64,000 bases of DNA from Cycloclasticus pugetii PS-1 (GTDB lineage Bacteria; Pseudomonadota; Gammaproteobacteria; Methylococcales; Cycloclasticaceae): assembly GCF_000384415.1 (NCBI RefSeq), contig NZ_ARVU01000001.1, positions 1,302,001 to 1,366,000 of the forward strand, written 5' to 3'. Shown in pieces: positions 1 through 64,000 of the stretch. The translations under genes were made by a program, and so were the position numbers. The notes beneath the pieces are model-generated. The model did not search any database and was not told the origin of the DNA. It worked only from the letters and a program-made list of their open reading frames with translations. Position 1 is the stretch's first letter. Every line of letters begins with the position of its first letter.

Positions 1-1245
<1,245 letters not shown>

Positions 1246-1551
1246 TTAGTGGTGGTGTTCAGCTAACCAACTAAGGGTTTGACTGACATTGAAGTTTTCT
1301 TTTACATGTTTAATTGCCATCAACACTTTTTCTGATTGATCAAAAAATTCAATGGTAACAGGCAAATCAAACGACAAATCAATTAACGACGAGTCATGCA
1401 TCTTTCCAGATAAGCCATAGCCCTCAACGCCTCTATAAGCCGTTGCGCCAGAGATGCTTTCATGATCATGAAGGTATTGCATAATTTTATTAAGCTGATG
1501 ATCCGCTTCGGTTAAATAAATTCGAGCGATTCTGACTGATTCTGTTTTCAT
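1246..1551 (-). CDS. DUF190 family protein
   Basis: Small protein of about 101 residues starting MKTESVRIARIYLTEADHQL. The start is placed at ATG 1551, which overlaps the crcB stop as ATGA; the longer frame up to 1596 would run far into crcB. The segment GATAYRGVEGYGLSGKMH is typical of DUF190, a PII-like fold family. DUF190 genes often sit next to crcB, which supports a role linked to fluoride export, possibly as an accessory or regulator. No catalytic motif is seen and the molecular role is not known to me. Confidence 0.85.
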   Translation of the reverse strand: MKTESVRIARIYLTEADHQLNKIMQYLHDHESISGATAYRGVEGYGLSGKMHDSSLIDLSFDLPVTIEFFDQSEKVLMAIKHVKENFNVSQTLSWLAEHHH

Positions 1552-1922
1552 AATTGCCTCGCGATTAGCAGGCCAACCCAAGCAGCTAGCACGCATAAAA
1601 TGACGCTAGCTAAAACATTAACAATGGCCTTTATTACATAACCTTGCTCAATTAAATTAATGGTCTCTATTGAGAAGGTAGAAAATGTTGTAAACGCACC
1701 CAAAAAGCCAACCAATAACACTGCTCTTACTTCGGGTGAAACCGACAAACGCTGCAAAAATAGTTCGTACAACAGTCCCATTAATAACGAACCAATAACA
1801 TTAACAACCAAGGTTCCATAAGGGAACCCACGGCCAAGCCAGCTATATATGCCCGTCGATACAATAAAGCGCATCACTGCGCCGACTGATCCACCTGCTG
1901 CTATTGCCAGAAGTTGAGCCAT
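1548..1922 (-). CDS. crcB: CrcB/Fluc fluoride ion channel
   Basis: Inner-membrane fluoride exporter that works as an antiparallel homodimer. The 124 residues form four hydrophobic helices. The family segments GGSVGAVMRF (near residue 10) and GTLVVNVIGSLLMG (about residues 36-49, with the conserved pore Asn) are present, as is GFLGAFTTFSTFS (about residues 72-84), which carries the Phe/Thr residues of the fluoride pathway. The stop overlaps the start of the DUF190 gene by four bases, so the two are translated together. I looked for a fluoride riboswitch upstream and did not recognise one. Confidence 0.95.
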   Translation of the reverse strand: MAQLLAIAAGGSVGAVMRFIVSTGIYSWLGRGFPYGTLVVNVIGSLLMGLLYELFLQRLSVSPEVRAVLLVGFLGAFTTFSTFSIETINLIEQGYVIKAIVNVLASVILCVLAAWVGLLIARQL

Positions 1923-2189
1923 TAAATTACCATTAATGCTAATTAATTAAAGCCTTCATTTTACTGTCATCTGGCGCTTCAAGCACCTTTTTTTCGGTCA
2001 CAATCGTTAATATTTGGCTCAACTCATGGCACGTTATCAATTGTTAGCACTCTGTCTTCACTAATGCCTCGCCAAAAACCCAGCTTTTAATACAAAAATC
2101 GCCGCTGAACCAAAAAGCTACTATCAGGCGCTAACAACACTTTTGAGCCTACTTTTTTATCAAATGGCTAGGGCTTGCGTACTGTTTAG

Positions 2190-2281
2190 ATCTAGCTATA
2201 CTTTATTATCACGTCATGACTGCTGGCCCTATTTAACACTTACTATTATCGCGTCATCTAGCTGAGCGAATGGCGCCCTAT
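2190..2281. repeat. Imperfect direct repeats in the crcB-mtaD intergenic region
   Basis: The gap between divergent crcB and mtaD (1923-2310) holds no gene that I can support. It does hold paired motifs in the same order: ATCTAGCT at 2190 and 2256, TATTATCRCGTCAT at 2204-2217 and 2244-2257, and GCCCTAT followed by TTAAC at 2226 and 2275. This looks like a decayed duplication or a pair of regulatory half-sites for the divergent promoters. Function unknown. Confidence 0.4.
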
Positions 2282-2310
2282 ATTAACGTTTCTGGTTTCA
2301 TCACTTAATT

Positions 2311-3645
2311 ATGCAAGTAAGTCTTCAAATTAATGCCCGCTGGGTTATCACCGTAGATGCTGACGATAACGTTTTAGAAAATCACGCTGTTATCATTCAA
2401 GACGATATTATTATTGATGTTTTACCTCAACAAGATGCGAAGAAATACAGCCCCGTTGAACTAATAGAATGTAACGATCACGCCTTAGCACCCGGTTTTA
2501 TAAATGCGCACACCCATGCGGCTATGAGCCTCTTAAAGGGCCTTGCTGATGATTTACCGCTAAACGAATGGCTAAACGACCACATCTGGCCTGCTGAAAC
2601 AGCTTTAGCCGATAGTGATTTTGTCAAAGACGGTACTGAGCTTGCCATTGCAGAAATGATTAGGGGCGGCACAACCTGTTTTAATGACATGTACTTCTTT
2701 ATCGACCAGACTGCAACTGCCGTCTCGAACACGGGTATAAGAGCATGTCTTGGTATTCCGGTTATAGATTTCCCAACGCGTTGGGCTAAAGACTTAAATG
2801 AATATATCAGTAAAGGCCTTGCAGTTCATGATCACTTCCGTAGCAATGAACTCATTCATTTTACCTTTGCCCCGCACGCCCCTTATACCGTTTGTGATGA
2901 TTCTTTAAAAACCATTCAACCCATCATGGATGAACTGGGCTTGGCGATGCATATTCATTTACACGAAACAGAAAATGAAGTCGAACAGTCAATTGCCAAA
3001 CATGGTGTAAGCCCTATCGCACGATTAAACAATCTTGGCCTATTAAACCCCGACTTAATGGCCATACATATGACCCACCTAAGCGCCACCGATATTCAGT
3101 TAATCGCCGAACACCGCGTTAATGTTATACATTGCCCCGAATCAAACTTAAAACTTGCCAGTGGTTTTTGCCCTGTTGATGAATTAATCACGTCAAATAT
3201 TAATATTGCTATTGGAACAGACGGTTCGGCTAGCAACAATGATATTGATATGTTGGGTGAAACCAAAACGGCTGCGCTGTTAACCAAAGGCCGCACTAAA
3301 CAAGCAGATGCATTACCCGCAAAAACTGCTTTGCGTATGGCTACCATAAACGGCGCGAAAGCCCTACGATTAGATAAAAAAATAGGCTCCCTTGAAATTG
3401 GAAAACAAGCCGATATGTTCGCAATAAATCTTAATAGCATTGAAACTCAACCTATTTATGATGTTATTTCTACACTGATTTATTCTGCAAACCGCTCTCA
3501 AATTACTGATGTATGGGTTGCTGGCCAACGTTTAATGCAAGATCAGCAATTAACCACCCTGGATGAAGCCCAGCTAATTGAAAAAGTAAAACACTGGCAA
3601 AGAAAAATTAACCCGTTTCATCATCAACCCAATAAAGCGGTGTAA
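2311..3645 (+). CDS. mtaD: 5-methylthioadenosine/S-adenosylhomocysteine deaminase
   Basis: Cytoplasmic amidohydrolase that deaminates methylthioadenosine or S-adenosylhomocysteine, the first step of one purine/methionine salvage route. Its 444 residues match the family length. Zinc ligands His67 and His69 lie in NAHTHA; further metal-site histidines lie in MHIHLHETENE (about residue 215), and the catalytic Asp is in GTDGSASNN (about residue 303). It is the first gene of a plus-strand run with ubiG, a HAD phosphatase, rmuC and yciK, a gene set also found together in pseudomonads (mtaD-ubiG-mupP-yciK). No strong Shine-Dalgarno sequence precedes the ATG. Confidence 0.93.
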   Translation: MQVSLQINARWVITVDADDNVLENHAVIIQDDIIIDVLPQQDAKKYSPVELIECNDHALAPGFINAHTHAAMSLLKGLADDLPLNEWLNDHIWPAETALADSDFVKDGTELAIAEMIRGGTTCFNDMYFFIDQTATAVSNTGIRACLGIPVIDFPTRWAKDLNEYISKGLAVHDHFRSNELIHFTFAPHAPYTVCDDSLKTIQPIMDELGLAMHIHLHETENEVEQSIAKHGVSPIARLNNLGLLNPDLMAIHMTHLSATDIQLIAEHRVNVIHCPESNLKLASGFCPVDELITSNINIAIGTDGSASNNDIDMLGETKTAALLTKGRTKQADALPAKTALRMATINGAKALRLDKKIGSLEIGKQADMFAINLNSIETQPIYDVISTLIYSANRSQITDVWVAGQRLMQDQQLTTLDEAQLIEKVKHWQRKINPFHHQPNKAV

Positions 3646-3654
3646 AATAATCAA

Positions 3655-4365
3655 ATGACGCAGACTAAAGACAATGTAAACCCAAGTGAAATCGAAAAAT
3701 TTAGCGCTATGGCTTCCCAGTGGTGGGACACCGAGGGCAACTTTAAAACACTGCATCAAATTAACCCGTTACGTCTTAACTTAGTTGATAAAACAGTTTC
3801 GTTGTCCGGCAAAGATGTTTTAGATGTTGGCTGTGGCGGCGGTATTTTATCTGAGTCAATGGCGCTTAAAGGCGCTAATGTAACGGGTATTGATTTAGGC
3901 AAAGAACTGCTAGACGTTGCTGACCTTCATAGTTTAGACAGCGGTGTTTCCGTCAATTACCAGCACATCAGTGTTGAAGCATTGGCCAGCCAAAAACCGG
4001 AGCAATTTGACTGTGTTACCTGCATGGAAATGCTCGAACATGTTCCTGACCCGGTAGCAATTATTAACGCGTGTTCAACACTCATTAAACCGGGCGGCTA
4101 CGTTTTCCTATCCACCCTAAATAGAAACCCAAAGGCCTACCTATTATCCATTATCGGTGCCGAATACATCCTCGGCATGATGCCCAAAGGCACACATGAT
4201 TATGCCAGCTTCATAAAACCTTCCGAACTAGCCTTATGGGCACGACAAGCAGGTTTAACACTGGAAGATAGCCGAGGTATTGAATACAACCCTTTTAACA
4301 AGTCCTTCTCTATGTCCGATGACATCAGTGTGAATTACATTTGCGTCTTTAAAAAGACGGTCTAA
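3655..4365 (+). CDS. ubiG: Ubiquinone biosynthesis O-methyltransferase UbiG
   Basis: S-adenosylmethionine-dependent methyltransferase that performs both O-methylations of the ubiquinone ring. The 236 residues include the N-terminal UbiG signature FSAMASQWWDTEGNFKTLHQ and the SAM-binding glycine loop DVGCGGG at residues 57-63. MEMLEHVPDP (near residue 124) and the motif III region LIKPGGYVFLSTLNRNPKAY follow. It begins nine bases after the mtaD stop and is followed six bases on by the phosphatase gene, so it is operonic. S-adenosylhomocysteine released here is a substrate of the upstream MtaD, a plausible reason for the pairing. Confidence 0.96.
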   Translation: MTQTKDNVNPSEIEKFSAMASQWWDTEGNFKTLHQINPLRLNLVDKTVSLSGKDVLDVGCGGGILSESMALKGANVTGIDLGKELLDVADLHSLDSGVSVNYQHISVEALASQKPEQFDCVTCMEMLEHVPDPVAIINACSTLIKPGGYVFLSTLNRNPKAYLLSIIGAEYILGMMPKGTHDYASFIKPSELALWARQAGLTLEDSRGIEYNPFNKSFSMSDDISVNYICVFKKTV

Positions 4366-4371
4366 ACCATT

Positions 4372-5055
4372 ATGTCCATTGCAATGCATGATTGGCAAGT
4401 CGATGCGGTTTTATTTGACCTTGATGGCACCTTAGTCGATACCGCGCCAGACCTTGCCGCCGCATTAAATGTCGCCTTAGTACAAAACAATCAGCCAGCG
4501 TTACCTTATGAAACGATACGGCCTATCGTCTCAAACGGTGCTAATGGTTTAATAGAGCTCGGCTTTGGGTCTGCCCTATCCAGTGACCAGCATGAAAAAA
4601 TTAAAGCATCCTTACTTGGCCATTACCAACAAAACATTGCTAATGAATCAACACTATTTGATGGATTTGAAGACAGCTTACTGTTTCTTGAAAAACATCA
4701 AATCCCTTGGGGTATTGTGACGAATAAACCAGCCTATTTAACACTGCCCCTCTTAGAGAAATTAGCGCTAATTAATAGAGCCAGTTGTATCGTTTGCGCT
4801 GATCAGGTCAACCACCCAAAACCACACCCCGAATCTATTTTATTAGCCTGTAAACAGCTGGATGTTTTACCCATGAACGCACTCTATCTTGGTGATGCAG
4901 AACGTGATATTCGTGCAGGTCGATTAGCTGGCCTAAAAACAATAGCCTGTACCTTCGGTTACATTCCAGACAGTATTGACTTTAATGACTGGCAAGCTGA
5001 TAGATATATTGATAAACCCGCCGATTTATTAACATCTCTACAACCCTTACTCTAA
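4372..5055 (+). CDS. HAD phosphatase: MupP (MurNAc-6-P phosphatase) or phosphoglycolate phosphatase
   Basis: HAD-family hydrolase of 227 residues. The nucleophile motif FDLDGTLVDTAPDL has Asp16 and Asp18. The Thr motif is in GIVTNKP (about residue 118), the Lys motif in HPKPHPES, and the acidic motif in LGDAERDIRAG. Such proteins are usually labelled Gph. In pseudomonads the phosphatase encoded between ubiG and yciK is MupP, which dephosphorylates N-acetylmuramic acid 6-phosphate in peptidoglycan recycling. The same neighbourhood here (with rmuC inserted) makes MupP a good candidate, but sequence alone does not decide. A second in-frame ATG lies at 4384. Confidence 0.88.
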   Translation: MSIAMHDWQVDAVLFDLDGTLVDTAPDLAAALNVALVQNNQPALPYETIRPIVSNGANGLIELGFGSALSSDQHEKIKASLLGHYQQNIANESTLFDGFEDSLLFLEKHQIPWGIVTNKPAYLTLPLLEKLALINRASCIVCADQVNHPKPHPESILLACKQLDVLPMNALYLGDAERDIRAGRLAGLKTIACTFGYIPDSIDFNDWQADRYIDKPADLLTSLQPLL

Positions 5056-5070
5056 GCGCATCAATTAATC

Positions 5071-6339
5071 ATGGCTGGCATTAACGATATTTTTTTCCTT
5101 TTAGGTGGCATCGTCATAGGCCTTATTGGCGGTTATTTGCTCATGTTACGCACTAACACAGCACTTAAAAAAGAATTACTGACGCATGAAACACGCCAAG
5201 CCATTGAAAAGGAGTTAAGAGAAAAAACGAAGGCCGATGAAGACAGTATGATGCAAAACTTTCGCGATAGTTTTTCTGCCTTATCCAGCCAAGCATTACG
5301 AGACAATAATGAAGAGTTTCTAAAACTTGCTAGAGAAAACTTTAGCAAACAACAAATGACCGTCGAAACGCGCTTAAATGAAAAAGAGAGAGCCTTTAGC
5401 GAGATGGTCTCCCCGATTAAAGAGATACTTAAACAAACCGATGAACAACTCAAAAAACTAGAGGCCGATCGACAACAAACTCACGGCTCAATCAGTCAAT
5501 ATTTACAAAATATGACTGAAACCCAGCACCAGTTACACAGTGAAACACGAAATCTTGTTCAAGCCCTAAGACGGCCTGAAGTCCGTGGCCAATGGGGCGA
5601 ACTAACCTTAAAGCGTCTTGCCGAATTAGCCGGGCTGGTAGAGCACTGTGACTTCTTTGAACAAGAAAACTTAAACACCCAAGAAGGTGCTATGCGACCT
5701 GATATGATCATTCGCATGCCAGACCAACGCGATATTGTTGTTGACGCTAAAACACCTCTTGACGCCTATCTATCGGCTACCGAACAAAGCAAAGATGGCG
5801 AACGAAAAGCACACCTTATCCGACACGCAAAGCAAGTAAGGGATCGAGTCAAAGAGCTATCGAAAAAGGCTTATTGGTCACAGTTTAAAAATACACCCGA
5901 CTTCGTTGTTCTCTTTATACCCGGCGACCAATTTCTTAGTGCCGCCTTAGAGCAAGACCACTCACTACTTGAAGATGCACTCGCTCAACACGTTATCTTA
6001 GCAACGCCCACCAGCTTGGTCGCCTTACTAAGAGCAATAGCATTTGGTTGGCGCCAACAAGCCAGTAGCGAAAACGCCGAAGCGATTCGAAAACTCGGTG
6101 AAGAAATGTACTCCAGACTAACAACCTTTGTAGAGCACATCAGTAAAATTGGTAGCTCCTTAGAGAAAAGCGTAGATCATTACAACAAAGCGGTGGGCTC
6201 TTTAGAGCGGCAAGTCTTCCCGAATGCACGTAAATTTAAAGACCTTGGTATAGAAACACGCAAAACCATGTCTGAAATAGAACCCATTGAAAAAGCAACC
6301 CGAAAACCAACACCTATCAGCAATATAAAAGATGACTAA
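5071..6339 (+). CDS. rmuC: DNA recombination protein RmuC
   Basis: RmuC-family protein of 422 residues. The family is linked to limiting inversions at short inverted repeats and carries a nuclease-like fold; its exact biochemical role is unsettled. An N-terminal membrane anchor (about residues 7-26) is followed by a long charged coiled coil (about 30-165). The conserved RmuC core begins near RRPEVRGQWGELTLKRLAELAG and includes IVVDAKTPLDAYL and FVVLFIPGDQFL. The 3' end overlaps the next gene by eight bases, implying translational coupling. Confidence 0.94.
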   Translation: MAGINDIFFLLGGIVIGLIGGYLLMLRTNTALKKELLTHETRQAIEKELREKTKADEDSMMQNFRDSFSALSSQALRDNNEEFLKLARENFSKQQMTVETRLNEKERAFSEMVSPIKEILKQTDEQLKKLEADRQQTHGSISQYLQNMTETQHQLHSETRNLVQALRRPEVRGQWGELTLKRLAELAGLVEHCDFFEQENLNTQEGAMRPDMIIRMPDQRDIVVDAKTPLDAYLSATEQSKDGERKAHLIRHAKQVRDRVKELSKKAYWSQFKNTPDFVVLFIPGDQFLSAALEQDHSLLEDALAQHVILATPTSLVALLRAIAFGWRQQASSENAEAIRKLGEEMYSRLTTFVEHISKIGSSLEKSVDHYNKAVGSLERQVFPNARKFKDLGIETRKTMSEIEPIEKATRKPTPISNIKDD

Positions 6340-7084
6340 ACCTATAATAATCAACCCGATAAACCTTCAGCCTCAGACGCTCAAAGATCACGTTTACTTA
6401 GTAACTGGCTCAACCGGAGGCTTAGGGCGAGAAACTGCTCTTGCACTTGCCAAACTCGGTGCAACAGTGGTTTTAACCGGCAGAAATGAAAAGAAATTAG
6501 AAGCCTTGTATGATGAAATAGAACAGGCCGGCAACCCAACGCCTGCTATTGTTCCCTTTGATTTAAGCCAAGTAGACGAAGAGCTTTACCAGCAATTAAT
6601 AAAATCTATTTATAATGAATTCAAAAGGTTAGATGGTATAGTTCATGCGGCTTGTGATATGGGAATCATTGGCCCCATTGGCAGCCAAGAAGGCTCGATC
6701 TGGCAGAAAGTTCTACAGGTTAATTTAAACTCAGCCGTGTTACTAAGCAAAGTTTGCTTGCCACTTTTACATCAGGCTAAACAACCATCTATCACTTTTA
6801 TTTCTGATTCCTCTGCTCGCCAAGGAAAAGCCTACTGGGGCGCATACGGTGTTTCCAAGGTGGCACTTGAATCTTTCTGCACCATGTTAGCAGATGAGCT
6901 AGAAGCGACCACTGTGGTCAGTAATGTCTTCATTCCAGGCCCCAGTATGTTACCGATTAGAAAGAAGACACATCCAGCTGAAGACGAAAAAAACCTAAGC
7001 TCGCCCACTGAATTAGCCAATAACTTGATTAACGTTATTCTTAGCGAGAAGTCTGGCCAGTGCTTTTCACATCAAGCCGACTGA
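6332..7084 (+). CDS. yciK: Short-chain dehydrogenase/reductase, YciK type
   Basis: Classical SDR of 250 residues. The NAD(P)-binding glycine motif is TGSTGGLG (residues 25-32), followed by VVLTGRNEKKLE, which has the Arg expected for NADPH. The catalytic Tyr172 and Lys176 are in YGVSK, with a Ser in FISDSSARQG about a dozen residues before. It starts inside the end of rmuC and converges on iscS, with the two 3' ends overlapping by 13 bases. YciK homologues are regularly found beside ubiG and the HAD phosphatase, but their physiological substrate is not established. The symbol is given by context and similarity. Confidence 0.85.
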   Translation: MTKPIIINPINLQPQTLKDHVYLVTGSTGGLGRETALALAKLGATVVLTGRNEKKLEALYDEIEQAGNPTPAIVPFDLSQVDEELYQQLIKSIYNEFKRLDGIVHAACDMGIIGPIGSQEGSIWQKVLQVNLNSAVLLSKVCLPLLHQAKQPSITFISDSSARQGKAYWGAYGVSKVALESFCTMLADELEATTVVSNVFIPGPSMLPIRKKTHPAEDEKNLSSPTELANNLINVILSEKSGQCFSHQAD

Positions 7085-8190
7085 GTCACAACCGACTTTA
7101 AGATTGAAACAAACTCTGCTACTTCTTGTTGAGTGTTTTGTTGCCCCAAACTTACACGAATAGCACTTAGGGCTCGCTTATCGGGCACGCCCATCGCCGT
7201 TAATACGGCGCTTGGGCTTTTACTATTGCTTGAACAGGCTGAACCACTTGAGATTGCCACGCCTTTTTGGTCAAGCTGCATCAAAAGCATTTCCCCATCA
7301 ACCGATTCAATAAGCAATTGACTTGTATTGGGTAGACGGTCAACATCTGAAGCAACTACCCTCACCCCTTCAATGCCTTTAACCCCTGCTTCTAATGCTT
7401 GCTGAAGAGCTAACAAGTGCCTAGAGCGATTATCCAGCGTTTGTTGGGCTAACTCAGCTGCTCGCCCAAAACCAATAATAGCCGCAGCATTTTCAGTACC
7501 GGGCCTAATATTCATTTCTTGCCCACCACCATAAAGCATAGGCATTAACGACGTTTTTTTATCGTGAATAACCGCGCCAACACCTTTTGGGCCATAAATT
7601 TTATGACCTGATATAGACATTAAATTGACACCCAATGCATTAAAATCAACGGGTATTTTACCAACTGATTGAACCGCATCCGTATGAACAATAGCACCCT
7701 TTTCTTTAGCCAACGCAGCTAATGGTGCTATATTTTGAAGCACACCAGTTTCATTATTAGCCTGCATAATACTCACTAGGCCAGTGTCCTCGCTAAGACC
7801 ACGTTTTAGTGTATCTATTGAGATCAGGCCATTATCATCAACGGCTAATTGATCAAAAAAGAAACCTTTTTTTGATAACTGGCGTATTGGCTCAACCACA
7901 GAAGGGTGCTCTGTAGCGCCCAATAAAAGGTGTTGTTTGTTCGAACAAACAGCCGCTGAGATACAAAGATTATTTGCCTCGGTTCCACCACTGGTAAAAA
8001 TAACTTGCTCAGCACTCACATTAACAAGGTTAGCCACTTGTTGCCTTGCTTGTTCAATCGCTGTTTTAACCACCCGCCCGTGTCTGTGCAAACTGGAAGG
8101 GTTACCATAAAAGGTCGTTAAGAATGGCTCCATCGCTTCAAAAACAAGAGGATCTATCGGCGATGTCGCGTTATTATCAAAATAAATCAT
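7072..8190 (-). CDS. iscS: Cysteine desulfurase (IscS/NifS family)
   Basis: PLP enzyme that removes sulfur from cysteine to give a persulfide for Fe-S clusters and thiolated tRNA. Its 372 residues make it shorter than E. coli IscS (404). MIYFDNNATSPIDP opens the fold, the PLP lysine is Lys197 in SGHKIYGPKG, and the persulfide cysteine is Cys319 in SSGSACSSNSKSP. It lies directly downstream of cysE, 14 bases away, so cysteine synthesis and use are coupled. No iscR, iscU or hscBA is in view, so this is either a stand-alone NifS-like enzyme or a displaced IscS. The family is certain, the exact paralogue less so. Confidence 0.9.
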   Translation of the reverse strand: MIYFDNNATSPIDPLVFEAMEPFLTTFYGNPSSLHRHGRVVKTAIEQARQQVANLVNVSAEQVIFTSGGTEANNLCISAAVCSNKQHLLLGATEHPSVVEPIRQLSKKGFFFDQLAVDDNGLISIDTLKRGLSEDTGLVSIMQANNETGVLQNIAPLAALAKEKGAIVHTDAVQSVGKIPVDFNALGVNLMSISGHKIYGPKGVGAVIHDKKTSLMPMLYGGGQEMNIRPGTENAAAIIGFGRAAELAQQTLDNRSRHLLALQQALEAGVKGIEGVRVVASDVDRLPNTSQLLIESVDGEMLLMQLDQKGVAISSGSACSSNSKSPSAVLTAMGVPDKRALSAIRVSLGQQNTQQEVAEFVSILKSVVTQSA

Positions 8191-8204
8191 CAGTGTTCTA
8201 AATT

Positions 8205-8993
8205 CTAGCCTTCTTTAGCTCGCGCTTCTGGACAAGTAGAACCTGTTCCATCATCAACTGGTTCACTGTTAATTTCTTCGACCGACCGATCATCCATTCC
8301 ACCACCCAATGATTTTATTTCATGGCACATGCGTTCCATTTCTTTATCCATTGTGTGGATATGCTCCAACATACTATTAATAGCTACCGCCACTGGGTCA
8401 GGTAGTTCTTGAGAGGCGCCGTATGCGTCAAAACCAATTTTTTTAGCCATCTCTTCTTGCTCAGGGCTTGGTTTAACAGAATCAGTGGTTGCAACACGAC
8501 CGGGTATACCGACGATTGTGGTGTCAGCAGACACCGATCTAACAACAACCGCATTAGAGCCAATCCTGGCATTATCACCTATCTCTATCGGCCCCAGCAC
8601 TTTAGCACCAGCACCTACGACCACACCATTACCTAGCGTAGGGTGTCGCTTACCCTTTTTCCAACTCGTACCACCTAAGGTCACCCCATGATAGAGCGTA
8701 CAATCATCACCAATAACAGCTGTTTCGCCAACCACGACGCCCATTCCGTGATCAATAAAAAAACGCTTGCCTATCACCGCACCAGGATGTATTTCTATAC
8801 CGGTTAACCAGCGTGAAAAATAAGCGATAAAACGAGAAATAAATTTTAAATTCACTCCCCACAGCCAATGATTTAAGCGATGAAGCAGGAGCGCATGAAA
8901 CCCGGGGTAGGTCATGATCACTTCAATTTTGCTACGTGCCGCAGGATCCCTGTCAAAAACTATATTAATATCTTCTTTTAATTGGTTAAACAT
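8205..8993 (-). CDS. cysE: Serine O-acetyltransferase
   Basis: Acetylates serine to O-acetylserine, the committed step of cysteine synthesis. The 262 residues have an N-terminal helical part (about 1-65) and then a left-handed beta-helix of hexapeptide repeats. The catalytic Asp81-His82 pair is in [13 protein letters not shown], with His102 in [18 protein letters not shown]. The C-terminal tail (about residues 185-262) is acidic and longer than in compact CysE forms. It sits between trmJ and iscS on the same strand, an arrangement known in several gammaproteobacteria, where iscR often comes next but is absent here. Confidence 0.95.
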
Positions 8994-9062
8994 AATGCTT
9001 TTTTATTTAATAGTGACTCTATTCTAACGTGCGTGATTTTATTAACACATTTTTTTACAACG

Positions 9063-9821
9063 TTAGGCTTTTTTGATTCCATCTATCTTATTATTGATTG
9101 CCGTTAACACGCCACGTAGGATATTCACCTCTGTTCGATTAAGTTCAGAACGGTAAAAAATACGCCTGATGCGTTGTTGCAGCCTTTTAGTTTTATAGAG
9201 CTGTAGAAAATCTGTTTTCTCAAGCGTCTTTAAAAGGTGCTCAAAAAAACCTTCAAACTCTTGGCTGGTTGCAGGCCTATCTTCAACATCAGGTGATTCA
9301 ATTACCTGTTCACCTATCACTGCTGAATACACCTCATAACATAACACTTGCACAGCAGATGCAACGTTTAATGAACTAAAATTTGGATTAGTTGGAATAT
9401 GTAATAAGTGCTGACACAATTCCAACTCTTCATTCGTGAGCCCGGAGTTTTCTCGGCCAAACACCAACGCAACCTTTGCATTCTTTGCCGATGCAATGGC
9501 CAATTCACTGCCTTTTTTAGGGCCAACCTCTGACCAACCCAAATGCCTAATTCTAGCGCTAGCCCCCAAGACTAACTCACACGGCTCCAAGGCTTCTTTT
9601 AAACTATTATAAACATTTGCTGTTGCCAAAATATCATCGGCACCAGACGCACGTGAGGTGGCCTCAGAACTCGGAAATATTTTAGGGTTAACTAAGGCTA
9701 AATCACTAAGCCCCATATTTTTCATGGCCCGCGCTGTTGCGCCTATATTCCCAGGATGTGAAGTTTGTACCAACACAATCCTTATATTTGACAATATTTC
9801 GTTATTTTCATCGACTTTCAA
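9063..9821 (-). CDS. trmJ: tRNA (cytidine/uridine-2'-O-)-methyltransferase TrmJ, TTG start
   Basis: SPOUT methyltransferase that 2'-O-methylates position 32 of several tRNAs. The family signature NIRIVLVQTSHPGNIGATARAMKNMGL begins 11 residues after the proposed start, and GRENSGLTNEELELC and IPTNPNFSSLNVASAVQVLCYE supply the knotted SAM site. The longest frame would start at 9962 and overlap divergent suhB. I prefer TTG at 9821-9819 because GGAGG stands seven bases before it and the resulting 252 residues match the usual length of about 246. No in-frame ATG lies close to the conserved domain. Confidence 0.92.
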   Translation of the reverse strand: MKVDENNEILSNIRIVLVQTSHPGNIGATARAMKNMGLSDLALVNPKIFPSSEATSRASGADDILATANVYNSLKEALEPCELVLGASARIRHLGWSEVGPKKGSELAIASAKNAKVALVFGRENSGLTNEELELCQHLLHIPTNPNFSSLNVASAVQVLCYEVYSAVIGEQVIESPDVEDRPATSQEFEGFFEHLLKTLEKTDFLQLYKTKRLQQRIRRIFYRSELNRTEVNILRGVLTAINNKIDGIKKA

Positions 9822-9879
9822 AAGACATCCTCCGGCTGTATCTGTTATCCTTGCGCCACATAAATAGTTAGGCATCATC

Positions 9880-10680
9880 ATGCACCCAATGTTAAATATT
9901 GCCATTAGGGCAGCAAGGCAAGCAGGCGATATTATAATACGTTCAGCTGACTCAATTGACACACTTAAGATAACTATTAAAAATCAAAATGATTACGCCA
10001 CAGAAATTGACCGGCGTGCTGAAGAAGAAATTATTAATATCTTATTAAGTGCTTATCCCGATCACGGTGTTTTAGCCGAAGAATCTGGCTATCTAAATCA
10101 AGACGCTGAATATATTTGGATTATAGACCCTCTTGATGGAACCACGAATTTTATACACGGTTTTCCGCATTATGCGGTATCTATTGCTTTAAAAAGAGGC
10201 GATACCGTAGAGCAAGCCGTAATTTACGACCCTGTTCGTCAAGACCTATTTACTGCAACACGTGGTAAAGGGGCAATGCTGAACAACAGACGTCTTCGTG
10301 TTGGCCGACAACGAAAAATCGAAGGTTCATTTCTAGGCACTGGCTTCCCTTTTAAGAACGATAAAGATATTGAACCTTACCTCGATATCTTTCGTGATAT
10401 TTTCTCTTCCACCTCTGGTGTTAGACGTGCAGGAGCTGCTTCTTTAGATTTAGCTTATGTAGCTGCTGGAAAACTAGATGGTTTTTTTGAAATCGGTCTA
10501 AAACCTTGGGATTTTGCTGCTGGCGTCTTACTCATTCAAGAGGCTGGTGGTGTTGTTAGTGATTTTTCTAATAATCACGATTTCCACAAAACAGGTAACA
10601 TTGTTTGTGGCAACCCTAAAATGCATCAGGCCTTATTAAACAAAATTACACCGCATGCAGAAAAAGTAATTAACAGTTAA
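9880..10680 (+). CDS. suhB: Inositol-1-monophosphatase SuhB
   Basis: Lithium-sensitive inositol monophosphatase; in E. coli SuhB also takes part in rRNA antitermination. The 266 residues contain the metal-binding set: Glu in LAEESGY, Asp in IDPLDGTTNFIHGFPH (about residues 84-99) and Asp in KPWDFAAGVLLIQEAGG (about 208-224). The start may be ATG 9880 or ATG 9889 (MLNIAIRAARQ). It is divergent from trmJ, with a short intergenic space once the TTG start of trmJ is accepted, and ends at a clear terminator shared with secF. Confidence 0.95.
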   Translation: MHPMLNIAIRAARQAGDIIIRSADSIDTLKITIKNQNDYATEIDRRAEEEIINILLSAYPDHGVLAEESGYLNQDAEYIWIIDPLDGTTNFIHGFPHYAVSIALKRGDTVEQAVIYDPVRQDLFTATRGKGAMLNNRRLRVGRQRKIEGSFLGTGFPFKNDKDIEPYLDIFRDIFSSTSGVRRAGAASLDLAYVAAGKLDGFFEIGLKPWDFAAGVLLIQEAGGVVSDFSNNHDFHKTGNIVCGNPKMHQALLNKITPHAEKVINS

Positions 10681-10703
10681 ACAACACACAAAACTTGATC
10701 AAT

Positions 10704-10733
10704 AAAAAAGCCGCTATAAAAGCGGCTTTTTTA
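10704..10733. terminator. Bidirectional rho-independent terminator between suhB and secF
   Basis: A GC-rich stem AAGCCGCT (10708-10715) pairs with AGCGGCTT (10721-10728) around a five-base loop. It is followed by TTTT on the plus strand and preceded by a run of A, so the minus transcript also ends in U residues. It lies between two convergent genes. Confidence 0.93.
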
Positions 10734-10751
10734 TTACCAATTATCAGCTCA

Positions 10752-11687
10752 TCAAGGAATTTTATCTAACTCATCTTGATCAACCTTAACAACCATCAGG
10801 TCTTCTTTCGTCACTCCCAAGGCAAGCGTTATGGGGCTAGCAACATAAATAGAAGAATAGGTACCAATTAACACGCCAACAATCAGCGCAAGTGCAAAGT
10901 CATGAATAATTTCACCACCTAAAACAAACAATGCCATTAACACTAACAAAGTTGTTAGCGAGGTCATCACGGTTCGAGTAAACGTCTGGTTTAACGAGAT
11001 ATTAACAACATCAACCGGTGAGCCTTTTCGCAATGTTCTAAAGTTTTCTCTTACACGATCAAACACAACAATAGTATCGTTCAATGAATAACCAATAATC
11101 GCTAAAATAGCCGCCAGTACTGTTAAATCAAATTCAAACTGAAAAACAGAAAAGAAACCAAGGGTAATAATAACGTCGTGCGCCAGTGCCGCCACAGAGC
11201 CTAAGCCAAAGCGATATTCAAAGCGAATAGCGACATAAATCAGGATACAGATTAAGGCATATAATAGTGCCAAACCGCCATCTTCTTGTAACTCTTCACC
11301 AACTTGTGGGCCAACAAATTCTGCCCGTCTTAACTCACCTTGTTGTGAGAAATTCTCATTCACCGCAGCCAACACCTTATTACTTAACGCTGCAGTATTT
11401 AACGCATCATTTGGTAATAAGCGGATGAGCACTTCTTTTGATGAACCAAAATGTTGTACCACAGCGCCACTAAAATTAGCCTCTGTTAACAAATTCCTTA
11501 AACTTTCCAGCTCAACTGCTTCGGGAAAGCTAAGCTCTACCAACGTTCCACCAGTAAAATCAATCCCTTTTTTTAACCCCATGGTCGCTAAAGAAGCGAT
11601 AGAAACAATAATTAATAGAGTAGAAAAAATAAGCGCTATTTTACGTTTACTTAGAAAATCAATCTTGATTGTATGTTGATTACTCAT
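10752..11687 (-). CDS. secF: Protein translocase subunit SecF
   Basis: Inner-membrane partner of SecD that uses the proton motive force to assist protein export. The 311 residues have six transmembrane helices with a periplasmic domain after the first. GLKKGIDFTGGTLVELSF (about residues 32-50) is the family signature, and IGYSLNDTIVVFDRVREN (about 198-215) is the conserved TM4/TM5 region. It starts three bases after the secD stop, at the end of the queA-tgt-yajC-secD-secF operon. Confidence 0.97.
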   Translation of the reverse strand: MSNQHTIKIDFLSKRKIALIFSTLLIIVSIASLATMGLKKGIDFTGGTLVELSFPEAVELESLRNLLTEANFSGAVVQHFGSSKEVLIRLLPNDALNTAALSNKVLAAVNENFSQQGELRRAEFVGPQVGEELQEDGGLALLYALICILIYVAIRFEYRFGLGSVAALAHDVIITLGFFSVFQFEFDLTVLAAILAIIGYSLNDTIVVFDRVRENFRTLRKGSPVDVVNISLNQTFTRTVMTSLTTLLVLMALFVLGGEIIHDFALALIVGVLIGTYSSIYVASPITLALGVTKEDLMVVKVDQDELDKIP

Positions 11688-11690
11688 AAT

Positions 11691-13550
11691 TTAAATCTTC
11701 AGTTTTTCTATTTGACGACTACCAAAAGTCACATTGACTAATGCACGCGTACCAATAATAGCGGTGAACATAGAGGTTAAAATACCGATACTTAAGGTAA
11801 TAGCGAAACCTTTAATAGGCCCTGTACCAAAACCGAAAAGGATAATCGCGGCAATCAATGTCGTGATATTTGCATCCGCAATGGTAGAAAAGGCTTTATC
11901 GTAGCCCGCCGCAATACTAGCTTGAGGTGAGTTTCCATTTTTAATCTCCTCTTTAATGCGCTCAAAAATTAGCACATTAGCATCTACCGCCATCCCCACT
12001 GTTAGCACAATGCCGGCAATTCCAGGCAGCGTTAACGTGGCTTGCAAGAGTGACAATACAGCAACGATAAAAACCAGATTAAAGGCCAAGGCCACATCGG
12101 CAAAAAGGCCGAATGTCTTGTAATAAATAGCCATAAAAATTAAGACTAAAACAAAACCAATCATCACAGAATTGAAGCCTTTATCAATATTATCTTGCCC
12201 TAGGCTTGGCCCAACCGTGCGCTCTTCAACAATATCAATCGGCGCAGCCAAGGCACCTGCTCTTAATAATAAAGCTAGATCACGTGCTTCAGCTGAATTA
12301 TCTAAGCCTGTTGTTTGAAAACGGTTACTAAAGTGCCCACGAATGGTCGCCACATTAATCACTTCCTCGACGACTGTTTTGTAGCGTACCGGCTCGCCGT
12401 TAACCATTTTTATATCGGTTCTATTTTCAATAAATACAACCGCCATTGGTTTACCAATATTTTCTCGTGTGGTTTTGCTCATTTTTTTACCACCCGGACC
12501 ATCTAATGACACAGAAACCATTGCGGAGCCTGTATCACCTTCTATCCCTGATGAAGCATCTACAATCTCATTACCGGTCACAATAACCTGTTTTTTCAAC
12601 AGGATTTGGCCACCATCTCGACGGTTATATAACTTAGAACCAATCGGCACTCTTCCAGCTAATGCAGATGACACTGAATTTTGCGTATCAACCAGATGAT
12701 ACTCAAGTGTTGCGGTTGCACCTAAAATCTCTTTTGCACGAGCCGTGTCCTGGACACCAGGTAATTCAACAACAATACGGCTTTCACCCTGTCTTTGAAT
12801 AACAGGCTCTGCAACACCTAACTCATTAACACGATTTTTTAACGTAATGATATTTTGCTGAACAGCATAGTTTCTTACGTCCATTAACTCATCATCTGAC
12901 ATCGTTGCCGTTAAGGTGGGCGTTGAGGACTCGCTAACTTCAGGCTTAAAGTCCCAAGTACGGAACTGAGACTCCAATTTGCTGATCGCCTCGTCATGAA
13001 TCTGTTGGTTTCTAAATTTAATACCAACATTGTGGCCATTGACCATAACGCTTAGATAACGCAATTTATTTTCGCGCAAATATTGGCGAAAATCAGCCGC
13101 ACCACGGTCTACTGCTTGCTTCTCAGCAGCTTGCATATCCACTTCCAGTAAGAAATGCACACCACCTCTTAAATCCAAGCCTAAATACATAGGCGCTGCA
13201 TTTAACGAACGCAACCATTGAGGGGTTGTTGGCGCCAAATTAAGAGCCACAACATAGTTATTCCCTAAGACCGACTTAATAATATCAACCGCCTTAAGTT
13301 GATCATTCGAATGCTTGAAGCGCAACAAAATTTGGCTGTCATTCAACTCACCTTTTAATAAGGCAACACCATTTTGTGCTAGCTGATCTTTTACATCAGC
13401 TAAAACAGAACTGTTGATGACCGCACCACGCAAAGGCGAAATTTGTACAGAAGGGTCTTCACCGTAAAGATTTGGTAGTGCGTAAATAATAGCAACAACT
13501 AACGCCATTATTATCATTAAGTTCTTCCAAGCAGGAAAATGATTCGTCAT
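11691..13550 (-). CDS. secD: Protein translocase subunit SecD
   Basis: Inner-membrane Sec accessory protein of 619 residues, the usual length. After one N-terminal helix (about residues 9-26) comes the large periplasmic P1 domain, starting with LGLDLRGGVHFLLEVD (about 118-133). NELGVAEPVIQRQGESRIVVELPG marks a second family block, followed by five more helices with GIVLTVGMAVDANVLIFERIKEE (about 515-537), which has the proton-relay Asp. It lies between yajC and secF. Confidence 0.97.
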   Translation of the reverse strand: MTNHFPAWKNLMIIMALVVAIIYALPNLYGEDPSVQISPLRGAVINSSVLADVKDQLAQNGVALLKGELNDSQILLRFKHSNDQLKAVDIIKSVLGNNYVVALNLAPTTPQWLRSLNAAPMYLGLDLRGGVHFLLEVDMQAAEKQAVDRGAADFRQYLRENKLRYLSVMVNGHNVGIKFRNQQIHDEAISKLESQFRTWDFKPEVSESSTPTLTATMSDDELMDVRNYAVQQNIITLKNRVNELGVAEPVIQRQGESRIVVELPGVQDTARAKEILGATATLEYHLVDTQNSVSSALAGRVPIGSKLYNRRDGGQILLKKQVIVTGNEIVDASSGIEGDTGSAMVSVSLDGPGGKKMSKTTRENIGKPMAVVFIENRTDIKMVNGEPVRYKTVVEEVINVATIRGHFSNRFQTTGLDNSAEARDLALLLRAGALAAPIDIVEERTVGPSLGQDNIDKGFNSVMIGFVLVLIFMAIYYKTFGLFADVALAFNLVFIVAVLSLLQATLTLPGIAGIVLTVGMAVDANVLIFERIKEEIKNGNSPQASIAAGYDKAFSTIADANITTLIAAIILFGFGTGPIKGFAITLSIGILTSMFTAIIGTRALVNVTFGSRQIEKLKI

Positions 13551-13571
13551 AACAATAACTCGTTTGGCAGT

Positions 13572-13931
13572 TTATTTTTTTGCTTTTCCAGCAGATGCGT
13601 ATGTGCCTTTAGGCATTACCGTTGAAATTGAAGTCTTCATCACTTGAACCGATGTATTAGGCGCAATTTCAAGTGTAATAAAATGATCATCCACTTCTGT
13701 AATTTTACCCAGCAAACCACCATTGGTTACAATTTCGTCGCCTTTCTTAGCGCCTGCAACAAGTTGCTTGTGTTCTTTATTACGCTTTTGTTGAGGACGA
13801 ATTAAAAGAAAGTAAAAAATAACAATTAACGCAATTGGAAAAAGTAATCCTTCGAACCCTGGTGCTGCTGCTTCTTGAGTTGCGGCTGCGGTATCTGCTG
13901 CGATGGCGTTTGAAACTAAAAAATCTAACAT
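13572..13931 (-). CDS. yajC: Preprotein translocase subunit YajC
   Basis: Small single-span membrane protein (119 residues) of the SecDF-YajC complex. A hydrophobic helix (about residues 28-46) is followed by the family block RPQQKRNKEHKQLVAGAKKGDEIVTNGGLLGKI, a beta-rich cytoplasmic part. An Ala-rich stretch (AIAADTAAATQEAAAP) precedes the helix. Its position between tgt and secD is the classical one. Confidence 0.95.
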   Translation of the reverse strand: MLDFLVSNAIAADTAAATQEAAAPGFEGLLFPIALIVIFYFLLIRPQQKRNKEHKQLVAGAKKGDEIVTNGGLLGKITEVDDHFITLEIAPNTSVQVMKTSISTVMPKGTYASAGKAKK

Positions 13932-13967
13932 ATTTTTTCCTTATTAATGAATTAACTCAATCACGCA

Positions 13968-16113
<2,146 letters not shown>

Positions 16114-16182
16114 GGCGACGGATCTTAACAGGAACGACCCTCATCAGCGAGCGCAAAACAGGCTATTAAATTAAAATTTTAA

Positions 16183-16211
16183 TAGAGTTTGAATTTGAAA
16201 CTGTCTATAAT
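16183..16211 (+). promoter_or_regulatory. Probable sigma-70 promoter of the tRNA-Leu locus
   Basis: A consensus -10 box TATAAT lies at 16206-16211, 15 bases before the first tRNA-like sequence. The best -35 at 17-bp spacing is the weak TAGAGT (16183-16188). The distance to the tRNA-Leu 5' half suits a tRNA promoter; it could still drive the intron-bearing gene 170 bases downstream. Confidence 0.45.
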
Positions 16212-16225
16212 GCCCACACTTATTT

Positions 16226-16265
16226 GCCGGGGTGGCGGAACTGGTAGACGCGCCGGATTCAAAAT
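16226..16265 (+). pseudogene. Truncated tRNA-Leu (5' half only)
   Basis: From GCCGGGG (acceptor strand) through the D arm (GGCGGAACTGGTAGACGC) and anticodon stem to the loop TTCAAAA, this reads as the first 40 bases of a tRNA-Leu with a CAA anticodon. After 16265 the expected anticodon-stem partner (TCCGG), variable arm, T arm and acceptor 3' strand are missing, so it cannot fold as a tRNA. It differs from the complete tRNA-Leu that follows in acceptor and anticodon stems, so it is not a simple duplication of it. Confidence 0.75.
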
Positions 16266-16285
16266 TCTCAAGCGATTTTGTATCC
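16255..16285. repeat. Inverted repeat at the break in the truncated tRNA-Leu
   Basis: GGATTCAAAAT (16255-16265) and ATTTTGTATCC (16275-16285) are inverted copies with one mismatch, separated by nine bases. The left arm is the tRNA anticodon stem-loop strand. This could be a core site for a tyrosine recombinase or simply a hairpin formed when the tRNA was broken. The bases from here to 16378 match nothing I recognise. Confidence 0.6.
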
Positions 16286-16378
16286 CAAGTGGAAATTAAG
16301 CTTTTCTGTGGTGTACCTGTGAAAGGATTTGCGGGTAGTATAAAAAAGGACTGTCGGCAGACAATAAATGTATTTAGT

Positions 16379-16746
16379 GCCAGAGTGGTGAAATTGGTAG
16401 ACACAGGGGATAAGCGAAAGCCAGTGTCTTTAAAAAACTGAGTCCCCCTCGTGAGCAATCGCGAGTGAGAAAAACTGGATGAATTGCTGGAAACTCTAAG
16501 TCTAGAAATAGATACGACAATCAGCAGCCAAGCCGTCTGAGACGGAAGGTTCAACGACTACCTGAGCTGTTGCGAGATGGCTTAATAACAGGAAGTAGCT
16601 TGGATTAGAACCCAAGTGAAACAGCGTCCAGCCCCTAAGTATATTAGGGTGATGATATAGTCTGGCTAGCATCGAAAGATGGTAGGTTAATGTCAAAATC
16701 CCCCGCCTTCACGGGTGTGCCGGTTCGAGTCCGGCCTCTGGTACCA
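16379..16746 (+). tRNA. tRNA-Leu(CAA), split by a group I intron
   Basis: The 5' exon is 16379-16411 and the 3' exon 16693-16746. Joined, they give an 87-base class II tRNA. The acceptor GCCAGAG pairs with CTCTGGT (G1.U72 as in E. coli tRNA-Leu). The anticodon stem GGGGA/TCCCC encloses the loop TTCAAAA (anticodon CAA). A long variable arm, the T arm GCCGG-TTCGAGT-CCGGC, discriminator A and an encoded CCA complete it. The interruption falls between U32 and U33 of the anticodon loop. This is the last host-like gene before the ICE. Confidence 0.9.
16412..16692 (+). ncRNA. Group I intron in the tRNA-Leu anticodon loop
   Basis: The last exon bases GGGGAT (16406-16411) pair with an internal guide GTCCCC (16442-16447), placing the required G.U pair at the 5' splice site. 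The intron ends in G (16692). Conserved core elements appear in order: P-like GGAAACTCTAAG (16489-16500), Q-like GCAGCCAAGCC (16524-16534), R-like TTCAACGACTACC (about 16550-16562) and S-like GATATAGTC (16654-16662), with GACTA/TAGTC as the P7 pairing. The 281-base length and arrangement resemble small tRNA introns of the Azoarcus/cyanobacterial (IC3) kind. There is no open reading frame, hence no homing endonuclease. I infer self-splicing. Confidence 0.88.
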
Positions 16747-16930
16747 TCTTCCCCTTCACATAAACGCAACGGATTATTTCCTACTCCAGATCCTAGATAA
16801 AGCCTTGGGATACACTGGGGATACAAACAGGAGTAATTCCCGTGATCGTCGGGTAATGATAGGTAATCAACCTAACGATATACAGCAGGCTCAAAATGCA
16901 ACAATTTGCATAATCAGTAAACTCTTTATC

Positions 16931-17653
16931 TCAATGAAACCGTATGCTGAGCAAGAAACCGGTAGCATCCGGACCATTCAGGTCCTGAATAACGCCTCCC
17001 TCTAGTACCCAGCGCCCTTGTGTCCACTGCAGGCCCAAGGTGAATTGGTGAACCATCGAAGCCCCCTTTTGCCAGCGGCCACCCAGCTCAACGACTCCAT
17101 ACAACTCTGACTGAATCCCCCACTCTGGATACACCGCTGGCATCAATCGATGCTGCCAGGATAGATCATAGCGTGCTGAATCCCGTCGATCACCGGTACC
17201 TCGCTGATATAGAGCATCAATATCCCATTCGTTCTTATCCCGAAACCAAGTAGCTACTGCACCAGCTTGAAACGCCCCATCCCGTGAACTATCAGTTGGA
17301 ATCACTGCACCACCCAATAGCCCTATACGACGCGTGCCTTTAGGGTCATCCCCCTGAGAAACAATCTGCCGGTATAGCAGGCTAAAATCACCTAGCTGTT
17401 TATCATCACCGGATGACAGGCGATAAGGAACACCAAATAACAGCGTCTTTTTGTGATCGATACCATAGGCCAAGTTGGCTGTTAGCTGGTTAATATTGGT
17501 TTCATTGTCGTGACTAACAATACCACGTAAGACCGTACCGCCCTTCTCTACCGGTAGCGCCACGAAAGAGCGCAACCCCATACCCAACGCGCTCGACTGA
17601 AAACACAGCTCAAGCAAACCGATCCACAGTAAAATCGCCCATCTATTTGACAT
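16931..17653 (-). CDS. Predicted outer-membrane beta-barrel protein of the mer-like operon
   Basis: About 240 residues from ATG 17653, chosen because it gives a signal peptide (MSNRWAILLWIGLLELCFQSSALG) and overlaps the MerP-like gene by only 11 bases. The mature part alternates polar and hydrophobic residues with aromatic girdles, and ends in Phe-His (SIRFH) like many outer-membrane barrels. I do not recognise a named family with certainty; it may belong to the MetA-pathway/phenol-degradation transporter-like barrels. As the last gene after regulator, MerT-like and MerP-like genes it may let metal ions into or out of the periplasm. Function inferred only. Confidence 0.7.
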   Translation of the reverse strand: MSNRWAILLWIGLLELCFQSSALGMGLRSFVALPVEKGGTVLRGIVSHDNETNINQLTANLAYGIDHKKTLLFGVPYRLSSGDDKQLGDFSLLYRQIVSQGDDPKGTRRIGLLGGAVIPTDSSRDGAFQAGAVATWFRDKNEWDIDALYQRGTGDRRDSARYDLSWQHRLMPAVYPEWGIQSELYGVVELGGRWQKGASMVHQFTLGLQWTQGRWVLEGGVIQDLNGPDATGFLLSIRFH

Positions 17654-17924
17654 GAACCTTGACCGGCGTAAAACCTGAATCAATGATTGCCTGTTTGATT
17701 GCATCAATATCGGCCTTTTTATCACCAGTATCGACCCTAACCTTTTTGTTTTTTAAGCTAACATCTACCTGGGCAATTTCAGGTAACTTGCCCAATTTAC
17801 GTTGCAAGCTGTCGACGCAGAACGCACACGTCATACCGTTGATATCAATTTCCAAGGTCTCCGAAAATACTGTGGCGGGAAATGCGATGCCCACTAACAG
17901 TATCAATAAGGTTATGGTTTTCAT
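17643..17924 (-). CDS. MerP-like periplasmic heavy-metal-binding protein
   Basis: 93 residues: a cleavable signal peptide (about residues 1-21) and one heavy-metal-associated domain with NGMTCAFC, the paired Cys at about residues 33 and 36. The size and layout match MerP, which passes Hg(II) from periplasm to the MerT transporter. The start has a strong GGGAGG a few bases before ATG. It follows the MerT-like gene by ten bases. A copper-type HMA chaperone is the alternative; the absence of merA leaves the true metal open. Confidence 0.85.
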   Translation of the reverse strand: MKTITLLILLVGIAFPATVFSETLEIDINGMTCAFCVDSLQRKLGKLPEIAQVDVSLKNKKVRVDTGDKKADIDAIKQAIIDSGFTPVKVHVK

Positions 17925-17934
17925 CTTAACCTCC

Positions 17935-18342
17935 CTAAATGCCCAACAGGTTCCTGAGGGGCAATAACAAAAAGGCAGCAGTAAATCCTACCGACCACAC
18001 CACCAAAGCCAGAAAAAAAATGCGGCGATTCCAGATCTGCGCTCTCTTGCAGCGGTCAGCCAAAACTGGATCAGCAGGGCAACTAACAGGGCTTTTCCAG
18101 AGCACCCATGCAGCAACCCCCAAAATCAGGGCTGAACCACCAAACATCCACGACTCATAGGATGCCAACGTGACCAACACGGGAAATTGGCTAGTTAAAG
18201 ACGCGACGACTGCTCCCATACCAATGCTGACCAATAGGATAGGTAGCGCGCAGCAAAGCAAGGTTCCGGTGGAAGCAAAGAGAGCCAACCACCCCAACGC
18301 TTTTTTGGAGCCCTCGCCAGATTCCCTATTCATCGACAACAT
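17935..18342 (-). CDS. MerT-like inner-membrane metal transporter
   Basis: 135 residues with three predicted transmembrane helices (about residues 18-45, 62-82 and 107-130). The vicinal Cys pair in the first helix (GTLLCCALPILLVSIG) and a cytoplasmic loop with two further Cys (SCPADPVLADRC) are the hallmarks of MerT, the Hg(II) uptake permease. It lies between the GDCCVxC gene and the MerP-like gene. The sequence is clearly MerT-like, but no mercuric reductase is present, so the identity of the ion is inferred. Confidence 0.82.
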   Translation of the reverse strand: MLSMNRESGEGSKKALGWLALFASTGTLLCCALPILLVSIGMGAVVASLTSQFPVLVTLASYESWMFGGSALILGVAAWVLWKSPVSCPADPVLADRCKRAQIWNRRIFFLALVVWSVGFTAAFLLLPLRNLLGI

Positions 18343-18557
18343 CCTGTTTTTTCGCTGGATTCATTGGTCTTCTGGACCGGTGGACAGGGAATACTGCCAT
18401 AAGAACAAAATACGCAGCAGTCGCCCGCCACAGGCTTCAATACCACAGAACACTGGGGACATTGAAAGAAATACATGCAGGCATCTTCCGGCATAATTTC
18501 CACTGTTTTGTGGCCACATTCAGGGCACATAAGCTCAGATTCAAGCATGGTTGTCAT
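18330..18557 (-). CDS. GDCCVxC-domain small protein
   Basis: About 75 residues. The start at ATG 18557 is preferred because GAGG stands seven bases before it; an ATG at 18563 sits too close. It contains two CxxC knuckles (MCPECGHKT and FQCPQCSVVLKP) and the name-giving motif GDCCVFCSYGSIPCPP, and ends in GCCR. Members with selenocysteine exist in some taxa; here all codons in the motif are ordinary Cys (TGC, TGC, TGT). It is the first gene after the divergent MerR-type promoter and overlaps the MerT-like gene by 13 bases, so it is probably a metal-binding accessory. No enzyme activity is known to me. Confidence 0.82.
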   Translation of the reverse strand: MTTMLESELMCPECGHKTVEIMPEDACMYFFQCPQCSVVLKPVAGDCCVFCSYGSIPCPPVQKTNESSEKTGCCR

Positions 18558-18591
18558 CGGCATACCTCTATCATTTTGAGCCATTAGTGCT

Positions 18592-18622
18592 AGTATAAAA
18601 TCTGTAGTAACTACAGGTTCAT
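18592..18622 (-). promoter_or_regulatory. MerR-type promoter/operator for the mer-like operon
   Basis: On the minus strand: -35 ATGAAC (18617-18622), a 19-bp spacer and -10 TATACT (18592-18597). The spacer contains the perfect palindrome CTGTAGTAACTACAG (18602-18616). A 19-bp spacer with a central dyad is the hallmark of promoters activated by MerR-family regulators. It lies between the GDCCVxC gene (minus) and the divergent regulator (plus). Confidence 0.85.
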
Positions 18623-18631
18623 GTGATTTAT

Positions 18632-19066
18632 ATGCAAGAACGTTCAGCCAAGGCACCCTTCGGAGTCGGAGATCTGGCCCGCGCGGGCCAGTGTAAGGTC
18701 GAAACAGTGCGCTACTATGAGAAAATCGGTCTGATGCCAACACCGCAGCGCACGGAAGGCGGGCATCGGGTATATCACCGGCCAGAATTGAAACGACTGA
18801 TTTTCATCCGCCGCAGCCGGGACCTGGGCTTTAGCGTGGCGCAGGTCCGTGACTTGTTGCAGTTCGTCGACGAGCCAAATCACACCTGTGGCGAAGTGAA
18901 AGCCCTTACCCTGGCGCAATCAGAAGAGGTGCAACGCAAGATAGATGATTTGCAAAGGCTTCATCAAGCATTGGTTACGATGGCTGAACAGTGCAAAGGA
19001 CACTCTTATACCTTGGATCAGTGCCCGATTATCGACGCACTATTTGAAGACCCCAATGAACAATAA
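18632..19066 (+). CDS. MerR-family metal-responsive regulator
   Basis: About 144 residues from ATG 18632 (a GTG at 18623 would lengthen it by three). The N-terminal winged helix reads FGVGDLARAGQCKVETVRYYEKIGLMPTPQR, followed by a dimerisation helix. Three candidate metal-binding cysteines fall where MerR/PbrR/CadR have them: HTCGEV (about residue 82), EQCKGH and DQCPII near the C-terminus. It is divergent from the GDCCVxC-MerT-MerP genes across the palindromic promoter, so it most likely controls them. The operator resembles the PbrR boxes at 48.97 and 51.45 kb, so the effector may be Pb, Cd or Zn rather than Hg. Confidence 0.88.
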   Translation: MQERSAKAPFGVGDLARAGQCKVETVRYYEKIGLMPTPQRTEGGHRVYHRPELKRLIFIRRSRDLGFSVAQVRDLLQFVDEPNHTCGEVKALTLAQSEEVQRKIDDLQRLHQALVTMAEQCKGHSYTLDQCPIIDALFEDPNEQ

Positions 19067-19149
19067 GGGCATACAGAGAACAACGCTGGTGCCTATCGAC
19101 AATCATATTGTTGCTCGAATACAGCAGAAATAATAAATGCATATTCAAT

Positions 19150-20520
19150 TCACACCACCTCCCGATCAATAGGTTTGGATGGAAGCCATTTATCCATCAC
19201 CACACAGGCTGTTAAATCCCCGGTTACGTTTATTGCAGTGCGCGACATATCAAGGATTCGGTCAACCCCAATTATCAAAGCTATGCCGCTTGCTGGTACG
19301 CCGATATTTGTCAGTATCGTAGCAAGAATGACGATACCAACACCTGGTGTGCTAGGCGAACCAATTGAGGCACCAATGGTTGTTGTGATTAGCAATAGAA
19401 GCTCTCCCGAAGAAAGCTCAACCCCAAATACTTGCGTGAGAAACACGGCAGCGACAACTTGATAAAGCGCGGTGCCATCCATATTAATCGTCGCGCCTAA
19501 CGGCACGATAAAATCGGCAGTTGAGGATTGCACACCAAGCTTTTCTTCCGCCGTTTTGATGGACAGAGGCATCACCGCAGCCGAGCTGGATGTTGAAAAT
19601 GCCAGCAATTGGACTTCTCTTACCCTAGACAAAAACGTTGAAGGGCTTACACCCGCCACAATCAATACAACTGTCAGGTAAAACCCAAGCAGCATCCCTA
19701 AGCCAAGTAGAACAGTACCCACATACACCGACATTCCCATGAGCGCGTCAATGCCGACTTGCATAATGATTTGCGCCAACAATCCCAGTACCGCCAGGGG
19801 AGCGATCACCATCGCCCAACTAACAATCTTCATTGACAATTCTTGTACGGATTTGGAAATATCGAGTAAGGGTTTAGCCCGATCCTGGGTAATAGAGGCT
19901 AGCGCAACCCCCGTAAGGATCGCAAACACGACGATTTGCAACATGCTTTCTTCAAGCGCCGCACTCAATGGATTAGCCGGTATTAGACCGACTATACGGT
20001 CATGAAGTGTCAGTACTTCCTGATTTTCACTCACCTTCACAGGTCCTGTATCGGCGAGTGCTGCAGAGAGCATATTTGGATCGATGTACTGCCCTGGTTC
20101 AACGAACGTCGCGAGCACTACACCAATTAGGACAGCTACAGTTGTTGTAGCTACGAAATAGGGAGCAATTCGCAACCCCATTTTGCGAAGTTTGGTCAGA
20201 TCTTCAGCGCCTGCTATACCAAGCACAATTGACGATACGACAAGCGGAAGCATAATCATCTGAATCAGCGCCAAAAACAAATGTCCAGGCAAAACAAGCC
20301 ACCCAGTAATAAGTTCAGCTGTTTGATCAGACACCAAGGCCGCCCCTTCCGGAGACACCAATAAACCAATGCCGACACCCAAGACCATGCATACAACAAT
20401 CTGCACCCACAGTTTGCTGCGGATCAGAAATGTCAATTTCTCAGCCAGTGCTCCCAGCTCTGAGACAGTTTCAATTGTCGACGCAAAGCCTGGCTGAAAA
20501 TATCCCTTCTTTTCAACCAT
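19150..20520 (-). CDS. Dicarboxylate/amino acid:cation symporter (DAACS family)
   Basis: 456-residue inner-membrane transporter. Family signatures are the serine-rich reentrant loop STSSSAAVMPLSIKTAEEKLG (about residues 305-325) and ATINMDGTALYQ (about 336-347), with eight helices and two hairpins as in GltP/DctA. Substrate cannot be told from sequence: glutamate, aspartate or C4-dicarboxylates are possible. It lies downstream of the ion-channel and DUF5676 genes at the 3' end of the long metal block and converges on the MerR-type gene. Why a carboxylate symporter is carried here is unclear. Confidence 0.88.
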   Translation of the reverse strand: MVEKKGYFQPGFASTIETVSELGALAEKLTFLIRSKLWVQIVVCMVLGVGIGLLVSPEGAALVSDQTAELITGWLVLPGHLFLALIQMIMLPLVVSSIVLGIAGAEDLTKLRKMGLRIAPYFVATTTVAVLIGVVLATFVEPGQYIDPNMLSAALADTGPVKVSENQEVLTLHDRIVGLIPANPLSAALEESMLQIVVFAILTGVALASITQDRAKPLLDISKSVQELSMKIVSWAMVIAPLAVLGLLAQIIMQVGIDALMGMSVYVGTVLLGLGMLLGFYLTVVLIVAGVSPSTFLSRVREVQLLAFSTSSSAAVMPLSIKTAEEKLGVQSSTADFIVPLGATINMDGTALYQVVAAVFLTQVFGVELSSGELLLLITTTIGASIGSPSTPGVGIVILATILTNIGVPASGIALIIGVDRILDMSRTAINVTGDLTACVVMDKWLPSKPIDREVV

Positions 20521-20570
20521 TAGCAGTACCGCTCAAAATAATTGCTCTTCAGCATACCCAAAAAATTAGC

Positions 20571-20837
20571 CTAACTAGCTTCACTGCCAACCATCTGGTT
20601 ATAGATAACTGCCAGTAACGCTCCTGCAACACCGGCAAGGATCATCCAACCGATTAACCCGACCAGAAACCCAGACCATGTCAACGTCCATCCCATCTGC
20701 GTTATATCGACGTGAATCATATGCGTTGTCATTAGCAGCATGTAATGAGGAAAAAGGGCTACAAGAATGCTACATATCACCCACAATAGCCCCGCACATA
20801 GTCCGCTTGCCACCGCAAATTTATTCCTGTTGATCAT
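20571..20837 (-). CDS. DUF5676 family membrane protein
   Basis: About 88 residues, starting at ATG 20837 with GAGG before it (a GTG six bases earlier is possible). Two hydrophobic segments (about residues 8-31 and 51-77) flank a short loop with His residues (TTHMIHVDITQMGWTLTWSG). The pattern matches DUF5676, a family of small two-helix membrane proteins often found near metal-handling genes. Function unknown. Confidence 0.72.
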   Translation of the reverse strand: MINRNKFAVASGLCAGLLWVICSILVALFPHYMLLMTTHMIHVDITQMGWTLTWSGFLVGLIGWMILAGVAGALLAVIYNQMVGSEAS

Positions 20838-20875
20838 ATCCACCTCTTCATTCGTTGACTCCCAATGTGTCGAGA

Positions 20876-21346
20876 CTAACCGGTGTTCTTTCGGGGCTCA
20901 TCCATTCGACCAGTACACGCGTTATCCCATGGCCATAAACGACCCATTGCAAGAAACGTAAACGACGCAGACCAGGTGATTAATAGAAAACCATTCAGTG
21001 CCTCCATGGCGGTTATAAAGCGAATGTGCCCTTGGGGCTGTATATCTCCCAAGCCCAGTGTTGTGTAGATAACCCCTGAGTAATATAAGTAACTCATTGC
21101 ATCACCCACTGGTGCCCCTTGAAACATACCCAATTTAAGCGAAGATACAGACCAGCTGTAGGTTATTGCGTAGAAAGCAATCTCAACGATATGCGTCAGG
21201 AAAAGCACGACGACAATAACTAACACCTGCGTTTGTGTTGGCAAATTCATCTTTGGCGTATTCAACCCAAGCCAAAGCAATACTCGGTAATGAAATGTAA
21301 AGGTGACCGCAACCAGACTGAAAGCCAACACAATTGCAAATATCAT
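20876..21346 (-). CDS. Two-helix ion-channel domain protein
   Basis: 156 residues with an N-terminal helix, a second helix (about 40-66), a pore-loop region and a last helix. The pore sequence YYSGVIYTTLGLGDIQPQGH aligns with the potassium-channel filter (canonical TVGYGD), but here it is TTLGLGD, so K+ selectivity is not assured. Its ATG overlaps the cusA stop (ATGA), so it is translated together with the Cu/Ag efflux genes. A role in balancing charge during metal export is possible but is only inference. Confidence 0.78.
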   Translation of the reverse strand: MIFAIVLAFSLVAVTFTFHYRVLLWLGLNTPKMNLPTQTQVLVIVVVLFLTHIVEIAFYAITYSWSVSSLKLGMFQGAPVGDAMSYLYYSGVIYTTLGLGDIQPQGHIRFITAMEALNGFLLITWSASFTFLAMGRLWPWDNACTGRMDEPRKNTG

Positions 21347-24300
21347 GCAGTGTCTCCTTTTTCAGTTAACACCTGAAAATCGGCATTCGCAGGTAGCTCT
21401 CGGCGCTTCTCTTGGTACTGTAGAATGAGGCTATAAATCACAGGCAGTACCAAAAGATTCAGTATCATAACCGTCAGCATCCCGCCTAACATCGGTGCGG
21501 CAATACGGTGCGTAACATCGGAGCCAGTGCCGCTACTTAGCATGATAGGAATCAGTCCAGCCATCGTGGATATGGCCGTCATCGCCACAGGTCGTACCCG
21601 CTTTGACGTTGCCGACAGTACCGCATCCTTTATTTCCTCTAGCGATAGCAACTGCCTCGACTCGGCGCGTCGTTTGGCGATCTCGACATCAATAAAGCTT
21701 AAGACCAGAACACCAATTTCTGCCGCCATCCCTGCCAACGCAATAAAGCCAACAGCAACAGCCACCGACATATTGTAATCATTGATATAGATAAGCCAGA
21801 TTCCGCCTACGAGACCGAACGGAATCGACATCATCACAACTAATGGCTCGGTGATGTTTCGGAAATTGAAGTACAGGAGCAGGAAAATAATGAGCAGCGT
21901 TGCTGGTGCCACAATGCTCAGGCGCTCAGCAGCACGTTCCATATATTCGAACTGGCCGGACCAGGTAATAGTGTATCCCGCTGGAACCGTAACTTGTTCA
22001 TTCAACACCTGCTTAGCTTTGGCAACATAACCTCCAATGTCCGAAGTAGAGATATCGACATAAATCCAGGCGTTAGGCCGCGCATCTTCGCTTTTAATAA
22101 CGGGCGGTCCACGCTGATAATCAATATCCGCCACCATCGCCAGGGGAATTTGTGTTCCCGTAGGCGTGGGTATTAATACACGCTTGAGGGTTTCCAGATC
22201 ATCGCGCAACTCACGCGGGTAGCGTAGATTGACTGGATACCGCTCAAGTCCCTCGACAGTTTCGGTGATATTCATACCACCAATGGCACTTTGGATAATA
22301 TCCTGAACCGCTCCAACAGTTAGCCCGTAGCGCGCTGCGCTTTCCCGATTAATGTTGAAGTCTAGGTAATAGCCCCCAACTGCCCTGTCACCAAAGGCCG
22401 AAGTAGTCTCCGGCAGTGTTTTCATGGCTTGCTCAATATCCTGAGAAACCTGTTGTAAGACATTCAGATCGGGGCCGGAAACTTTGATACCAATAGGTGT
22501 TTTAATACCCGTCGATAACATATCGATTCGAGTTTTGATCGGCATTGTCCAGGCGTTAGCCAATCCTGGGAATTGAATCGCCTTATCCATTTCATTCATC
22601 AAGTCTTTGGTTGATTTTTTTGGGTCTGGCCATTCGTCCTTCGGTTTTAATCGGACCGTAGTTTCTATCATGGCCAAAGGTGCCGAGTCCGTTGCAGATT
22701 CTGCGCGCCCTACTTTGCCGAACACATGATGCACTTCAGGGAACGTCGATAATATTTTGTCGGTTTGCTGCAACAACTCCTTGGCTTTGGTAATGGAGAT
22801 ACCAGGGAAAGTCGTCGGCATATACAAAATATCGCCCTCATCCAACGGTGGCATAAACTCGCTACCCAGCTTGGAATAGGGATAGTAGGTCACTGCCAAC
22901 AAGCCTACAGCCACAATTAAAGTAATGCTTCTCCACCGCATCGCCAGCGTCAACGCAGGTTTATGCAACGCATGTAGTGCCCGATTAATCGGATTCTTGT
23001 GTTCAGCAATGATTTTCCCTCGCAGGAGATAGCCCATCATCACTGGTACCAAGGTAATGGCCAAAATTGCCGAAGCGGCCATGGCATAAGTAGCGGTAAA
23101 GGCCAGCGGGCTGAATAGCCGACCTTCCTGGGCCTGCATAGTAAAAATCGGTAAAAACGAAACTGTAATGACCAACAGAGAGAAAAACAGGGCCGGGCCG
23201 ACTTCATGACAGGACGCGCCAATCGTCTTCCAGCGCTCATCCAGTGTCAGTTCACTGCCTTTTCCTTCACTTGCCTTTTTTTCACTGGCTTCGGCTAACC
23301 GACTATGCGCATTCTCAACCATCACAATAGCCCCATCGACCATGGTGCCGATGGTAATAGCAATACCACCCAAGGACATAATATTGGCGTTGAGCCCCTG
23401 GAGGCGCATGACGATAAAAGCCATCAAAATACCCAATGGCAGCGTAATGATCGCCACGAAAGCCGAGCGCGCATGTAGCAGAAACAGGATAACCACTAAA
23501 CTGACGATTATCAGTTCCTGCATCAGTGAGGTGTTCAGGCTTTTTACTGCACGCTCGATCAAGTCACCACGATCATAGACTGGGACAATCTCTACACCGT
23601 CTGGTAAACCGGCTTTCAATTCCTCTAATTTAGCACGCACCGCTTGGATAGTAGCCAGAGCATTTTCGCCGAAGCGCATAATCACCACACCACCGGCAAC
23701 CTCGCCCTCGCCATTCAAATCTACGAGACCTCGACGCAGCTCAGGGCCAATTTGAACATGCGCCACATCCTGTAGGCGTATGGGCGTACCGTTCGCATCA
23801 ACAGCTACTGGAATACTGTTGAGATCATCAATCGACTGTATGTAACCCAGGCCCCGAACCATATATTCGGTTTCCGCCATCTCAACCAGACGCCCACCCA
23901 CATCCTTGTTGGACATTTTGATGGCCATCTTAATTTTGTTTAGCGGGATGTTGTAACGCAACAAGGCATTGGGATCGACTTCTACCTGATATTGTTTAAC
24001 GTAGCCTCCCACTGAGGCGACTTCTGAAACACCCTCTACGGTCTGCAACGGGTAACGTAAATACCAATCCTGCAAAGAGCGGAGTTGGGCTAAGTCATGT
24101 TTACCCGTTTTATCCACCAGTGCATATTCGTAGACCCAACCAACACCTGTTGCATCTGGCCCTAACGTCGGCGTAATGCCTTGCGGTAATCGGCCACTGA
24201 CATAGTTAATGGATTCCAGCACCCGAGAACGTGCCCAGTACATATCGGTGCCATCTTCAAAAATGATGTACACGAAGGAAAGACCAAAGAAGGAGTATCC

Positions 24301-24549
24301 CCTAACCACTTTGGTACGAGGTACCGCCAACATCGACGTGGTTAGCGGGTATGTAACCTGGTCCTCTACTACTTGTGGCGACTGGCCGGGATATTCGGTA
24401 AAGATAATGACCTGTACATCCGATAAATCCGGTATTGCGTCCAGCGGGGCGTTTTTATAAGCAAACAAGCCGACTAGCGCAATAATGACAGTCGCGATCA
24501 GCACCATAAAACGATCGCGCAAGGAGGCATTGATAATGGCATTAATCAT
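21343..24549 (-). CDS. cusA: CusA-like Cu(I)/Ag(I) RND efflux pump
   Basis: About 1068-residue inner-membrane RND pump of the tripartite CusCBA system, driven by protons and expelling copper and silver across the outer membrane. The start at 24549 overlaps the cusB stop. The HME4-type TM4 signature AITIGTMVDGAIVMVEN is present. The three methionines that bind Cu(I) in E. coli CusA (M573, M623, M672) are matched by ILYMPTT, APLAMIETT and RIDMLSTGIKTPIG. Twelve helices and two large periplasmic loops are evident. It follows cusB and precedes the ion-channel gene. Confidence 0.95.
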   Translation of the reverse strand: MINAIINASLRDRFMVLIATVIIALVGLFAYKNAPLDAIPDLSDVQVIIFTEYPGQSPQVVEDQVTYPLTTSMLAVPRTKVVRGYSFFGLSFVYIIFEDGTDMYWARSRVLESINYVSGRLPQGITPTLGPDATGVGWVYEYALVDKTGKHDLAQLRSLQDWYLRYPLQTVEGVSEVASVGGYVKQYQVEVDPNALLRYNIPLNKIKMAIKMSNKDVGGRLVEMAETEYMVRGLGYIQSIDDLNSIPVAVDANGTPIRLQDVAHVQIGPELRRGLVDLNGEGEVAGGVVIMRFGENALATIQAVRAKLEELKAGLPDGVEIVPVYDRGDLIERAVKSLNTSLMQELIIVSLVVILFLLHARSAFVAIITLPLGILMAFIVMRLQGLNANIMSLGGIAITIGTMVDGAIVMVENAHSRLAEASEKKASEGKGSELTLDERWKTIGASCHEVGPALFFSLLVITVSFLPIFTMQAQEGRLFSPLAFTATYAMAASAILAITLVPVMMGYLLRGKIIAEHKNPINRALHALHKPALTLAMRWRSITLIVAVGLLAVTYYPYSKLGSEFMPPLDEGDILYMPTTFPGISITKAKELLQQTDKILSTFPEVHHVFGKVGRAESATDSAPLAMIETTVRLKPKDEWPDPKKSTKDLMNEMDKAIQFPGLANAWTMPIKTRIDMLSTGIKTPIGIKVSGPDLNVLQQVSQDIEQAMKTLPETTSAFGDRAVGGYYLDFNINRESAARYGLTVGAVQDIIQSAIGGMNITETVEGLERYPVNLRYPRELRDDLETLKRVLIPTPTGTQIPLAMVADIDYQRGPPVIKSEDARPNAWIYVDISTSDIGGYVAKAKQVLNEQVTVPAGYTITWSGQFEYMERAAERLSIVAPATLLIIFLLLYFNFRNITEPLVVMMSIPFGLVGGIWLIYINDYNMSVAVAVGFIALAGMAAEIGVLVLSFIDVEIAKRRAESRQLLSLEEIKDAVLSATSKRVRPVAMTAISTMAGLIPIMLSSGTGSDVTHRIAAPMLGGMLTVMILNLLVLPVIYSLILQYQEKRRELPANADFQVLTEKGDTA

Positions 24550-26086
24550 GGTCATGCACTCCATGCCCTGAGCCATCTATCTGCTCACTCATTTCCATAT
24601 CGGTGTGACCGTCCATCTCCATCTGGGAGTGATCAGTCATCTCCTCACTGCCGTGAACCATCCCCTTGTGACTTTCCACGCTCCTCGAATCATCTTCAGA
24701 AATACCTTTAGAGCTGTTTAACGCGTCCATCATTTTGGCCGTCGCTTCCCGCAATTTTGATTCAGAATCTACCAGGAACTGGGCGGAGGTCACGACCTCC
24801 TCGCCCGCCGCGACACCTTCCAGTACAGCAACCTGGCCACTGGACTCAATACCCAACTTAACGGTTCTCGGTTCGAATTTACCGGGGCCTCTGACAACAA
24901 AAACTTGCGTCCTGCTACCGGAGCGAATAACCGATTCAGCGGGTACGATGACGGCGTTATTCAGCGTATCGGATTGAATGCTGACCTCCGCAAACATATC
25001 CGGGCGTAGTAACAGTTCACGATTGTCAAACACCAAACGTACTTTCGTGGTCCGTGTTTTCGATTCCGCATAGGGGTAGATATAGTCCAGAGAGCCTTTA
25101 AAGGTTTTACCGGGCACGGATGCCAAGGTCATCTCGACTTCATCGCCAAGCTTGACCCAAGGTAATTCGTATTCATAGACATCGGCGTAAACCCATACCT
25201 GGCTAAGGTCAACCATCATGTACAACTCGGTTTTTGGCGTAACATATTGCCCTTGGCGGGAGCCAATACGAATAACCGTACCGGCTACCGGTGAATGTAT
25301 ATGCAAACTTTTCTTAATTTTTCGGGTTTGTTCTAGCTCTTGAATCTGATGCTCAGGCACGTCCAGCAATTCCAAACGTTCGCGAGAACTCCTTACCAGA
25401 TCCTCTGCACCTTGCCTGATTTCATCAAATTGGCTTTTACTCAAAGCAGACAGGTTATTGAGTGCCAATAAATATTCCTGCTGAGTCGAAACCAACTTAG
25501 GCGAGTAGATGCTTAGCAAAATATCGTCCTTAGCCACATTCTGCCCCGTCTTATCAACACGAATTTCTTCAATCCATCCTTCAACCTTGGGATGGAAGCG
25601 CGCCATACTCTCCTCATCAAAATCCACTCGACCAACAGCACGAATGGTTCGGCTGATTGCCTCTTGCTTAGCTATGGCCGTACGAACACCAATATTCTGA
25701 ACCACTACCGGGTCGATCTTCACTGTACCTGCAACTTCACTGGCTTCGTTGTCGGCGTAAACCGGCACATAATCCATTCCCATCGAATCCTTAGCCGGTA
25801 CAGGCGAAGTCACTGATGGATTCATTGGGTTCCGATAGAAAAGGATTTTTCGTTCGGACGATGGTTTATCTTCATCCGCATAGACAGGTATGTAATCCAT
25901 ACCCATGGAGTCTTTTGCTGGTACCGGCGATGTAATGCTCGGGTTCATCGGGTCGCGGTAAAACAAAGGCTTTTTATCCTGCTCTGTTACTGCCACTGTC
26001 GAGCTGCTATTACCGGACAACCAGTAACCAGTGCCGATCCCAATACCTAGCATCAGTACGGCGATTAAAAGGGTAGATTTATTCAT
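24542..26086 (-). CDS. cusB: CusB-like RND periplasmic adaptor with two metal-binding repeats
   Basis: About 514-residue membrane-fusion protein linking CusA to CusC. ATG 26086 has AGGAAA before it and starts MNKSTLLIAVLML, a signal/anchor helix. It then has two near-identical heavy-metal-binding domains in tandem, YRDPMNPSITSPVPAKDSMG and YRNPMNPSVTSPVPAKDSMG (about residues 40-110). The usual barrel-sandwich, coiled coil and beta domains follow. The C-terminal tail is rich in His and Met (HSQMEMDGHTDMEMSEQ, then HGVHDHD). Two copies of the N-terminal metal-binding module is unusual; most family members have one or none. Confidence 0.93.
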   Translation of the reverse strand: MNKSTLLIAVLMLGIGIGTGYWLSGNSSSTVAVTEQDKKPLFYRDPMNPSITSPVPAKDSMGMDYIPVYADEDKPSSERKILFYRNPMNPSVTSPVPAKDSMGMDYVPVYADNEASEVAGTVKIDPVVVQNIGVRTAIAKQEAISRTIRAVGRVDFDEESMARFHPKVEGWIEEIRVDKTGQNVAKDDILLSIYSPKLVSTQQEYLLALNNLSALSKSQFDEIRQGAEDLVRSSRERLELLDVPEHQIQELEQTRKIKKSLHIHSPVAGTVIRIGSRQGQYVTPKTELYMMVDLSQVWVYADVYEYELPWVKLGDEVEMTLASVPGKTFKGSLDYIYPYAESKTRTTKVRLVFDNRELLLRPDMFAEVSIQSDTLNNAVIVPAESVIRSGSRTQVFVVRGPGKFEPRTVKLGIESSGQVAVLEGVAAGEEVVTSAQFLVDSESKLREATAKMMDALNSSKGISEDDSRSVESHKGMVHGSEEMTDHSQMEMDGHTDMEMSEQIDGSGHGVHDHD

Positions 26087-27446
26087 AAACAGTTTCCTCG
26101 CCAACGGCGGCCTCTAGGCGGGCTAATGCTTGCTTTGCATCGCTTAACGCCTTCCAGTATTGCAGCTCGTAATTAAAAAGTGTCATCTGGCTTCGCACCA
26201 AGTTCAGGAAGTCCACTTCACTGACCTGATAACCTGCCAACATTGATTGAACCGTTTGTTGAGCTTGCGGAACAATGCCGCTACCAAAGAGCGAATATTG
26301 TTTCTTTGCCCGGTGGTAATCTGTAACGGCGGATGAAATTGCCGCTGTCACCAAGCCTTTTTCATCGAGCAGTGCGTAGCGGTTTTTCTGTAGCTCCAAA
26401 CTTTTCTGAGAAACTGCCTTGGATTGTTTCCGGCCAGCGTAGAGCGGGATTTTTACTCCCACCATGACAGAAAGAAAATCTGAACGTGCTCCACCTCGGG
26501 GTAATGGATTGTCTCCGGTTCGATCACCGTAGGTCACACCCAGTTTAAAATCAGGATAATAATCGCGCTTGGCCAGATCGAGACGGGATTTCGCTGCATC
26601 AATCTGCGTTTCCATTTGTTTCAAGCGTGGTCGCACGGACGCCGCCTTCTGGTAAAGCTCACTCTCATCAACAAGATTTGGCATCATTTTAGAAACCGTA
26701 TCCGGCAGCGTTATAGGATCGTTAGCAGGTCTGTCCATCAAGATATTGAGCTGTATGGCCTGATTGCGCCGTATGGCTTCTAGCTGAATTTCCTGATCCA
26801 TTAATCGGGAGAGTTCCAGCTGCGAAAGCAAAACATCTTGTTGTAAGCCCTTACCGGTTTCGTATTTGGTTTTAGCGACGGTAATAAACTGACGCAACAA
26901 AGCTTGATTGCTGTCCACTGTCTCTAGGGCACGATCCATATAGTAGAGCTGCCACCATTTGCTCTTCACATTCTTTATAAGCTGCAAACGCAACTCATCG
27001 ACAGAATGCCCCGCCGCCCGCGCATCGTACTCGGCGGCCTCTTCCTTTAAGCTCAACTTTCCTGGAAAAGGAAAGACCTGACTGAAGCCCACTTGGAGCT
27101 GTGTCATCGCTTCCTGATCCCTTTCGTAGGTATCAGTAGGGAAGTTCATCGCATTGAAATTAACCATCGGGTCCGGCAAGGTACCCACCTGTGAAGGGAC
27201 TTCGGCCAACGCTTCATACCTTGCTTGCATTTCAGCAAGGTTAGGGTTGTCCCGGATTGCGACTTCAACCGCAGAACCCGCGGTCAATACCGGAGCGCTG
27301 CTATATTCGCTGGCGTATACAGTAATATTCGCGGCACCTAGAGCGACTGCACTTAAGAAAAGCCAACGCCTATGGATTGTTACTCGCGCGAATTGCGTCA
27401 ACAGGCAGATCGCTACCCTCGAATAGAAACTAATATGTCGTTTCAT
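26079..27446 (-). CDS. cusC: CusC-like TolC-family outer-membrane efflux channel
   Basis: 455 residues, starting at ATG 27446 with GAGGA ten bases before. An N-terminal export signal (about 25-45) is followed by two repeats of the outer-membrane efflux (OEP) domain with long alpha-helical stretches (SVDELRLQLIKNVKSKWWQLYY). FSQVFPFPGKLSLKEE is a typical TolC-family segment. Its 3' end overlaps cusB. Together with cusB and cusA it forms a complete copper/silver efflux channel. Confidence 0.9.
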   Translation of the reverse strand: MKRHISFYSRVAICLLTQFARVTIHRRWLFLSAVALGAANITVYASEYSSAPVLTAGSAVEVAIRDNPNLAEMQARYEALAEVPSQVGTLPDPMVNFNAMNFPTDTYERDQEAMTQLQVGFSQVFPFPGKLSLKEEAAEYDARAAGHSVDELRLQLIKNVKSKWWQLYYMDRALETVDSNQALLRQFITVAKTKYETGKGLQQDVLLSQLELSRLMDQEIQLEAIRRNQAIQLNILMDRPANDPITLPDTVSKMMPNLVDESELYQKAASVRPRLKQMETQIDAAKSRLDLAKRDYYPDFKLGVTYGDRTGDNPLPRGGARSDFLSVMVGVKIPLYAGRKQSKAVSQKSLELQKNRYALLDEKGLVTAAISSAVTDYHRAKKQYSLFGSGIVPQAQQTVQSMLAGYQVSEVDFLNLVRSQMTLFNYELQYWKALSDAKQALARLEAAVGEETVYE

Positions 27447-27540
27447 AGTGATTCATCCTCAAGCGCGAGCCCCCAAGCAGATACAAACTGTTTGGGAGTA
27501 GAGAATGAAAACATGCCTCTGTGGTCTCGCTTCTTTTTCA

Positions 27541-27891
27541 TCATTTTTTAAGTTCTACAATGTCGTGCTTCTTAACATTGCCCTTCGTGCTTATTGCCCG
27601 TGCAAAATGGTCATTAACTACGGACTTGATCTGTAAGGTGCCAACATAATCAACTCGATAGTCATCATCACCTTCCTCAACAGCGCCTTCCCAAACATAA
27701 CGGTATACCTGGAGTTCTTGCCCCGTTTCAGCGCCATCCTCACTACCTATGCAGACAACGACTTCGTCATTATCGATGCCGACCACCTGACCCCTCATAA
27801 TGTTTTCGTGATAAAACTGACTGCCAGCACAGGCGGTTAAAAGCCCTACAAAAACCACCAGAAAAGTTACCTTCATCATTCTGTTTAACAT
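27541..27891 (-). CDS. Small lipoprotein of the copper block
   Basis: 116 residues beginning with a lipoprotein signal peptide (lipobox LLTAC, acylated Cys about residue 21). The mature part has GQVVGIDNDEVVVCIGSEDGAETGQELQVYRY and a Lys-rich end (NVKKHDIVELKK), suggesting a small beta-barrel fold. AAGGAG stands eight bases before ATG. It lies between the cytochrome and cusC genes. I do not recognise the family; a periplasmic role in metal handling is guessed from neighbours only. Confidence 0.75.
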   Translation of the reverse strand: MLNRMMKVTFLVVFVGLLTACAGSQFYHENIMRGQVVGIDNDEVVVCIGSEDGAETGQELQVYRYVWEGAVEEGDDDYRVDYVGTLQIKSVVNDHFARAISTKGNVKKHDIVELKK

Positions 27892-27946
27892 TTTAAGTAC
27901 TCCTTTAATAAAAATTGATTAAGCACGTACCTAGTCGCGCTCAATG

Positions 27947-28561
27947 CTATTCTGAAAATGATGCTTTGATATACTTCAATGCTGCATTCAGGTCAGCATC
28001 CGAGAGCTGACTATTTCCACCTCGCGGCGGCATTGGCATTGAACCACCCGGACTTTGAATACCAGTGATGATATTGCTGAGTAGTTCACTATCACTTTTC
28101 GATAGACGGCCATTTTTTGCGTTAAAGTCTGGTACGCCTGGTATGCTGCCTTTGCCGTTCGCACCGTGGCAGGCCAGGCAATTGCTTTCATAAACCTGCT
28201 TTCCTGAGATACTGGCTGTATCAGTTGTCGTGGACTCAACTTGACCCAGATCGACATTTTCCACTCTGGCATTTGAGCCTTGTAAAAAAGTCAGCATATC
28301 GCGTGCCTCCTGCCCAGTAAGTCCTGCTCTCACTCTCATATGAAACACGCTTGTGACCCACTGATCATCGCGAAGGTCAGAGGGACTACGCATGTTATGG
28401 CAACGCGCACAGTTTTCGGACCATGCCTTACTACCCTGGGCAAAATCCCCTTCTTCCGGATAATCAAGTGCATACAGTGGCTGTATTGCCAATGCTGTGA
28501 GTAACAACAAAGCCGTTCTCTTGCTTAAGGTACTAACACTTTTCCAGATTAAATTAGTCAT
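27947..28561 (-). CDS. Diheme c-type cytochrome
   Basis: About 204 residues from ATG 28561 (GGAG nearby). A signal peptide (about residues 1-32) is followed by two haem-binding sites, CARCHNM (about residue 51) and CLACHGANGKGS (about residue 129). Conserved Met ligands are likely in MPMPPRGGNS. The protein resembles two-domain periplasmic electron carriers. It lies between the porin and lipoprotein genes of the copper block, where it might accept electrons during metal oxidation. The partner is unknown. Confidence 0.87.
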   Translation of the reverse strand: MTNLIWKSVSTLSKRTALLLLTALAIQPLYALDYPEEGDFAQGSKAWSENCARCHNMRSPSDLRDDQWVTSVFHMRVRAGLTGQEARDMLTFLQGSNARVENVDLGQVESTTTDTASISGKQVYESNCLACHGANGKGSIPGVPDFNAKNGRLSKSDSELLSNIITGIQSPGGSMPMPPRGGNSQLSDADLNAALKYIKASFSE

Positions 28562-28576
28562 TACAGTTCTCCTCAA

Positions 28577-29818
28577 TTAGAAGCCATAAGCCATTTGAAA
28601 TAGGAATCTATCCTGATCGGCATCACTGCCTGCCTGCCCATCGTTGAATTCGTAACTGAGCTTACCGATAAAGTTATTGGTAAAGAGATAGTTGGTCCCT
28701 ATAGCCCATTGCTGTTGGTCTTGGCTGTTATGGGGCGAGTCGAAATCCGTATAGCGGGCGACTAATTCCCATTTGGATTGATTGAATCGATAGGCTCCCT
28801 GGGTGTACCAAGTCTCCCAAGTCGCGCCTTCTGATGCGGCGGTACCGCTACCGGTATCAGCACCAACTTCCGTCTCAACATACTCACCGCGTAGATTGAA
28901 CGCTTTGTATTGCCAGCTAAAATCCGCTCCGATTACGTCATAATCACGTGCACCTTCGTCACTCAGCGCACTACTGTCACCATCTTCAATTGAAGTCACC
29001 GTTGCTTTACCGCTTGCCGCCGACAGACCTAGCTCAAACCCCGAAAAGGGAATAATACCGAGGCGTCCGCCCACAACTTTCTCACCGTCGCCATCAGAGC
29101 CAAATCCCTCTGCCTCAACGCCATCCAGTTCGAATTCACCATCCTCGAATTCGGCGATTAATTCCGGGCCATTGCTGATATAAACAGCGTAGTTAGTCCT
29201 AATCGCGCCAATTGGAAACCCGCCACGCAACTGGAAACCTACATCAGAGACCGGGGCGGCACCATCATGGCCGAACCCAGGTGGTGCCGAAGGCAGTTTA
29301 TTGATCCAGGAAGGGTGTAGGTTTTGCCGAAATTGGCCAATAGGACTTAAGAACTTCCCGCCCACTAAGACCATATAGTCATTGATAAACCAGTCGATGG
29401 TCAGGTATTCAAGATTAGTCTCCGTCTCACCATCATCCCCTACTTCAAACTCCAGTTCTGATTCAAGCATTACCAAATCGCGATACTGAAAGTGAAAAAT
29501 GGGTGCGAAGGTGCCAACATTAAAGCTACCATCTTCCGATTCCGAATCGGTGTAGCCCACATCGGCATAGCCAGCCATGTGGATCAACGTATCGGGCTGT
29601 AGCCATTCACCAGCGGTAGCGACATCCTTTTTGATGACCTGGACTTCTTCTTTAGTCGCACTATTCTTAAGCTGCTGTTTAAGCTGATCCATTTCCTGTT
29701 GCATACGCTCCAAGCGCTCGGCCAACTCTTCAACCGAGGGTTCAGCTAATGCCGCCGTTGAAAAACTGGAAGCGACGACAGCGAATACGATAGTTTTTGC
29801 TACTCTATTGATGTTCAT
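28577..29818 (-). CDS. Porin-like outer-membrane protein with N-terminal coiled coil
   Basis: 413 residues: signal peptide to ALAEP (about residue 26), a short coiled coil (VEELAERLERMQQEMDQLKQQLKN), then a beta-barrel ending in FQMAYGF with the terminal Phe of outer-membrane proteins. The coiled coil plus a barrel starting HMAGYADVGYTD is like the phosphate-selective OprO/OprP-type porins. An acidic loop (AEFEDGEFELDGVEAEGFGSD) could attract cations. It is encoded 15 bases upstream of the diheme cytochrome. Confidence 0.82.
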   Translation of the reverse strand: MNINRVAKTIVFAVVASSFSTAALAEPSVEELAERLERMQQEMDQLKQQLKNSATKEEVQVIKKDVATAGEWLQPDTLIHMAGYADVGYTDSESEDGSFNVGTFAPIFHFQYRDLVMLESELEFEVGDDGETETNLEYLTIDWFINDYMVLVGGKFLSPIGQFRQNLHPSWINKLPSAPPGFGHDGAAPVSDVGFQLRGGFPIGAIRTNYAVYISNGPELIAEFEDGEFELDGVEAEGFGSDGDGEKVVGGRLGIIPFSGFELGLSAASGKATVTSIEDGDSSALSDEGARDYDVIGADFSWQYKAFNLRGEYVETEVGADTGSGTAASEGATWETWYTQGAYRFNQSKWELVARYTDFDSPHNSQDQQQWAIGTNYLFTNNFIGKLSYEFNDGQAGSDADQDRFLFQMAYGF

Positions 29819-29844
29819 ATCTTGTCTCCGTTGTTAGGTTAGAT

Positions 29845-30204
29845 TTACCTACCGGGTGGTCGCTTGTGGCAACTCCATGGTTCATGACTGGCGTTGTCTT
29901 TCACGTTCTGATCGACAAATTTGTAATAGCCCTCTTTAAAATGCGTCCACCAGTCATGAGCAATGTCGCACTCGTGCTTCCTGACAATTTCCTCAATTTC
30001 ATCCAACTGCCGTTTAGTGGCGTCATAGGCCACATTGAGTAAACTTTCTGATGCGTTTATCGAGACAGCATCGACACCCAACAGATGATCAATTTCTTGT
30101 ACGATCAGTTGGTGGTTTTCCTCTACGGCACCTTCTAATCGCAGATGCCGTATCATTAGCGAGTTTTCATTTACACCGAGTTTGTGTTCCTGCTTACTGT
30201 TCAT
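29845..30204 (-). CDS. HMA-like-fold protein lacking the CxxC motif
   Basis: 119 residues. The central stretch IRHLRLEGAVEENHQLIVQEIDHLLGVDAVSINASESLLNVAYDATKRQLDEIEEIVRKHECDI follows the beta-alpha-beta-beta-alpha-beta layout of a heavy-metal-associated domain. The metal loop that should read GMxCxxC is GAVEENH, and only isolated His/Cys remain (KHECDI, WSCHKR). It therefore looks like a domain that kept its fold and lost the usual metal site, perhaps for protein-protein contact with CopA. The 5' end overlaps the ICMT-like gene by 11 bases. Assignment of the fold is an inference. Confidence 0.7.
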   Translation of the reverse strand: MNSKQEHKLGVNENSLMIRHLRLEGAVEENHQLIVQEIDHLLGVDAVSINASESLLNVAYDATKRQLDEIEEIVRKHECDIAHDWWTHFKEGYYKFVDQNVKDNASHEPWSCHKRPPGR

Positions 30205-30853
30205 AAATATTTCCCTCCTGTATTGGCCCTAATTTGGGAATAAACGCTGGAGTGTTATTCCTGTAGTGAATGTACTGATCACCAAACTGCTCGATTGCCT
30301 GACGCTCTTCCGCTTTTGAAAGCCGGAGATACACCACCAACAAAATGGGAAACATGACCAGCGTGGGAATGGTTGGCCATTGCAACAAAAAGCCAAACAT
30401 AATCAGGACAAAAGCGACGTATTGAGGATGGCGCATGCGTGCATACCATCCCGACGTCGCGAGTGCACCAGCCTGCTGTGCCTTGTGTAAAACGCTCCAG
30501 GCAGACGCCAATAGGAAGAACCCCAACACGATTAGCACATTGCTGGCGATATGTAACGGATCAAAATGTGCGTTGCCCTCAAAACCGAAGAGCGTATGCA
30601 GCAGGTGGCCGTTTTCATGGGCCAGAAAATCAACACCGGGATATTTCTCAGCCAACCAACCGGACAGGAAGTAAATGGTGAGCGGGAAGCCATACATTTC
30701 CGTAAACAAGGCGACAATAAACGCGGAAAATGCCCCAAGACTACGCCAGTCCCGCTGAGTCTTTGGCTTGGTGAAACTGAATGCAAAGAAGATAAATATT
30801 GCCGAATTCAGAATCACCAAGACCCATAAACCGTATGATTCGTGCTCATGCAT
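30194..30853 (-). CDS. Isoprenylcysteine methyltransferase-like membrane protein
   Basis: About 219 residues from ATG 30853 (GAGGAG seven bases before). Five to six hydrophobic helices are followed by the ICMT/PEMT-type C-terminus: GWYARMRHPQYVAFVLIMFG (about 136-155) and KAEERQAIEQFGDQYIHYRN, where the His-Pro and Glu-Glu residues bind SAM in the family. A His-rich segment (LAHENGHLLHTLFGFEGNAH) precedes it. It is the fourth gene after copA in the copper run. CzcN/NccN proteins of metal operons belong to the same superfamily, and another such gene lies at 59.4 kb. The substrate is unknown. Confidence 0.8.
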   Translation of the reverse strand: MHEHESYGLWVLVILNSAIFIFFAFSFTKPKTQRDWRSLGAFSAFIVALFTEMYGFPLTIYFLSGWLAEKYPGVDFLAHENGHLLHTLFGFEGNAHFDPLHIASNVLIVLGFFLLASAWSVLHKAQQAGALATSGWYARMRHPQYVAFVLIMFGFLLQWPTIPTLVMFPILLVVYLRLSKAEERQAIEQFGDQYIHYRNNTPAFIPKLGPIQEGNIYEQ

Positions 30854-30874
30854 GACGCTGCTCCTCAACCAAAC

Positions 30875-31171
30875 CTATTGGTTTTTCTCTTGTTCTTCGC
30901 GATCACGAAGGCCATCTTCATAACCCTTTTGATAACCAAGATCGTTTTGCCCATTTCGGGCGTTATCTTCTCCATGCCCACCGTGTCCCCCATGACCATG
31001 GCCTCTATGCATAAAGATGTGCATCAGCGGGCACAGCAACAAAATCAGAAAAGGCAAAAACTGAAACAGGTGTTCACGATGCTCCATAAACAGGAAATAG
31101 CTGACGGCACCGATTAAGGTCAGGGCTGCCAAACCATTGGAGCTAAACCAGAATGATTGTTTTTGTGCCAT
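30875..31171 (-). CDS. DUF2933 family small membrane protein
   Basis: About 98 residues from ATG 31171 (GGAGA eight bases before). Two close hydrophobic helices (about residues 10-28 and 36-52) are followed by a His/Gly-rich stretch (HIFMHRGHGHGGHGGHGED) and a charged tail. This is the DUF2933 pattern, common in copper-resistance clusters. The His repeats suggest metal binding on one side of the membrane; no activity is established. It lies between the cupredoxin and ICMT-like genes. Confidence 0.8.
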   Translation of the reverse strand: MAQKQSFWFSSNGLAALTLIGAVSYFLFMEHREHLFQFLPFLILLLCPLMHIFMHRGHGHGGHGGHGEDNARNGQNDLGYQKGYEDGLRDREEQEKNQ

Positions 31172-31175
31172 GGCC

Positions 31176-31541
31176 TTAATCTCCGTTCTCGTTAACAATC
31201 AGCGCGCCTCGATACATTTGCATTTGGCAAGTGAAAGAGTATTCACCTGATGCCAGGGGCGGCAGGCTGATGTCTTTGGGTTTATTTAATGGCAACTCTT
31301 CACTGATATCGAAATCTGCAAAAACCACGGTCGCCGCACAAGGCGATGCATCTTTGCGGAGGAAGCGTAGCGTCGTGTCCTGGCCTGCCACTAATCGAAT
31401 TCTTGAAGGCTCATAGGTACCGTTATCTACCACGACGGTCACGGTGTTTTTATCCACTGAAACTGCCTGCGGCTTATAAACCCAAAACCACCAAACAATC
31501 AGTGCGATCAGTAGCAGGCCCAACAGGTTAATGATCATCAT
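31176..31541 (-). CDS. Membrane-anchored cupredoxin-domain protein
   Basis: 121 residues: one N-terminal helix (about 3-21) and then a cupredoxin-like beta-sandwich. Candidate copper ligands are Cys in ASPCAATVVFADF and Cys and Met in YSFTCQMQMYRGAL, which occupy the positions of the C-terminal ligand loop of blue-copper proteins. It is encoded 12 bases after the CopA P-type ATPase and probably receives or delivers copper at the periplasmic face. Domain recognition is by pattern. Confidence 0.82.
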   Translation of the reverse strand: MMIINLLGLLLIALIVWWFWVYKPQAVSVDKNTVTVVVDNGTYEPSRIRLVAGQDTTLRFLRKDASPCAATVVFADFDISEELPLNKPKDISLPPLASGEYSFTCQMQMYRGALIVNENGD

Positions 31542-31553
31542 GTCGGTTTCTCC

Positions 31554-33830
31554 CTAATGCTTCTGCGCTGTAAATAAGCGCAGACGATTTGCATTGGTCA
31601 CCACAGTCAGCGATGAAAAGGCCATCGCTGCACCTGCAATGACTGGACTTAGCAGCAATCCCAGGAACGGATACAGCACACCAGCCGCGACCGGCACACC
31701 GGCTACGTTATAGATAAAGGCTCCCAATAGGTTTTGCTTGATATTGCTGAGCGTCGCCTTACTGACCGCAATGGCATCAGCCAAGCCATGCAGGGAACCC
31801 CGCATCAAGGTAATATCTGCACTTTCAATGGCGACATCCGTACCCGTGCCAATGGCAAAACCGACGTTCGCCAAGGCCAAGGCTGGGGCGTCGTTAATAC
31901 CGTCGCCGGTCATGCCTACGATCTCGCCTTGTCCCTGCAATTCAGCGACCTTGTCAGATTTTTGATCGGGCAGAACTTCGGCAAAATACTCGGTAATACC
32001 GACTTTTTCTGCGACTGCTTTTGCGGTAGCCCGGTTGTCACCTGTCAGCATGACAACGCGCACACCATTTTTCTGAAGACGTTTTATTGCTTCAATGGAG
32101 TCCTCTTTAATGGGGTCAGATACGGCGATAATCGCGGCTAGCTGATCATCAACCGCTAGATACATTGGCGTTTGTGCAAGCGATGCCATACGCTGTGCGC
32201 TTGGAAGGTATTGCTCAATATCGACTCCCCTATCACGCATCAGTTTTTCATTACCAAACAATAAGGCATGACCATCGACAATACCCTCGACACCATGACC
32301 GGTAACTGAGTGAAACTGTTCAACAGGCTCGAGCTCAAGACCTCGACTCTTTGCCGACTCGATAATCGATAAAGCCAACGGATGTTCAGATCCTGCTTCC
32401 AGGCTGGCTGCCAACCGCAGAACCTTACTCTCGTTGTTTTCGTGTACCAGCTCAATATCAGTGACGGCAGGTTGACCTAGTGTGATGGTCCCTGTTTTAT
32501 CCAAAATCATGGCCGTGACTTTCGATGCGGTCTGCAACGCTTCGCCATTACGGATCAGCACGCCAGCCTCGGCAGCCTTGCCTACGCCAACCATTACTGA
32601 CATAGGGGTAGCCAGGCCCAGCGCACAGGGGCAGGCAATAATGAGTACGGTCGTTGCTGACACAATCGCAAAAGCTACTCGGGGATCAGGGCCGAAATTC
32701 AGCCAAACCAATGCGCTGATCACAGCAATAATCATCACGACAGGGACAAAGTACGCGGAAATAACATCGGCTAAACGGCCAATAGGCGGCTTTGAATTTT
32801 GCGCCCGTTTTACCATGTCTATGATCTGCGCCAGCGCGGTGTCTTTACCCACCCGCGTGGCTTTAAAGAGAATCGAACCACTCTTATTGATCGTACCGGC
32901 AACCACTTCATCACCTGTTGCCTTTTCTACGGGCATGGGTTCACCGGTCAGCATGGATTCATCTACCGCTGTCAGGCCGTCCGAAACAATGCCATCAACC
33001 GATATTTTCTCGCCGGGACGCACTCTAACGTGATCACCGAGTTGCACCCGTTCGATGGCAATGTCCACCTCTTCACCATTGCGCACAACCCTAGCCGTTT
33101 TTGGCTGCAATCCAATTAAGCGCTTTATTGCTTCCGATGTCCTACCACGCGCTTTAATTTCCAGCGCTAGGCCAAGGTTGATCAAGCCGATAATCATGGC
33201 TGTCGCTTCAAAATAGACGTGCCGCGCCATTTCCGGCACCAGCGAGGGAAAGAACACGACAAACATGGAGTAGATCCATGCGGTGCCCGTACCCAAGGCA
33301 ATCAAGGTATCCATGTTGGCGCTGTGATTGGCAAAAGACTTCCAGGCACCGATATAGAAATGCCTGCCTGCGAAAAACATCACGCCAAATGTCAAAAGAC
33401 CAACAATCAACCACACCGCTCGTTCCATCGTTGTGGTAACGGTCATCTCTCCGACAACCAGGCTGTAGATCATCAATGGCACACCAAGGGATAGCGCAAT
33501 CCACATTTCCCGCATCAAGCGCTTGTGATATGCCTCGTCGGCTTTTTCCTTTTCATCGAGCACACTCTGATCCGAGCTATCGGTGATGCTTTCCGCATCA
33601 TAACCAGCAGCCCTAATTGCATTAATCATCGCTTCGGCTGTAGCATGACCTGTAACAGAAACCGTGCTCTGTGCCAGGTTCATCACCGCCTCTTTAACGC
33701 CGTCAACCTTGTGTAGCGCGCCTTCAATCTTGCTCACACAGCTAGCACAGGACGCGCCGTGAATCCGGAGATATTCGGTCTCCTGCAGGCCATTGGCTTT
33801 ATCTAATACGTGAATATCGGTTGGTTGCAT
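31554..33830 (-). CDS. copA: Copper-exporting P1B-type ATPase CopA
   Basis: About 758 residues from ATG 33830, the first Met that does not overlap the regulator gene. One N-terminal HMA domain has HGASCASC (Cys28 and Cys31). Eight transmembrane helices follow, with the Cu(I) site CPCALG in helix 6. DKTGT supplies the phosphorylated Asp, SEHPLA is the HP motif of heavy-metal ATPases, and [10 protein letters not shown] is the hinge. The C-terminal helix carries [17 protein letters not shown] (Met-x-x-Ser-Ser), diagnostic for Cu(I) pumps. It exports Cu(I) or Ag(I) from cytoplasm to periplasm, feeding the Cus and cupredoxin systems encoded downstream. Confidence 0.96.
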
Positions 33831-33834
33831 CGCT

Positions 33835-34281
33835 CTAGTCCGCTGTGGAGATAGCATGATCGCCAAAACTGTTGGCGCTATCCCAGGTTTCGATTAGGTG
33901 ACAAATACTCTCCCCTGATGGAACACGATCAGGTAAATCACGCCAATCACTCGAAGCCGACTCCATACGCGCCATCAGCTTCTGCGCATCGCGCATCTCT
34001 TCGCGTATGGCCTCTAATCTCTGGTCGATCAGCTTTCGAACTATTGGACAAGGGGTATCGCCGGACGCCGCCATATCCAGGATTTCTCGAATATCTTTCA
34101 AGCTAAAACCCAGCCTTTTGGCCGACAACAGAAAACGCAAACGCCTCTCTTGCTGTATTCCATAGCGCCGATAGCCATTGGCCGTATCCCGCTCCGGTGA
34201 AAGCAAACCCAGCTTGGTGTAGTGCCGGATCGTGTCAGCACTGACGTTAAATCGTCTGGCGATTTCAGTTACCGTTTTCAT
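33835..34281 (-). CDS. CueR/CadR-like MerR-family regulator
   Basis: About 148 residues from ATG 34281 (GAAGGG upstream). Its winged helix is [29 protein letters not shown], followed by the long dimer helix. Candidate metal ligands are Cys in GDTPCPIV (about residue 81) and Cys-His in ESICHLIE near the C-terminus. A typical CueR has a CxGx7C loop, so the metal-binding region here is not canonical. It lies directly before copA on the same strand (four bases), so it probably autoregulates the copper run from the palindromic promoter at 34.4 kb. Confidence 0.87.
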
Positions 34282-34386
34282 AACACCCTTCATCTTGATG
34301 TGTATGCGCAACCAACTAGCGGTATCGCAAATACTTTCCAGTTACTTTCCGAGTGCTGAAATTAGACGCACCCGGTCAAGGAATTG

Positions 34387-34418
34387 ATCGTACAACCTGG
34401 GTGTAACACCTAGGTCAA
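34387..34418 (-). promoter_or_regulatory. MerR-type promoter/operator upstream of the cueR-like/copA operon
   Basis: On the minus strand, TTGACC (plus 34413-34418) is followed about 20 bp later by TACGAT (plus 34387-34392). Between them lies the 21-bp dyad ACCTGGGTGTAACACCTAGGT (34395-34415), with one mismatch between its ten-base arms. The long spacer with a central palindrome is what MerR-family activators use. The transcript would have a leader of about 100 bases before the regulator start. Confidence 0.68.
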
Positions 34419-34473
34419 TAGGTCAATGTTTAGGAATTCCGAAATAACAGGCGCAGTGACGCCTATCGGAAAA

Positions 34474-34881
34474 TCAGGTGTGTTTTGGAGGATGGAAAAT
34501 ACGAGAGGGGAGCCCGTAGGCACGTGCTCCAGAGGAAGCAGCCCGTAGGGTACTGCTAAACAGATCGAGATTAATTGATGATTTCTGGAATGCAGCTGCC
34601 CCACTGATCACACAGGACGAGGCGCATATTCCATTCATGCAATCGATATCGCAATTGTCGCAGGATTCGGAGGAAGCAGTGTCAGTGGTATTTTCGTGGC
34701 AAGGAGCTTTCGATGGTTCTTCTTGATTCCCATGATGAGCCATGGCAGAGGCCGCTATACTAGAATCCGCCATGATAAGGGAATGGGAGCTATCGTCCGT
34801 CATTGGTGCAGGCATAGCAGCCATTAGTGGCTGAGCAATCAACCCCCAAATAACCAACACTATGCCTATCGAACGAAACAT
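34474..34881 (-). CDS. CopL-like Cys/His-rich secreted protein (second copy)
   Basis: 135 residues with a signal peptide (to about residue 21) and a mature part rich in metal ligands: AMAHHGNQ, APCHEN and SESCDNCDIDCMNGICASSC. The C-terminus SRIFHPPKHT resembles LFRPPISR of the protein at 39.7 kb. This is the CopL/DUF2946-like kind of small periplasmic protein that heads or ends copper operons. It is the last gene of the copper-oxidase run, or a separate unit with its own promoter in 34882-35039. Function inferred from composition and context. Confidence 0.7.
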   Translation of the reverse strand: MFRSIGIVLVIWGLIAQPLMAAMPAPMTDDSSHSLIMADSSIAASAMAHHGNQEEPSKAPCHENTTDTASSESCDNCDIDCMNGICASSCVISGAAAFQKSSINLDLFSSTLRAASSGARAYGLPSRIFHPPKHT

Positions 34882-34934
34882 AAACTTTCCCTTATATTGA
34901 GCAATTGCAGCATATACCCAGTGTACTGCAAGTT

Positions 34935-34987
34935 TTGACTTAAATCAAGCGATACACACTTAGGTTTTAATCCTAGGAGTCACTCCT
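34935..34987. promoter_or_regulatory. Candidate FNR/ANR-like box and adjacent palindrome
   Basis: TTGACTTAAATCAA (34935-34948) is close to the FNR/ANR consensus TTGAT-N4-ATCAA, with one mismatch. Further upstream of the gene starting at 34881 lie CCTAGG and the palindrome AGGAGTCACTCCT (34975-34987). These sit 54-107 bases before the CopL-like start and may form its control region. The evidence is motif similarity only. Confidence 0.35.
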
Positions 34988-35039
34988 GCAATAACGGCAG
35001 AATGAATGCGAGCGGCTAGTGGCCATGGAATATAGTGGA

Positions 35040-35390
35040 TCAACTGTCTACCGCTGCTTCTAGTTGCTTAAGTAACTTTTGCATGTCTTTCAGACTGTTC
35101 TTTATTGCTACCAAATAGTCTAAATCATACTTACTTAAATCAGAACGAACTGACCGATTCTCTTTAACCAGCGAATTTCTCAGTAATAAAATTGTACTTT
35201 GTAGCGTAGACACTTGCTTCTTGATGTTACGAATTCGCTCTTCTTGACTTGTCGCAGCTGGGTATTCCTTCTGATACTGGAGTACATAGGATCGCTTTTT
35301 TACTACTTCTGCGGCTGGATCTTCACCGTTGTGCGCACTAGCCGTCATGGATAAAAATAGTACAGCTATTGCAGGAAAAATTGTTTTCAT
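35040..35390 (-). CDS. Small periplasmic helical protein, unknown function
   Basis: About 116 residues from ATG 35390: signal peptide MKTIFPAIAVLFLSMTASAHNG and then an almost wholly helical, charged stretch (RIRNIKKQVSTLQSTILLLRNSLVKENRS, and a C-terminal LKDMQKLLKQLEAAVDS). It looks like a periplasmic coiled coil. The upstream monoheme cytochrome gene stops 16 bases before this ATG, so they are co-transcribed. I do not recognise a family, and there are few metal ligands apart from the N-terminal His. Confidence 0.7.
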   Translation of the reverse strand: MKTIFPAIAVLFLSMTASAHNGEDPAAEVVKKRSYVLQYQKEYPAATSQEERIRNIKKQVSTLQSTILLLRNSLVKENRSVRSDLSKYDLDYLVAIKNSLKDMQKLLKQLEAAVDS

Positions 35391-35406
35391 TGTTCTCTCG
35401 CTTTGA

Positions 35407-35961
35407 TTAGTGATGTGACGAACCATTGGTTTCGTCTCGTGCTGTAAGGATTTGATATTGCTCTGGAGTTAAGTCGGGCAATTTTTGTAAAAACGCGACC
35501 ATTGCCCAAATGCGCTGATCGTCATGTGTCGGTCCCCAAGCCGGCATACCGGACGCCTTAATTCCGTGTTTAATAATCCAGAATTGACGTCGAGCGCTTT
35601 GCTCGGAATCAGCATGATCGTGCCCATGCTCATCTTCTTTTTTACTGAGATTAGGCGGTGCGGGATACATGCCTATACTCATATCACTTTGTATTTTTCC
35701 GGGTTTTAGGTGGCAAGCGACACACATATCGTTATAGTCCGGCCCACCCGCCAGAAGCATCTCTGGGTCATCTAACGAAGGAACACTTATGTTTTGTGCT
35801 GCCCTCTTGATTGATTGTTCGCGCACCGTTTCCAAGAGCCAATAAGTCAACTTATTGTGAGGCACATCGGCTCCCATTGGATAAGCACCGGAATACACAT
35901 AAATTGCTCCACCTGCGAATACACCGATGACAATAAGAATGAGGTATTTCACTGTTTTCAT
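35407..35961 (-). CDS. Monoheme c-type cytochrome, membrane-anchored
   Basis: About 184 residues from ATG 35961. An N-terminal helix (about 3-24) acts as signal or anchor. The haem site is DMCVACHLKPGK, and a probable distal Met lies in IKASGMPAWGPTHDD. A His-rich insert (DEHGHDHADSEQ) separates the two parts and may bind copper. It lies in the copper-oxidase run between the His/Met-rich protein and the helical protein. It could take electrons from copper oxidation, but no partner can be named from sequence. Confidence 0.86.
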   Translation of the reverse strand: MKTVKYLILIVIGVFAGGAIYVYSGAYPMGADVPHNKLTYWLLETVREQSIKRAAQNISVPSLDDPEMLLAGGPDYNDMCVACHLKPGKIQSDMSIGMYPAPPNLSKKEDEHGHDHADSEQSARRQFWIIKHGIKASGMPAWGPTHDDQRIWAMVAFLQKLPDLTPEQYQILTARDETNGSSHH

Positions 35962-36051
35962 TTTTATATCCCTGGCGACATCAGTGGTCGCGCTTGTCAA
36001 AATTGGCTGCGGCAAGCCTGATTACAACCCGCCACATCTCAACAGTTCAGG

Positions 36052-36351
36052 CTAGTGGTTATGACCATCATTATGTTGATCCACTTTGTTAGCATCGCTG
36101 TCATCGGTTGTATTTTTTTCAGTATCACCATCATGATGGTTTTCAGCAGATTCTTCACTCATACACTTTTTCATCATTGCCATCATGATTGGATCATTCG
36201 CATCCATTTTTAAATGATCCATATTTTTCATTGCTTCACACTTGGGCTTCTCCCTCTTTGTCTTATGTTCAGATGGATCGTGAGCATGAACAGATGCGAT
36301 TGAAAATAAGCTGACTAACAAAAAGCAAAAAGTGACATGTATATTCTTCAT
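36052..36351 (-). CDS. His/Met-rich periplasmic protein
   Basis: 99 residues: signal peptide to HAHDPSEH (about residue 24), then Met clusters (CEAMKNMDHLKM, MMAMMKKCMSEE) and a His/Asp tail (NHHDGDTEK, DQHNDGHNH). The composition points to copper or silver binding in the periplasm, similar in style to PcoE/SilE-type metal sponges, though not clearly homologous. GAGG precedes ATG by eight bases. It is placed after copB in the multicopper-oxidase run. Confidence 0.75.
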   Translation of the reverse strand: MKNIHVTFCFLLVSLFSIASVHAHDPSEHKTKREKPKCEAMKNMDHLKMDANDPIMMAMMKKCMSEESAENHHDGDTEKNTTDDSDANKVDQHNDGHNH

Positions 36352-36407
36352 TGGTAAATCCTCATATTGATTTAGAGTATATTTAGTTAATTAAAGTGGT
36401 ATAGGCG

Positions 36408-37160
36408 TTAAAACCATGCCCGCACGCCTATCACCCATTGGAGATCATCGGTGTCCCCTCCTTCGGCACGCGTGAAGTCAGCGGTATTACCAAAACTTTT
36501 GTTCCAGTTAACACCTATGTATGGGGCGAATTCACGTCGAATTTCGTAGCGCAACCTTAATCCAGCCTCAACATCAGAAAGACCGGAACCGATGCCGAGA
36601 TCTTCATCGTTTTGCCCATAAAAATTGACTTCGATCTCAGGCGTTAAAATCAGCCGCTGGGTAAACAACAGTTCATACTCGGCTTCCAGTCGTAATGCAG
36701 TACGCCCACTTTCTCCGATAAATAATGCTGTGTCGATTTCAAAAAAATAGGGCGCGAGACCTTGAAAACCAAAGACCGCCCAGCTCCGATTCGGAGTGGG
36801 CTGAAAGTCCTGCCGTAACCCCACCTGTACATCCCAAAACGGTGCTATTGCCTGACTGTAGAGTGCCTGCAATTCGGCTTCCTCGGTTTCTCCATCATTT
36901 CGTTCTACTTCTGCCTTGAGCCATAGCTTTTGCAAATCTTTTCCAATCCAACCTTGCCCATCCAAAACCCACGGATTGCCATCATCTGCGTTGTGCACTT
37001 CAAGTTGATCAATTAGCACCTTAGTTAATAGCGGATCATCCTTAGCGCCCGCTAACACATGGTTTGCAGAACCCAGCAACAAAGATACGATAAGTGTGGA
37101 TAAGCAGAATTTCCTGTTATACATGAGTGAGTTTGGTGATTGTCTATTAAATAACTTCAT
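36408..37160 (-). CDS. copB: Copper resistance outer-membrane protein CopB
   Basis: 250 residues with a signal peptide (about residues 15-38) and an outer-membrane barrel ending in GVRAWF. Family blocks of CopB/PcoB are clear: LDGQGWIGKDLQKLWLKAEVE (about 66-86), QALYSQAIAPFWDVQVGLRQD and LRYEIRREFAPYIGVNWNKSFGNTADF. The Met/His-rich N-terminal repeats seen in many CopB proteins are absent, so this is a short form. AAGGAG stands eight bases upstream. It follows the multicopper oxidase CopA, its usual partner. Confidence 0.93.
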   Translation of the reverse strand: MKLFNRQSPNSLMYNRKFCLSTLIVSLLLGSANHVLAGAKDDPLLTKVLIDQLEVHNADDGNPWVLDGQGWIGKDLQKLWLKAEVERNDGETEEAELQALYSQAIAPFWDVQVGLRQDFQPTPNRSWAVFGFQGLAPYFFEIDTALFIGESGRTALRLEAEYELLFTQRLILTPEIEVNFYGQNDEDLGIGSGLSDVEAGLRLRYEIRREFAPYIGVNWNKSFGNTADFTRAEGGDTDDLQWVIGVRAWF

Positions 37161-37173
37161 CGATTGATTCTCC

Positions 37174-39048
37174 TTAGCTCACTCGCACTTCGCGAAACAT
37201 ACCGGGCATGTGATACACCAAATGACAGTGGAAAGCCCAACGTCCAATGGCGTCAGCAGTGACTAAATAGCTAATTTTTGATCCCGGCTGAACGATCACC
37301 GTATGCTTGCGAGGAATAGCCTTCGGATCACCAGTTTCCAGCTCACTCCACATGCCATGTAGATGCATGGGGTGGCTCATCATGGTGTCGTTTACCAGTG
37401 TGATTCGTACACGCTCGCCGTATTTCAAGTGTAAGGGGTCAGCATCAGTAAACTTAATCCCATTCATTGACCACATATAGCGGCTCATATTACCGGTGAG
37501 ATGCAGTTCTATTTCCCGAGTGGGTTCACGTGGATCAGATGTTGGATATAGATTTTTAATGTCGCCATAAGTCAGTACCCTTCGTCCATAATTCTGCTGG
37601 TGATTTCGCAAACCAATACCTGGGTCATTCAAACCGCTTTGAGGGCTCTCAGCACGCATATCAACATGAGGGCCCGTTTCACTGGCAACATGGGTTATTT
37701 CACGAGTGCTGCCAAAGCCAGCTTTCCCTAACGCTTCTACTTTTTTCCCATGGTTTTTGTGCTCCATGGTCTTCATGCCGCTCATCTGATGTTGATCATG
37801 ATCCATACCTGGCATGTCGCTCATGTCGTGCGCGCTGTGATCCATAGCGGCCTTTCCCGCCATACCAGTCATACCGTGCATGCTGTGATCCATACCCATG
37901 CCCATATCACGGTGCCCTAATGTTGGTGCATCGTCCATGGCGGGTACCGATGGGGTCAGCCCGATATCCGGTGTTAATGTGCCACGGGTATAACCTGTAC
38001 GGTCAATGCTTTGTGCAAAAACGGTATACGCGCTGTCATTACTGGGCTCGACAACAACATCGTAGGTCTCGGCAACACCGATACGAAATTCGTCGATCGT
38101 CACCGGCTCAATATTCTGACCATCAGCGGCCACTACTGTCATTTTTAAACCAGGAATACGCACGTCAAAAATGGTCATTGACGAGCCATTGATAAATCGT
38201 AAACGTACCTTTTCACCGCGTTTAAACAGACCGACCCAACCCTCATCAGGGGTGACACCGTTCATTAAATAGGTATAGGTGTAACCCGTAACATCGGATA
38301 TATCGGTCTCACTCATGCGCATTTGATTCCACATAGAGCGCTCATTCCATGCCTGCGCGACACCTTTATCCTTAATATCCCGCCAGAGATCGCCAACTGT
38401 GCGTTCACGAAAGTTGTAGTAATGACTGAGTTTTTTTAATTTAGCGTAAATCGCCTGCGGGTCTTCATCAGACCAATCCGACAACATGACCACATAATCT
38501 CGATCATAACTAACGGGGTCGGGGTCTTTGGGGTCAATGATGATCGCACCGTACATCCCTGTCGGCTCCTGAAAGCCCGAGTGACTGTGGTACCAATAGG
38601 TACCACTTTGATTAATATCGAACTGGTACTCAAAAGTTTCACCCGGCTTTATGCCGTTGAAACTAAGACCGGGCACGCCATCCATGTCCGTTGGTAAGAT
38701 AATGCCATGCCAATGAATAGAACTATCTTCAGCAAGGTTATTCTTAACCCGTAACTTCACTCGGTCACCCTCACGCCAACGCAATACCGGCGATGGCACT
38801 GAACCATTGATAGCCGTCGCCATACGATTCTTACCAGTGAAATTCACCGGTTGATAGCCTATGTTCAGATCAAACTCATTTCCTCTTAGCGTCGTTGGCC
38901 CCAGACGATTTGAGGGCGATGCCATTGATAATCCCGATCTAAGCCCTAAACCCAAAAGGGCACTACCCGCTGCAATGCCTGTCACAAATCGTCGGCGGGA
39001 TATTAAAAGCGGCTCCAATAGTGTTTCGTCTTGCAAACTGTTTTTCAT
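37174..39048 (-). CDS. copA: Periplasmic multicopper oxidase CopA (PcoA family)
   Basis: 624 residues, the family size. A twin-arginine signal SRRRFVTGIAAG (about residues 18-29) sends the folded enzyme to the periplasm. Copper sites are the four His motifs HWHG (about 113), WYHSHSG, HPMHLHGMW and HCHLVYHMPGM (C-terminus), which make up the type 1 and trinuclear centres. Between domains lies a Met/His-rich stretch (MGMGMDHSMHGMTG and repeats, about 385-435) that binds Cu(I) in related oxidases. The enzyme oxidises Cu(I) to less toxic Cu(II). It precedes copB. Not to be confused with the P-type ATPase of the same symbol at 31.6 kb. Confidence 0.96.
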   Translation of the reverse strand: MKNSLQDETLLEPLLISRRRFVTGIAAGSALLGLGLRSGLSMASPSNRLGPTTLRGNEFDLNIGYQPVNFTGKNRMATAINGSVPSPVLRWREGDRVKLRVKNNLAEDSSIHWHGIILPTDMDGVPGLSFNGIKPGETFEYQFDINQSGTYWYHSHSGFQEPTGMYGAIIIDPKDPDPVSYDRDYVVMLSDWSDEDPQAIYAKLKKLSHYYNFRERTVGDLWRDIKDKGVAQAWNERSMWNQMRMSETDISDVTGYTYTYLMNGVTPDEGWVGLFKRGEKVRLRFINGSSMTIFDVRIPGLKMTVVAADGQNIEPVTIDEFRIGVAETYDVVVEPSNDSAYTVFAQSIDRTGYTRGTLTPDIGLTPSVPAMDDAPTLGHRDMGMGMDHSMHGMTGMAGKAAMDHSAHDMSDMPGMDHDQHQMSGMKTMEHKNHGKKVEALGKAGFGSTREITHVASETGPHVDMRAESPQSGLNDPGIGLRNHQQNYGRRVLTYGDIKNLYPTSDPREPTREIELHLTGNMSRYMWSMNGIKFTDADPLHLKYGERVRITLVNDTMMSHPMHLHGMWSELETGDPKAIPRKHTVIVQPGSKISYLVTADAIGRWAFHCHLVYHMPGMFREVRVS

Positions 39049-39075
39049 TTCATACCTCTCAAAATCAAATGCCAG

Positions 39076-39585
39076 CTAGCGCTTTCCATTGATATGCTCA
39101 TAAACTGTGTGGCTACCATCTTTGCTTAAAAGCAATACATCGTATTCGTCACGGCGATCACCCACCTCCATACCAGGGCTACCCACGGGCATACCAGGTA
39201 CAGCCAAACCAATGGCATCTTTAGGGGGGGCGGCAAGAAACTGCTGGATGATATGGCCAGGGATATGGCCTTCAAATACATAGCCATCACTTGAGACAGC
39301 GGTATGGCAGGACTGATAACGTGGCTCTATGCCTTTATCAGCTTTTATCTTGTTCAAATTCGCCGGGTGATGTACTTCGGATTCAAAGCCGAAATCCTCG
39401 ATATGCGAGATCCACTTTTTGCAGCAACCGCAAGTTCGACTTTTATAGACATCCAGAGAGACTATTTCGCTGGTAATTGAATTTGATGCAGTGGTTAAAC
39501 TTTCCTTATCGGAACACGCAACAACACTCATCAGTAACAGCGTGGTGGTGGCAAACCACCCCAAACTTCTAACAACCCATTTCAT
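39076..39585 (-). CDS. DUF411 family metal-binding lipoprotein
   Basis: About 169 residues from ATG 39585 (GGAG close by). A lipoprotein signal (LLLMSVVACSD) is followed by the DUF411 domain: LDVYKSRTCGCCKKWISHIEDFGFE with its CGCC motif, EPRYQSCHTAV, EGHIPGHIIQQFL and AVPGMPVGSPGME. DUF411 proteins (CopG-like) are thioredoxin-fold, copper-linked periplasmic proteins of resistance operons. It lies between the CopL-like gene and the oxidase copA. Confidence 0.88.
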   Translation of the reverse strand: MKWVVRSLGWFATTTLLLMSVVACSDKESLTTASNSITSEIVSLDVYKSRTCGCCKKWISHIEDFGFESEVHHPANLNKIKADKGIEPRYQSCHTAVSSDGYVFEGHIPGHIIQQFLAAPPKDAIGLAVPGMPVGSPGMEVGDRRDEYDVLLLSKDGSHTVYEHINGKR

Positions 39586-39627
39586 GGTAACTCCCACAGA
39601 GCACAAGGCCTTTTCAGACTTTCTATT

Positions 39628-39647
39628 CGGGAGTTTGGTGACTCCCG
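39628..39647. repeat. Intercistronic hairpin upstream of the DUF411 gene
   Basis: CGGGAGT (39628-39634) and ACTCCCG (39641-39647) form a 7-bp stem with a six-base loop between the CopL-like and DUF411 genes. There is no U-run after it in the direction of transcription, so an RNA-processing or stability element is more likely than a terminator. Confidence 0.5.
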
Positions 39648-39698
39648 CCAACAACTATCGAGCAAGAAGCGCCGAATTTCAGGCGCACTTACCCTGTA

Positions 39699-40070
39699 TT
39701 AGCGGGAAATGGGAGGGCGAAAGAGGGAGACAGCCAGTTGAAAGTCCGCAGACTCGTCATAGTGACCAGTTATCGATTTAAGACTAGAAGAAAAAATGGA
39801 CTGGCATGCAGGCAATGCTACTGAGGAGCACCCACCCAAACTGCAATCGCAATCAGGACAGCAATCGGCGGTAGCCGCACCATCTAACGAGAACGCATTT
39901 GAGCCCATATGCTGAGAGTGATCCATCATACCCGAATCCATCATCTGCTCCTGAGCTTGCAAAGGGGCAGACAGGCTTTGGCAAGACATGCTCGTAGACG
40001 CAACGACCTGACCGATGAATGCCATCATCAGTAGCGCAACGATCAACTGTCTGTATTTTACTGTCCGCAT
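39699..40070 (-). CDS. CopL-like Cys/His/Met-rich secreted protein
   Basis: 123 residues: signal peptide (to about residue 25, VVASTSMSC), a Met/His stretch (EQMMDSGMMDHSQHMG), a Cys cluster (ADCCPDCDCSLGGCSSVALPAC) and the tail SLFRPPISR. The pattern is that of the CopL/DUF2946-like small periplasmic proteins, which often lead copper operons and may regulate or buffer copper. It is the first gene of the run copL-DUF411-copA-copB. The protein at 34.5 kb shares the same plan. Confidence 0.72.
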   Translation of the reverse strand: MRTVKYRQLIVALLMMAFIGQVVASTSMSCQSLSAPLQAQEQMMDSGMMDHSQHMGSNAFSLDGAATADCCPDCDCSLGGCSSVALPACQSIFSSSLKSITGHYDESADFQLAVSLFRPPISR

Positions 40071-40198
40071 GATTCGGTTTATTGCAAGTAGTGGGTCAAT
40101 TTAGCTTCAGCTTTCATAGAGTACATCGTGGTTAGAATAGTTCAATTATTTTACTTCCGCAAGGGCTTGCCACGCCTTATCACAAGACACCTGACCTC

Positions 40199-40224
40199 AA
40201 AAACAGTCCTAACCAACTGTTTTT
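40199..40224. terminator. Terminator-like hairpin between the ICE backbone and the copper-oxidase operon
   Basis: AAAAACAGT (40199-40207) pairs perfectly with ACTGTTTTT (40216-40224) around an eight-base loop, with U-rich flanks in both directions. It lies downstream of the membrane-protein gene that ends at 40284 and upstream of the CopL-like gene, so it probably stops ICE transcription before the cargo. Confidence 0.65.
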
Positions 40225-40283
40225 ATATGATTTAATCCAAATATGCGCTGATCATATTTTGATCACCCTTCAGCTTCATCAGT

Positions 40284-41231
40284 CTATTCCGCACTGGGCA
40301 GTTTATAGCTATTACGTGCGTCCTTATCAATCAGCCCTGCCAAATACAGGTGCATCAGTACTTGTCTGATTGCATCCATATCAAGCTCATATTGCGCTGC
40401 CTTGATCTTCCGAATGACCGGCTGTATCTGGCCTCGAATAATGTCGTTAGAAAGATTGACTATCTTTTCTCGCTGCACAGAGTCATCGACAGATGCTTCC
40501 GGCTTGATAGCATCGGCCGTCTCTTTATCAGCGCACAAAGCTTCGCGCCGCATCGAATTTGCTAAACTAATGGCACCTAATGTAATGACTTCCAACAACA
40601 ACGCCAGTAGTCCATAGCCGAAGTTTCTAACGGTTTCTATACTCACACCAAAAATCCGCCCCAAGACCGCAAAAAAGCGTGTTATTGGCACTTCATTCAA
40701 CGCCGTATTCTTGCCTGCATTTGAAGATAGCTCCATCAGCCTTACCAGTGAACCTTTTAGTTCACGTATTCTCTCAGCGTTTTTTTCCCCTTCGACCCAC
40801 TGTCGATGAAACTCACTATTGAGGCGTTTCTCCAGCAAACGCTCATGGTGGTTTATCTCCTGCCTAATCGCATCTGCCCTTTCTTGCAATACCCTATATT
40901 CCGTGGATTCTAATTGAGAGTTGTTAATGGCGACGAATTCAGCGGAAAGGAAAAATGCGCAACTAGCCAATAACGAAAACCCTGTGAGAACTAAAGCCAT
41001 AACCCCATAATAATGACTACGCTGTCTTTCGGACCAAAATAAATATTTACCAAAATCGATACAGCATCCGATCAAGATAAACAAACCCGCTGCTAACAGA
41101 TTTTTACTTAGTCCATTCCCTATCACGACATCACTGGACGCCACACCCGACAGAGAAAGAGCAAACAAGCTCGTTAAAATCATACTGACAAGGCAAAAGG
41201 TGTACTTAACGATCTGAATCAGGCGCATCAC
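40284..41231 (-). CDS. ICE-encoded membrane protein with coiled coil, unknown function
   Basis: 315 residues with about four transmembrane helices: near residues 8-30, 43-61, 75-100 and 205-226. A charged coiled coil (VLQERADAIRQEINHHERLLEKRLNSEFHRQW) lies between the third and fourth. The C-terminal part (about 250-315) is a small soluble domain, VIRKIKAAQYELDMDAIRQVLMHLYLAGLIDKDA, with a winged-helix-like rhythm. I do not recognise a family. It faces away from the DUF2857 gene and may belong to ICE maintenance or transfer. Confidence 0.72.
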   Translation of the reverse strand: MMRLIQIVKYTFCLVSMILTSLFALSLSGVASSDVVIGNGLSKNLLAAGLFILIGCCIDFGKYLFWSERQRSHYYGVMALVLTGFSLLASCAFFLSAEFVAINNSQLESTEYRVLQERADAIRQEINHHERLLEKRLNSEFHRQWVEGEKNAERIRELKGSLVRLMELSSNAGKNTALNEVPITRFFAVLGRIFGVSIETVRNFGYGLLALLLEVITLGAISLANSMRREALCADKETADAIKPEASVDDSVQREKIVNLSNDIIRGQIQPVIRKIKAAQYELDMDAIRQVLMHLYLAGLIDKDARNSYKLPSAE

Positions 41232-41567
41232 AAAGCGGCATATCTCACAGTGGATAAGCTATCCATAGTCCTACTCGCACCAGTTCTAATCTATATTCTT
41301 TCTTTCCGTTAAGAATAAAACTTTTTGGAATCAACGTGGTATCTAATAAGCACAAGTCTTTCGTGCTCACGTTTTCATAGTAATAACCGCCTACTATCCA
41401 CCAAAACCTATGCCTCCAAACCTAGGTGTTAACCCCTTGTTTTATAAAATCTTTCTTCCATTTCTGAAAAGTTTCTCAACGTTATTTTTCTTCGTTGTCA
41501 ATAGTATGGAATTGCTACCGAACAACATGGACTGACCAACCGTCAGGGAACGATGGAGTTACTATTT

Positions 41568-42104
41568 ATGGCTAATTTTGAAGATAAGATGTGTCGCTCT
41601 GCGGCTAAAACATTGATGTCATCCCTAGAGTCTCTTCACTCTATTCATTTTGAAACGCATAAGCTTTCCGATGAACTACTCACCACGCTGTCCAAACTCA
41701 ATCTCACCGAACAAAAATCGCTTGTAAACCGCGCTCGCTACTTTCTCAAAGTGGGCGTAGATGAAAAAGCACTGACAAGACAGCTAAAAGAGTTGGAAGA
41801 CAAACGTGAAGCGCGTGAGTTAGAAGATATTTATCTTTTTCATGGCGCACCATTGGTTCTTATGCGTCGGTTATTTGGCATGCATGCTTCAGAGTTCTCC
41901 CGTCGCCGAAATGTTCTTAATATTCGTGGAGTAGGTAGTGGTAGGCCACCTCTATGTGACGAATCCTCCGATCATCGGATTTGGAAGCTTTGGCAGCACC
42001 ATAAACAACTGGAGGAACGTGAACGTTTTCTCAAAATAGCCGACGAAACCAGTCTGGATCTTCACCTTATATGGAGCGCTTTACGCGAGCATATTGACAG
42101 TTGA
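41568..42104 (+). CDS. DUF2857-like ICE protein, putative DNA-binding
   Basis: About 178 residues from ATG 41568 with GGAG nine bases before it; an ATG at 41553 is possible but badly spaced. RLFGMHASEFSRRRNVLNIRGVGSGRPPLCDE (about 100-131) is the segment I associate with DUF2857, a family of ICE and genomic-island proteins found near partition and regulatory genes. The stretch around it looks like a helix-turn-helix. A regulatory role in ICE activation is plausible, not shown. The 330 bases before it carry no gene. Confidence 0.72.
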   Translation: MANFEDKMCRSAAKTLMSSLESLHSIHFETHKLSDELLTTLSKLNLTEQKSLVNRARYFLKVGVDEKALTRQLKELEDKREARELEDIYLFHGAPLVLMRRLFGMHASEFSRRRNVLNIRGVGSGRPPLCDESSDHRIWKLWQHHKQLEERERFLKIADETSLDLHLIWSALREHIDS

Positions 42105-42201
42105 CTGCCTGAAATGTGACCTCGAAACCTCATTTTCTCATCCCAAATACAGTATAATTATTCATCCCTAAACGGACTCCAACCTTGAAGGAGAACAATG
42201 G

Positions 42202-42441
42202 ATGTTTACTCAAAGCTCATTTCGCATCTCATGCATCTTGGCCATGCTACTTTTGTCCACGTCGGCAACAGCGGAGCAAAACTGGGAATATCTGGTCAAA
42301 ACCTACCCCTTACTCGGCAATGACGGGGCATTAACCCAAACGTTGAATAAATTAGGTGAGCAGCAGTGGGAGCTTGTGAATTGCGCCAAAGGCAGTGCAA
42401 AGCTTACTTGTATTTTTAAGCGCCCTGCAAAAGGTGCCTAA
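42202..42441 (+). CDS. Small secreted protein, DUF4177-like
   Basis: 79 residues: signal peptide to ATAEQ (about residue 25), then WEYLVKTYPLLGNDGALTQTLNKLGEQQWELVNCAKGSAKLTCIFKRP. The pairing of WEYLV with GEQQWELVN followed by a final strand ending FKRP is the pattern of DUF4177-type small proteins. Two Cys may form a disulfide. AAGGAG stands eight bases before ATG. It is followed five bases later by a small membrane protein gene. Function unknown. Confidence 0.7.
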   Translation: MFTQSSFRISCILAMLLLSTSATAEQNWEYLVKTYPLLGNDGALTQTLNKLGEQQWELVNCAKGSAKLTCIFKRPAKGA

Positions 42442-42445
42442 TCTG

Positions 42446-42664
42446 ATGAAATGGCTCAAAGCATCTTATCTGTTCATTGCTGCATTAATTGTCGGTGTGC
42501 TCAGTTTATGCTGGCGCACCCTGCTATTTTTAATTGATCTAATCGATGGTGGTGATGACGAAAATGATCACGCCCCAACCGACAACATTATTCATTACAA
42601 CCACCGAAGCGGTGAAATCGATCCGGTAAAACGTGTCGACGGCCTTTACGACAATAAGTTATAG
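42446..42664 (+). CDS. Small single-helix membrane protein
   Basis: About 72 residues from ATG 42446, directly after the secreted-protein gene. One hydrophobic helix (about residues 8-31, FIAALIVGVLSLCWRTLLFLIDL) is followed by an acidic, hydrophilic tail (DGGDDENDHAPTDN, then HYNHRSGEIDPVKRVDGLYDNKL). No family recognised. A longer frame from 42395 would overlap the preceding gene by 47 bases and is less likely. Confidence 0.6.
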   Translation: MKWLKASYLFIAALIVGVLSLCWRTLLFLIDLIDGGDDENDHAPTDNIIHYNHRSGEIDPVKRVDGLYDNKL

Positions 42665-42666
42665 AA

Positions 42667-42698
42667 AATGCCCGCAAAACCGAAGTTCTACGGGCATT
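42667..42698. terminator. Hairpin between the small membrane protein gene and radC
   Basis: AATGCCCG (42667-42674) pairs with CGGGCATT (42691-42698), giving an 8-bp stem and 16-base loop between two convergent genes. The following U-run is weak (GGGTTT), so termination efficiency is uncertain. Confidence 0.55.
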
Positions 42699-42710
42699 GG
42701 GTTTGATCAA

Positions 42711-43202
42711 CTAAAGCAACCCTCGCTCAGCAAACGATTCCACTGTCTCATCACCTACTATAAAGTGATCCAGTACCCGGATATCTATCAATGACAAAGC
42801 CTCTTTCAGCCGTTGTGTGATATTTCTATCACTCTGACTGGGCTCAGCCACTCCAGATGGATGATTGTGAGCAAAAATCACTGCAGCAGCATTCACCTGC
42901 AAAGCGGCCTTGACCACTTCACGGGGATAAACACTGCAACCATCAATGGTGCCCGCAAACATTTCCCGATACTCAATCAGTCTATATTGGCTATCAACAA
43001 ACAGGCAGCTAAATACTTCTCGCTGCTGGCCTGCTAGCTGTAAGCGCAGATAGTCGCGTACTTCATGCGGGGAACTAAACACCTGGTCACGGGTTTTCAG
43101 TCGTGCATAGAGCAAGTGTTTGGCTTCAGCAATCAGTTGGTTTTCCTGCTCGAATGCCGTTTCGGTAGAATACATTTCATTCGAAGGTTTAACGGTTTTC
43201 AT
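42711..43202 (-). CDS. radC: RadC-family JAB/MPN domain protein
   Basis: About 163 residues from ATG 43202. The JAMM metalloprotease-like motif is complete: Glu within YREMFAGTIDG, then AHNHPSGVAEPSQSD (about residues 111-125). RadC-like proteins are common on ICEs, plasmids and prophages; a role in DNA repair is not supported by current evidence, and the activity is unknown. The leader contains a 13-bp perfect inverted repeat (43237-43266). It lies next to the DUF3577 gene in the ICE maintenance module. Confidence 0.88.
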   Translation of the reverse strand: MKTVKPSNEMYSTETAFEQENQLIAEAKHLLYARLKTRDQVFSSPHEVRDYLRLQLAGQQREVFSCLFVDSQYRLIEYREMFAGTIDGCSVYPREVVKAALQVNAAAVIFAHNHPSGVAEPSQSDRNITQRLKEALSLIDIRVLDHFIVGDETVESFAERGLL

Positions 43203-43236
43203 AATGTGCTCCCATAGGAATAGGGAACACACCAGG

Positions 43237-43266
43237 TCCTTATGGGAACGGTGGTTCCCATAAGGA
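43237..43266. repeat. Perfect 13-bp inverted repeat upstream of radC
   Basis: TCCTTATGGGAAC (43237-43249) and GTTCCCATAAGGA (43254-43266) are exact inverted copies with a four-base loop. Nearby TCCCATAGGAAT (43210-43221) and, in the leader of the DUF3577 gene, TCCCGTAGGAAT (43895-43906) share the same core. These may be binding sites of an ICE regulator or leader hairpins. Confidence 0.7.
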
Positions 43267-43315
43267 TGAAATGGACAGCATATTAACGCTAGGTCAATAC
43301 TGCCCTGGTGGCGTG

Positions 43316-43789
43316 TTATCCATTTGCGACTTGAGGCGTGCCCTCATGATCATCAAAAGTACGTTGGTCTTCATAGACCAGTTCACCGTTGATTTTCATA
43401 GAGAGAATGCGCGTCAAGAAGCCACCTATCGCAGCCCCCAATTCACCGGCACGTTCACCTTGTTTATAGATGAATGCTTTGGCACGAGGGTTAGCCATAT
43501 TGAAGCGAATCAGCACATTGGCATCCTCGGCTTCGATAGCTTCCCGGTGTTCTAACACAACACCGAGCACGGTTTCAGACGAAATAACGAGATCATGATA
43601 TTCATAGTGCACGTTATCCGCTGGCCCCTGGATAACCGATACTTGAGCTGCATAGCGCTCAGGTTTACCTTCAGCACCGAATTCACGAATGCTGTTCAGA
43701 TAACCGATGCCATTGGCATACTCGTTGAAGTACCGATTGTTTTCTGCAGTAGCAGAGGACGTTGTTGTATTTTCAGTTGGTTTACTCAT
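43316..43789 (-). CDS. STY4534-family (DUF3577) ICE protein
   Basis: 157 residues. NRYFNEYANGIGYLNSIREFGAEGKPERYAAQVSVIQGP is the typical opening of the STY4534/DUF3577 family, encoded in the replication and maintenance module of ICEs and genomic islands. EYHDLVISSE, VLIRFNMANPRAKAFIYKQGERAGE and GGFLTRI follow. The single-strand-binding-like beta-rich pattern agrees with a role in ICE DNA handling, but the biochemistry is not established to my knowledge. GGAG stands before the ATG. Confidence 0.85.
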   Translation of the reverse strand: MSKPTENTTTSSATAENNRYFNEYANGIGYLNSIREFGAEGKPERYAAQVSVIQGPADNVHYEYHDLVISSETVLGVVLEHREAIEAEDANVLIRFNMANPRAKAFIYKQGERAGELGAAIGGFLTRILSMKINGELVYEDQRTFDDHEGTPQVANG

Positions 43790-43827
43790 AGCAGTGCTCC
43801 TGATTCAATGAGTTGATGTGATAAAAA

Positions 43828-43868
43828 GAGCCGCCGACCCAATGGGGCAACAAGCTCCCCGGTTGGGT
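43828..43868 (-). terminator. Hairpin after the TraG-N gene
   Basis: On the minus strand ACCCAA pairs with TTGGGT (43863-43868 with 43837-43842), with an inner GGGG/CCCC pair (43857-43860 with 43844-43847). CTTTTTAT follows a few bases later. It lies downstream of the transfer gene ending at 44002 and before the DUF3577 gene. The remaining bases up to 44001 hold no supported gene. Confidence 0.45.
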
Positions 43869-44001
43869 GAGTGAACACACAGATCATTCCGTATTCCCGT
43901 AGGAATTACTGCATACCACGCCGAAGCGTTGACCCGGGTATGTAAGGTGCTATTGAGACAGCAATAGCGACTGTTGGTAACTGTTAGGCTGGCTGACAAC
44001 A

Positions 44002-45558
44002 TCATTTACTTGCCCCTTTCTTCCCCTTAAAACGCCCTCCTAGTCTGGGATTAATTCGCCCCGCTCCGGCTGTGCCACGGGTGATCGCCTGGGTAGCACC
44101 ATCAAGCTGAGATGCGGCTCGAATACCTGCCAAACCCAGGTAGACGGATAGCAGTAACGGCAACACCAAATACAACCCACCAGTGAGAAAGTTAAGAATG
44201 ATCCGCTTGAGCGTGAGGTCAGTGCTAAACAGCGTGGTCACGCTGCCAGGGTCGGGATAAAACGCCTGAATCAGGTTTTGATCCACCCACCAGGCAAAGA
44301 ACCAAAGTACTGTCCAGAACTTCACTGTAAACATGATCAATGCGCCGATAATCAACAAAGAAAACTTGTAGCGGCTGATTAAGATAAAGAACGGCAACAG
44401 CGCGTAGAGTCCCATTAGGATCAGCGCTTGCACCATGGGTGCCGCTTCAAGAAATACGCGCAAATAGGCGGCAAAAGACACACTGGTCTTTCCAAGGCCG
44501 TAAGCAGCCAGACCTTGTTGTGCGGCATTCTGTACCGACACCATCACCCCAGGTTCCCCAACACTGAAATCGACCAGATTCCCATAGGCGAAGTCGTAGC
44601 CGCGAGTAGTCCAACGCGGCGGAGAATTAATCAATGCAATTTGTATAACCGTATCGCGACGTGGCGCAGGGTCCCACCCCGGTTCAGCGGCAGCAGAAAG
44701 TAAATCGAGATCACCTAGCTCATTAAGAATTGATTGTTGAATGCCTTGCCACCATTCTGTGCAGAATGGCTTTCCATAAACAGGGTTATTAGACGCATCC
44801 CACTCTACGTCCCTGAGGGCCGACCAAGGGTATCCTTCCCTGACGGTATCAGCACGGATGCTATTGTAATATCCCGGTATTTCCTGATACACATGCGAGC
44901 CAATCCAATCAGGGTCACTCTCACCATAACGATTTAGCAATGCTGTAATTGCTGCACTGCTGGGACGTTCGGCCAAGTATTTTGATCGCGCCTCAACGAA
45001 ACAGTCTCGAAAGAAATCGTTGATCTCATGTTGCAAATTAGGGTCTTGAATGGATGCATCGCGCAATTCATCGACATACCCCCGAAAATCCAAAGTGGGC
45101 GGTACATTTTCCATCACTGCGCGATTAAAACCCGAACTAAAACTCATCACCGCATACCAGAACACGGGCACGCTCACAGTAACCGGTGCGGCATTAAACG
45201 AAATGCCTCCCCCATAGGTAGTGCGTGAGTTATTGACCGTCGCCACTGGCTGTGCAGGTGTTCCAATGACTGCGCGTGGAGTAAACGACAAATCGACAGC
45301 ATTCAGCGGTGTCGCCGGTACAGCTGCAATCAAGATCACGAAGAAGGCCACAAAGAACTCCACCTCGACAATACGTAATGTGGTATTGCCCGCTTCCTCG
45401 GCATCTTCACCCGCATACGAACGAATAATAGTATCGAGAAGAATACCCAGAAACGGCAGAAATACGATGCCGGTAGCCACCAGCACGTCCCAAATACTGT
45501 TATAAAACAGCCAACCAAATAGCGTGGTGTAAAGTTCTAACGTACTATCAACAGCCAT
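44002..45558 (-). CDS. Conjugative transfer protein with TraG-N-like domain
   Basis: 518-residue inner-membrane protein. Helices lie near residues 12-45, 68-86, 128-145 and, in the C-terminal half, about 365-390, 395-430 and 455-485. LYTTLFGWLFYNSIWDVLV and the C-terminal LNFLTGGLYLVLPLLLSVYLGLAGIRAASQLDGATQ are characteristic of TraG-N-type proteins that end the PFL_47xx transfer operon. By analogy with F TraG it would act in mating-pair stabilisation. It is the last gene of the leftmost tra block and follows the three-helix protein by four bases. Confidence 0.85.
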   Translation of the reverse strand: MAVDSTLELYTTLFGWLFYNSIWDVLVATGIVFLPFLGILLDTIIRSYAGEDAEEAGNTTLRIVEVEFFVAFFVILIAAVPATPLNAVDLSFTPRAVIGTPAQPVATVNNSRTTYGGGISFNAAPVTVSVPVFWYAVMSFSSGFNRAVMENVPPTLDFRGYVDELRDASIQDPNLQHEINDFFRDCFVEARSKYLAERPSSAAITALLNRYGESDPDWIGSHVYQEIPGYYNSIRADTVREGYPWSALRDVEWDASNNPVYGKPFCTEWWQGIQQSILNELGDLDLLSAAAEPGWDPAPRRDTVIQIALINSPPRWTTRGYDFAYGNLVDFSVGEPGVMVSVQNAAQQGLAAYGLGKTSVSFAAYLRVFLEAAPMVQALILMGLYALLPFFILISRYKFSLLIIGALIMFTVKFWTVLWFFAWWVDQNLIQAFYPDPGSVTTLFSTDLTLKRIILNFLTGGLYLVLPLLLSVYLGLAGIRAASQLDGATQAITRGTAGAGRINPRLGGRFKGKKGASK

Positions 45559-45562
45559 ACTA

Positions 45563-45907
45563 TTAAGCCACCCAACCCAGCAAAGCCGCTAAAGGATTCT
45601 GAACAATCAAACATTCGTAAAGGATGATCAAAATAACTAATGGGCGACGGCTTGCTGAGGATGAAGAGTCATGCCGACGATGACGGGTAAGATGGCAGAC
45701 AAGCCGAGGCCAACACAGCACCAGCAGACTATAGATAACAGCGCGCCACCAACCCAACGGCAAGTTCGCGACCAGTGTACTTATCGCCTGAGGAGGCTGC
45801 GAACTCCCCCAGATACTGACCGCGACGCCCACTATGAGTAACAGTACCAACGCAACGGAGGTATACCCCCAGAACAAAAACTGCCTCTTTACAGAGTAAA
45901 ATTTCAT
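45563..45907 (-). CDS. Small conjugation-operon membrane protein
   Basis: 114 residues with three hydrophobic helices (about 10-32, 51-69 and 88-106). The loop CHLTRHRRHDSSSSASRR is very basic and should face the cytoplasm. Its ATG overlaps the stop of the PFL_4711-type gene, so it belongs to the transfer operon. Similar small membrane proteins occupy this position in related ICEs, but I cannot give a family name with confidence. Confidence 0.72.
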   Translation of the reverse strand: MKFYSVKRQFLFWGYTSVALVLLLIVGVAVSIWGSSQPPQAISTLVANLPLGWWRAVIYSLLVLCWPRLVCHLTRHRRHDSSSSASRRPLVILIILYECLIVQNPLAALLGWVA

Positions 45908-47253
45908 TGCTCCACACCACCATTTTTCAAGGGACGAGGGTCAGTCGGTACTGTGGCAGGCGTATTCACAGACGATTGGCGGATCGCATTGTCCCGCAGC
46001 AATAGCTCTACAACGGTCGAAGTGACAAATTTATCGCGGGCATCTTTCTCGAAAATCACATTACTGATTTCACTTTCCAGCTCATCCAGCGCCTGGATTA
46101 CCTCTTGCTGCGCGATCTCATTCGCTGCGACATAGCCCTCCTTGCGACCAGCCAATAGCAAGCGTCGAATGATCATCGCCTCCTCCATGACCCTCGCTTC
46201 GGCAATTTCCTGGCCGAGCTTATTAATGACAATGGATATTTCGTCGGGAGATTGATTTCGAATCGCCAGAATGACTTGCAGCGTCACCGCAATACCCGGC
46301 GCTTCGACTTGCTCCAGATTTACCCGTGTAGGCTGTGTTGAACCTGAAACCAGATCCACTAACAGCTGCACGATATCGTCAGTAGTCTCCTCAATATAGG
46401 GAATCAGTCCTTTTCCAGGCCTTGTCCCTTTGGTACAGCTGTCACAGAGACCTACCTCAATCTCACCCAGTACATTATTGATCCACCGGTCAACCGCGTT
46501 AGGACCGGCAAAATGCTGAGCAAGAGGTGCGCTACCAGGCAAGTTACTACTTGTTTCTGGAGGCCGTTGCGACAATATATTCAATCCAGCTTTGGCAACA
46601 TCTGACAGCACCCGAATCGGCGGCTGGTTAACTCCACCCGCCCTCAGGCCACCTACCCATTCAATTCCCTCGTTAGGCGCATCTTCTGCATCGTCGACCG
46701 CATCATGGATATTGGCTCCACCAATTCCCACCGACCGCTTCCAGGAGTCGCCCCAACTGACTGTAATCCACTCATCAAAAGGGTTTGTGTTATTGGCGAT
46801 CTCGTACTGGATACGCTCACAGCTTTTAGTGGCCAGCGAAAAGGATTCGTTGGCGCGCAATAAGGCGTTTTGAAACAGGTCATACAGGCCAGGATTTGCC
46901 TTTTGAAGAATATAACCAGGCAAATTTGCTATCGCGGCTGTGGCTGCCAATTCAATGGCATTAACAGCGTTATCGACACCATTTCGCAAATTGTCCAGTG
47001 AACTTTCAATAGCCACCATTGGATCAAAACCGCTGCAACTGAGAGCAGAGGCCTGTCCGCTTAGTGATAAATCAATCGTAGTGATATTGAGGCTGGGGGG
47101 AATAGCAATATCCCGCCCCCCACCAATCTTGTAGTAAAACAGGCTATCGTCGCTTGGCGCTTCTGCGGCAATTAGCGAATGACACGTCATAACACTAACC
47201 GCCAGGATAACCAACCGGCGACAGAACCGCGTGGTTGTATGTTTGGCAATCAT
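45904..47253 (-). CDS. Integrating conjugative element protein, PFL_4711 family (TIGR03755)
   Basis: About 449 residues from ATG 47253, with GAGGG six bases before it. A signal peptide (to about residue 29, SLIAAEAPSDD) is followed by FYYKIGGGRDIAIPPS, a periplasmic Cys (ALSCSGFDPMVAIESSLDNLRNGV) and CDSCTKGTRPGKGLIPYIEE. This matches the PFL_4711 family, a periplasmic, TraH-like component of the transfer apparatus. It sits between the PFL_4710-type gene (upstream) and the small membrane protein, the expected order. Confidence 0.88.
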   Translation of the reverse strand: MIAKHTTTRFCRRLVILAVSVMTCHSLIAAEAPSDDSLFYYKIGGGRDIAIPPSLNITTIDLSLSGQASALSCSGFDPMVAIESSLDNLRNGVDNAVNAIELAATAAIANLPGYILQKANPGLYDLFQNALLRANESFSLATKSCERIQYEIANNTNPFDEWITVSWGDSWKRSVGIGGANIHDAVDDAEDAPNEGIEWVGGLRAGGVNQPPIRVLSDVAKAGLNILSQRPPETSSNLPGSAPLAQHFAGPNAVDRWINNVLGEIEVGLCDSCTKGTRPGKGLIPYIEETTDDIVQLLVDLVSGSTQPTRVNLEQVEAPGIAVTLQVILAIRNQSPDEISIVINKLGQEIAEARVMEEAMIIRRLLLAGRKEGYVAANEIAQQEVIQALDELESEISNVIFEKDARDKFVTSTVVELLLRDNAIRQSSVNTPATVPTDPRPLKNGGVEQ

Positions 47254-48263
47254 AAACAAACCCTCACCGGAACAGTGAATAAGTAAGCACCTTTTGCCTC
47301 ACAGCACTCGTAGGGACGCCACAAGGTAAACGCGTATCGGTTATCTTCAGAATGACGCCCCTGGGACCACGAAGTACTCAACACATCGTTTTCACCAAAG
47401 GCATAACATTGCTCATCGACTTCAGGTGCGAGCATTTGCCATACCCCCGTACCCGGATCATTCTCAACCAACTCGCCCGGTAACCAGGTACGGTTATAAC
47501 CATTACCATCAAGTGCGTTATAGACATGGGGTTGGCGGGTTTGGGTAACGATATTGCCAGCCCGCTGTGCAACCACCGCAGCCGCCTTGGCATCATCCTT
47601 TTGATTGATAAATCCTGTACGCGGCCAAACCGGCCCCCATTGTTGCTGTATACCATCTCCCACTACACGTCGACCGGGTAACAGGTTTTGTAAATACAAC
47701 ATTTCTGGCAAACCAAGACGCCAGGTCAATGCATCCAGTGAAGAGAGCAGGTACGGGTTGAAGGACTCGGCTTCGGATGGGCAGTAATAACCTGAGTCAC
47801 CAATAAAATCAGAAACTGAAGAAAAGGGATGGCCAATCGCAGTTACTTCTTTGAAGCGCAAACTCTGATCAGTCGCTGGATTACCTCCTTCAACACGGTG
47901 CCCTCCTCCCACAAAAGCACCGTGAAAGGTACTGACGATCCCACTGACTATTCCTGAATCTAGCGAACCAAATAAGGATTCCATCTCCTGCCATGGGTTA
48001 TCGCCGGGCTCGTCGTAGACACTCACCACCAGATCCGGATTGTAGTGTGCGACTCGGATGCTGGTCTCGATAGAACATTCATAAATACTGCAACGCAGCC
48101 AGACACAGACGCCAGTAATGCAATAGTTCAAGCAGGAACGATCCAGCGTAATTGCTCCAACAATATCCGCAGTTGTTATCGTCGTCGGTTCTGCCTCAAA
48201 GGCCTGTAGTTTGTATCCTTGCAACAGCACAAATAGCATGACTACTTGAATAAGTTTATTCAT
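47250..48263 (-). CDS. Integrating conjugative element protein, PFL_4710 family (TIGR03756)
   Basis: About 337 residues; ATG 48263 overlaps the stop of the preceding gene. It has a signal peptide (to about residue 20) and a Cys-rich N-terminus (SCLNYCITGVCVWLRCSIYECSIETSIRVAHYNPDLVVSVYDEPG) like TraU. WGPVWPRTGFINQKDDAKAAAVVAQRAG follows in the C-terminal half. It belongs to the PFL_4710 family, a TraU-like periplasmic protein needed for mating-pair formation. Many disulfides are expected, so it should depend on Dsb proteins of the host or ICE. Confidence 0.9.
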   Translation of the reverse strand: MNKLIQVVMLFVLLQGYKLQAFEAEPTTITTADIVGAITLDRSCLNYCITGVCVWLRCSIYECSIETSIRVAHYNPDLVVSVYDEPGDNPWQEMESLFGSLDSGIVSGIVSTFHGAFVGGGHRVEGGNPATDQSLRFKEVTAIGHPFSSVSDFIGDSGYYCPSEAESFNPYLLSSLDALTWRLGLPEMLYLQNLLPGRRVVGDGIQQQWGPVWPRTGFINQKDDAKAAAVVAQRAGNIVTQTRQPHVYNALDGNGYNRTWLPGELVENDPGTGVWQMLAPEVDEQCYAFGENDVLSTSWSQGRHSEDNRYAFTLWRPYECCEAKGAYLFTVPVRVCL

Positions 48264-48742
48264 CAATTACCCCCTCCATTTTTATCTTTAAGCCACTGAC
48301 GATGCCGATTGATGGCTAGAGAGAGATCGGTCATTCCATAGATCACCTCTCGCTTATCGAAAATAATTACTGGATAACGGTCAAGGCCATACGCCATCAT
48401 AGTGCCCAGAGGAAGATATGCAGCGCGCAATTCGTCTTCCAATTTAGAACGTCCTAATTCAGCAATTTTCTGCTGAACCAAGGCGCGGGCCAATGTTTCA
48501 TCATTGGGCAGCCCTTCGCTCAATTGCTCCTGGATAGACTGGACTGCATCAAGACTTAGGATGGTAATTTCTGAATTGTTTTCGGAAGGACTCGTGTTAT
48601 TCCAATCGGCTGGCTGAAAAGGTCGTTGATTAGAGGTGATCGCAATAATTGACAGTGGCAAGTCGTCAGCACTAGCTGACGATATGGTCAGTTCCACGAG
48701 TACGATTGCAGCAGATACAACAAAAATCTTCAGTTTCGACAC
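48263..48742 (-). CDS. Integrating conjugative element protein, PFL_4709 family (TIGR03757)
   Basis: 159 residues starting at GTG 48742 (GTG TCG AAA). A signal peptide (to about residue 25, SSASADD) is followed by a domain with LNPF-like spacing and the end DRYPVIIFDKREVIYGMTDLSLAINRHRQW (about 118-147), which fits the TrbC-like PFL_4709 family. It is the first gene of this tra block. Immediately upstream the orientation changes and the second metal island begins. Confidence 0.83.
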   Translation of the reverse strand: MSKLKIFVVSAAIVLVELTISSASADDLPLSIIAITSNQRPFQPADWNNTSPSENNSEITILSLDAVQSIQEQLSEGLPNDETLARALVQQKIAELGRSKLEDELRAAYLPLGTMMAYGLDRYPVIIFDKREVIYGMTDLSLAINRHRQWLKDKNGGGN

Positions 48743-48964
48743 GCTCTAATCTCACACATAGGCTCAGTTGGCCCTATGGTTAATCAGTTGCCGAAATAGA
48801 ACGATAAGAAAGCTTTCATGCTGAAAAGTAAGATATTTGGAGACTTAGAGGTGCTTTTCCGGGAATTAGATCAGGAAGCCGTCCAATGAGTACCACCTCG
48901 ACAAATGACCGGCGGGAATAACTACGCCAAGTATCGTAACTATGAATATCGAATACAACTCAGC

Positions 48965-48995
48965 TTGACTCTATAGCTACTATAGACATTACAAT
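48965..48995 (+). promoter_or_regulatory. PbrR-type promoter/operator of the pbrT-like gene
   Basis: TTGACT (48965-48970), a 19-bp spacer containing the palindrome CTATAGCTACTATAG (48971-48985), and TACAAT (48990-48995). It is a textbook MerR-family promoter, 37 bases before the PbrT-like start. The other part of this 290-base gap (48743-48964) shows no gene; it may contain the edge of the inserted island. Confidence 0.9.
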
Positions 48996-49031
48996 TGCGA
49001 ATAATTATCAGTTAGCCCAAGGAAAACCCAT

Positions 49032-50993
49032 ATGCCGCCGCTTGTAATGACCCTTTCATCTGAACGAAAGCATTCTATTAGGCGTATTTATGCGTTTTGC
49101 CTTTTATTTGTGTTCGTATCTTGGTCAATCGTGGGCCTTGCCGCACCCGAAGATCACCTGGTGGAACTACGGCAGATTGCACAACTAGCAGAATATATCG
49201 GTGTTGATTACTCCGAAGCTGTCAACGACGGTCAGATAACTGACAACGGTGAGTATCAGGAGATGCTGGAGTTCTCCAGCCTAATTACTACGAAAATCTC
49301 GCGTGTAGCTGAATCTTTTAGCAAGCTCCAACCTATTGTCCACCAAGCAAAGTCGCTTCAATCATCTATCCAGAACAAACAAAGCATCAATACCGTGCGA
49401 GTGTTAACCGCTGAATTGAGGTATTCAGTACTGACACTGGCACCACAATCATCTCTGCCCACTGCGCTAATGGCGATAGCTAAAAGGCAACAGATGTATG
49501 AAAACAACTGTGCTAGCTGCCACGGTGTAACCGGACAGGGAGATGGAATTGCAGCTGCAAATTTAGAGCCATCCCCTACTGATTTCACTGACAAAGAACG
49601 CGCATTAAACCGATCCATCCTCGGCCTATATGATGCGATTGCCAACGGTATCGACGGCACGGCTATGCCTGCTTTTGCTCAATTAACCGACCAACAGAAG
49701 TGGTCGCTGGCGTTCTATGTGGGTAGCCTTGCTTTCCAGCCATCTGAGCAACTTCCCGCTCAAGCCGACCCCGCCATTTCTCTGCACCAGCTTGTAAACT
49801 ATAGTCCCTCGTTGTTAGCCAAAGAGCTGCCCGACAAGCACACAAATGTCATTGAACAACTTCGAGCCAACCCGAACCCATTGTTTGTCGCAAAGAGCAC
49901 TCCATTAAGTATCACCCGAGAACGGCTTAAAGCAGCGCAATCTGCGTACCACATGGGCGAATATGATCGGGCACACAATCTCACTGTTAGCGCTTATCTG
50001 GATGGTTTTGAATTAGTTGAAAACAACCTGGATGCAAGAAATCAAGCATTGCGGAAAAGTATTGAAACCACCTTGATTAAACTTCGTCATGCTATCAGCC
50101 AGCCACAAAATGACCCCGAATTGGACAGCGTGATGTCCAATGCATTCAATCAATTGGATCAAGCCGAACGGCTTTTAACTGAATCGGCCCTATCGAATGG
50201 AACGCTTTTTTCAGCGAGTTTGGTGATTCTGCTACGCGAAGGCTTGGAAGCGCTGTTAGTCATTATTGCGTTAACGACAGTGCTGATACGAACGCAACGC
50301 CGGGATGCACTAAAGTATGTGCATGCTGGGTGGATTTCCGCGCTATTCGCTGGTGGTGCCACATGGCTGGTAGCCCAAACACTAATCAGTATAAGCGGTG
50401 CCAGTAGGGAAGTAATGGAGGGTGTCGCCGCGATGTTAGCCGCGGTGGTGTTATTTTATGTCGGCATCTGGATGCATGACAAAACTCATGCTGAGCAATG
50501 GCAAGCCTATATCCAGCAACATATTAACACCAAACTTAAGTCTGGAACCCTCTGGGGATTAACCGCCCTTGCATTTATCGCAGTGTACCGCGAAATATTT
50601 GAAACGATTCTTTTTTACCAATCGCTGCTGACACAATCTGTTGATGCTCAATTGTCTTATGTCGCAGGGGGGTTCTTTCTCGGCACAATTATACTCTTCG
50701 TGTTGGCGTGGGTATTGATCAAGTATTCAATCAAGCTCCCCATAGCTCGCTTCTTCGCGACAACCACCTATTTATTATTGACCCTCTCGTTCGTACTAAT
50801 GGGCAAGGCTGTATCAGCTCTTCAAGAAGCTGCTTTTATCGATATTTCACCATTGCCGGTTAGTTTTTCAATTGAATGGATTGGCGTTAATTCAACATGG
50901 CAGGGAGTATTGTCCCAGGCACTGATACTACTCGCTTTCGCTGTGGTCATACTACGGTCGAAAGTTAGGAGGAATTCGATACGGCAGGCATAG
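49032..50993 (+). CDS. pbrT: PbrT-like cytochrome c/FTR1 permease fusion
   Basis: 653 residues. A signal peptide (about residues 15-38) and helical periplasmic region precede a c-type haem site NCASCHGVTGQGDG (Cys160). The membrane half is an FTR1-type permease with six to seven helices and its two REGxE-like motifs, REGLEALL (Arg402) and REIFETI (Arg520). Cytochrome-FTR1 fusions in pbr clusters (PbrT) take up Pb(II) or iron. The promoter is of PbrR type and the regulator gene follows convergently. AAGGA precedes ATG 49032. The alternative is plain Fe(II) uptake. Confidence 0.88.
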   Translation: MPPLVMTLSSERKHSIRRIYAFCLLFVFVSWSIVGLAAPEDHLVELRQIAQLAEYIGVDYSEAVNDGQITDNGEYQEMLEFSSLITTKISRVAESFSKLQPIVHQAKSLQSSIQNKQSINTVRVLTAELRYSVLTLAPQSSLPTALMAIAKRQQMYENNCASCHGVTGQGDGIAAANLEPSPTDFTDKERALNRSILGLYDAIANGIDGTAMPAFAQLTDQQKWSLAFYVGSLAFQPSEQLPAQADPAISLHQLVNYSPSLLAKELPDKHTNVIEQLRANPNPLFVAKSTPLSITRERLKAAQSAYHMGEYDRAHNLTVSAYLDGFELVENNLDARNQALRKSIETTLIKLRHAISQPQNDPELDSVMSNAFNQLDQAERLLTESALSNGTLFSASLVILLREGLEALLVIIALTTVLIRTQRRDALKYVHAGWISALFAGGATWLVAQTLISISGASREVMEGVAAMLAAVVLFYVGIWMHDKTHAEQWQAYIQQHINTKLKSGTLWGLTALAFIAVYREIFETILFYQSLLTQSVDAQLSYVAGGFFLGTIILFVLAWVLIKYSIKLPIARFFATTTYLLLTLSFVLMGKAVSALQEAAFIDISPLPVSFSIEWIGVNSTWQGVLSQALILLAFAVVILRSKVRRNSIRQA

Positions 50994-51016
50994 CGTCCAA
51001 TAACAAGGAATAGGCT

Positions 51017-51424
51017 TCACGGATTCTCCAGTTGCTTTGCCGACAAGTTTCTCAAAATACCGCACTCCTCGACAGTGCGGTTAGTTGAGCAGCTATCCCG
51101 TAGCGATGTTAGATGTCGCCGAAGCCCTTCCAGTTCCTTCATACGTTGCTCCACTTGCTCAATATGATTATCAATCATCTTGTTCACATCATCACAATGC
51201 ATACCAGGCGATTGGTTTAATTCAATCAACTGACGAACCTCTGATAAAGCAAGGTCAAGGCTACGGCAATTTTTAATAAACATAAGTTGTCCAACAGCCG
51301 ACTGGTCATACAGACGAAAATTCCCTTCACTGCGCCTTTTCGATGCAAGCAGTTTCTCTTTTTCGTAATAGCGTATTGTCTGCACGGAGCACCCGGTTAA
51401 TTTGGCTAGCTCGCCAATTTTCAT
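51017..51424 (-). CDS. pbrR: PbrR/CadR-like MerR-family regulator
   Basis: About 135 residues from ATG 51424 (MKIGELAKLTGCSVQTIRYY). The winged helix has a Cys in its recognition region (LTGCSVQ, Cys11), as in PbrR. The metal-site cysteines lie in SPGMHCDDVN (about residue 77) and in RDSCSTNRTVEECGIL near the C-terminus. That set (three conserved Cys plus the N-terminal one) fits PbrR and CadR, sensors of Pb(II)/Cd(II). It is convergent with the pbrT-like gene and divergent from the CDF gene, and should control both through their two palindromic promoters. Confidence 0.9.
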   Translation of the reverse strand: MKIGELAKLTGCSVQTIRYYEKEKLLASKRRSEGNFRLYDQSAVGQLMFIKNCRSLDLALSEVRQLIELNQSPGMHCDDVNKMIDNHIEQVEQRMKELEGLRRHLTSLRDSCSTNRTVEECGILRNLSAKQLENP

Positions 51425-51439
51425 CATTTTCTCCAAAGC

Positions 51440-51470
51440 TTGACTCTATAGTAACTATAGATTTTATACT
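51440..51470 (+). promoter_or_regulatory. PbrR-type promoter/operator of the CDF operon
   Basis: TTGACT (51440-51445), a 19-bp spacer with the perfect palindrome CTATAGTAACTATAG (51446-51460), and TATACT (51465-51470). It lies between divergent pbrR and the first CDF gene, 31 bases before its start. Its symmetry would also allow autorepression of pbrR. Confidence 0.92.
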
Positions 51471-51500
51471 GCACTTTCATATAAACACAAGAGTATTCTC

Positions 51501-52400
51501 ATGAAGGCTAGCTGCACCGGGGAATGTACCAACCAGGTAGAAACCGACATAACCTCACCGCCTCTAACAGACACACCACCCAAGGGTGGATTTGTCAGTC
51601 AATTCACGGTCCCTAAGATGGATTGCCCTTCTGAAGAGCGGATGATTCGCTTAGCTCTTGATGATCTTGGGCCTGAGATTGCCCTTGAATTTGACACGCC
51701 ACACCGAAGTCTCAAAGTCTTTTATGCCAATAACCTGGAAATCATACAGTCACGGATCGAATCACTTGGTCTGGGCGCTACGCTTGACTTCACACAGAAT
51801 ATTGGCAGCAGTGAATTATCTCAGGCCGTAGTTTCAGCTGGTGCCGTCAATCAGAAAGAGGCAGGGATACTCAAATGGCTGTTAGCCATCAATGGCATCA
51901 TGTTTGGTATTGAAATGGTTGTTGGCTGGTACGCCCAGTCAACCGGACTAATTGCCGATTCCCTGGATATGTTTGCTGATGCTGCCGTTTATGGATTGGC
52001 CCTCTACGCCGTAGGCCACAGCGCTCGCATGAAGCTACGAGCGGCACACTTTTCCGGTTGGTTACAAATGATTCTAGCACTTGGCGCGCTGAGTGAAGTC
52101 ATCAGGCGATTTATATTTGGCAGTGAGCCCTTATCCATGCTTATGATGAGCTTTGGTTTACTCGCATTGATTGCCAACTCCCTGTGCCTGGTACTGATCA
52201 ACAAGCAAAAAGACAGTGGTGTACACATGAAAGCAAGTTGGATTTTTTCGGCCAACGATGTGATCGCTAATTTAGGGCTTATCATGGCAGGTTTACTGGT
52301 TGCACTAACCGATTCACGTTATCCGGATTTGGTGATTGGTTTCGTGATCGGCTTAATCGTTTTGAATGGCGCACGCCGTATTTTGCAATTGAAATCGTGA
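51501..52400 (+). CDS. CDF-type cation transporter with N-terminal HMA-like domain
   Basis: 299 residues. The N-terminus has Cys-rich MKASCTGECTNQ and an HMA-like fold whose metal loop reads VPKMDCPSEERMIRL (about residues 36-50). The membrane part follows (about 115-299) with the CDF signature ADSLDMFADAAVYGLALYAVG and a second Asp/Asn site SANDVIANLG. The usual C-terminal cytoplasmic domain of CDF proteins is absent; the sensor domain seems to have moved to the N-terminus. It is under a PbrR-type promoter and precedes a second CDF gene by 26 bases. Likely exports Pb, Cd or Zn. Confidence 0.88.
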   Translation: MKASCTGECTNQVETDITSPPLTDTPPKGGFVSQFTVPKMDCPSEERMIRLALDDLGPEIALEFDTPHRSLKVFYANNLEIIQSRIESLGLGATLDFTQNIGSSELSQAVVSAGAVNQKEAGILKWLLAINGIMFGIEMVVGWYAQSTGLIADSLDMFADAAVYGLALYAVGHSARMKLRAAHFSGWLQMILALGALSEVIRRFIFGSEPLSMLMMSFGLLALIANSLCLVLINKQKDSGVHMKASWIFSANDVIANLGLIMAGLLVALTDSRYPDLVIGFVIGLIVLNGARRILQLKS

Positions 52401-52426
52401 ATGCAAAAAAGGTAACTTAATCCGTT

Positions 52427-53338
52427 ATGCATAATCACAATCATGAATCATCTGACTCACGCATTGGTTGGGCGTTCTTTCTCAATCTTGGATTCACCAT
52501 TGTGGAATTTATTGGTGGCTGGCTCACCAACAGCACAGCAATCATGGCGGATGCCGTGCATGATCTTGGCGATAGCTTATCAATCGGGCTCGCCTGGATT
52601 TTAAGCAAAATAGCGCATAAACAAGCTAACGACACCTATAGTTATGGCTATCAAAGATTTTCCTTGTTAGGCGCACTGGTTAATGGCGCGGTTCTCATCG
52701 GCGGGTCTATATGGGTATTAAGCGAAGCAATTCCCCGCTTATCCGATCCAGAAATGCCCCATGCACAGGGCATGATTGTTCTGGCCATATTTGGAATAGC
52801 CGTCAATGGATTCGCCGCTTATAAGCTTAGCCATGGAAAATCATTAAATGAGCGCGTTTTGAATTGGCACTTATTAGAAGACGTTTTAGGCTGGGTGGCA
52901 GTTTTACTCGTTGCTGTTGTGCTTAGCTTTGTCGATCTCCCTGTGCTCGATCCACTTTTATCCATCGGATTTACCTTGTTCATATTATTCAATGTCACCA
53001 AGACACTCATCGACACCATTAAGATTTTTCTTCAGGCAACGCCAGACACAAAAGTTCGGCAGGATATCATTAGCGACTTGAAATCTCTTGAGAAAATTAG
53101 GAGTGTACATCACGTCCATATCTGGTCGCTTGATGGTGCTAATGATGTATTAACCGCACACCTTGAACTCGAAAAGGCGATAAGCGATTTAGGCCAACAG
53201 GAGCTAAAACGAGAAATTTCAAGGACTCTACAACGCTACGACTTATCGCATACAACGATAGAATTAGAATTCCCCGATGAAGACTGCCGAGATAGCGAAG
53301 CAACTTCAACCAAAACAACATTGCCAACAAGTCCTTGA
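52427..53338 (+). CDS. CDF zinc/cadmium efflux transporter (CzcD/ZitB type)
   Basis: 303 residues with six transmembrane helices. The His-rich N-terminus is MHNHNHESSD. Site A residues are in ADAVHDLGDS (about 41-50: His and Asp) and HLLEDVLGW (about 149-157: His and Asp), as in ZitB/CzcD. A C-terminal cytoplasmic domain follows (ISDLKSLEKIRSVHHVHIWSLDGANDVLTAHLEL, about 206-239). It uses the proton gradient to export Zn(II) or Cd(II) into the periplasm, where CzcCBA can move it outside. Confidence 0.93.
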   Translation: MHNHNHESSDSRIGWAFFLNLGFTIVEFIGGWLTNSTAIMADAVHDLGDSLSIGLAWILSKIAHKQANDTYSYGYQRFSLLGALVNGAVLIGGSIWVLSEAIPRLSDPEMPHAQGMIVLAIFGIAVNGFAAYKLSHGKSLNERVLNWHLLEDVLGWVAVLLVAVVLSFVDLPVLDPLLSIGFTLFILFNVTKTLIDTIKIFLQATPDTKVRQDIISDLKSLEKIRSVHHVHIWSLDGANDVLTAHLELEKAISDLGQQELKREISRTLQRYDLSHTTIELEFPDEDCRDSEATSTKTTLPTSP

Positions 53339-53468
53339 AGTCAACCATAAATGAAAACAGTCGAATTTTTAAACAATTCTACTAAGAATCTTGATCAGAT
53401 AGACATATTTAGTATCAAACGCATTAACCGTATAGATTATACAAACCGAATGGTATAGAATTAATAGT

Positions 53469-53786
53469 ATGTTGCGGCCATTCATCTCATACCTGTTTAT
53501 CTTTTCGCTACTCTTTATGGGTATCGAAAGCGCTGTCGATATTACCGGTGGTGAACACCCCCACGGTGACGAATATGCGCATGTCCTGGACAGCGATGAC
53601 TCGCATTCATCTGATTCAACTACTGACAACGACCACTGCTCACATTGCTGCCACGGTCATACCGGCAGCATTGCCGGTCATGCTCCAGTACTGAACTGTG
53701 ACATGGCTAATCAACAGTTTTCTTTCTACCAGCCACACTTCCTCAACTTTACCCAAGCACCACCCACTCCGCCGCCCAACGTATAA
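53469..53786 (+). CDS. His/Cys-rich secreted protein at head of czc operon (CzcI/DUF2946-like)
   Basis: 105 residues: signal peptide (to about residue 23) and a ligand-rich centre (GGEHPHGDEYAHVLDSDDSH, then DNDHCSHCCHGHTG). The Pro-rich end FTQAPPTPPPNV recalls the RPP/HPP tails of the CopL-like proteins at 34.5 and 39.7 kb. In czc clusters this place is taken by CzcI, a small periplasmic regulator-like protein. It lies 100 bases before the czcC-like gene. Family naming is tentative. Confidence 0.7.
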   Translation: MLRPFISYLFIFSLLFMGIESAVDITGGEHPHGDEYAHVLDSDDSHSSDSTTDNDHCSHCCHGHTGSIAGHAPVLNCDMANQQFSFYQPHFLNFTQAPPTPPPNV

Positions 53787-53887
53787 ATCATTTCTGATCT
53801 TTATCAGCATACCTACTGTTGTGGAGCGACATTCGCTTACAACAACTACGTGTGCACGAATGTTTATGGAATATCGGACTATGATTT

Positions 53888-55198
53888 ATGCAAACACGAA
53901 ACATTATTGCTGCCTTACTTTTAGGTAGCCTATCCTTGGTGAGCTGGGCGGATTCGATTAAATCGCCTATGCAAAACACCGAACAAGTGTCGCGGCGCGT
54001 CAATGCTTCCACAGCGCTAACGCTGGAAGATGCCATCACCCGCACCCTGAAAAACAACCCGCAGTTGTACCAATACCGTTTTCGTCAGCAGAGCCTTGTG
54101 GCACAGCGCGAAAGCAGCTCGCTCTCTCCAGCCCTGAATCTGGGACTGGAAGTCGAAAACATCGCGGGCAGCGGAGAGTTTAACGGGCTTGATAGCGCGG
54201 AAACTACCCTTGCACTGTCTTCTGTGATTGAGCTGGGAGCCAAGGCGCGTTCACGGGTTGCGGTGATTGATGCCAGAACCGACCGCTTGAATTTTGAGCG
54301 CCAGGCGACAACGCTGGATGTACTCGGTGAACTAACGACAACGTTTATTCGTTCTCTTTCCACCCAAGAGAGCATTGCTCTTGCAATGGAGGCTGTTGCG
54401 CTATCAGAGCAAATGCTAAAAACCGTTGAACAGCGAGCGTCTAAAGGTGCTGCCCCTGAGGCGGAGGTTATGCGCGCTAAAGCAGCACACACTCGTACAT
54501 CTATTCGCCTACAGGCATTGCGCAGCAGTTTTAAGCGTCAGAAGGTAATGCTAAGCAGCTTCTGGGGGAGTACCAATCCCCACTTTACTGAACTCAGCGG
54601 TAGCCTATCTGCGCTTGGCTCTTCGGATGATTTTGCCAGTTTATTACAACGCGCCAAGCATTCCCCTGCCATTGCTATTTTTGCCAGCGAGGCTCGGCTA
54701 AAAGATGCCGAAGTCAATCTGGCTCAGGCACAAAGTCGCGTGGATATAGGCTGGCAATTGGGTGTCAGGCGTTTCGAAGCAACCGATGACACTGCGTTAA
54801 CGGCGGGCATTTCGATTCCGTTGTTCAGTGGTAAACGTAACCGTGGGAGCGTCGCCTCGGCATTGGCCGAGCGCAATGCCGTGGACTACCAACAAGCTGA
54901 TGCCCAGCTCAAGCTACACAACCGCTTGTTCGCTGCCTTCTCTCAGCGTGAAGAGAATAAGGCTGCTGTCGAGCAGTTCAGCACTCAGGTCTTACCCGCG
55001 CTGGAGCAGGCATTACTTTTGACACGACAAGCCTACGAAAACGGTCGCTATCGCTATCAAGACTGGATTGCCGCACAGGAAGAACTGCTCACTGCCAAGC
55101 AACAACATATTGAAGCCGCTACTGCAGCACAGCTCAATCAAACACTCATCGAGCAATTAATTGCAGAACCACTGGCAGCTAACGCTTTATCTTATTAA
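53888..55198 (+). CDS. czcC: CzcC-like TolC-family outer-membrane channel
   Basis: 436 residues: signal peptide (MQTRNIIAALLLGSLSLVSWA) followed by the two-repeat outer-membrane efflux fold with long helices. LTLEDAITRTLKNNPQLYQYRFRQQ and ASKGAAPEAEVMRAKAAHTRTSIRLQ are typical CzcC/TolC blocks. GISIPLFSGKRNRGSVASALAERNAV marks the second repeat. Ten bases separate its stop from the next frame, and czcB and czcA follow. Confidence 0.9.
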   Translation: MQTRNIIAALLLGSLSLVSWADSIKSPMQNTEQVSRRVNASTALTLEDAITRTLKNNPQLYQYRFRQQSLVAQRESSSLSPALNLGLEVENIAGSGEFNGLDSAETTLALSSVIELGAKARSRVAVIDARTDRLNFERQATTLDVLGELTTTFIRSLSTQESIALAMEAVALSEQMLKTVEQRASKGAAPEAEVMRAKAAHTRTSIRLQALRSSFKRQKVMLSSFWGSTNPHFTELSGSLSALGSSDDFASLLQRAKHSPAIAIFASEARLKDAEVNLAQAQSRVDIGWQLGVRRFEATDDTALTAGISIPLFSGKRNRGSVASALAERNAVDYQQADAQLKLHNRLFAAFSQREENKAAVEQFSTQVLPALEQALLLTRQAYENGRYRYQDWIAAQEELLTAKQQHIEAATAAQLNQTLIEQLIAEPLAANALSY

Positions 55199-55249
55199 CA
55201 CAGCATTTTGGCAAATAAAACACTTTGCCAAGAGCGCAAGGAATTAACG

Positions 55250-59387
<4,138 letters not shown>

Positions 59388-59393
59388 GGGGAC

Positions 59394-59419
59394 GCCTCCC
59401 TCAAAAGGGAGGCACTTTT
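59394..59419 (+). terminator. Hairpin between czcA and czcN overlapping the czcN ribosome binding site
   Basis: GCCTCCC (59394-59400) pairs with GGGAGGC (59407-59413) around TCAAAA, followed by ACTTTT. It could end or attenuate the czcA transcript. The 3' arm GGGAGG is also the only Shine-Dalgarno sequence for the next gene (ATG 59423), so folding would hide it. Confidence 0.6.
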
Positions 59420-59422
59420 GCG

Positions 59423-60025
59423 ATGAACAAAATAGTTATTGTATTTCTAGCTGCGTACTTTATTTCATTCTTTGGTCTCTCCGTAATTTGGCGAAACCAT
59501 GTGGTTAAAAAAAAGGCCGGAGCAAATGCCTTCAAATTGAACAACAAAACTGGGGTTGAAGCTATCACCGGTTTATATTTTAAATGCCTGCCGTTAGTTT
59601 CAATTTTGGTTTTTTTACTCTATGCATTTTTTCCAGTTATCTATCAGTCAATAGGTCCGATTGCTTTAATTAGCCACAATCTAATCCAAATATTTGGCAT
59701 GGGTATTATGGTCATCGCTTTGGCTTGGATTGTAATTGCACAATCACAAATGGGAGCTTCTTGGCGTATTGGTATAGATCATGACCAGAGGACCACATTC
59801 ATTAAAAAAGGACTTTTTCGTTATTCAAGAAACCCTATATTTGTAGGCATTATCTTCCTATCGTTCGGTTTTTTTCTTGTGCTTCCAAACCCTTTAACGT
59901 TAACGATTTTAATGCTCGATATTGTGTTAATTCAAATACAGGTGACTATGGAAGAACAGTTTTTGGCGAAAGCACATGGGCAAGCCTATGTGGAATATTG
60001 TCAGCAAGTGCGGCGTTGGATTTGA
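59423..60025 (+). CDS. CzcN-like isoprenylcysteine methyltransferase homologue
   Basis: 200 residues with four to five helices. The C-terminal ICMT/PEMT signature FRYSRNPIFVGIIFLSFGFFLVLPN and VTMEEQFLAKAHGQAYVEYCQQVRRW has the expected Arg-Asn-Pro and Glu-Glu residues that bind SAM. Such proteins (CzcN, NccN) accompany czc and ncc clusters in Cupriavidus; their exact job is unknown. Composition is more AT-rich than that of czcA, hinting at a different origin. A second family member is encoded at 30.2 kb. Confidence 0.83.
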   Translation: MNKIVIVFLAAYFISFFGLSVIWRNHVVKKKAGANAFKLNNKTGVEAITGLYFKCLPLVSILVFLLYAFFPVIYQSIGPIALISHNLIQIFGMGIMVIALAWIVIAQSQMGASWRIGIDHDQRTTFIKKGLFRYSRNPIFVGIIFLSFGFFLVLPNPLTLTILMLDIVLIQIQVTMEEQFLAKAHGQAYVEYCQQVRRWI

Positions 60026-60065
60026 ACCGAAAATATCGCCCGTTAAAGCCGACTAACCAAAAAGT

Positions 60066-60087
60066 ACGCCCTCTTCTGAGAGGGCGT
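60066..60087. terminator. Bidirectional terminator between czcN and the transfer ATPase gene
   Basis: ACGCCCTCT (60066-60074) pairs perfectly with AGAGGGCGT (60079-60087) around four bases. On the minus strand it is followed by ACTTTTTGG; on the plus strand by AATCTTTT after a few bases. It separates the czc genes from the convergent transfer operon. Confidence 0.82.
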
Positions 60088-60138
60088 GCCAATCTTTTCC
60101 TCAATCTACAACATTCTGTAGGCTACTGGGTTTCTCAC

Positions 60139-62877
60139 CTACTGTCTCGACGCCATGTTTTCTGCTATAGCAAATACTGCCTCCAGCTCAGAACAGTGCT
60201 GGGATCTCATAATCTCAGCTCGCTGTTGCTTCTCGTGTTTTTCAGTCATGGCGAGTGCCAAAGCTAACGGGGGTGGTACGTTTCTGAACAGGCATTGCAG
60301 ATTATCCGAAAGCACAACGCCCTCGGTATAATTTCCAGGCTCCTTTCTTGCTGCCCGCAACATGCCTTTTTGCTCCTCGGAGAGGTCTTTAAAGCGCGAG
60401 ATTTGCTCAATCTCTTCCTTGGGACAGACCATAGCAATCCACCATTCGAACATGCTGAGTAGCTTTTTGGCGGCATCGGGAAAGTCTTCCAGATTCTGAG
60501 TGGCCAGCCATAACCAGGCACCTAACTTGCGCCACATTTTCACGATCTTAACCAGGAAGATAGCTAACAAGGGGTTGGTGGTAATTAGGTGAGCCTCATC
60601 GCCAAGGACAAAAGTCGGACGATGATCATATTGCTCACGCTCTACCACACCGTTAATCTGATTCATCAAGCCCATAAACCCTAAGGCCAACTGATCTTCA
60701 TAGCCTTCGTTAGCTAACAGGCCCATTTCCATAATAGTGACATCGGCCTCTGGCCAGGCTTTGCCCACACGGTTAAAGAAGTGCCCGGCAGTACCGGAAC
60801 AATACAACGCCATAGCATCGGCCATGTCTCTGGCACGCTCTTGGCGTTTCGGCGTACTGGACTCATCTGCCGCCAACTTGTTCAACGCATTAACCACATC
60901 CTCGGTTAATACGATTTCTCGACTGCCAGCCGCTTGCTTTTCCTCCGCAGCTAGGATGATCGCTCTACGAATAGTTAGGCGATCCGCCCGCGTCATCACG
61001 GCCTCTTCTTTGCTGTCACCGCCGGTAATCATAATGCGGGCCTTCAATTCCATTTCACCCAGCAGATCCCGTTCTTCGTCATCATCACTGCTATCCGAGG
61101 CCTCTAATGATGCCTCTTCGTAAGCTGATGGCTCTTCATCAAACGAAGCTTGCTGTGCCCGTTCTCTTTTGAGCATTTCATAGGCGTCAGCAAAGGGTGG
61201 TAGGCTAACGTCTTCCTTGGGGTGCAGCGTTACCTGATTAACGCTCAGCCCGAAATATCGACAATAATCACCCAGCAGTTTGAACGACCCGCCCTTTTCA
61301 ATAATGTAAATTCGCGCGCCGTATATCGCTGCGACCTGTAACAGGATGTACACCATTAATGCCGACTTACCAGAACCAGGAGGCCCCAGAACCAACCCAA
61401 AGGCATTCTTAGCCCGGTCCAGTTTGTTCAGCGGATCGAAGGTCAAAGGCTCACCGCCTCGATTAAAGAAAACCAGCCCCGGATGCCCGGTTCCCCGACT
61501 GCGACCGTAGAACGGTAATAACTTGGCCAGATCACTGGAGAACACCAGACGACTCTTTTTGTTGACCTTCTCCCTTTTCGGTTCATAGTTCATTGGTAAC
61601 TGGCGAATATAGGTATCCAGCGGTAACAACTCATCTTTCTCTCGAATAGGATGCAAACCATTAGCCAGTAGCAACGCGTTGACTTCATTGGTCCTCTTTT
61701 GCAGATCAGCGAGGGAATCCCCACGGGTGAACAGCGTTATAACGGTGGGCAACAGGTAGTCCCCGTGGGACATCCATTTCAAGGCTTCCTTGGCATCCTG
61801 CTCAGCCGCCATCGCTTCTGCCGTTTCACCCTTTGCTGAATTGAGCACTTGCACCACATGATTTTCGACGAGGTCTTGAGGCTGAAGTGTCACGCATAGG
61901 GAAAGAATGCTGCCCTCTGGCAACTTATCGAACAAGGCATACAGGTTATCGCCAACCTGTCGCTCACCGGTAAAGTGACCGGGCAAGGGCTTCCTTCGCA
62001 ATGCATCCACAGTGATCGCTCTATGTGGAAAATCATCGAAGTACCAAACACCGTGCCCGCCATCGGATGAGGGCTGAGAAAGAAACAATAGGTCGGACAG
62101 ATCGTGGCTAAATGCCCGTTCCTGCTTTTCGGGAAGTGACATTAGCTCAGTGAGCCTATCCAAATCCCCTTCTGCCACCTCAGCCTTGGGATTAAACCAG
62201 CGCAACAGCCAAGCATAAAGATCGTTATCATCACATCGCCGAATACCAATGCCTGTCGCTGCCATCTGTGTGACAAAGCGTTCCGCGACCTGGTTTATCT
62301 CGGCAACGGGATCTATATGTTCGTTATCGTTTAACTCTCTCCGGCGATACAAAAATACCCGCACTCGACGCACCTTTCCTCGCCAGCTACCGCCCGTCAC
62401 CGTGCTGTCTTCAAATAACCCGGTGCTCAGTGTCATACGCTTGAAATGCCTTTGCATACGGCCAACGAAATTACTTGCCAACAACCGATGCTCTGGGGTT
62501 TGCCTGCAATGGCTCTCTGCGTAGGTATTCAAAGACTGTGATAATGCTGACAGTGAATCTTCGTCCGAGACAAAACACTGCAAGACGAAAGGATTATCAT
62601 GTGCAGGAATTGTGTGGTTGATGCAAGTTTGTATATTGGCCTGCACTTCCTCCAAGAATTTGCTTGATCGTGCTTCAGTTGAAACACCAGTAATTTCAAA
62701 CATCGCTGCAGCACTATAACTATCTTCTAGGGTAAACGTCTCGGTCGCCTCCTCGTAGTCTACCCACGGTAACCAATCGCTTAACGACGCGGGGTGACGA
62801 TAGAGTGTATCCACATCAGCATCCGTAATCACTGAATCACGGTTTGATTGCTTGCCTATTAATTGCTTATCTGCCAT
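60139..62877 (-). CDS. Conjugative transfer ATPase, VirB4/TraC-like (TIGR03744, PFL_4706 family)
   Basis: About 912 residues from ATG 62877. The Walker A motif is GPPGSGKSALMVYIL (about residue 470) and the Walker B region is RPTFVLGDEAHLITTNPLLA, with ATQNLEDFPDAAKKLL beyond it. The N-terminal half has no hydrophobic span and matches the VirB4 N-domain pattern. This is the motor of the type IV secretion channel for ICE transfer. An insert of acidic residues (EASDSSDDDEERD) sits in the ATPase domain. The lipoprotein gene lies immediately upstream, and the next transfer gene is displaced by 11.4 kb of cargo. Confidence 0.93.
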   Translation of the reverse strand: MADKQLIGKQSNRDSVITDADVDTLYRHPASLSDWLPWVDYEEATETFTLEDSYSAAAMFEITGVSTEARSSKFLEEVQANIQTCINHTIPAHDNPFVLQCFVSDEDSLSALSQSLNTYAESHCRQTPEHRLLASNFVGRMQRHFKRMTLSTGLFEDSTVTGGSWRGKVRRVRVFLYRRRELNDNEHIDPVAEINQVAERFVTQMAATGIGIRRCDDNDLYAWLLRWFNPKAEVAEGDLDRLTELMSLPEKQERAFSHDLSDLLFLSQPSSDGGHGVWYFDDFPHRAITVDALRRKPLPGHFTGERQVGDNLYALFDKLPEGSILSLCVTLQPQDLVENHVVQVLNSAKGETAEAMAAEQDAKEALKWMSHGDYLLPTVITLFTRGDSLADLQKRTNEVNALLLANGLHPIREKDELLPLDTYIRQLPMNYEPKREKVNKKSRLVFSSDLAKLLPFYGRSRGTGHPGLVFFNRGGEPLTFDPLNKLDRAKNAFGLVLGPPGSGKSALMVYILLQVAAIYGARIYIIEKGGSFKLLGDYCRYFGLSVNQVTLHPKEDVSLPPFADAYEMLKRERAQQASFDEEPSAYEEASLEASDSSDDDEERDLLGEMELKARIMITGGDSKEEAVMTRADRLTIRRAIILAAEEKQAAGSREIVLTEDVVNALNKLAADESSTPKRQERARDMADAMALYCSGTAGHFFNRVGKAWPEADVTIMEMGLLANEGYEDQLALGFMGLMNQINGVVEREQYDHRPTFVLGDEAHLITTNPLLAIFLVKIVKMWRKLGAWLWLATQNLEDFPDAAKKLLSMFEWWIAMVCPKEEIEQISRFKDLSEEQKGMLRAARKEPGNYTEGVVLSDNLQCLFRNVPPPLALALAMTEKHEKQQRAEIMRSQHCSELEAVFAIAENMASRQ

Positions 62878-62879
62878 TT

Positions 62880-63239
62880 CTATTTCCACCCTGCCTGTTC
62901 GCCCGGAGCCACAATATGATCCTGGGTGTAAAGCCGGAAAAAGGTGCTATATCCCGGTACCGGGTGGCCTGCAGCGGTCAGGTGCCTGAAAACATACATT
63001 CGCAGCGTCGGATTAGGTAACCACTGAAACTCTTCTTGTTCAGTATTGCCCTCTTCGACGGCGGCACGTTGCCGCCGCACCAGCTGTTCATCGTTAGCAT
63101 TGTGGAATTTTTCATCGTGAATGCTCTTCATTGAGGGCATATCCGTGCCAAATACTTTGGCCTTGGAAGTGGTGCAACCAGACAGTAGCCCAGCATTAAT
63201 CCAAATCGCGATTAATATCAGAATCATTTTTCGCATAGC
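62880..63239 (-). CDS. Conjugative transfer lipoprotein (TIGR03751 family)
   Basis: About 119 residues from ATG 63239 (GGAG before it). Lipoprotein signal MRKMILILIAIWINAGLLSGC is followed by a soluble part (FGTDMPSMKSIHDEKFHN, FQWLPNPTLRMYVFRHLTAAGHPVPGYSTFFRLYTQDHI). The position, with the VirB4-like ATPase downstream and PFL_4705 upstream, and the PNPTLxMYVFPHL-like segment fit TIGR03751. It is probably the VirB7-type outer-membrane component. Confidence 0.88.
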   Translation of the reverse strand, partial: AMRKMILILIAIWINAGLLSGCTTSKAKVFGTDMPSMKSIHDEKFHNANDEQLVRRQRAAVEEGNTEQEEFQWLPNPTLRMYVFRHLTAAGHPVPGYSTFFRLYTQDHIVAPGEQAGWK

Positions 63240-64000
63240 GTAATCTCCTTGCAATCGAACTTTTATCCAGTGGCAAACTGCGATCTAAATGAACGGATAC
63301 TTCTACCCCTGGATTTACCACCACCGCATCAAAACTTTGCTTTTGTCTTGCTAATAGCCACCGGCTGACCTCATCTGTTGCTGACTGCACTGCCTCACCA
63401 GCAACCAGTTTATTAATGTCACCTACGACAGTACTGGTTGTTGACCCGGTTAATGATGATGTTTGCCGCTGCTGCTGTGCTTCGGCATAGGCAGATCCCG
63501 CCGCCCCTAACCCTGCCAGCCCAATACGCTGAGTAATAAATGATGGTGCGTTGGTGACAAAGCGCCCCGCCACACAGGGCACGCCGCTAGGGTCAGAGAT
63601 GTAGCCCAAGGGTTGCCCCTGACTACTGTGGTTAACGATAGAACCGTCCTCAAAGATGAAGGTGGCCGATGTTAGGCGAGCACTCACACAGGAGAGATTC
63701 CAGTCACCAAACCCCAAACCACTGAAAATCATGCCTTCGACCTCAGGCATATCGTGGCCATTGGCTAAAAGATTTTCTTTGCCGATATAGATTTTTACCG
63801 GATAGGGATCAGGCGTCTGTCCCTCCACAGGAATACGGCCAATCAACGCCGTTAGAGCTAGTCCATCCGTTAACGTTGCATCTTTGGGGATCGTATAAAC
63901 CGGCTCGACAACAATCTGATTTTTCTTCTCAGAATCTCGTACCTCGTTATCCGTCGCAGACGTATTAGGCGAGCGAGGCAACAAGCCGGTAAATCTGCCC
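63196..64000 (-). CDS. Integrating conjugative element protein, PFL_4705 family (TIGR03752, VirB10-like), 5' part outside window
   Basis: The minus-strand frame stays open to the right edge, so only about the C-terminal 268 residues are visible; the TTG at 63984 is not the start. LPRSPNTSATD, VYTIPKDATLTDGLALTALIGRIP, FKIYIGKENLLANGHD-like segments, SYDCVSAR-like NLSCVSARLTSATF and SGVPCVAGRFVTNAPSFITQRIG are the periplasmic VirB10/TraB-like core. Its C-terminus overlaps the lipoprotein gene by about 44 bases. It would span the envelope in the transfer channel. Confidence 0.88.
   Translation of the reverse strand, partial: GRFTGLLPRSPNTSATDNEVRDSEKKNQIVVEPVYTIPKDATLTDGLALTALIGRIPVEGQTPDPYPVKIYIGKENLLANGHDMPEVEGMIFSGLGFGDWNLSCVSARLTSATFIFEDGSIVNHSSQGQPLGYISDPSGVPCVAGRFVTNAPSFITQRIGLAGLGAAGSAYAEAQQQRQTSSLTGSTTSTVVGDINKLVAGEAVQSATDEVSRWLLARQKQSFDAVVVNPGVEVSVHLDRSLPLDKSSIARRLRYAKNDSDINRDLD

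Follow-up and report, generated by a model that had tools for sequence, protein, structure and literature searches.

What is a tRNA-Leu(CAA) gene split by a group I intron doing beside an ICE in Cycloclasticus pugetii PS-1, and does it belong to the host or to the element? The original prediction read positions 16379-16746 of the window (the whole 64,000-nucleotide stretch of DNA analysed here; genome coordinate = window coordinate + 1302000) as a gammaproteobacterial tRNA-Leu(CAA) gene interrupted between U32 and U33, with an ICE nearby. The analysis below takes up the intron, the origin of the gene that carries it and the role the intron might play.

A group I intron between U32 and U33 of tRNA-Leu(CAA)

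The precursor consists of a 33-nt exon 1, a 281-nt insert and a 54-nt exon 2 (Table 1). The Rfam Intron_gpI model (RF00028) matches window positions 16418-16684 over its full length (model 1-253) with 79.4 bits (E = 1.6e-18; gathering score 50 bits), and this is the only match in an RF00028 search of the 2.38-Mb genome. ARAGORN run over the window without introns reports no tRNA; with introns allowed it returns a tRNA-Leu(CAA) whose anticodon loop is interrupted by 281 nt of intron, and removal of the intron leaves an 87-mer that folds into a complete class II tRNA. A U.G pair of P1 sits at the 5' splice site, the terminal intron base is G (16692) and exon 2 begins UCAAAAU. The insertion is placed between U32 and U33 because only that position fits all three features. 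RNAfold of the precursor gives z = -3.8 relative to shuffles. With the covariance cut-off, the P1 U.G pair, the P3/P7 core and the terminal G all met, the insert is a group I intron; that it is self-splicing is inferred from sequence alone. The original prediction therefore held for the intron and its exact coordinates, the class II tRNA formed by the joined exons, the P1 wobble pair and terminal G, the CAA isoacceptor, the insertion site and the gammaproteobacterial host.

The P7.1 and P7.2 helices, a mark of group IA introns, are present as CCUG/CAGG with inner helix at 187-204 and CUUGG/CCAAG at 221-238 (precursor numbering), both placed after the 5' strand of P7 and before the 3' strand of P3. 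At the nucleotide level the intron comes closest to those of marine phages that neighbour ribonucleotide reductase (nrdA) and DNA polymerase genes; it shows ~72-80% nucleotide identity to Vibrio phage introns across one half to two thirds of its length. Hence, the intron is likely phage-like, with group IA features, unlike the cyanobacterial tRNA-Leu(UAA) introns. The known IC3-type intron of cyanobacterial and plastid tRNA-Leu(UAA) was considered as a candidate and rejected on the CAA anticodon, the insertion between positions 32 and 33 and P7.1/P7.2; the predicted difference in insertion site from those introns was also upheld.

A comparison of three copies of the intron, two of which are 96% identical, shows that all 84 drawn pairs are kept, with two pairs doubly compensated (in P2 and P8) and four showing consistent one-sided changes (in P2 and P7.1). 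The three-sequence shuffle control is weak, as 51/500 shuffles reach the observed value; slid controls pair only 34-41%. The intron of Cycloclasticus and that of Paraglaciecola are separated by one indel and 13 differing positions; the exons show no difference among the elements of Cycloclasticus, Porticoccus and Paraglaciecola (100% identity). The searches revealed no further RNA element within the intron or close to it.

A host tRNA gene severed by an ICE that carries a replacement

The original prediction missed a severed 5' half of the host tRNA-Leu(CAA) gene, which ends 113 nt upstream of the intron-split gene. This half terminates in GGATTCAAAAT, after which the sequence is foreign. The 3' half lies 72 kb away at genome 1390649-1390704, beyond a tyrosine integrase, and opens with the same 11 bp; when joined, the halves are identical at 85/85 positions to the intact tRNA-Leu(CAA) gene of 12 congeners. 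The split is found in two Cycloclasticus genomes, PS-1 and NAT157 (G009), and the intron-bearing tRNA of the latter is the same save one substitution. tRNA genes are among the commonest bacterial integration targets. Here, the tyrosine integrase of the ICE has inserted the element into the tRNA-Leu(CAA) gene of the host, at the anticodon loop, and so cut that gene in two. Since the shared core is only 11 bp, neither ICE end rebuilds the host tRNA; with the halves left apart, the short-core criterion of tRNA-dependent integration is met.

Instead, a complete replacement tRNA-Leu(CAA) is carried inside the ICE attachment site, on the same strand and downstream of the host promoter region. The prediction that the gene stands beside an ICE was thus only partly right. 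The alternative of a host gene adjoining the ICE was rejected: the tRNA is positioned between the attL core and the outer arm repeats, and accompanies the ICE from one genus to another. Table 1 lists the coordinates of the locus.

Table 1 Features of the ICE, its attachment site and the intron-split tRNA-Leu(CAA) gene (window coordinates unless stated)
Feature	Position	Strand	Remark
TATAAT, -10-like box of host tRNA-Leu(CAA) gene	16206-16211	+	CTGTCTATAATG or near copy in 14/14 Cycloclasticus loci
Stranded host tRNA-Leu(CAA) 5' half, nt 1-40, left of attL	16226-16265	+	100% identical to nt 1-40 of intact gene in 12 congeners
attL core GGATTCAAAAT, 11 bp	16255-16265	+	Twin in attR, genome 1390649-1390659, outside window
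ICE body	16266-64000, on past window to attR at genome 1390649		
Putative arm-type repeat TGGGATACA	16279-16287	-	21 nt from start of anticodon-loop core; same place in 7/8 elements
Exon 1, ICE-borne replacement tRNA-Leu(CAA)	16379-16411	+	
P1	16406-16447	+	Exon GGGGAU (16406-16411) with internal guide GUCCCC (16442-16447)
Group I intron, 281 nt	16412-16692	+	P7.1/P7.2 present (group IA-like)
P3	16475-16631	+	16475-16481 with 16625-16631; encloses P4-P6, P7 5' strand, P7.1, P7.2
P7	16556-16662	+	GACUA (16556-16560) with UAGUC (16658-16662)
Exon 2, ICE-borne replacement tRNA-Leu(CAA)	16693-16746	+	Ends ACCA
Putative tandem arm-type repeats TGGGATACA/GGGATACA	16806-16825	+	~11 nt apart; same pair adjoins attR
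ICE transfer proteins TIGR03755, TIGR03756, TIGR03757	45904-48742	-	
ICE conjugative transfer ATPase	60139-62889	-	TIGR03744, 1155 bits
ICE integrase gene, tyrosine recombinase	genome 1389070-1390488	-	160 nt inside attR

Repeats of the TGGGATACA/TGTATCCCA type flank the cores of related elements at near-fixed distances, and these can be inferred to resemble arm-type integrase sites. On the attL side of those elements, a repeat at 21 nt is followed by the tandem pair beyond the replacement tRNA; on the attR side, the tandem pair and an inverted copy occur at -183, -172 and -149. Because the tandem pair also adjoins attR, the replacement tRNA lies inside attP, between the core and the outer arms.

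In Cycloclasticus genomes whose flank was viewed, a conserved upstream region precedes tRNA-Leu(CAA), beside queA. No full promoter was found around the -10-like box by a simple sigma-70 scan. The box still precedes the severed half. A transcript starting at the host promoter could thus plausibly extend into the replacement, and we infer that the box likely drives the latter too.

The ICE is 72 kb long and is identified as PFGI-1-type on its characteristic transfer proteins alone, with TIGR03744, TIGR03752, TIGR03755, TIGR03756, TIGR03757 and TIGR03759 all above curated cut-off, as in PFGI-1/clc-type ICEs. Known ICEs of this type usually rebuild the tRNA at one end, whereas the Cycloclasticus ICE replaces it. 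A second tyrosine recombinase gene (PF12834/PF12835; L041:3092-4117) is also located within the ICE, ~4 kb from the main integrase. The cargo at window 16931-40000 is rich in metal resistance genes, encoding an RND efflux pump, a copper-type P-ATPase, MerR regulators, an HMA protein and a multicopper oxidase-like protein. Just past attR (L041:8880-8950), a short stretch resembling the start of an integrase, MAKPRKVNGKWRVEFRRSS, comes to an abrupt end, perhaps a trace of an earlier element that used the same tRNA.

A second intact tRNA-Leu(CAA) gene would have counted against the original prediction, and was sought. The tRNA family search, with ARAGORN applied to its hits, yields only the Leu anticodons UAA, UAG and GAG. 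Neither this combination nor a genome-wide D-arm/CAA-anticodon pattern recovers a second intact copy, the pattern matching the severed host half and one non-tRNA site; this candidate was accordingly rejected. The family search missed some expected tRNAs and is thus incomplete, hence the absence rests mainly on the pattern search. The replacement is likely the sole complete tRNA-Leu(CAA) found in the genome, although dependence of the integrants on it is untested. The arrangement of the locus accounts for the failure of a standard tRNA search to report any tRNA-Leu(CAA) here.

Two further observations concern other loci. A 3' fragment of tRNA-Leu(UAA) at genome 1172520-1172572 (L187) lies ~7 kb from the intact gene at 1179837-1179924 (L188), with both on the same strand; this points to a further integrated element near that gene. 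The tmRNA gene (L042:8358-8733; L039) is followed by an integrase-like reading-frame start, likely marking a further island at ssrA.

Related elements with and without the intron

Related integrases were identified on eight contigs in named genomes and on two more from draws of families and orders, with pairwise identities of 61.9-100%. No integrase relatives were found in plasmids and viral contigs, nor was element sequence found in viral contigs. Wherever the attR flank is available, the host tRNA-Leu(CAA) 3' half starting TTCAAAATCC abuts the integrase. The attL could be recovered for eight elements, all of which hold the 5' half, the spacer and a replacement tRNA. The intron is present in four (two from Cycloclasticus, one each from Porticoccus and Paraglaciecola) and absent from the other four (Haliea G020, G021 and G024, and G450). 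A ninth attL, from a Pseudomonadales MAG, is cut inside the intron by the contig end, and those of G137 and G023 fall outside the set owing to contig breaks and masked bases. Independent cases are few: Haliea G020 and G021 belong to a single lineage, and the elements with the intron are similar to one another at 96-100%. Given that the integrases diverge to 61.9% identity, replacement tRNAs probably became part of these elements before the intron attained its present spread. The integrase tree is compatible with a single gain of the intron followed by loss in Haliea, with two gains, or with a swap.

The two groups differ in the anticodon stem. In Porticoccus, the replacement anticodon arm without its intron would match the host attB at 17/17 nt, and exon 1 has no mismatch to the host half (33/33). 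Relative to the host stem GGGGA/UCCCC, each intron-free replacement carries a compensated change, namely GGAGA/UCUCC in the three Haliea elements and AGGGA/UCCCU in G450. The latter keeps GGGATTCAAAATCCC and differs from the host attB solely at stem pair 27-43, far from the crossover; any protection of the G450 replacement is doubtful for this reason. In Cycloclasticus, the replacement outer stem GGGGA is already unlike the host CCGGA, a point that weighs against the shield proposed below.

The attL regions of Porticoccus and Paraglaciecola (L131, L132) present a separate feature: the stranded host 5' half ends GGGGAU, the intron's own 5' splice-site pairing segment. Consequently, splicing in these elements could also join exon 2 straight to the stranded host half, with which the guide pairs at -10.4 kcal/mol; the pairing is weak (-3.9) in Cycloclasticus. 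In the Cellvibrionales MAG G023, ambiguous bases left of the core near attR (L137/L099) retain scattered letters of the tRNA 5' half, which would fit an assembly made from a mixture of cells, some carrying the ICE and some lacking it.

A possible shield against the element's own integrase

We propose that a transcript from the host promoter would read through the severed 5' half into the replacement, that the intron would splice itself out of the precursor, and that the mature replacement tRNA would take over UUG decoding. Less surely, the intron may persist because both the 11-bp core and the 7-bp loop TTCAAAA are divided by it in the DNA. After splicing, the replacement would include GGATTCAAAAT, the core shared by attL and attR, and the intron interrupts it in the DNA; without the intron, the integrase would presumably find this core a second time inside the same attP. 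RNA splicing restores the tRNA, and would thus reconcile gene function with immunity to the ICE's own integrase. On balance we favour, with moderate confidence, a replacement-tRNA ICE whose splicing intron shields the replacement from its own integrase; the shield is inferred and there are no RNA or recombination data. A bolder reading, for which we consider the case evenly poised, is that a self-splicing intron serves as a mobile element's immunity device for its own attachment site, with the intron-free relatives reaching the same end by compensated stem changes, an inference drawn from few cases. The existence of intron-free elements counts against the shield in that the intron is not required. 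Furthermore, group I introns often sit in anticodon loops, and the position of the intron alone is therefore no evidence of a role.

The closest competitor, which we rate well below the shield but do not exclude, retains the same anatomy and regards the intron as a neutral or selfish passenger of phage type that entered by reverse splicing or recombination and has no protective role. In its favour, bacterial group I introns are known to reside in anticodon loops (PMC8450103; PMC3984707), the nearest nucleotide relatives are the phage introns by ribonucleotide reductase and DNA polymerase genes, and related ICEs manage without one. Against it, presence of the intron tracks the unaltered GGGGA/UCCCC core and absence an altered core, the intron is retained with compensatory changes in ICEs of several families, and its 281 nt leave no room for the usual homing endonuclease by which it might spread.

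Two further possibilities appear very unlikely. Splicing might act as a regulatory switch, tying tRNA supply to the integration state or to host physiology such as the GTP level. Only in the integrated state does the host promoter region lie ahead of the replacement, splicing of group I introns depends on a guanosine cofactor, and the Porticoccus and Paraglaciecola guide pairs equally well with the stranded host half, allowing alternative splicing; but the intron and its surroundings yielded no further RNA element that could support such a switch, and promoter capture serves the intron-free relatives equally well. Alternatively, the gene could be a decaying pseudogene, with tRNA-Leu(UAA) reading all UUG codons. 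The latter tRNA is present and can in principle wobble to UUG, and tRNA-Leu(CAA) is dispensable in E. coli. It is hard to square such decay with exons that are invariant across three genera, with intron drift that keeps the drawn pairs, and with a host gene that does not vary over 85 nt in 12 congeners.

Returning to the replacement-tRNA ICE with a shielding intron, the arrangement is an unusual combination of known kinds, tRNA-dependent integration and an intron at the integrase core; no literature joining group I introns with ICE attachment sites was found among the papers searched. Actinobacteriophages such as Fionnbharth, and Gaia at tRNA-Leu-CAA, display tRNA-dependent lysogeny (Guerrero-Bustamante and Hatfull 2024, PMC10865867). 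The integration logic is the same, one of those phages even using tRNA-Leu-CAA, but the element here is a conjugative ICE of Gammaproteobacteria. The phage tRNA is encoded elsewhere with its own promoter, whereas the ICE tRNA is inside attP behind the host promoter region and is split at the core by a group I intron, none being described in the relevant sections of that paper. Archaeal tRNA introns have been proposed to protect tRNA genes from integration (Randau and Soll 2008, as reported in PMC4090602). They likewise disrupt an integrase target within a tRNA gene, but as a host defence with protein-spliced introns; here, an intron of self-splicing type would guard the element's tRNA from its own integrase. 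Among bacterial tRNA introns, those of tRNA-Leu(UAA), tRNA-fMet and tRNA-Ile2 (PMC8450103 for the latter two) share the self-splicing type and the anticodon loop, and differ from this ICE-borne, group IA-like intron with P7.1/P7.2 and phage relatives, inserted at U32/U33 of a CAA isoacceptor. All phage group I introns known in 2014 were in protein-coding genes (PMC3984707), and the relatives from marine phages, found in the nrdA and DNA polymerase regions of Vibrio phages, are located within protein genes or next to them, in contrast to the tRNA gene occupied here.

Integrase, target and intron-split substitute stand side by side in one small locus, with the intron-free relatives as natural controls; the shield idea is testable because these provide both the parts and the controls. 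The finding extends tRNA-dependent integration from phages to conjugative elements. If the proposed role of the intron is true, the ICE splits a host tRNA gene and supplies a substitute that would lie beyond the reach of its own integrase.
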